Source: a virus
Virus record (IMG/VR): IMGVR_UViG_3300008448_009158
Coordinates: 1 to 22,242 of that record
Length of the DNA: 22,242 nt
Strand: one strand, 5' to 3'
Shown here: piece by piece, positions 1 to 22,242 of the stretch
How positions within the stretch are numbered: the first letter of the stretch is position 1
Layout of the letters: each line of letters opens with the position of its first letter
The notes under the pieces: model-generated
Database searches by the model: none
Told to the model about the DNA's origin: nothing
Seen by the model: the letters and a program-made list of their open reading frames with translations, nothing else
Translations under genes and position numbers: made by a program

Positions 1-2
1 AA

Positions 3-815
3 TTTAGTCAGTGGACTCAGAATAATGCGGGCGGTGGGTTTGCTTATACCCGTAGAGAATTAGATCTCACAAGTTTAGCAGAAGGTATTCGTTTTGCTGA
101 CGGTACACGACTAAAATCCGCAGAAGGATTAGGACCTGTCAAACTTCGAAGCCCTGGCAATCGTAGGATCGAAGAAGTCTATGGCTTTAAATCTGTTACA
201 GTGACATCAAAACAGACCACTAGTATAACCGCTACAGCATCACGAAATGCCACAGACGAGTATAGGATTTGGATTGACACTACTACAACCAACATAGACA
301 ATATACTTGGCGATACTTTCGCCGCTGGAATTTGGGAAACCAACACTATAGAGTTTAGTTTAGATAACTCCACATGGTACAGATACGATTTTAATTCTAC
401 TGGTGCTGGCAACGAAATAGGCTACGGGGTTATTATACCCGGCGCAAGTTTAAACTATAGTCAAGGCGACACTATCTACTTTAGATACAAAACTGGCGGC
501 GAACCTGTAGTATGGTGGACTAGAAATGAACTTCCAGGAGGTTCTACAAACTTCCGCGGTGCTGTCATAGACTATCATGCCTATGATACCAATGCTGGAA
601 CAATGATAGGAACTATACATATTGCTAGGGACAGTGGAGATGAATATATCACTCACACTGAAGTATTCAGCGGCGGCAGCAATGGAGAAAATATTGATCT
701 ATGGTATCAGACCACTGAAGGAGAACTCAAATATCGCCGAATAGATGGTAACAGTTCTACACTAAAAGTACAGTGGAGTGCTAAGGTGTTTTACGGTTCA
801 GAATTTTGGGATTAA
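3..815 (+). CDS. Tail fibre/structural protein, 5' end outside window
   Basis: The reading frame is open from the first complete codon at position 3 to TAA at 813-815, giving 270 residues with no start inside the window. The in-frame GTG at 201 is therefore an internal valine rather than a start. The protein is rich in Thr, Ser, Asn, Gly and aromatic residues with little Cys or Lys, as is usual for beta-rich phage fibre proteins. The N-terminal part of the fragment (FADGTRLKSAEGLG near residues 34-47) and the WYRYDF and VVWWTRNE segments look like beta-strand structural modules. It is followed after 15 bases by another fibre gene on the same strand, so it belongs to the tail fibre block. The structural assignment rests on composition and neighbours rather than on a catalytic or named domain. 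Moderately sure. Confidence 0.7.
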   Translation, partial: FSQWTQNNAGGGFAYTRRELDLTSLAEGIRFADGTRLKSAEGLGPVKLRSPGNRRIEEVYGFKSVTVTSKQTTSITATASRNATDEYRIWIDTTTTNIDNILGDTFAAGIWETNTIEFSLDNSTWYRYDFNSTGAGNEIGYGVIIPGASLNYSQGDTIYFRYKTGGEPVVWWTRNELPGGSTNFRGAVIDYHAYDTNAGTMIGTIHIARDSGDEYITHTEVFSGGSNGENIDLWYQTTEGELKYRRIDGNSSTLKVQWSAKVFYGSEFWD

Positions 816-830
816 TTAGGGGCAAACTAA

Positions 831-2093
831 ATGACAATAATAAGAAGATTAAATGTAAGTCAAGTTGACGGTAATGGTGCTAATGACACCAATGCCAATG
901 AAATCCGCCCTTATGGCGAGATTGGTCTTTACCAAGGAGACAACAATAAATTAGAACTGCTGATGTTTGACGGTGTTAGAACGCATGTAAAAAGTAAAGT
1001 TCTAAACAAAGGTACATTCTACGGTGGTGATGCTGATAGTGCTGACGGAGCAGGATACGATTCTATCAAGTTGGTGCCTGACGAATCACTTAGAAGAGGA
1101 GGAAGTCAGCAATACATTATAGTTGAACCCACAGGTGGCGAACCAGGACACGTACATATCCGTGCTGGTGGTACGATAGATAGCAGTACTGCTGACTTAT
1201 TCTTAGGTGGCGAATTAAATCATGTCCGAGTCAGCGACACCAGTGACATCGTAACAATATCCGCAGATGCTAACGATAACGGTGCTACTCGCAATTGGTT
1301 ATTTGATGGTAATAATGGCATTTTATCAGTTCCAGCAATTAACAATGAAAGTTTGTTTATCCAAGGTGCTGAAATAGGATCAACAACTTCAGGTATTGGT
1401 ATAACAGCAACTAACGGCATTACATTAACTACAGATGCATTGGGAACACCAAAGTTTTGGCAGTTTGACACTAATGGTAATTTAACTGTTCCAGGCAATA
1501 TCGCAAAAACATCGGGTAACTTAGAGATCACTGCTGAAAACTATGTGATCATTGACAGCACTGACGGTGGACAGATTGACATCGGTGCTAATCAAGCAGA
1601 CGGTACTCCAAACTCTGGAACTATATTAGTCGGACACTCAGGAAACACCTTACAAATAGCAGCCGGCAAGTTAAGGATAAATGCTACTACTCCTCCTACA
1701 CACAGTTACGGTGCTGTAGGCGACGTTGCTGGACTGATAGCATTTAGCAACGGTTATCTATACTATTGTACAGGAAGTTATGTGGCACCTACATATCCAT
1801 CAGAAACATTTACAGTAACTAATGTTGGTGAATTTAATAATACTATCAAAGTGTTGGTTGCTAATAATCCTAATTATACTGTTCCGCAAGCAGGATGGAC
1901 AGTTACCATTGGTACTACACTAATGACGCTATCAGCATTCAGTGCCCTTGACATTGACGGTGTAAATTGGAATTTTCTATTTGACAACTCCCCTGATGCT
2001 CCATTACCCAGTACAGTAACACTGACATCCCCAACACCAAATAGTCCTACAAATATTTGGAAGCGTGTAGCCTGGAGCGGTGACACTTGGTAA
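831..2093 (+). CDS. Tail fibre-like structural protein (420 aa)
   Basis: This is a probable virion protein of the tail fibre or baseplate periphery. Two copies of a fibre motif with the pattern W-x-F-D-x-x-G-x-L-x-V-P are visible, NWLFDGNNGILSVP at residues 155-168 and FWQFDTNGNLTVPG at 209-222, separated by Gly/Thr/Ile-rich repeats. Before them lies a segment with GHVHIRAGG near residues 106-114 and DLFLGGELNHVRVSD near 122-136, which I recall from fibre proteins of environmental T4-like phages. The C-terminus ends IWKRVAWSGDTW, a Trp-rich ending also recalled from such proteins. The ATG at 831 follows the previous stop by 15 bases; only a modest purine-rich stretch (AGGGGC) serves as ribosome binding site. 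No enzymatic domain was seen. Which host structure it recognises cannot be told. Confidence 0.8.
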   Translation: MTIIRRLNVSQVDGNGANDTNANEIRPYGEIGLYQGDNNKLELLMFDGVRTHVKSKVLNKGTFYGGDADSADGAGYDSIKLVPDESLRRGGSQQYIIVEPTGGEPGHVHIRAGGTIDSSTADLFLGGELNHVRVSDTSDIVTISADANDNGATRNWLFDGNNGILSVPAINNESLFIQGAEIGSTTSGIGITATNGITLTTDALGTPKFWQFDTNGNLTVPGNIAKTSGNLEITAENYVIIDSTDGGQIDIGANQADGTPNSGTILVGHSGNTLQIAAGKLRINATTPPTHSYGAVGDVAGLIAFSNGYLYYCTGSYVAPTYPSETFTVTNVGEFNNTIKVLVANNPNYTVPQAGWTVTIGTTLMTLSAFSALDIDGVNWNFLFDNSPDAPLPSTVTLTSPTPNSPTNIWKRVAWSGDTW

Positions 2094-2115
2094 AATCTAT
2101 AGTTAGAATAAAGTG

Positions 2116-2128
2116 GTAAATATAGGAA
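2116..2128 (+). promoter_or_regulatory. Possible T4-type late promoter element
   Basis: A TAAATA core at 2117-2122 lies 25 bases before the ATG at 2142, inside a 48-base gap between fibre genes. It resembles the core of the T4 late promoter (TATAAATA), but bases after the core do not match well. There is no -35-like hexamer at the right distance, as expected for that class. The call gains some weight from four similar elements at comparable distances before other genes in the window, but a six-base AT-rich core can arise by chance. Confidence 0.35.
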
Positions 2129-2141
2129 ATAGGAACAACAA

Positions 2142-5100
2142 ATGAGCATTCAGTACGTAAATATTGGCACCAACCCTAATGACGGAACAGGCGACGACCT
2201 AAGATCAGCCTTTTTAAAAGTTAATGATAATTTCCAACTATTGGCAACAATAGGTGGGGAAACTAATTACGGAGCTAATTTAGGAGGCGGTACTGGTGAA
2301 GTATATGCTGGAAAAGTTAATGAAGTTCTAAATTTTAGGACTATTGCAGGCGGTCCTGGAATTGCATTAACTGTTGAGGGCAATGTTGTAAGAATAACAA
2401 ATACATTCACTTCTCCATCAGCTTTTACTAAAATTTACGGCGATGATCCAAACACTTATTTTGAAGCGCAAACACCTAGTTCAAGTTTTAGAATCATAGG
2501 TGATGGACTTATATCCACACAAATTGTAAGTAATGAATTAACTATATCTGGCGACTTTAACTTAATTAATGATCAACTACCAAAATTAGGTGCTGATTTA
2601 GATTTAAACAGTAATGATATTACAGGAACTGGCAACATTTCACATGTTGGTTCTATTCTAACAGATAATTTAACTGTAGGTAGAAGTTCTGGTCCTGGAA
2701 ATTTTCCTAGTGCGACATTGTTAAATGGAACATTAACTGTACGTGCTAACTCAATTTTAGCATCAGTTTCCGCAACTGTTGTCAATGCATCAACATCAGT
2801 AACTGCACCACTCTTCAATGCTACAGGAAACGGATTTATAGGCTCACTAGCAGGAAACACCACTGGTATACACTACGGCAATGTTAATATTAGAGGATTA
2901 GGTGTACCAGATACTGTGGTTGTTAATACTGCTACTAGCCCTGCTACTATTACTGGATCACATGTTGGAACATTCAGTGGTTCTTTAACAGGTACATTGA
3001 GTGCAGGTGGTTTGGATTTAAACGGTAACGATATTTCTGGTATTGGTACTATTGAAGTTACCGCACCAGACAGTAGTTCAAAATTTCCATTAATTGCTAA
3101 TGCGTTTTATCATCCAGGAGCAATAAGCGGTTTTATTACACCTAGTGTTAGTGATTTAGGCAATTCTACAATATTGTCTATGGAACAACAAACTTTTGGT
3201 ATGTCAGAATCTTTAAGATTAAGAGCTACCAGTATTAATTCCAGTCAGTCTTATCCATTAGGCACTAGCATTGCATTTGAATCAGTTAATACTGTTGACG
3301 AGGATCTTCCAAATTATGATCCTCTCAATTTGCCTACACAACCAGAATATCAACTACAAGGTTATTTAGGAATCTTAAATTATAAACCTTACGAACAATT
3401 TTCTGATCCAACGTTTACATTACCTAATGAAACAGAATTTAGTACATTTGTAGCTAGAGTTAGAAAAAGAAGTTTTTCAGTAAATGATCCTTATCTATTA
3501 GATGTAATAATTGCAAGGGGTGATGGAAGAGTTACTTTGGGTGAAGGTATTGATATTTTGGACTCTACCATTAGACCTTACAGAGTTTTAAACAACACTG
3601 GAACTGGAGAACAACCATCCATAAACGATTTAATTATATATACGGAACGAACTGATACTTATATTAACTTTTACGGAGCTTATGCACAGCCAGCTGGTAA
3701 AGGTCCTGCTCTTGGTGGTTATAGTTTTCCAAAAACCATAGGCGCACCAGGTCAAGTTTTAGCAGTTAGAACGCCTGATGGCATTAACCCAAATAATTTA
3801 TTAGAATGGGTAACACCAAGTGGTGGAGGTGGTGGAGGTGGTGGCGCCACAACTTTCTTAAATTTAACTGATACTCCTATTAGTTATGCAGTTGGTGATG
3901 CAGGAAAAATAGTTGTTGTTAAGAGTAACTTGTCTGGATTAGAATTTACCAACACCATTACAGCAACCTTAAACGGAAATGTTACTGGCAATGTAACTGG
4001 CAATGCTAGTACTGCCACTGCGTTACAAACAACAAGATCAATCAACGGTAAAAACTTTAACGGAACACAAAACGTAACACTGACCACGGCTGACATTAGT
4101 GAAGTTAATAATTTATATTATACTGATGACAGAGCAAGAGGTGCAATCTCAGTAACACCTGGAACTTCTTTAAGTTATACCGCTGGAGTTTTAAACATTA
4201 ATGAATCGACAACCAGCACTGTTGACTCATTAGTTAAAAGAACTTCTACAGGTGGTATTGAAGTAACATCTTTAAAAGTAACCACTATAGAAAAAAATAC
4301 CGCCGACACTGCTATTACTATCAGTAATAGATTAGAAACAGCATCTGTTATTTCTTCAACCAACGATATAACCACTACTGGAATTGTTTCGGCTGGATTT
4401 ATTAATTTAACAGGAACTGGAAATCAAACTATAGCGTCGTCAGATAAAATAATTTTAAGTCCAGCAACTTCTATTGATGTTAGTGCAAAAAGAATTACCA
4501 ATCTTCCTTTAACAGTACCAACTGATAATAGTGATGCTACTTCTAAGAAATATGTTGATGATCAAACAAGTTCAGTTTACACAGCAAGTTTACAGAGTTT
4601 CCCAATTGCAGGAGACTCAGGTGGTAGTTTAACTGTTGTTAAAGGATCAACTGTAACCATTTCTGGAAGCACAAACATTAACACATCTACTACAGTAAAT
4701 GGTGTACAAATTAGTCTAAAAACAACCATATCTGGTGTTTCTGTTAGTGGTAATTTGCCTGTTTCTGGAACATTAACTGCCAACGTTGCTAAAGCTGGTA
4801 ACATTAATATTACTAATAATGAAATACAACAAACTGTAACTGGCAATAATATTAATCTTGTACCTGGAAGTAGTGGTGGTTCCGTAGTAATTACTGGTGG
4901 AGATTTTAAATTAACCACTAATAGTAGATTATTTGTCACTGGATCAAATATTGTAGAAGTTGCCGCAAATTCATTAGAAGTTGAAATTCCAGTAACAACA
5001 CCTGTAACATTTGTTAGAACACTAAATTGGGTAGATGACAATGCTGCCTTAGCCTATGGGTTTATGCTCGACGGAACCCAAGGACAGTATAAGACAATCA

Positions 5101-5279
5101 TAATGCTTGATAGGGGTAATTATGGTAATGCTTTAGATACAAGACCTAGACATCTTGTATTAAGAGGTAAAATAAACGGCGCATCAAGAACAGTGAATAT
5201 TGCGGCTTCTGATCCTAACGGTTCAAGTACATTTATTTTCTTGGACGGATTTTGGTGGCGAACCGCTAACGTGGCGTAA
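2142..5279 (+). CDS. Large repetitive tail fibre protein (1045 aa)
   Basis: This is a long fibrous virion protein. Residues 6-31 carry the head motif IGTNPNDGTGDDLRSAF, common at the N-terminus of fibre and adaptor proteins in environmental T4-like phages. Two LDLN-x-NDI-x-G-x-G repeats (near residues 151 and 289) follow. Eight consecutive glycines encoded at 3822-3845 form a flexible linker. After the linker come typical fibre-shaft modules: NGNVTGNVTGNASTATALQ near residue 611, SINGKNFNGTQNVTL near 630, and NNLYYTDDRARGAI near 656. The tail end is Thr/Ser/Val-rich, then a more globular C-terminus rich in aromatics (DGFWWRTANVA at the end), possibly the tip. A weak AGGAAC sequence precedes the ATG. 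The repeats and composition support a trimeric fibre; receptor specificity cannot be read from sequence. No chaperone-type peptidase domain was recognised. Confidence 0.85.
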   Translation: MSIQYVNIGTNPNDGTGDDLRSAFLKVNDNFQLLATIGGETNYGANLGGGTGEVYAGKVNEVLNFRTIAGGPGIALTVEGNVVRITNTFTSPSAFTKIYGDDPNTYFEAQTPSSSFRIIGDGLISTQIVSNELTISGDFNLINDQLPKLGADLDLNSNDITGTGNISHVGSILTDNLTVGRSSGPGNFPSATLLNGTLTVRANSILASVSATVVNASTSVTAPLFNATGNGFIGSLAGNTTGIHYGNVNIRGLGVPDTVVVNTATSPATITGSHVGTFSGSLTGTLSAGGLDLNGNDISGIGTIEVTAPDSSSKFPLIANAFYHPGAISGFITPSVSDLGNSTILSMEQQTFGMSESLRLRATSINSSQSYPLGTSIAFESVNTVDEDLPNYDPLNLPTQPEYQLQGYLGILNYKPYEQFSDPTFTLPNETEFSTFVARVRKRSFSVNDPYLLDVIIARGDGRVTLGEGIDILDSTIRPYRVLNNTGTGEQPSINDLIIYTERTDTYINFYGAYAQPAGKGPALGGYSFPKTIGAPGQVLAVRTPDGINPNNLLEWVTPSGGGGGGGGATTFLNLTDTPISYAVGDAGKIVVVKSNLSGLEFTNTITATLNGNVTGNVTGNASTATALQTTRSINGKNFNGTQNVTLTTADISEVNNLYYTDDRARGAISVTPGTSLSYTAGVLNINESTTSTVDSLVKRTSTGGIEVTSLKVTTIEKNTADTAITISNRLETASVISSTNDITTTGIVSAGFINLTGTGNQTIASSDKIILSPATSIDVSAKRITNLPLTVPTDNSDATSKKYVDDQTSSVYTASLQSFPIAGDSGGSLTVVKGSTVTISGSTNINTSTTVNGVQISLKTTISGVSVSGNLPVSGTLTANVAKAGNINITNNEIQQTVTGNNINLVPGSSGGSVVITGGDFKLTTNSRLFVTGSNIVEVAANSLEVEIPVTTPVTFVRTLNWVDDNAALAYGFMLDGTQGQYKTIIMLDRGNYGNALDTRPRHLVLRGKINGASRTVNIAASDPNGSSTFIFLDGFWWRTANVA
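3822..3845 (+). repeat. Polyglycine-coding GGN run
   Basis: Eight glycine codons in a row (GGT, GGA and GGC mixed, with a GGTGGAGGT unit repeated) sit between two different fibre modules. The tract is a plausible hinge in the protein and, because of its near-repeat DNA, a place where copy number could change by slippage or where fibre modules could recombine. Confidence 0.75.
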
Positions 5280-5282
5280 TAT

Positions 5283-8200
5283 ATGTTAAGACCAAATTGG
5301 AATACTCAATCAGGATTAATTTCATCCTTAAATGCAGGCGCATCAATAGAATTGTCTCTAAGTGTAGACAACGCTGTTTCAGTTGAATTAATTTCTAAGT
5401 CTTTGCCACCTGGTTTAAAATTGACTAATCGAACAGTTGATGACGAACTAACTTGGTTTATTTCTGGTATTCCTTTAGATTTAGGTATAGATAAAGAATA
5501 TGATTTTGTTCTAAGAGCTTCTAATTTTACTGGCCCTAATAACTCAAAATTGATTCAAGACAGGACTTTTAAATTAATAATTGTAAGTTCTACTGCGCCC
5601 GTTCTATTAGATCCAGAAGGAACTTTAAATTTAGTAAATGCCAACGAAAATTATATATTAAACAAAAGTACTATAAGTTACCAGTTTAATGCAACTTCAC
5701 CATCAATTCCTCAAGGACAAAGTTTAAAATTTTATATTGAGGAAGGATCAGGTCAACTACCACCAGGATTAAAATTAAGTAAAACTGGTTTGCTTTATGG
5801 AACAATTGACGATGATTTAAATTTAGATTCCAATATTGTTCAAGGAACATATGATAGAGATTACTATGATATGAATCCTTACGATTATTCATCTACCATT
5901 GAACCAGCATTAGCTTCTGTTACTGTTAGTCAAGGAAAAATTAATAACACTTTACTAACCTATGGTGGTAATGGATATATTTTAGATCCTGAAGTTATTA
6001 TTGGCGGGTCAATTAATCAAATTACCATCGTAAATAAAGGAACTGGATATACTACTGCGCCTGAAGTTTTATTCAGTCTAAGTCCAGTTCCTGGCGGAGT
6101 TACTGCCACTGGCTATGCTGTAATGGAAGACGACTTAATTCCAGTACCCTTGTTCAATTCTATTATTGATGGCGAGCAAGGTTCATCACCAACAACAGTA
6201 ATTCTAGATGGTGGAGACGCTGATGACGTTGCAACATCGATAATAGACGGTGGTGTTGCAAGTCCAATAGTGTATGAAACATTGGGGAAACGTGTAGCAG
6301 GAATTGTTATCACCAATCCTGGAACTGGATATACCAGTGCTCCAACTATAACTTTTAGGAATCAAAACACTGGTAATGGTGCTGAAGCAACTTGCAATTT
6401 ACGAAGCGGATCTGGCGCTCAATTAGCCGCAAGAGTTAGTAATGGTTCTGTTGCAACATTAGAAATTATTAATACAGGTAGTGGTTATTCTTCCCCACCT
6501 CTAATAAGTTTTGGTCTACCTACAGCAGGCGCAAAAATTATTTCTAGAGTTTATAAATTTGCTGTTACTGTAAGCAACGGTGAAGAAACTGATACCAAAA
6601 ATTATACCATATTAGTCAAGAGTGAAGATTCTCTACGTGTTGACACTACATTTATCAGTTCTGATACTGAAGATTTTGACACTAGTAAAACGTATGTACA
6701 ATCCCCAATTTGGATAAGTCCAAATGTTCTTCCTACTATAAAGGGTGATAATAATTTTATATACGATTTAGAAGTATTTGATCCAACTCCAAGTATTGGA
6801 AAAATATATTTTAGTTTGATGGATATAAACTTTGATGGAACAGAATCTCAACTTGGGCCAGCTGACGAAATAAAAAATGCAGTTGAGTATCAAATAGTGT
6901 CTATTGATTTAACTAGACCTGCATCAATAACACTTACACAATCTAGAGTTTTTAATGATGGTGATAGAATTAAGTTGTCTGGAATTTCTGGAACTACTCA
7001 GTTAAACAACGGAATTTTTTATGTCAAAGTAGTTGATCCTTTCAAATATCAATTATTTTCTGATAGACTTTTAATAAATCCAATAGATGCGTTACTATAT
7101 ACACCATTTACAGGCACAGGCTTTGCACGTTTCCAATCAAATTATCTAAATTTAGATTTTGATGGAGGTGAAATAAGTGGGTTCATTCCTTATCAACCTA
7201 GTATTACAAGAACATATAATTTTACAGTTAAATCTGTTCGAGTGATAGACGATGTTGAAGTTGCCAGTGTTTTTAAACAATTTGAACTAACTGTTAAAGG
7301 AAATATTGAAGGCGAAATAACATTTAATAGTCCTTCATTATTGGGAAGTATTAGTCCAAACGAACAATCATTATTTGAAGTTGAAGCAACTTCAACTATT
7401 CCTTCCAGCTCTATACTTTATTCTTTAGTTCCTGGTTATGGAAAAACTAGTAAAACAAATTATATAGAACTTGATTTCAATGAACAAAATGGAAAAATTT
7501 ATGTGGAAGGATATGGATTAAATCCATTTCTAACTCTAGAAAAAGGGCAAACTTACAAAATAAATGTTTCTATTAGTAACTTTACAATAAGTTTTAGAAA
7601 CAGTGATAACACCTATTATAATTTTGGTTTAAGACATAGTACTGGTGCTGTTGAAATTGCAGCTCAAGAAAAGTCGTCAGGGTATTATATCTTTACCCCA
7701 CCATATAGTGATGTTGCATCAATTAGAATTGTTTATACAAATGTTAAAAAGAATGGCTTGATAGTTGCAGTGAAAAGATTTAATAGTATTAGTTTAACTT
7801 GGGAAAGACAATATCTTCCAACAGTATATGATGATTATCAAGCAAGTTCTTATTATGAAAAAGAACTGTTTAATAAAGTTGAAAGAGCTCCAGGTTCTGG
7901 TGTATATAATTTAGTTCCTAATGGTTCGTCCGCTCTTGCAGTTTTTATTAAATGGACCAAAGTAGAAGTAGAGATTAAAAGATACAATCCTAATACCTTT
8001 CAATGGGAATTACAAAATTACCCAACAGTCAAACCTTCAACACCAAACAATGGTGATTACTGGGTAGATCTTAGCGAAACAAATTTTGGTTTGTTAGATT
8101 TTAGATATGTAGGGTTAGCTGGTATATGGACACCGGTAGTGGTAAATGTAGTGAATAGTGTTCCATTAAATTCATTTGGTTCAAATTATAATTTAATTGT

Positions 8201-9776
8201 TGTTAAATCAAACGGAACCTTTAAGGTAATGAGGAAGAGTAATGGAATTTGGAAATACTTAGAAAGATTACCTAACGGAGTAAAGACTGCATTTGATCCA
8301 AACATATTTTATACAAAATATGATGCAGAAACACCAGTTACTAATCTTCAATACGACGTATGGTTCAAATACACTTCAATCTTTGACGGCAATGATTCAG
8401 AGATAACATGTACATTAAAGAGCTTGGATAGTTTACCAACAGAACTTACTGTTGGTCTTGATGGAGACATTATTGGAAAGATAAGTCCAAATACTGGATC
8501 AGTTTATAAGAGCTTTTACACGGAAAATAGACTATATCTAATAAATGATGTTGTCACCTTTGACAATAATCTTTATATCTGTGTAAATCAATATAGAAGT
8601 TCAGGAAATTGGTTAAATGAAATTACTAATTGGCAACCTTATTTCTTTCCTAAGAGAGTTGTTACAAGCATAGATGCTAATATATCATCTGACACATCTA
8701 GGTTTGCAATCGCAGGACCAGATGGTACTGATAATACTACTATAGACAAATTGTTTAGATTTAGAGTTAGAGCTAATGACACACAAAATGTTGGATTTGT
8801 TGACAAAGATTTTAACATTGAATATCAATCCACTACTAATATAACACTAACTAATATCTATCTACAACCATTCTTAAGTAAAGAAGGAAGAGATTTATAC
8901 TTTAATTTTATAACAGACCCAGTAATTTTTCCACAGAACAGCATTTATAGATTAGAAGACAGTAATTTTAGTGTGCAACGTGTTCCAAAAATGTTATTAT
9001 TAGGCGGAATTGAAAGTACCAGTGCTGAACGATATGCCAGTGCTGTGCAAAGAAATTATTACGACAGACCACTTTATTTTGGCGAAGTAAAATCTGCTAT
9101 TGCTAAAAAAGGAACAAATATTGAATATGAAGTAATTTATATTGAAATAAATGATCCTTACGAAATTAATAATGTTAGTGTTGCTGAATCAATTAAGTTA
9201 GGTTTTGAATATGACCTATTAACTGCTGATTATACTAAACTTAGAATGGATACTAATGAAAACACAGTTGACGACACTGGATTAGATACTGTATATCCAA
9301 GCAGTATTACACTGATGCAAAAGGGAATTGAAAATGTAAGTTCACAAAAAATAGAAAGTGTATTAGTAGAGCCAACGTATGACGGCCCGTATGTTGGCGA
9401 CGAGCCATTAGGTTGGGGATTAGTTGGTAATATAGATCCCCCTACTCTTTTTGAAGATTGGGGATTGATCAACGAACGAGTTGCTGTAATTGACGACTTC
9501 TTGTCTGTTACAGAAGCATTGAAAAAGGACGATAATTATAGACCTCTGTGGATGAATACCAGTCAAGACGGAACTGGTAATATCATAGGGTTCGTAAAGG
9601 CCGTGCCAATTTGCTATTTGAAGCCTGGAGAAGGCGCCAAAGTATTAGAATTGATAAAGAAGAGCAACTTTGACTTTAAGAAGTTGAATTTTACAATAGA
9701 TAGAATTATAATTCAAAATCCACAGGGTAGCACTGGGGATAAATATATTAAGTTTATTAACAGGGAAATCATATGA
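5283..9776 (+). CDS. Giant structural protein with Ig-like and GxGY repeats (1497 aa)
   Basis: This is the largest gene here and probably a virion protein of the tail or its decorations. Two segments look like putative Ig (He_PIG/cadherin-like) domains, with LPPGLKL at residues 41-47 and again at 159-165 followed by GLLYGTI. Four copies of a G-x-GY-x-x-x-P motif follow: GGNGYILDP near 228, GTGYTTAP near 253, GTGYTSAP near 347 and GSGYSSPP near 399, each preceded by a beta-strand rich in Ile and Val. The middle holds further beta-rich segments, including LEKGQTYKINVS near 750, and Trp/Tyr-rich modules (KRYNPNTFQWELQNYP near 900). No signal peptide, transmembrane helix or enzymatic motif was seen. 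Its ATG lies three bases after the previous stop with no good ribosome binding site, suggesting coupled translation. It overlaps the next gene by ATGA. The exact place in the virion is not known. Confidence 0.75.
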   Translation: MLRPNWNTQSGLISSLNAGASIELSLSVDNAVSVELISKSLPPGLKLTNRTVDDELTWFISGIPLDLGIDKEYDFVLRASNFTGPNNSKLIQDRTFKLIIVSSTAPVLLDPEGTLNLVNANENYILNKSTISYQFNATSPSIPQGQSLKFYIEEGSGQLPPGLKLSKTGLLYGTIDDDLNLDSNIVQGTYDRDYYDMNPYDYSSTIEPALASVTVSQGKINNTLLTYGGNGYILDPEVIIGGSINQITIVNKGTGYTTAPEVLFSLSPVPGGVTATGYAVMEDDLIPVPLFNSIIDGEQGSSPTTVILDGGDADDVATSIIDGGVASPIVYETLGKRVAGIVITNPGTGYTSAPTITFRNQNTGNGAEATCNLRSGSGAQLAARVSNGSVATLEIINTGSGYSSPPLISFGLPTAGAKIISRVYKFAVTVSNGEETDTKNYTILVKSEDSLRVDTTFISSDTEDFDTSKTYVQSPIWISPNVLPTIKGDNNFIYDLEVFDPTPSIGKIYFSLMDINFDGTESQLGPADEIKNAVEYQIVSIDLTRPASITLTQSRVFNDGDRIKLSGISGTTQLNNGIFYVKVVDPFKYQLFSDRLLINPIDALLYTPFTGTGFARFQSNYLNLDFDGGEISGFIPYQPSITRTYNFTVKSVRVIDDVEVASVFKQFELTVKGNIEGEITFNSPSLLGSISPNEQSLFEVEATSTIPSSSILYSLVPGYGKTSKTNYIELDFNEQNGKIYVEGYGLNPFLTLEKGQTYKINVSISNFTISFRNSDNTYYNFGLRHSTGAVEIAAQEKSSGYYIFTPPYSDVASIRIVYTNVKKNGLIVAVKRFNSISLTWERQYLPTVYDDYQASSYYEKELFNKVERAPGSGVYNLVPNGSSALAVFIKWTKVEVEIKRYNPNTFQWELQNYPTVKPSTPNNGDYWVDLSETNFGLLDFRYVGLAGIWTPVVVNVVNSVPLNSFGSNYNLIVVKSNGTFKVMRKSNGIWKYLERLPNGVKTAFDPNIFYTKYDAETPVTNLQYDVWFKYTSIFDGNDSEITCTLKSLDSLPTELTVGLDGDIIGKISPNTGSVYKSFYTENRLYLINDVVTFDNNLYICVNQYRSSGNWLNEITNWQPYFFPKRVVTSIDANISSDTSRFAIAGPDGTDNTTIDKLFRFRVRANDTQNVGFVDKDFNIEYQSTTNITLTNIYLQPFLSKEGRDLYFNFITDPVIFPQNSIYRLEDSNFSVQRVPKMLLLGGIESTSAERYASAVQRNYYDRPLYFGEVKSAIAKKGTNIEYEVIYIEINDPYEINNVSVAESIKLGFEYDLLTADYTKLRMDTNENTVDDTGLDTVYPSSITLMQKGIENVSSQKIESVLVEPTYDGPYVGDEPLGWGLVGNIDPPTLFEDWGLINERVAVIDDFLSVTEALKKDDNYRPLWMNTSQDGTGNIIGFVKAVPICYLKPGEGAKVLELIKKSNFDFKKLNFTIDRIIIQNPQGSTGDKYIKFINREII
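9738..9750 (+). promoter_or_regulatory. Possible T4-type late promoter element
   Basis: GATAAATATATTA contains seven of eight bases of the T4 late -10 octamer TATAAATA and lies 28-33 bases before the ATG at 9773. It is inside the 3' end of the giant structural gene, so it could give the small fibre-like gene its own late transcript. Prediction from resemblance only. Confidence 0.4.
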
Positions 9777-10390
9777 CAGCCGTAAGCGCAATCGTTTTTA
9801 GCACAATTAATGAAAATTTTCCTACAGCTGGACAGGATAATGACAGTCAAGGCTTTAGAGATAATTTTGCTAGGATTAAAACAGCCTTGAGCACAGCTCA
9901 AACTGAGATCACATATCTTAACACAAATTCTGTTGACAAAACAACCAACAACGATATGGGTAATAATACCCTAAGTAATTTAATATTAAAAAATTACGGA
10001 GTAAGAAGCAGTCCAGACGTAAATTCTGCTGGTACAGTTAATGTAATTACTTTTAGCGATTTTCAATATAAAAAATATTCAGTCAACAATACAACAAATA
10101 CTTTTCAAATTGATAATTGGCCTGTGGACTGCTACGCAGAATTTAGGTTAGAAATTATTTCAGCGGCTGGCACTAAAAGAGTACAATTCCAAAAAGGCGT
10201 TATTAATAATAGTTTAGGTAGCCCTACACAATTTCTACATTTAGGACAAGGATTTGGTAACACCAATTATGTAGATTGCATCAGAGAAGCAAATAGTAAA
10301 CTGCAACGATATGTCTTTAAAATTTCTAGCCCAGATGGTGGTATCAACACCTTTGTAGATTTAGAAGGCGTATATCAGCAACAGGCTTGA
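9773..10390 (+). CDS. Fibre-associated structural protein (205 aa)
   Basis: This is a small virion protein of the same style as the preceding fibres. Residues 14-40 (NENFPTAGQDNDSQGFRD and following) form the head motif that also appears, in variant form (NPNDGTGDDLRSAF), in the 1045-residue protein, suggesting a common attachment module. The rest is beta-rich, with a conserved-looking centre (FSDFQYKKYSVN, IDNWPVDCYAEFRLEI). The ATG overlaps the stop of the giant gene (ATGA), and an AGGGA at 9762-9766 can serve as ribosome binding site. A candidate late promoter lies about 30 bases upstream. It could be a fibre cap, connector or baseplate protein; the sequence does not decide. Confidence 0.7.
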   Translation: MTAVSAIVFSTINENFPTAGQDNDSQGFRDNFARIKTALSTAQTEITYLNTNSVDKTTNNDMGNNTLSNLILKNYGVRSSPDVNSAGTVNVITFSDFQYKKYSVNNTTNTFQIDNWPVDCYAEFRLEIISAAGTKRVQFQKGVINNSLGSPTQFLHLGQGFGNTNYVDCIREANSKLQRYVFKISSPDGGINTFVDLEGVYQQQA

Positions 10391-10392
10391 TA

Positions 10393-10629
10393 ATGCACCC
10401 ACTTCAGATAGATTTATCAAAGATCTCTGATAGCGACTTAGAAGAAAAAATTAGAGATCTTACTAAAAAATACACTACCGTTTTACAGGTAAGTCCTTCA
10501 GCAAGCACTCAACTATTAATGCTCCTAGAAGATTATAAAATTGAAAAAGAATCTAGAGAGCAAAGAAAAATAGAAGCAATGAACAAAGATCTAGGCAAAG
10601 ACCTAGACGATCTAATCAATATTGGTTGA
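10393..10629 (+). CDS. Small conserved helical protein (78 aa)
   Basis: I do not recognise a named family with certainty. The protein is charged and almost entirely helical by composition (SDSDLEEKIRDLTKKY, then MLLEDYKIEKESREQRKIEA), ending in DLDDLINIG. Such small acidic/basic helical proteins with an LSDxDLExKIxDLxxKY opening occur in environmental T4-like phages, but their role is unknown to me. An in-frame TTG at 10387 overlaps the previous stop; the ATG at 10393 is the more likely start. Its 3' end lies directly before a sigma70-type promoter whose -35 box begins within its last codons. Confidence 0.7.
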   Translation: MHPLQIDLSKISDSDLEEKIRDLTKKYTTVLQVSPSASTQLLMLLEDYKIEKESREQRKIEAMNKDLGKDLDDLINIG

Positions 10630-10654
10630 CATCAAACGTAAAATGTAATACAAT
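10626..10654 (+). promoter_or_regulatory. Sigma70-type promoter, leaderless geometry
   Basis: TTGACA at 10626-10631 and TACAAT at 10649-10654 are separated by exactly 17 bases. The -35 is a perfect consensus and the -10 matches five of six. The start codon of the next gene begins at 10661, seven bases after the last base of the -10, where transcription would be expected to start, so the message would have essentially no leader. The -35 hexamer also overlaps the stop codon (TGA 10627-10629) of the preceding gene. It is flanked by a four-base inverted repeat (TTGG/TCAA), too short to act as a terminator. Confidence 0.8.
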
Positions 10655-10660
10655 ACATGT

Positions 10661-11179
10661 ATGCGTGTAAATCAGTATGGTCAAATTATCAGATCTGAAA
10701 AAGAAGTAATCGAAGCCCTTTTTCAAAATCCAAATTTAGATATATCTATAATTGATTTTGACAGCAATAATGTTGTTGAAAAATTCAATAATTCTTCTAA
10801 TGTCTGCGGAATCAATCTTCAAATTAAAAAGAATAAAGAAATAGACATTAGCATTGAAGAGTTTGATAAAAATAATCAACAGCAATGGTTCATACCAGAT
10901 GAATCAAATAACTTTGATATTGAAACATGGTTGTTTGAACAATGCCAAACTGAAAAAGAGTTTTTTAGAGTAAAAGATGAATTAGATTTGTATCAGCAAT
11001 TCAATCTACGACAAATATTGATAATTGCAAAGTATTTGGTTGATACATTTAGAAAAAATCAATTAGTTTGGGGTGTTGGTAGAGGCAGTAGTGTTGCCAG
11101 TTACTGTCTATACCTAATAGGTTTACACAAAATTGATAGTATAAAATATAATTTAGATGTCAGAGAGTTTCTAAAATAA
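10661..11179 (+). CDS. DNA polymerase III alpha-like fragment protein (172 aa)
   Basis: The last third resembles one short part of C-family (DnaE) polymerases. LVWGVGRGSSVASYCLYLIG near residues 136-155, then IDSIKYNLDVREFLK, aligns by eye with the bacterial [33 protein letters not shown] segment. In DnaE the catalytic PDxDxD aspartates follow within about ten residues, but here the protein stops at EFLK just before them. The first two thirds (MRVNQYGQIIRSEKEVIEAL, then QQWFIPDE) do not match DnaE. I recall similar short proteins annotated as Pol III alpha in environmental T4-like phages, so this is probably a conserved family rather than decay. It cannot be a polymerase as it stands; nucleotide or polymerase binding is possible but unproven. 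It has no ribosome binding site and starts at the predicted transcription start. Confidence 0.75.
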   Translation: MRVNQYGQIIRSEKEVIEALFQNPNLDISIIDFDSNNVVEKFNNSSNVCGINLQIKKNKEIDISIEEFDKNNQQQWFIPDESNNFDIETWLFEQCQTEKEFFRVKDELDLYQQFNLRQILIIAKYLVDTFRKNQLVWGVGRGSSVASYCLYLIGLHKIDSIKYNLDVREFLK

Positions 11180-11200
11180 GTATAAGACAAGGAGAATACC

Positions 11201-11503
11201 ATGGCTGAAAGAAAGATTTACAAAACAATGCAGGGAAGAGAAATAGATTTTGATAGTTTAAGACTATCTAATGAACTAGTTCCTGCTGTAGGGAATATGC
11301 GTGTAAACGCTCGAGGCGATGAAATACGTCCCAATGGGGAAATAGTAAGATCAAGAGATGAAATTTCAGAGCAAAAAAATCAAACAGAAATAAAACAAAT
11401 ACAGGAAACTGAATTTAACGAGGACTTTGGACCTGAACCTGAAATTACTCCAGAACAGGCACAAGAAATTTTGTCCAAAAAGAAAAAGCCACAGGAGAAA
11501 TAA
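11201..11503 (+). CDS. Conserved small phage protein, function unknown (100 aa)
   Basis: The N-terminal half has a distinctive conserved-looking pattern: YKTMQGREIDFDSLRLSNEL, then VPAVGNMRVNARGDEI and IVRSRDEI. I recall this pattern in hypothetical proteins of environmental T4-like phages but know of no function. The C-terminal half is low-complexity, acidic, then Lys/Pro-rich (KKKKPQEK), and probably disordered. A good AAGGAGA ribosome binding site (11189-11195) precedes the ATG, and the stop abuts the groES-like start with no gap. No membrane segment or catalytic motif was seen. It may be a virion or assembly factor, since the next gene is a chaperonin cofactor, but this is speculation. 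Confidence 0.75.
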   Translation: MAERKIYKTMQGREIDFDSLRLSNELVPAVGNMRVNARGDEIRPNGEIVRSRDEISEQKNQTEIKQIQETEFNEDFGPEPEITPEQAQEILSKKKKPQEK

Positions 11504-11875
11504 ATGGCAGCAGTTAAAGGCAATTTACGTCCTTTAGGTGACAAAATTTTTGTTACGGACATGAACTTTGGTGAAAGCAAGACTAAGTCTGGCATTGTAC
11601 TAACATCTGATGACGGAAAAAGTAGCGGACTACATCCAAGATGGGCGAGAGTTATTTTTGTAGGTGATGATCAAAAAGATGTCAAACCTGGTCAGTGGGT
11701 GTTGCTTCAGCATGGGCGCTGGACTAGAGCAATAGCTTACGAAATAGAAACAGGTGAAGAAATTAAAATCCATATGGTGGATAATGAAGGACTTCTATTA
11801 GTAAGTGATGAAAAACCAGAAGAAGACGCAATGCGTGTTAGCATTGGTGCAATGAATTTTAACATTCCAGGATAA
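11504..11875 (+). CDS. GroES/gp31-like co-chaperonin
   Basis: This is a ring-forming partner of host GroEL. In T4 the equivalent, gp31, replaces GroES so that the major capsid protein can fold. The opening NLRPLGDKIFV (residues 7-17) matches the GroES start IRPLHDRVIV, and the mobile loop keeps GIVLT at residues 30-34, the part that binds GroEL. A KPGQWVLL strand near 61-68 and a C-terminal GLLLVSDE near 96-103 match the GroES core. The protein is longer than GroES (123 against about 97 residues), with an insertion around HPRWARV and an extra C-terminal tail. The short stretch where GroES has its roof hairpin (GDDQKDVKPG) suggests a reduced roof, as known for gp31. An AGGAGA site precedes the ATG. 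Confidence 0.88.
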   Translation: MAAVKGNLRPLGDKIFVTDMNFGESKTKSGIVLTSDDGKSSGLHPRWARVIFVGDDQKDVKPGQWVLLQHGRWTRAIAYEIETGEEIKIHMVDNEGLLLVSDEKPEEDAMRVSIGAMNFNIPG

Positions 11876-11877
11876 TT

Positions 11878-12249
11878 ATGACAAATCCTTTTAAAGATCA
11901 AGAAAAATTTATGCGGGCCTGTGACCAATCAGTTGAAGGCTTTAATCAAGATCAATTTAAATTATATCTTGATTTAATGGAAGAAGAATGGAAAGAATTG
12001 AAGCTTGCCATTGATAATAATGACAACGTTGAAACCTTAGACGCATTGTTAGATTTTATCGTTGTAACAATTGGTGCTATTCATTCAGCTGGTTTTGAGG
12101 GAGAAGGTGGCTGGAAAGAAGTTATGCGAACTAACTTTGCCAAGATTGATAAAGAAACTGGCAAGGTGCGTAAGCGTGAAGATGGTAAGGTTCTTAAACC
12201 AGTAGGTTGGGCTCCGCCAGATTTACGACCGTTTATCAGTAAGCAATAA
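11878..12249 (+). CDS. MazG-like nucleotide pyrophosphohydrolase
   Basis: This is an all-alpha NTP pyrophosphatase of the MazG/phosphoribosyl-ATP pyrophosphohydrolase-like type, expected to hydrolyse a nucleoside triphosphate to the monophosphate and pyrophosphate using magnesium. The metal-binding pattern is present: EEEWKE at residues 35-40 (E-E-x-x-E) and ETLD at 52-55 (E-x-x-D), with D59 one helical turn on. The C-terminal GKVLKPVGWAPPDLRPF resembles the ending of other phage MazG-like proteins. Phage MazG-type enzymes are proposed to alter nucleotide pools or (p)ppGpp in the host; the substrate here cannot be told. The ATG lies two bases after the groES-like stop, so the genes are probably co-transcribed. 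It is the last gene before a terminator. Confidence 0.85.
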   Translation: MTNPFKDQEKFMRACDQSVEGFNQDQFKLYLDLMEEEWKELKLAIDNNDNVETLDALLDFIVVTIGAIHSAGFEGEGGWKEVMRTNFAKIDKETGKVRKREDGKVLKPVGWAPPDLRPFISKQ

Positions 12250-12255
12250 AATCAT

Positions 12256-12283
12256 AGGGTCTTGACAGGCCCTTTTATTTTCT
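12256..12283 (+). terminator. Rho-independent terminator overlapping a promoter
   Basis: AGGGTC (12256-12261) pairs with GGCCCT (12268-12273) as a six-base stem with one G-U pair; the loop is TTGACA. A T-rich run (TTTTATTTTCT) follows. The stop of the MazG-like gene is only six bases upstream. The short stem makes it a moderate terminator. The loop is at the same time the -35 box of the next promoter. Confidence 0.7.
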
Positions 12284-12290
12284 ATATAAT
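12262..12290 (+). promoter_or_regulatory. Perfect consensus sigma70 promoter inside terminator
   Basis: TTGACA (12262-12267), a 17-base spacer and TATAAT (12285-12290) match the consensus at all 12 positions. The expected start is near 12297, leaving a leader of about 17 bases with AGGAG (12302-12306) seven bases before the ATG at 12314. It should drive the membrane protein, cytidylyltransferase, gp44, ferredoxin and DUF2452 operon by host RNA polymerase early in infection. Confidence 0.9.
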
Positions 12291-12313
12291 AAGGAGAAAA
12301 TAGGAGAGTCTTT

Positions 12314-12697
12314 ATGAATAATAACAGCCTACAAAAAGAAATAGAACTAGCAGAAGATTTAAAAGATAAACTTGATGCGATTGAAGGTAAAAAATCAAAA
12401 CGTACAAGAAAAACTAAAACAGATCAAAAAGTAACAACACCTTACGACAAAATTGTTGATGAAAGTTTCATACCTAAACTTGACAGTACAAAAAAGAAAG
12501 TTGAGGAAATAGAAAAATCATCATTATCAGAAAATGAAAGCAATTATCCAGATCCAGTAAAACATAAACATATTAGTTTTATTAAAAGTGGATTTAGAAT
12601 TTTAGCGGGTGCTACTTTATTTTTTGGTGAATTCGCTATAGCAGGTGTTTTGTTTATTGTTGCTGAATTACTTGGCGTCTATGAAGAAATGGTATGA
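12314..12697 (+). CDS. Small membrane protein, function unknown (127 aa)
   Basis: I do not recognise this family. Residues 1-85 are highly charged and Lys/Glu/Ser-rich (KKSKRTRKTKTDQK near 26-39), probably cytoplasmic and flexible. Residues from about 94 to 120 are hydrophobic (ILAGATLFFGEFAIAGVLFIVAELLGV) and form one helix or a tight hairpin in the membrane. There is no signal peptide, so the C-terminus is membrane-embedded, like a tail-anchored protein. It is the first gene after the perfect promoter, and its stop overlaps the next start (ATGA). It could be an early membrane-modifying or anchoring protein; nothing in the sequence ties it to the replication gene downstream. Confidence 0.7.
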   Translation: MNNNSLQKEIELAEDLKDKLDAIEGKKSKRTRKTKTDQKVTTPYDKIVDESFIPKLDSTKKKVEEIEKSSLSENESNYPDPVKHKHISFIKSGFRILAGATLFFGEFAIAGVLFIVAELLGVYEEMV

Positions 12698-13098
12698 GAA
12701 TAGGGTTTACTTGTAGTACGTTTGACTTGTTTCATGCAGGGCATGTAATGATGCTTGAAGAAGCTAAAAAGCAATGCGAGTTTTTGATCGTGGGATTACA
12801 AAGTGACCCCACAATTGATCGTCCAGGAATTAAAAATAAACCTGTACAAGGACTTTTTGAACGCTGGGCACAGCTAAGAGCTTGTAAATTTGTAGATCAA
12901 ATAGTCCCATACAGTACTGAAAAAGAACTTAGAGATATTTTACTTTCATTTCCTATTAATGTTAGAATATTAGGCGAAGAGTACGCAGGCAAAGAATTCA
13001 CAGGTCATGACATTCCTATGGAATTTTATTTTAATCAACGTAAACACAGTTTTTCAACAAGCGAATTAAGACAACGAGTTATAGAGGCTAATAAATGA
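12694..13098 (+). CDS. TagD-like cytidylyltransferase (134 aa)
   Basis: This is a nucleotidyltransferase of the glycerol-3-phosphate/ethanolamine-phosphate cytidylyltransferase fold, which joins CTP to a phosphorylated alcohol with release of pyrophosphate. Visible signatures are GFTCSTFDLFHAGH (residues 4-17) with the HxGH active-site motif at 14-17, a central IDRPGIKNKPV segment that fits the RxxxKxP region, and HSFSTSELRQR (118-128), matching the S-T-S-x-L-R motif. The length, about 130 residues, is normal for the small GCT/TagD type. In Gram-positive bacteria TagD supplies CDP-glycerol for teichoic acid. In a phage of a Gram-negative host it more likely acts in surface sugar or lipid head-group modification, or on another acceptor; the substrate is unknown. 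It overlaps both neighbours by ATGA and so is translationally coupled to gp44. Confidence 0.85.
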   Translation: MRIGFTCSTFDLFHAGHVMMLEEAKKQCEFLIVGLQSDPTIDRPGIKNKPVQGLFERWAQLRACKFVDQIVPYSTEKELRDILLSFPINVRILGEEYAGKEFTGHDIPMEFYFNQRKHSFSTSELRQRVIEANK

Positions 13099-14015
13099 AA
13101 CAATTATGGGTAGAAAAATATCGTCCAAAAACAGTTGACGGTTATGTTTTTAGAGACGACAACCAGCGTATGCAGGTACAGTCCTGGATCAAACAAGGAA
13201 GTATTCCGCACTTACTTTTAAGTGGTAGTCCAGGTATTGGAAAAACTACTTTGGCAAAACTTCTCCTTAATGAGTTAGAAATTCCAGATTATGATGTATT
13301 AGAGATCAATGCATCACGTGAGCGAGGTATTGGAGAAGTCAGAGATAGAATTACTAATTTTATTAGCATGATGCCATTTGGTCCTTTTAAAGTAGTTCTG
13401 CTAGATGAAGCAGACATGCTGACTCCAGAAGCCCAGGCCGCTATGCGTGGTGTTATGGAAGAATATGCAAGTACCAGTCGATTTATTTTGACCTGTAATC
13501 ATCCTAATCAAATTATACCTGCAATACACAGTCGTTGCCAACAATTTCACTTTGAAAAAATTGATCAAACAGAATTTACTGCTCGTGTAGCAACAATACT
13601 TGTTGAAGAAAATATTGAATTTGATTTAGACACTTTGGACACATACGTTAAAGTAACATATCCAGACTTACGTAAATGTATTAACCTAGTACAACAAAAT
13701 TGTAGAGACAATTCACTAGTAGCACCAAATTCCAGTGATGCAGGGATGCAGGATTGGAAAATTAAAATGGTAGAATTGTTCAAAGCTGGTAAGATACAAG
13801 ACGCACGTAAACTAATTTGTTCAAATGCTCGTCCAGAAGAATTAGGCAGTGTTTATCGTTGGATGTATGACAATTTAGATGTTTTTAGTAAAGAAGATGA
13901 AGTACAAGATCAAGCAGTATTAATCATTAAACAAGGCTTAGTTGATCATACATTAATTGCAGATCCAGAAATTAATCTAAGCGCAACTTTAATTAAATTG
14001 GCTAGACTATCATGA
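13095..14015 (+). CDS. 44: Sliding clamp loader ATPase subunit, gp44-like
   Basis: This is the AAA+ subunit that opens the sliding clamp and loads it at primer ends during phage DNA replication. The order of motifs is complete: [14 protein letters not shown] at residues 5-18, Walker [10 protein letters not shown] at 44-52, Walker [10 protein letters not shown] at 102-110, sensor 1 [10 protein letters not shown] at 121-130, and the SRC arginine-finger motif at 146-148. The length of 306 residues is close to T4 gp44 (319). In T4 gp44 works with gp62 and clamp gp45; neither is found in this window, and the adjoining genes are a cytidylyltransferase and a ferredoxin, not the usual 62 or 45. The start overlaps the previous stop and the stop overlaps the ferredoxin start (both ATGA). 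Confidence 0.93.
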
Positions 14016-14335
14016 CATTTTTAGTTACAGAAAATTGTATTAAATGCAAGTTTACAGACTGCGTTGCAGTTTGTCCAGTTGATTGCTTCCATGAAGGACC
14101 AAATTTCTTAGCTATTAATCCAGACGAATGTATTGACTGCGGAGTGTGTGTACCTGAATGCCCTGCTGATGCGATAGTTGCAGACAATGATGCAACTGTA
14201 GACGTTCCATTTTGGCGTGATTTGAATAAAAAATTAAGTAATCAATGGCCCGTCATAACTAGGAAAAAAGACCCATTGCCTGATGCAGATCAATGGAATG
14301 GGACTCCAAACAAAATAGATTTATTAGAACCATAA
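14012..14335 (+). CDS. fdxA: Seven-iron ferredoxin (FdxA/FdI type)
   Basis: This is a small cytoplasmic electron carrier with one [3Fe-4S] and one [4Fe-4S] cluster. All nine cysteines of Azotobacter vinelandii ferredoxin I have counterparts here: C9, C12, C17, C21, C25, C40, C43, C46 and C50. By that alignment C9, C17 and C50 would hold the 3Fe cluster and C21, C40, C43 and C46 the 4Fe cluster, with C12 and C25 free. The C-terminal extension typical of the FdI family is also present ([17 protein letters not shown]), giving the usual length of 107 residues. It is thus complete, not a remnant. It overlaps gp44 by ATGA and the DUF2452 gene by one base. The redox partner is unknown; a phage or host oxidoreductase is possible. 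Confidence 0.93.
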
Positions 14336-14814
14336 TGAGTAATTCGGCCAAAGGAAAAGATAGTTATGATTCAAAAATAGGGGATACACTTGTCCCCTTT
14401 TTTAATCGCAATGTAACTCCTTATCCTACAGAAGTTGGTGCTCCTAATTTTGATTTAATACCTGTATCTAAACAAAAAGATATAATGATAAATCATGCTA
14501 GGATGTATGCTCAGCAAGAGTATAACAGAATTATGGAACTAGTTACAGTTTTACAAAAACAAGCAGAGTCTATTAAAAGAAGATTAGATGTTACTGATGC
14601 AGTACATGCCGCTGAGTATCAATTTCAAGTGGTAATGGGACAATGCTATTGGCTGGTATGGGATGCTAGAAAAAAGAAAACGTTATTGACTCATAACGGA
14701 CCAAAAGATTGGAGTACAGGTGCTCCTGAAGATTATGTCTATCAAACTCGTGTAAAATATATGGGAGACCACACTTGGTTAGAAGTAGACGAAGAAGGCA
14801 ACGTTAAAGAATAG
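14335..14814 (+). CDS. DUF2452 family protein (159 aa)
   Basis: The protein fits the DUF2452 pattern as I recall it: an N-terminal TPYPTEVGAPNFDLIPV segment (residues 25-41), a long helix with KQKDIMINHARMYAQQEYN, then a helix ending in VTDAVHAAEYQFQVVMGQCY, and a C-terminal small beta domain (YWLVWDARKKKTLLTHNGP, then HTWLEVDEEG). Function of the family is not known to me. The start was put at the ATG overlapping the ferredoxin stop (TAATG), because the 14 upstream in-frame codons lie inside the ferredoxin gene and are not needed for the domain. It is the last gene of the operon; its stop codon sits in the foot of a palindromic terminator shared with the convergent phoH gene. Confidence 0.8.
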   Translation: MSNSAKGKDSYDSKIGDTLVPFFNRNVTPYPTEVGAPNFDLIPVSKQKDIMINHARMYAQQEYNRIMELVTVLQKQAESIKRRLDVTDAVHAAEYQFQVVMGQCYWLVWDARKKKTLLTHNGPKDWSTGAPEDYVYQTRVKYMGDHTWLEVDEEGNVKE

Positions 14815-14837
14815 AAAAGGGGCAATGCCCCTTTTCT
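14813..14837. terminator. Bidirectional terminator between converging genes
   Basis: An 11-base perfect inverted repeat, AGAAAAGGGGC and GCCCCTTTTCT, encloses the three-base loop AAT. Each arm carries four A or T residues at its foot, so the hairpin is followed by a T run on either strand. It overlaps the stop codon of the rightward DUF2452 gene (14812-14814) and the first base of the stop of the leftward phoH gene (14837-14839). Confidence 0.88.
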
Positions 14838-15562
14838 TATAACGTGTCTCCGTAAAGTGCTAGTATTTCTTTTACAGCATCATGCCTTTCGATATCCTTA
14901 ACATTAAATTCAACTAAATCTACGGCTCTATGGGTGTTAGTAGATTTGTATTTTTCAATAAAGTCAACTAGGCCGTTAGCTGTAGGACGGTCGGCTTGTT
15001 GCAGGTCGCCAGTGACCGCCATTTTGCTATTTTCCCCAAGTCTAGTGAGTAACATCTTCATTTGACTTGGCGTTGCGTTTTGCATTTCGTCAGCAATAAT
15101 AAAACTGTTTTTAAAAGTCCTCCCTCTCATATAGGCTAATGGGCTGATCTCCAAGATTCCGTCTTCCATCATTCCCGCAATTTCTTGCGGAGTATAATGT
15201 TCTTCAAAGACATCAAAAATGGGCCTAGTCCATGGAGCCATTTTTTCATTTAACGTTCCAGGTAAGAATCCATGCTCTTCGTCAACACTAACTGCTGGGC
15301 GTGTTATAACTATCTTTTCGACAGTTCCTTCTTGCAATGATTTAATAGCCATTTGCACACCCAATAGAGTTTTGCCCGTTCCCGCAGGACCGATAGCAAA
15401 TACTATATATTTTCGTGGATTTTTGAGCAGTTCTAGGTAAGTTTCCTGCGATAAGTTGCGAGGAACTATATGAACCTGACGTTTTTTGTGCTGAAATTTT
15501 TTAATCTCAATGAGATTGCTGTTTTGTGAACTATTACGTTCACGCTGTTTCGCTCTTGACAA
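14837..15562 (-). CDS. phoH: PhoH-like P-loop ATPase
   Basis: This is a cytoplasmic NTPase of the PhoH family, which carries a superfamily 1 helicase-like P-loop core. Walker A is GPAGTGKT at residues 58-65 and Walker B is FIIADEMQNA at 154-163, followed by TPSQMKMLLTRLG and the MAVTGDLQQAD sensor segment near 180, all typical. The length of 241 residues is normal for phage PhoH proteins, which lack extra RNA-binding or PIN domains. PhoH is widespread in aquatic phages; its role in infection is not settled. The start is a TTG at 15562, chosen because an AAGGAGGT ribosome binding site (15575-15568) lies five bases before it and no better start is near. It is the only leftward gene in the window. 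Confidence 0.92.
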   Translation of the reverse strand: MSRAKQRERNSSQNSNLIEIKKFQHKKRQVHIVPRNLSQETYLELLKNPRKYIVFAIGPAGTGKTLLGVQMAIKSLQEGTVEKIVITRPAVSVDEEHGFLPGTLNEKMAPWTRPIFDVFEEHYTPQEIAGMMEDGILEISPLAYMRGRTFKNSFIIADEMQNATPSQMKMLLTRLGENSKMAVTGDLQQADRPTANGLVDFIEKYKSTNTHRAVDLVEFNVKDIERHDAVKEILALYGDTL

Positions 15563-15591
15563 TGAACACCTCCTTGTAAATCGCGACCTGC

Positions 15592-15604
15592 AATTATATT
15601 TAAG
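15592..15604 (-). promoter_or_regulatory. Possible promoter of phoH
   Basis: Read leftward, CTTAAATATAATT contains both a TATAAT hexamer (15598-15593) and a TAAATA late-type core. No TTGACA-like hexamer lies 16-18 bases upstream; AGGTTT at 15621-15616 is the closest position and a poor match. It is 30-40 bases before the TTG start, a plausible distance. Whether it acts as a sigma70 or a late-type promoter cannot be decided by eye. Confidence 0.4.
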
Positions 15605-15643
15605 GGGGTTGAAAAAAACCTAGCTCATATACCCAAATTTTTT

Positions 15644-15656
15644 GCTAAATATTATC
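15644..15656 (+). promoter_or_regulatory. Possible T4-type late promoter element
   Basis: GCTAAATATTATC matches nine of 13 bases of the T4 late consensus TATAAATACTATT, including six core bases and TAT downstream. It lies 23 bases (from the TAAATA core) before the ATG at 15669, with GAGGA between as ribosome binding site. It is the best of the late-type elements in the window and heads the gene run from 15669 through the lysis region. Confidence 0.5.
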
Positions 15657-15668
15657 GAGGACTAAAAA

Positions 15669-16196
15669 ATGCTAGATATCATTGACGTAATTAAGAATAC
15701 TAAAGAGGTTTATGGGGCAAACAGCAGTATCAGCATCTTGAAAGATTTCGAGAGAGTGCTGGACGAGCTTGATTTGTATGTTTTTGAGAACTGGGAAGAT
15801 GGCGAACTTGTTGAAGGCCCAATTGTCAATAGATATACAGTTGAATGCTCTTTTATGTGGCCACATGATAAAATGCCTAATCCAGACGGCGGTAAGCGTC
15901 TGTTAGATTACGACTGTAAAGTACTTTATAGAAAAGACAAGCTATTGAAACCACGCAAGGTGTTAAGCCCTGATGACTATCGTCCAGGTAGCAAAAAGGG
16001 AAAAATTGACGAACACGCTGTTTGGATAGTAACAATTTTAATGCCTAAAAAGTTAATGCAAGACATTTATCAAGGCTACGTTAAAAAAGAAAATGATAAA
16101 ATGGCAGATGATATGAGAATGCAATCATCCTCCGTTGGAGAAGCAATGCCTGATGCAAATGTAGAACAAAATGCGGAGATACAGCCAAATGCCTGA
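15669..16196 (+). CDS. Conserved phage protein of unknown function (175 aa)
   Basis: I do not recognise a named family. The N-terminal helix (IDVIKNTKEVYGANSSISIL) is followed by a compact region rich in aromatics and charged residues: LYVFENWEDGELVEGPIV near 36-53, CSFMWPHDKMPNPDGG near 60-75, and DDYRPGSKKGKIDEHAVWIV near 101-120. This patchwork of Trp, Pro and Gly motifs looks like a globular, conserved protein. The final 35 residues are low-complexity, Met/Gln/Asn-rich and probably disordered. It overlaps the next gene by eight bases, and a GAGGA ribosome binding site precedes the ATG. A late-type promoter element just upstream suggests a role late in infection, perhaps a virion or assembly protein; that is inference. 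Confidence 0.75.
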   Translation: MLDIIDVIKNTKEVYGANSSISILKDFERVLDELDLYVFENWEDGELVEGPIVNRYTVECSFMWPHDKMPNPDGGKRLLDYDCKVLYRKDKLLKPRKVLSPDDYRPGSKKGKIDEHAVWIVTILMPKKLMQDIYQGYVKKENDKMADDMRMQSSSVGEAMPDANVEQNAEIQPNA

Positions 16197-16926
16197 ACAA
16201 CTTAATGAAGGCTTAAAGGCCAAAGATCTAGAACATTTTGTTAATGATACATTTTTAGTTGACACCTATAAAAGTAAAATGGGTGAGGACAAAGATGTTT
16301 CTGTAATAAGCTTCAAAGTTAAGGATCGATTACCTGCTTTAGATTTAATGGAATTTATTGAAAGAGGTTACGGTTTTGTATTAGATGCAGATATAAGTAG
16401 CGGAGAAGAAGCAGACGGCAAATATAGTGTATTTGTTGAAATTGAACGTGACCGAAAACTTGCAGAAAGAATTGAGGAAATTATCACTGGAGTAACTAAA
16501 TTAACAGGCATTGATAATTGGCGTTTTAGATATCATAAAGAATGGCAAGGCAAACCATATAGTATGGCGTTAATTGCTGAAACTATTCCATCAAGTCCTG
16601 AAGCATACTTGATGTTTCTTCAAGAGTCTAAAAACGAAGAAGTGAAAAATTTTTTAAGTGACGTATTGTATGATGATGTTGTTTTTGAAAATAACATTAT
16701 GACAATATATAGACCGTTCGTTGACGGGCTAAAATTTGAAGTTCGTAACATTGGTGATTACAAAACAGTTATGAATGAGAGCAATGCTGATATTAAACTA
16801 GACGAGCAATCTAATGCTCAGACTGTTTTCTTAAGTAAAATTTTTAAAAATTACGAAGTAATTAAATTAGGTGAAAATTTTATGATTAGAAGAAACGATC
16901 AGTCAATACTAGTCAAACCACTATGA
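16189..16926 (+). CDS. Conserved phage protein of unknown function (245 aa)
   Basis: The family is not recognised. The start was set at ATG 16189, with CGGAGA about ten bases upstream inside the preceding gene; an in-frame ATG six codons earlier lacks a ribosome binding site. Conserved-looking blocks include FLVDTYKSKMGEDKDVSVIS near residues 21-40, LDLMEFIERGYGFVLDADIS near 51-70, and VFVEIERDRKLAERIEEI near 82-99. The alternation of short strands and helices suggests a mixed alpha/beta globular protein; no Walker, nuclease or membrane motif was seen. It is translationally coupled to the 175-residue protein upstream, so the two may act together. It is followed by the endolysin gene after nine bases. 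Confidence 0.75.
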   Translation: MPEQLNEGLKAKDLEHFVNDTFLVDTYKSKMGEDKDVSVISFKVKDRLPALDLMEFIERGYGFVLDADISSGEEADGKYSVFVEIERDRKLAERIEEIITGVTKLTGIDNWRFRYHKEWQGKPYSMALIAETIPSSPEAYLMFLQESKNEEVKNFLSDVLYDDVVFENNIMTIYRPFVDGLKFEVRNIGDYKTVMNESNADIKLDEQSNAQTVFLSKIFKNYEVIKLGENFMIRRNDQSILVKPL

Positions 16927-16935
16927 GGGCGAAAA

Positions 16936-17574
16936 ATGAGTTTTACATTTGATTTTAGAAAAGAACAACTAGCACAAATTATTCCTGGTAATCCTTATTT
17001 GGATCACTGGTTTCATGCTTTAGACGAAATTTTACCAGAATATGAAATTAATACTCCACAACGTGTGGCAGCATTTCTAGCACAATGCGCTCATGAGAGT
17101 GGCGGATTTCGAGCTTTGAAAGAAAATTTAAATTACAAAGCCGCAACATTGCGTAAAATTTTTCCTAAGTATTTTCCAGATGATGCAATAGCTAATCGTT
17201 ACGCTAGTTTGCCAAATAAACAAGAAGCCATTGCTAATCGTGTTTATTGCCATCGTATGGGTAACGGCGACGAGGCCAGCGGTGACGGATATCGTTACTG
17301 CGGACGTGGTTTAATTCAGTTAACAGGTAAAGACAACTATACTTGGTTTGCTGCCAGTTTAGAAATACCAGTTGAAGAGGCCGCAGAATATTTGCAGACA
17401 TTTGAAGGGGCAGTACAAAGTGCTTGCTGGTTTTGGGAAACCAATAATTTAAATGTTCAAGCAGATGCAGGCGACATTAAATTAATGACCAAAAAGATCA
17501 ACGGCGGTTACATTGGATTAGATGACCGTATCAAGCATTACAATCACGCACTACACGTTTTTGGAGCACACTAA
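16936..17574 (+). CDS. GH19 family endolysin (chitinase-like lysozyme)
   Basis: This enzyme should cut the glycan strands of peptidoglycan at lysis. Signatures of the glycoside hydrolase family 19 lysozyme-like fold are the QCAHESGGF motif (residues 50-58) with catalytic Glu at 54, a second candidate acid at Glu63 in LKENLNYKA, and RYCGRGLIQLTGKDNY (120-135). The length of 212 residues fits single-domain phage GH19 endolysins; no cell-wall binding domain and no signal peptide or SAR segment is visible, so it would need a holin to reach the wall. The next two genes encode spanin-like proteins, which completes a typical Gram-negative lysis cassette. An AGGGCG sequence precedes the ATG. Confidence 0.92.
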   Translation: MSFTFDFRKEQLAQIIPGNPYLDHWFHALDEILPEYEINTPQRVAAFLAQCAHESGGFRALKENLNYKAATLRKIFPKYFPDDAIANRYASLPNKQEAIANRVYCHRMGNGDEASGDGYRYCGRGLIQLTGKDNYTWFAASLEIPVEEAAEYLQTFEGAVQSACWFWETNNLNVQADAGDIKLMTKKINGGYIGLDDRIKHYNHALHVFGAH

Positions 17575-17575
17575 G

Positions 17576-18058
17576 ATGTGGCAATTTCAATGGATGTTGA
17601 GTTTAATTCCAGATAGTATTTTTGTTTGGATTACTTACATTTTGATGATCATTGGTGCTGGATTATACGTAGCCAGCAAATTAGTTAAATGGATTCCATT
17701 GATGGGACAATATAAACTCCCAGCGGAATTAATCGGCATTATAGTATTATTAGCTGGTACATATCTATTTGGTGGCTACGGAGTAGAGATGAGCTGGAGA
17801 GATAAGGTAAAGCAACTTGAAGAAAAAATTAGAATAGCAGAAGAAAAAAGTGCTCAAGTTAATACCGTTATACAAGAAAAAATTGTATATAAAACCAAAG
17901 TTATTAAACAAAAAGAAATTGAGTACATTGATCGAATCAAAGAAGTAGAAAAAGTAATTGATGCGAAGTGCGAGGTTGATCCTGTTGCTATTGATATTCT
18001 TAACAAAGCAGCCAGTGATCCAACTAAATCAGAAACCACCTCAGGAGAAACAAAATGA
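17576..18058 (+). CDS. Two-TM coiled-coil protein, probable i-spanin (160 aa)
   Basis: This is an inner-membrane protein of the lysis cassette. Two hydrophobic segments lie at about residues 14-33 (SIFVWITYILMIIGAGLYVA) and 49-66 (PAELIGIIVLLAGTYLFG). They are followed by a charged helical coiled coil at about 72-131 (DKVKQLEEKIRIAEEKSAQV and onward), a Cys at 132 and a short disordered tail. A coiled coil directed to the periplasm, placed immediately before a lipoprotein with ATGA overlap, is the arrangement of Rz/Rz1 spanins. Classic Rz has only one transmembrane helix; with two, the topology must differ or the N-terminal part may add a holin-like function. The ATG at 17576 was chosen over upstream in-frame codons inside the endolysin gene because GGAG lies nine bases before it. 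Confidence 0.75.
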   Translation: MWQFQWMLSLIPDSIFVWITYILMIIGAGLYVASKLVKWIPLMGQYKLPAELIGIIVLLAGTYLFGGYGVEMSWRDKVKQLEEKIRIAEEKSAQVNTVIQEKIVYKTKVIKQKEIEYIDRIKEVEKVIDAKCEVDPVAIDILNKAASDPTKSETTSGETK

Positions 18059-18318
18059 AATATTTGCTTGTTTCGCTTGTATTTTTGACCGGCTGTTCTA
18101 CTACAGTTCCAGTAACATTAAAATTTCCTACCGTTCCGCCAGAACTTGCAGAAGCATGTCCTGATCTAGAAAAAACTCCAGAAGGAACTACCCAACTAAG
18201 CAAAACTTTAGAAGTTGTAGTGAAAAATTATAGCAAGTATCATCAATGCAAATCTAAAGTTGATGCTTGGAACGAGTGGTATCAGGAAAACAAGAAAATT
18301 TACGATTCAATTAAATAG
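18055..18318 (+). CDS. Outer-membrane lipoprotein, probable o-spanin
   Basis: This is an 87-residue lipoprotein. A short signal peptide ends in the lipobox LTGC (residues 11-14), so Cys14 would be lipidated and the mature protein sorted to the outer membrane. The mature part begins STTVPVTLKFPTVPPEL, Pro-rich as is usual in Rz1-like proteins, then a helical stretch ends in Trp/Tyr-rich AWNEWYQENKKIY. Two more cysteines (C35 and C64) could form a disulfide bridge. Its ATG overlaps the stop of the coiled-coil protein, the standard spanin pair order. Fusing inner and outer membranes at the last step of lysis is the expected role. Confidence 0.8.
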   Translation: MKYLLVSLVFLTGCSTTVPVTLKFPTVPPELAEACPDLEKTPEGTTQLSKTLEVVVKNYSKYHQCKSKVDAWNEWYQENKKIYDSIK

Positions 18319-18323
18319 TAGCA
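18311..18323 (+). promoter_or_regulatory. Possible T4-type late promoter element
   Basis: TAAATA at 18312-18317 with TA following (18319-18320) lies 28 bases before the ATG at 18340. It overlaps the stop codon of the o-spanin gene. It matches the T4 late consensus only at the core and two bases beyond, so it is a weak call supported mainly by the recurring distance. Confidence 0.35.
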
Positions 18324-18339
18324 TATAAAGGAGCGACAG

Positions 18340-18903
18340 ATGGCATTACATGATACCATTTTAAAGATGATTAATAAAGAACCAAAAGATCCGGATGCAC
18401 CAAAGCCTCCAGTAGGATCACGTTCAGAGCGTGAAGCAAAAATTAAAGACAAAGCAGGTATGGTCATTTCCGTATTTGCATTATTTTTAGCAGTCAACAG
18501 TTGGTATGGCGGCAAGTTAAGTTCAACAGTTCTTAACAATACACTAGGTGCCAACAATGCTTGGGCACAGTATCAAGCAAAGAACAATCGTTTAGTTAGT
18601 TACGAGATTGCCAGCAAGACAACTAGCGATCCTGCTCTAAAGAAAGAGTTTAAAGCAGAGGCAGAACGTATGGACAGCGATAAGAAAGAAATCGCCATCA
18701 ATGCACGTAAGATGGAACACGATCGCGAAGTAGCAAAAAAATCTAGTCCATGGATTGGATATGCAAGTACAGCCTATCAATTGGCCATTGTAGTTTTATC
18801 CGCAAGTATTCTTGCAGTTAGCATGGGCATGTTTTGGGCAAGTTTTGGAGTAGCAGGTATTGGACTAGTTTTAAGCCTAAATGGCTTATTCCTTTGGTTC
18901 TAA
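18340..18903 (+). CDS. DUF4337-like membrane protein (187 aa)
   Basis: The pattern fits the DUF4337 family as I recall it: a charged N-terminus, a first transmembrane helix at about residues 40-57 (GMVISVFALFLAVNSWYG), then NNAWAQYQAKNNR near 71-83, a charged helical domain with KKEFKAEAERMDSDKKEI, and two C-terminal transmembrane helices at about 146-187. The NxWAxYQAK segment is the family's most recognisable part. Function is unknown to me. It lies between the spanin pair and the holin-like gene, so a part in membrane changes around lysis is possible. AAGGAG (18328-18333) is a good ribosome binding site. Confidence 0.75.
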   Translation: MALHDTILKMINKEPKDPDAPKPPVGSRSEREAKIKDKAGMVISVFALFLAVNSWYGGKLSSTVLNNTLGANNAWAQYQAKNNRLVSYEIASKTTSDPALKKEFKAEAERMDSDKKEIAINARKMEHDREVAKKSSPWIGYASTAYQLAIVVLSASILAVSMGMFWASFGVAGIGLVLSLNGLFLWF

Positions 18904-18911
18904 ATAATTAA
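18899..18911 (+). promoter_or_regulatory. Possible T4-type late promoter element
   Basis: TCTAAATAATTAA carries the TAAATA core at 18901-18906 and lies 25 bases before the ATG at 18926. It spans the stop codon of the preceding gene. It matches eight of 13 bases of the T4 late consensus. Weak alone, stronger as one of a set. Confidence 0.35.
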
Positions 18912-18925
18912 GTTAGGAGCGGATT

Positions 18926-19465
18926 ATGCCAACAGCAGAAGAGTATGAAAAAATGAGTGATAGCGAAAAGAAAAAAGAAGATTGGATGAATAGTAAATGG
19001 CGTCCAATGATGGGCTGGCTATACATGGGCGTATGTGCATTTGATTTTGTACTATTCCCAGTAATGTGGTCAGCATTACAAGCAGTGATGCATGTAGGTC
19101 AGATGACACAGTGGCAACCATTGACATTACAAGGCGCTGGACTATTCCACATCGCAATGGGTGCTGTACTAGGTATTGCGGCATTAGGTCGTACACAAGA
19201 AAAATTAGCAGGAGCAAATAATGGCGGAGCACAAACACCAGCACCAACAGCAGGCTTTAGCGTACCTCCGGCAGCACCAAGCAGTTTCAGCGCACCAGCT
19301 ACGCCAAGTTTCGGAGCACCAAGCACCCCAAGTAGCTTTGGCGGAGGCAGCTTTGGAAGCGCACCTAAACCAGCAAGTGCTCCAACGTATAGTGCCCCAA
19401 CATCAGTAATGACTAGCAGTACTGGAAAACCAATGCCAGTACAGCCTGATCAACCAGAACTCTAA
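18926..19465 (+). CDS. Holin-like protein, GTA_holin_3TM type (179 aa)
   Basis: This is a probable inner-membrane holin that lets the endolysin out. The segment WRPMMGWLYMGVCAFDFVLF (from about residue 25) followed by a membrane-spanning stretch to about 51, and AGLFHIAMGAVLGIAALGRT at about 71-90, match the pattern of the holins described for gene transfer agent release. After residue 95 the protein changes to a long Pro/Ala/Ser/Gly-rich tail with repeated SFGAP/APSSF units, ending DQPEL, surely disordered. Such a tail is unusual for a holin and nearly doubles its length. The region's codons are rich in GCA and CCA, giving a locally higher GC than the neighbours. TAGGAG serves as ribosome binding site. 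Confidence 0.75.
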   Translation: MPTAEEYEKMSDSEKKKEDWMNSKWRPMMGWLYMGVCAFDFVLFPVMWSALQAVMHVGQMTQWQPLTLQGAGLFHIAMGAVLGIAALGRTQEKLAGANNGGAQTPAPTAGFSVPPAAPSSFSAPATPSFGAPSTPSSFGGGSFGSAPKPASAPTYSAPTSVMTSSTGKPMPVQPDQPEL

Positions 19466-19477
19466 AAGGAGAGTATT

Positions 19478-19726
19478 ATGAAACATTTATTATTTGTAGC
19501 AGGTCTAGCATTGGCGGTTTCCATGCCATTGCAGGCCGCAGATGAAGCACCTAAGACTAAAAAAGTTTGTGTAATGCAAAAAGATGCTAAAACTGGAAAA
19601 GAAAAAGAAGTTTGTAAAAACGTAAAAATCCATAAAAAGCATGAAGGCACAAAACCTGAAGATGTTAAAAAAGCTGAACCAGCTAAAAAAGCTGAACCAG
19701 CTAAAAAGGACGCCGCTAAGAAATGA
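19478..19726 (+). CDS. Small exported Lys-rich protein (82 aa)
   Basis: A classic signal peptide is present: MKH, a hydrophobic core (LLFVAGLALAVSMPL) and an AxA-like site QAADE, with cleavage expected after residue 20 or 21. The mature part has two cysteines, C31 and C46, spaced so that a disulfide is possible, in the pattern VCVMQKDAKTGKEKEVC. The C-terminus is a basic repeat, KKAEPAK twice then KKDAAKK. The family is not known to me with a function, though similar small periplasmic proteins occur in Proteobacteria. An AAAGGAGAG site precedes the ATG and the stop overlaps the lipoprotein start (ATGA). A periplasmic role near lysis or host surface change is a guess. Confidence 0.72.
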   Translation: MKHLLFVAGLALAVSMPLQAADEAPKTKKVCVMQKDAKTGKEKEVCKNVKIHKKHEGTKPEDVKKAEPAKKAEPAKKDAAKK

Positions 19727-20115
19727 AAAAATTCCTTATTGCAATCAGTATTGTTAGTTTAACAGGCTGTGCTAGTGTTAAGGAAATGATTCCTAGCTTT
19801 TCAGATCCAAATCAATCTGCTAAGATTATTGATGTAAGACAGAGTGTGGAGCAACTAGATTGCAAACAAGTTCATGCTCCACAAGCTAAAAAAATCAAAG
19901 ATAATTTAGATTGGTTTGAATTATATTCTGTAAGTAAAGGATGGCGTCAAAATGATGTTCTCAAATTGATTAAACCAATGCAAGAAACTGTAGATGAATT
20001 TTACAAACGCAGTACTGCTGAAAAACAAGGTTCAGATGCATATTGTGAAATCAAAAAGAAAGTCATGAAAGTTCAAGCTGAAAAAGCCGCAACGGCAATA
20101 TTAGGGAGATTTTAA
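19723..20115 (+). CDS. Small lipoprotein of unknown function (130 aa)
   Basis: The N-terminus MKKFLIAISIVSLTGCAS is a lipoprotein signal with lipobox LTGC (residues 13-16), so Cys16 should be lipidated. The mature part is mostly helical (DVRQSVEQLDCKQVHAPQA, then KIKDNLDWFELYSVSKGW) and contains C47 and C108, which could be bridged. It has no Pro-rich stretch and is not paired with a coiled-coil inner-membrane protein, so it is less likely to be a second o-spanin than an independent phage lipoprotein. Phage lipoproteins of this kind can block receptors against superinfection, but no evidence here shows that. It overlaps the exported protein upstream by ATGA. Confidence 0.75.
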   Translation: MKKFLIAISIVSLTGCASVKEMIPSFSDPNQSAKIIDVRQSVEQLDCKQVHAPQAKKIKDNLDWFELYSVSKGWRQNDVLKLIKPMQETVDEFYKRSTAEKQGSDAYCEIKKKVMKVQAEKAATAILGRF

Positions 20116-20346
20116 ATGATTAATGATTTGATTACATTATCACAAGACAATGGTCCAATTGGTGAGAGGGCAAGAATTGCTTTACAGTTAACTGAGCAAG
20201 TTAATAGACAAGAAATTAGCGCAGATGAGTATCAAGAATTAATGAGAGACTTGACACGGTTAGATGAAGTTACCGAGCAATCAAGTTCTATTGAAATGAA
20301 AACTATGTTAGTTTCTGCTATCTATGTAGTTGCTCAATTAGCATAA
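20116..20346 (+). CDS. Small conserved helical protein (76 aa)
   Basis: I do not recognise a function. The protein is helical and acidic: DNGPIGERARIALQLTEQVN near residues 11-30, EISADEYQELMRDLTRLDEV near 33-52, and a more hydrophobic final helix (MKTMLVSAIYVVAQLA). That helix is amphipathic rather than clearly membrane-spanning. The ATG directly follows the previous stop, with GGGAG (20104-20108) as ribosome binding site. I recall small proteins with a similar GPSGERARIAYQLT pattern in environmental T4-like phages, also without function. It is the last gene before a terminator. Confidence 0.7.
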   Translation: MINDLITLSQDNGPIGERARIALQLTEQVNRQEISADEYQELMRDLTRLDEVTEQSSSIEMKTMLVSAIYVVAQLA

Positions 20347-20365
20347 CAATGTTCTTTAACTTTCA

Positions 20366-20396
20366 AAAGGCAGCTTGACAGTTGCCTTTCTTTGTT
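20366..20396 (+). terminator. Rho-independent terminator overlapping a promoter
   Basis: AAAGGCAGC (20366-20374) pairs with GTTGCCTTT (20381-20389) as a nine-base stem with one G-U pair, enclosing the loop TTGACA. A T-rich run (CTTTGTT) follows. The loop is at the same time the -35 box of the dnaJ promoter. It ends the run of genes whose last member stops at 20346. Confidence 0.75.
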
Positions 20397-20403
20397 ATAT
20401 AAT
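20375..20403 (+). promoter_or_regulatory. Perfect consensus sigma70 promoter, leaderless geometry
   Basis: TTGACA (20375-20380), 17 bases, and TATAAT (20398-20403) match the consensus fully. The ATG of dnaJ begins at 20410, seven bases after the -10, where transcription should start. There is no ribosome binding site in the six bases between. The promoter should drive dnaJ, the deformylase and the ClpA-like gene. Confidence 0.9.
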
Positions 20404-20409
20404 AGTGCT

Positions 20410-21276
20410 ATGAAAGATTATTATGGAATATTGGGCGTACCAAAAACAGCAACGCAGGATGATATAAAAAAAGCCTTTAGAAAAATGGCTATGAAACATC
20501 ACCCTGACCGCGGGGGCGACCAAGGTAAATTTAAAGAAATAAACGAAGCTCACGACATATTGAGCGACAATGACAAACGTATGATGGTAGATCAAGGAAT
20601 TGATCCACTCAATCCAAACCAACGACAGGGACAGCATTTCCATAGTAGCGGTAGTCCTTTTGAATTCCATTTTGGTGGTCATCCGCACATGGATGATATT
20701 TTAAGAGGATTTGGATTTAACTTTGGTGGCCCGCAATGGGGTAACCAACCTCCTAGAAAAAATAAATCTCTTAATATTAATCTAAATGTTAGTTTAGAAG
20801 AAGTTTATACAGGGGTTACTAAAGAGTTAGAATTAACTTATCCTGGTAATAACGTAAGGTCTATTAAAATAGAAATCCCTAAAGGTGTAGACAATGGGGT
20901 AACTATCAGATATGAGGGCATGGGTGATAGGTCAAATGCTGGGCTTCCGCCTGGCGATCTTTTAGTAAATATCAATGTCATGCCACATCCTGCATTTGTT
21001 AGAGAAGGAATGAATTTATTAAGAGATGTAATGGTAGATTGTTTTTCAGCAATTACAGGTACAAGTATAGCATTTATCACGTTGGATGGTAGAAGACTTG
21101 AAGTTACTATTCCACCTGGAATACAAGCTGGAACTACCCTTGGATTAAAAAATGAAGGTATGAAAGATAATAAAGGCAATGTAGGAAAACTTTATGTAAG
21201 AGTTAATATACAAATTCCTACACATTTGTCAGCAGAAGTTCTTGATTTAGTTGAGCAAATAAAAAATAAAATTTAA
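20410..21276 (+). CDS. dnaJ: DnaJ-like co-chaperone, zinc-finger-less (288 aa)
   Basis: This is a J-domain protein that would stimulate the ATPase of host DnaK and deliver client proteins. The J domain occupies residues 3-60: DYYGILGVPKTATQDDIKKA, the HPD motif at 31-33, and KFKEINEAHDILSD. A Gly/Phe-rich linker follows (about 74-112), then the beta-rich client-binding C-terminal domains from about 118 on (NINLNVSLEEVYTGVTKEL, then PKGVDNGVTIRYEGMGD). The cysteine-rich zinc finger of type I DnaJ is absent, so this is type II (CbpA/DnaJB-like). The ATG at 20410 was chosen because the J domain begins there and the upstream in-frame TTG (20392) lies inside the promoter. No DnaK gene is seen, so the host's is presumably used. 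Confidence 0.92.
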   Translation: MKDYYGILGVPKTATQDDIKKAFRKMAMKHHPDRGGDQGKFKEINEAHDILSDNDKRMMVDQGIDPLNPNQRQGQHFHSSGSPFEFHFGGHPHMDDILRGFGFNFGGPQWGNQPPRKNKSLNINLNVSLEEVYTGVTKELELTYPGNNVRSIKIEIPKGVDNGVTIRYEGMGDRSNAGLPPGDLLVNINVMPHPAFVREGMNLLRDVMVDCFSAITGTSIAFITLDGRRLEVTIPPGIQAGTTLGLKNEGMKDNKGNVGKLYVRVNIQIPTHLSAEVLDLVEQIKNKI

Positions 21277-21284
21277 ATATTAAT

Positions 21285-21791
21285 ATGGCATTAACAATAA
21301 TAAAATATCCAAATCCAATATTAGATGAAGTCATGCCAGATTTTGACTTTGAAAATCCAATAATGGATCCTAAAGAATTAGAAATAGACATGCTGGCTTG
21401 CATGTTCGCTAACAATGGGATTGGACTTGCGGCTCCGCAAGTAGGTATCAAAACTAGAATGTTTACCATGGGACATGTTTCTATGCCTGAAAATAGTTTT
21501 GCAGTATTCAATCCAGTTATTGTTGATTGCAGTACTGATTTACGTATGCTAGAAGAAGGATGTTTGAGTTTTCCTGGAGTTTACGCTAATGTTAAGCGAC
21601 CATCATGGATAGTTGCTGAGTACTTTGATAAGAATGGAGAAAAGAAAACAGATAAACTTGAAGGGTATAACTGTGTTTGTTTCTTACATGAAATGGACCA
21701 TTTAAACGGAGTAGTTTTTAAAGATAGACTTAGTCAGTTAAAATGGGCTCTGGCTGTTAAAAAATCAAAGAAGGTAAAACATTATGCTTGA
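21285..21791 (+). CDS. def: Peptide deformylase
   Basis: This metalloenzyme removes the formyl group from the N-terminal methionine of new proteins. All three motifs are intact: GIGLAAPQVG (residues 45-54), EGCLSFPG (91-98) with metal-ligand Cys93, and HEMDHLNG (135-142) with metal ligands His135 and His139 and catalytic Glu136. The length of 168 residues is like a bacterial enzyme and longer than the minimal phage forms that stop soon after motif 3; a basic tail (KKSKKVKHYA) ends it. Motif 2 has Phe in place of the commoner Val, a mild change. It lies eight bases after dnaJ and overlaps the ClpA-like gene by eight bases. No clear ribosome binding site is present. Confidence 0.95.
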   Translation: MALTIIKYPNPILDEVMPDFDFENPIMDPKELEIDMLACMFANNGIGLAAPQVGIKTRMFTMGHVSMPENSFAVFNPVIVDCSTDLRMLEEGCLSFPGVYANVKRPSWIVAEYFDKNGEKKTDKLEGYNCVCFLHEMDHLNGVVFKDRLSQLKWALAVKKSKKVKHYA

Positions 21792-22242
21792 ACCAAATGA
21801 AGAATTAGAACAAATTTTTGAAAATGCTGTACTTACAGCCATAAACCATAAACACCAATACATTACATTAGAGCATTTTCTCTATAGTATGGTTCGTAAT
21901 CCAACTTTTAATCGTATTCTAACTGACTATGGCATCAAAGTTGATGATCTAGTTTCTAAATTAGAAAACTATATTAACAACGAACTTATTAGTATTGTTG
22001 ACGTAAATTTAAATTCTAGGCCAAAGAAAACAAACAGCGTAGAAAGAATGCTCAATAGAGCATTTACACAAACACTATTTGCTGGAAGAACTACCATTGA
22101 ACCGTTAGATTGTTTCCTAAGCATATTGCACGAAAAGAAGAGTCATGCTGCCTTCTATCTACGTAGTTCTGGCATTGAAAAAGACAAATTTATTGATTAC
22201 TTAAACAAAGAAAATTTAAATCAATTGAGCGAAGAAAACGAA
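21784..22242 (+). CDS. clpA: ClpA-like protein, N-terminal domain, 3' end outside window
   Basis: The frame is open from ATG 21784 to the window end (153 codons). It matches the N-terminal repeat domain of ClpA: LEQIFENAVLTAINHKHQYI then TLEHFLYSMVRNPTFNRIL (residues 27-45) corresponds to the E. coli ClpA N-terminus (AREHRHEFMTVEHLLLALLSN), and the second repeat RMLNRAFTQTLFAGRTTIEP then CFLSILHEKKSHAAFYLR corresponds to the second ClpA repeat. This domain binds the adaptor ClpS and substrates; the AAA+ modules would lie beyond the edge, so it is not shown that the unfoldase part is present. A truncated N-domain-only protein is possible. The gene overlaps def by eight bases and belongs to the same transcript as dnaJ. 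Confidence 0.85.
   Translation, partial: MLEPNEELEQIFENAVLTAINHKHQYITLEHFLYSMVRNPTFNRILTDYGIKVDDLVSKLENYINNELISIVDVNLNSRPKKTNSVERMLNRAFTQTLFAGRTTIEPLDCFLSILHEKKSHAAFYLRSSGIEKDKFIDYLNKENLNQLSEENE

Follow-up and report, generated by a model that had tools for sequence, protein, structure and literature searches.

A predicted transcription terminator and the predicted promoter of the next operon share their bases at two gene junctions of the virus record IMGVR_UViG_3300008448_009158, all 22,242 bases of which are called the window here. At each junction a terminator-like hairpin carries the −35 box TTGACA in its loop, the T-rich tract behind the hairpin runs through the promoter spacer, and a TATAAT −10 box follows. 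We interpret this as a fused, insulated operon boundary selected for terminator and promoter functions, and put the probability of this reading at about 75%. Its geometry, the joint selection of the two signals, pairing at the RNA level, and recurrence before unlike genes are supported by sequence comparison. The fused stop/start signal recurs in several lineages of large phages.

Two embedded promoters in the window

The initial annotation had described the first junction as a six-base loop of exactly TTGACA after a mazG-like gene, with a perfect TATAAT at 17-base spacing, and both features are present (Table 1). It had also taken a T run to fill the spacer. A T-rich tract is indeed there, but the 3′ arm GGCCCT occupies part of the spacer. 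The stem (AGGGTC/GGCCCT) contains one T-G wobble and begins 6 nt past the mazG stop codon. Its predicted RNA fold has 7 pairs and a z-score of about −2.7 to −2.8, and was equalled by 1 of 200 shuffles. Beyond the first gene past this site, gene order continues with tagD-like, clamp loader, and ferredoxin-like genes. The mazG-like gene itself covers residues 535–659 of the 678-residue phrog_671.

The second embedded promoter, at 20366–20403 ahead of a dnaJ-like gene, was absent from the initial annotation. Its hairpin starts 19 nt beyond the stop of a short ORF, has a longer stem than that of site 1, and folds with a z-score near −2.8. Both promoters match the sigma-70 consensus at 12 of 12 positions with a spacer of 17, and both come after the end of a co-directional gene. 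At both, the RNA strand has a GC-rich hairpin with a T-rich tract behind it, as in an intrinsic terminator. The terminal U and A of UUGACA pair in both predicted folds, leaving UGAC as the predicted loop.

Table 1. Features of the two junctions, in window positions
Feature	Position	Strand	Basis
mazG-like gene	11878..12249	+	ORF; phrog_671 nucleotide pyrophosphohydrolase 3e-34; Pfam PRA-PH 4.6e-7
Terminator-like hairpin AGGGTC-TTGACA-GGCCCT, site 1	12256..12273	+	Terminator scan; RNA fold −9.3 kcal/mol
−35 box TTGACA (hairpin loop), site 1	12262..12267	+	Terminator and promoter scans
T-rich tract (terminator tail and promoter spacer), site 1	12273..12284	+	Sequence
−10 box TATAAT, site 1	12285..12290	+	Promoter scan; predicted start near 12297
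Shine-Dalgarno-like AGGAGAG ahead of gene at 12314	12302..12308	+	Sequence
First gene past site 1, family unassigned	12314..12697	+	Pfam, PHROG: no match at 0.001
Short ORF before second hairpin, family unassigned	20116..20346	+	ORF; Pfam, PHROG: no match at 0.001
Terminator-like hairpin AAAGGCAGC-TTGACA-GTTGCCTTT, site 2	20366..20389	+	Terminator scan; RNA fold −12.6 kcal/mol
−35 box TTGACA in loop, site 2	20375..20380	+	Terminator and promoter scans
−10 box TATAAT, site 2	20398..20403	+	Predicted start at A of ATG at 20410
dnaJ-like gene, predicted leaderless	20410..21276	+	Pfam DnaJ_C 4e-39, DnaJ 3e-22; ATG 6 nt past −10

The nearest named relatives of positions 11000–16000 are PA5oct-like Pseudomonas jumbo phages (66–71% identity over 15–22% of the query). 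The label "T4-like" given in the initial annotation is loose in this respect. Several T4-like cyanophages do carry the design.

Register, promoter quality, and occurrence

The window holds 2 perfect promoters of the form TTGACA-15..19-TATAAT, both embedded in hairpins, compared with a mean of 0.10 per shuffled window (100 shuffles). When the flanks of each site were shuffled, a stem of at least 6 pairs arose in 23 of 20,000 trials for site 1 and 41 of 20,000 for site 2. A chance overlap of two common motifs would be helped by the T-rich spacers common in AT-rich genomes, and one of the 100 shuffled windows also contained two perfect promoters. Chance is nonetheless refuted by the register and covariation tests below; the flank shuffles, the dependence on −10 quality, and the context counts speak against it as well, and we regard it as exceedingly improbable.

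The register test used 377 promoters with at most 1 mismatch, and hairpins with T tracts, in 13 genomes or contigs (about 2.2 Mb) that had been reached via homology or motif matches. Thirty hairpins lay in the interval from −40 to +30 nt relative to the −35 box. Sixteen of these were at most 1.5 nt from its center, and any other single offset held at most 2. A reversed-pattern control gave 0 of 147 within 1.5 nt and 4 hairpins 2–3 nt off. The 16 centered sites comprise three picking sites (G019, G021 in L605, and S-RIM4 in L546), six at dnaJ or mazG positions, and seven extra finds (S-RIM4, Sf-CH11, and G021). The T-run rule of this test missed the PA5oct site, which a looser T rule recovers; under the looser rule, with two mismatches allowed in the same 13 genomes, 26 of 1,592 promoters were centered versus 1 of 1,385 in the reversed control.

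Because these genomes had been reached via homology or motif matches, six phages were picked by name only: Syn9, S-PM2, P-SSM2, P-SSM4, ICP1, and T4. Hairpins were centered on 5 of their 796 promoters with at most 2 mismatches versus 0 of 706 controls. Three of the five are convincing, two in P-SSM2 (TTCACA) and one in P-SSM4 (TTTACA). The match in T4 is weak (GTGACA with TATAAA), that in Syn9 has a 6-pair stem, and neither was judged convincing. Scanning promoters with at most 2 mismatches gave no convincing case in T4, ICP1, S-PM2, or Syn9. Two other candidates, P-SSM2 142801 and S-SRM01 157832, were set aside, as the hairpin that holds their TTGACA is larger or displaced. Acinetobacter phages AbTZA1 and Maestro have a CTTCGG-type terminator with no −35 box in the loop, and no −35 box was found in the loop in Escherichia phage EC3-1.

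The hairpins also depended on the quality of the −10 box. In loci and genomes not picked by motif, stems of at least 6 pairs were found on 18 of 162 TTGACA sites with a perfect −10 and on 7 of 2,321 with a worse one (3 of 204, 0 of 346, 3 of 897, and 1 of 874 as the −10 worsened). Leaving out dnaJ sites, the counts were 7 of 162 versus 4 of 2,321. With a perfect −10, hairpins occurred at 17 of 26 TTGACG sites (1 of the 17 not before dnaJ), 1 of 52 TTGACT sites, 0 of 12 TTGACC sites, and 0 of 29 sites of the control hexamers ACAGTT, TAGTCA, and TGACAT.

Contig samples were also fetched by stem pattern, without regard to the −10, the AAAGG/CCTTT pattern favoring one stem type. Among the matches listed, viral contigs held 64 TTGACA hairpins in 114 distinct contexts, with a perfect −10 in 35 of the 64 and one mismatch in 16. 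The TAGTCA control, again among the matches listed, yielded 17 hairpins in 92 contexts (perfect −10 in 0, one mismatch in 1), and the bacterial sample, likewise among the matches listed, 32 hairpins in 114 contexts (perfect −10 in 3, one mismatch in 1).

Further copies were found in the cyanophages Syn1 (TTGACG, ahead of hli03), S-RIM4, Sf-CH11 (one copy with TTGACG, another with a poor −10), and S-CREM1 (poor −10). Another is in PA5oct, near position 186478 and with a spacer of 18; the surrounding 151 bases match 11 records at 98–100% identity, one genome being represented by two of these records. The initial annotation had proposed a search for further sites in this genome and its relatives, and had held that finding none beyond chance would count against it; the design recurs beyond chance. 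It is a minority arrangement, present at 16 of the 377 strong promoters and 0–5 times per genome among the 13 genomes or contigs.

Plain compaction offers a simpler account, in which the overlap arises from costly intergenic DNA and TTGACA makes an easy loop since its ends pair in RNA. The pairing of those ends in both predicted folds agrees with it, as do the short stop-to-start distances at sites 1 and 2 (64 and 63 nt, respectively). These are large genomes, however, in which most strong promoters have no nearby terminator and few terminators are embedded. We consider compaction possible but doubtful as the whole explanation.

Conservation, pairing in RNA, and gene context

The fusion recurs before dnaJ with other stems, in relatives down to about 41% protein identity. 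Among dnaJ loci with upstream DNA it is present in 64 of 76, or 33 of 42 distinct contexts. The nine unfused contexts include three with a hairpin only, two with a promoter only, and four with neither by the rule of the script; the two functions are therefore separable. At the dnaJ position of L148 and L149, inspection by eye revealed a hairpin with a Shine-Dalgarno-like AAGGAGG, no promoter, and a start codon shortly after; these hairpins fall below the stem rule of the context count.

Covariation was assessed in an alignment of 20 of the 22 distinct TTGAC sequences from dnaJ promoters; L083 and L099, with stems in another register, were left out. A nine-pair helix was paired in 95% of cells, and 17 cells had changed on both sides while TTGAC was kept. 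The numbers of paired cells and of cells changed on both sides, and the covariation score, were each reached by 0 of 500 shuffles, and sliding the partner strand broke the helix. Two measures were weak: pairs changed on both sides (5 versus 3.1; reached by 22 of 500 shuffles) and pair types (7 versus 7.1; reached by 383 of 500). Seven of the 20 hairpins lack the innermost pair. Taken with the register peak, the dependence on −10 quality, and the dnaJ count of 33 of 42, the covariation around a constant TTGAC gives good support to the earlier proposal that terminator and promoter are selected together.

Mismatches within the stems indicated which nucleic acid pairs. We counted them in 50 distinct stems from 103 sites, collected by a rule blind to wobbles, with related sites not independent of one another. 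The distinct stems contained 17 G-U mismatches, as read in RNA made in the promoter's own direction, 2 A-C, and 16 others; all 103 sites contained 28 G-U, 6 A-C, and 22 others. Given this excess of G-U over A-C on one strand, pairing therefore appears to be selected in RNA arriving from upstream and not in a DNA operator or cruciform. The data point to an RNA hairpin with a T tract, a terminator by sequence criteria, as the selected structure.

The inverted repeat might otherwise bind a dimeric repressor, or extrude as a cruciform and hide the −35 box. A dyad centered on the −35 box stands in a usual place for an operator, and the initial annotation had suggested extrusion as a link between the two functions. 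The bias in wobbles runs counter to both versions and leaves a link by extrusion unsupported; a link by way of a polymerase that pauses at the site or stays on the DNA is conceivable. Stem sequences also vary between sites and lineages, and the T-rich tract usually lies on the promoter side. Moreover, of 90 sites with at most 1 promoter mismatch, drawn from all viral loci including motif-picked ones, 81 have a same-strand open frame that ends at most 120 nt upstream, a count made without a chance control. An operator or cruciform is thus a very remote prospect.

We also considered the hairpin as part of the downstream mRNA leader and rejected this, as it sits upstream of the predicted start. 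It would therefore be carried only by read-through RNA.

Genes downstream of the 90 sites fell into 31 clusters, the largest being dnaJ with 32, as delimited by an automatic ORF caller that can misassign the frame or overlook short ORFs (upstream cluster 5 seems to be misframed, and in L170 a shorter ORF precedes the chosen one). One small family (MGY.YSYDI etc.) stands behind three different upstream genes, always after a fused site (L605, L614, L193, and L218). In L209 and L259, the gene behind an embedded promoter with TAAAAT is putatively sigma-factor-like by eye.

Behind mazG there are seventeen fused sites, 11 of them in motif-picked loci, and the genes downstream of these sites belong to eight clusters. 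With proteins of the window as landmarks, all 17 have GroES and mazG on the left; in 16, the clamp loader is found 82 to 3,851 bases past the −35 box, the contig of the 17th ending first. Between site and clamp loader are tagD, the gene at 12314, or others, which places variable genes between the GroES-mazG and clamp loader landmarks, as in a moron slot. In the window (12250–13094) and its relatives, the content from mazG to clamp loader ranges from almost nothing to about 3.8 kb.

The idea that the fusion forms a constant socket or slot edge behind mazG was rejected. Loci not picked by motif gave 38 distinct homologue contexts, of which 4 were fused within 120 nt (the L009 site, 129 bases past mazG, is not among them), 12 had a hairpin only, 19 neither, 2 both elements apart, and 1 a promoter only. 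In many of these contexts the next gene begins directly at the mazG stop. Fusion is one among several states of a variable place behind mazG.

Start codons lie close to many embedded promoters. An ATG was found 5–6 nt past the −10 at 44 of the 90 sites; the dnaJ cluster makes up 32 of the 90. Across 103 embedded sites, the next ATG opening a frame of at least 30 codons was at 6 nt in 33 and at 5 nt in 9, in counts that include homologous sites more than once and are dominated by dnaJ. At 790 non-embedded strong promoters, counted with the same redundancy, an ATG stood at 6 nt in 52, at 5 nt in 9, and at 7 nt in 10. The same close ATG extends beyond dnaJ to tagD of L009, L210, L217, and L250 and to clusters 3, 11, 18, and 24. 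If transcription starts at the seventh base past the −10, the A of AUG would be +1, and the peak of ATG at exactly 6 nt lends indirect support to initiation at about that distance. The ATG of site 2 sits at the predicted start; that of site 1 does not, and a Shine-Dalgarno-like sequence is present there. The sharp 6-nt peak at the non-embedded promoters hints that these phages commonly make leaderless mRNA.

Elsewhere in the window, a near-consensus promoter without a hairpin (TTGACA-17-TACAAT, 10626–10661) has its predicted start on the ATG at 10661, which makes the gene there a further one predicted to be leaderless. The 172-aa ORF at 10661–11179 matches positions 20–94 of the 260-position DNA polymerase III alpha NTPase domain and appears as a stand-alone fragment with GVGRGSSVAS.

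Proposed mechanism and known systems

In the fused-boundary reading, polymerase arriving from the upstream gene would transcribe both hairpin arms and the T tract. Release would occur roughly 7–9 nt past the stem, between the −35 and −10 boxes, at about 12280–12282 for site 1 and about 20396 for site 2. The same DNA would act as a consensus sigma-70 promoter whose −35 box is the looped TTGACA and whose spacer holds the T tract, and the next operon would start 15–17 bp beyond the release point. Often the AUG would sit at that start, giving a leaderless mRNA. Because the promoter would be hidden under a polymerase standing at the release point, termination and initiation should exclude each other. 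The downstream operon would bring its own insulation against read-through, a likely benefit, within a boundary of 44 bp from stem to start codon at site 2 and 58 bp at site 1.

Insulation may differ with translation of the upstream gene. An E. coli terminator placed 5–6 nt past a stop codon was almost fully repressed by the ribosome, according to the available portion of one study (PMC4824070). As the stem of site 1 begins at a comparable distance from the mazG stop, insulation may therefore be weak while mazG is translated, with the terminator perhaps acting chiefly on transcripts that ribosomes translate poorly.

Proximity of the two signals might instead be selected for a hand-over, in which the terminating polymerase stays on the DNA, keeps or regains sigma, and starts the next operon. 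Polymerase has been described as mostly staying on DNA after RNA release and reinitiating nearby in vitro, and the authors expect terminator-promoter distance to matter (PMC6978380, as excerpted). Such a process has been proposed as a bacterial adaptation (PMC11347151), and the predicted release point and start lie close together here. The accessible part of that 2024 paper, however, describes diffusion over about 1000 bp, for which exact overlap is not needed, states that an in vivo demonstration is lacking, and expects phages that encode a polymerase of their own (T7, T3, and SP6) to gain little from it. A polymerase bound at the promoter would also block an incoming one, and no result of our analysis demands a hand-over, which we judge unlikely. 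In its strongest form, each site would be a single 35-bp element for termination, promotion, and hand-over that evolved more than once in phages using the host polymerase; the terminating polymerase would already be on the next promoter and would start the often leaderless gene without leaving the DNA. We hold this, too, to be improbable.

The fused sites are ready-made templates for asking whether closeness of terminator and promoter aids polymerase recycling; in the portions available (PMC6978380, PMC11347151), that idea rests on in vitro work. The design also predicts many leaderless phage genes.

Among known systems, the end of the E. coli frd operon overlaps the ampC promoter (PMC6045580, in a passage citing Grundstrom and Jaurin 1982), and operon end and next promoter share DNA there as in the phages. 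As described in that passage, the ampC promoter lies within the last frd gene and the frd terminator is the ampC attenuator. The phage hairpin, in contrast, sits on the −35 box, upstream of the predicted start and outside the downstream transcript, and does not qualify as an attenuator.

Polymerase recycling shares with the phage sites a physical route from a terminator to a close promoter, tested in vitro (PMC6978380, PMC11347151), and terminator-promoter proximity has been argued to be adaptive in bacteria (PMC11347151). The elements are separate there, and the available portions of the two papers describe no fused element.

Phage morons, defined together with the P22 ant moron in the relevant excerpt of PMC2629481, resemble the mazG junction in that site 1 forms the left edge of a mazG-clamp loader stretch of variable length and content and that the genes behind the fusion differ where it is present. 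The fusion, however, is no constant of the place; where it is present, it supplies a predicted promoter from which the genes behind it may be expressed independently.

In T4-like cyanophages, terminators and sigma-70 promoters have been predicted separately (PMC3037559). These are the same kinds of element in the same family, and the Syn1 accession falls within the range listed there; the available text treats the two element types apart and mentions no overlap.

A search of the open-access literature, with most subscription journals outside its scope and its negative outcome correspondingly weak, found no account of a terminator whose loop contains a −35 box. Overlap of terminator and promoter is known from single cases; in these phages it takes a recurrent, register-locked form in several lineages, with two codes superposed base by base.
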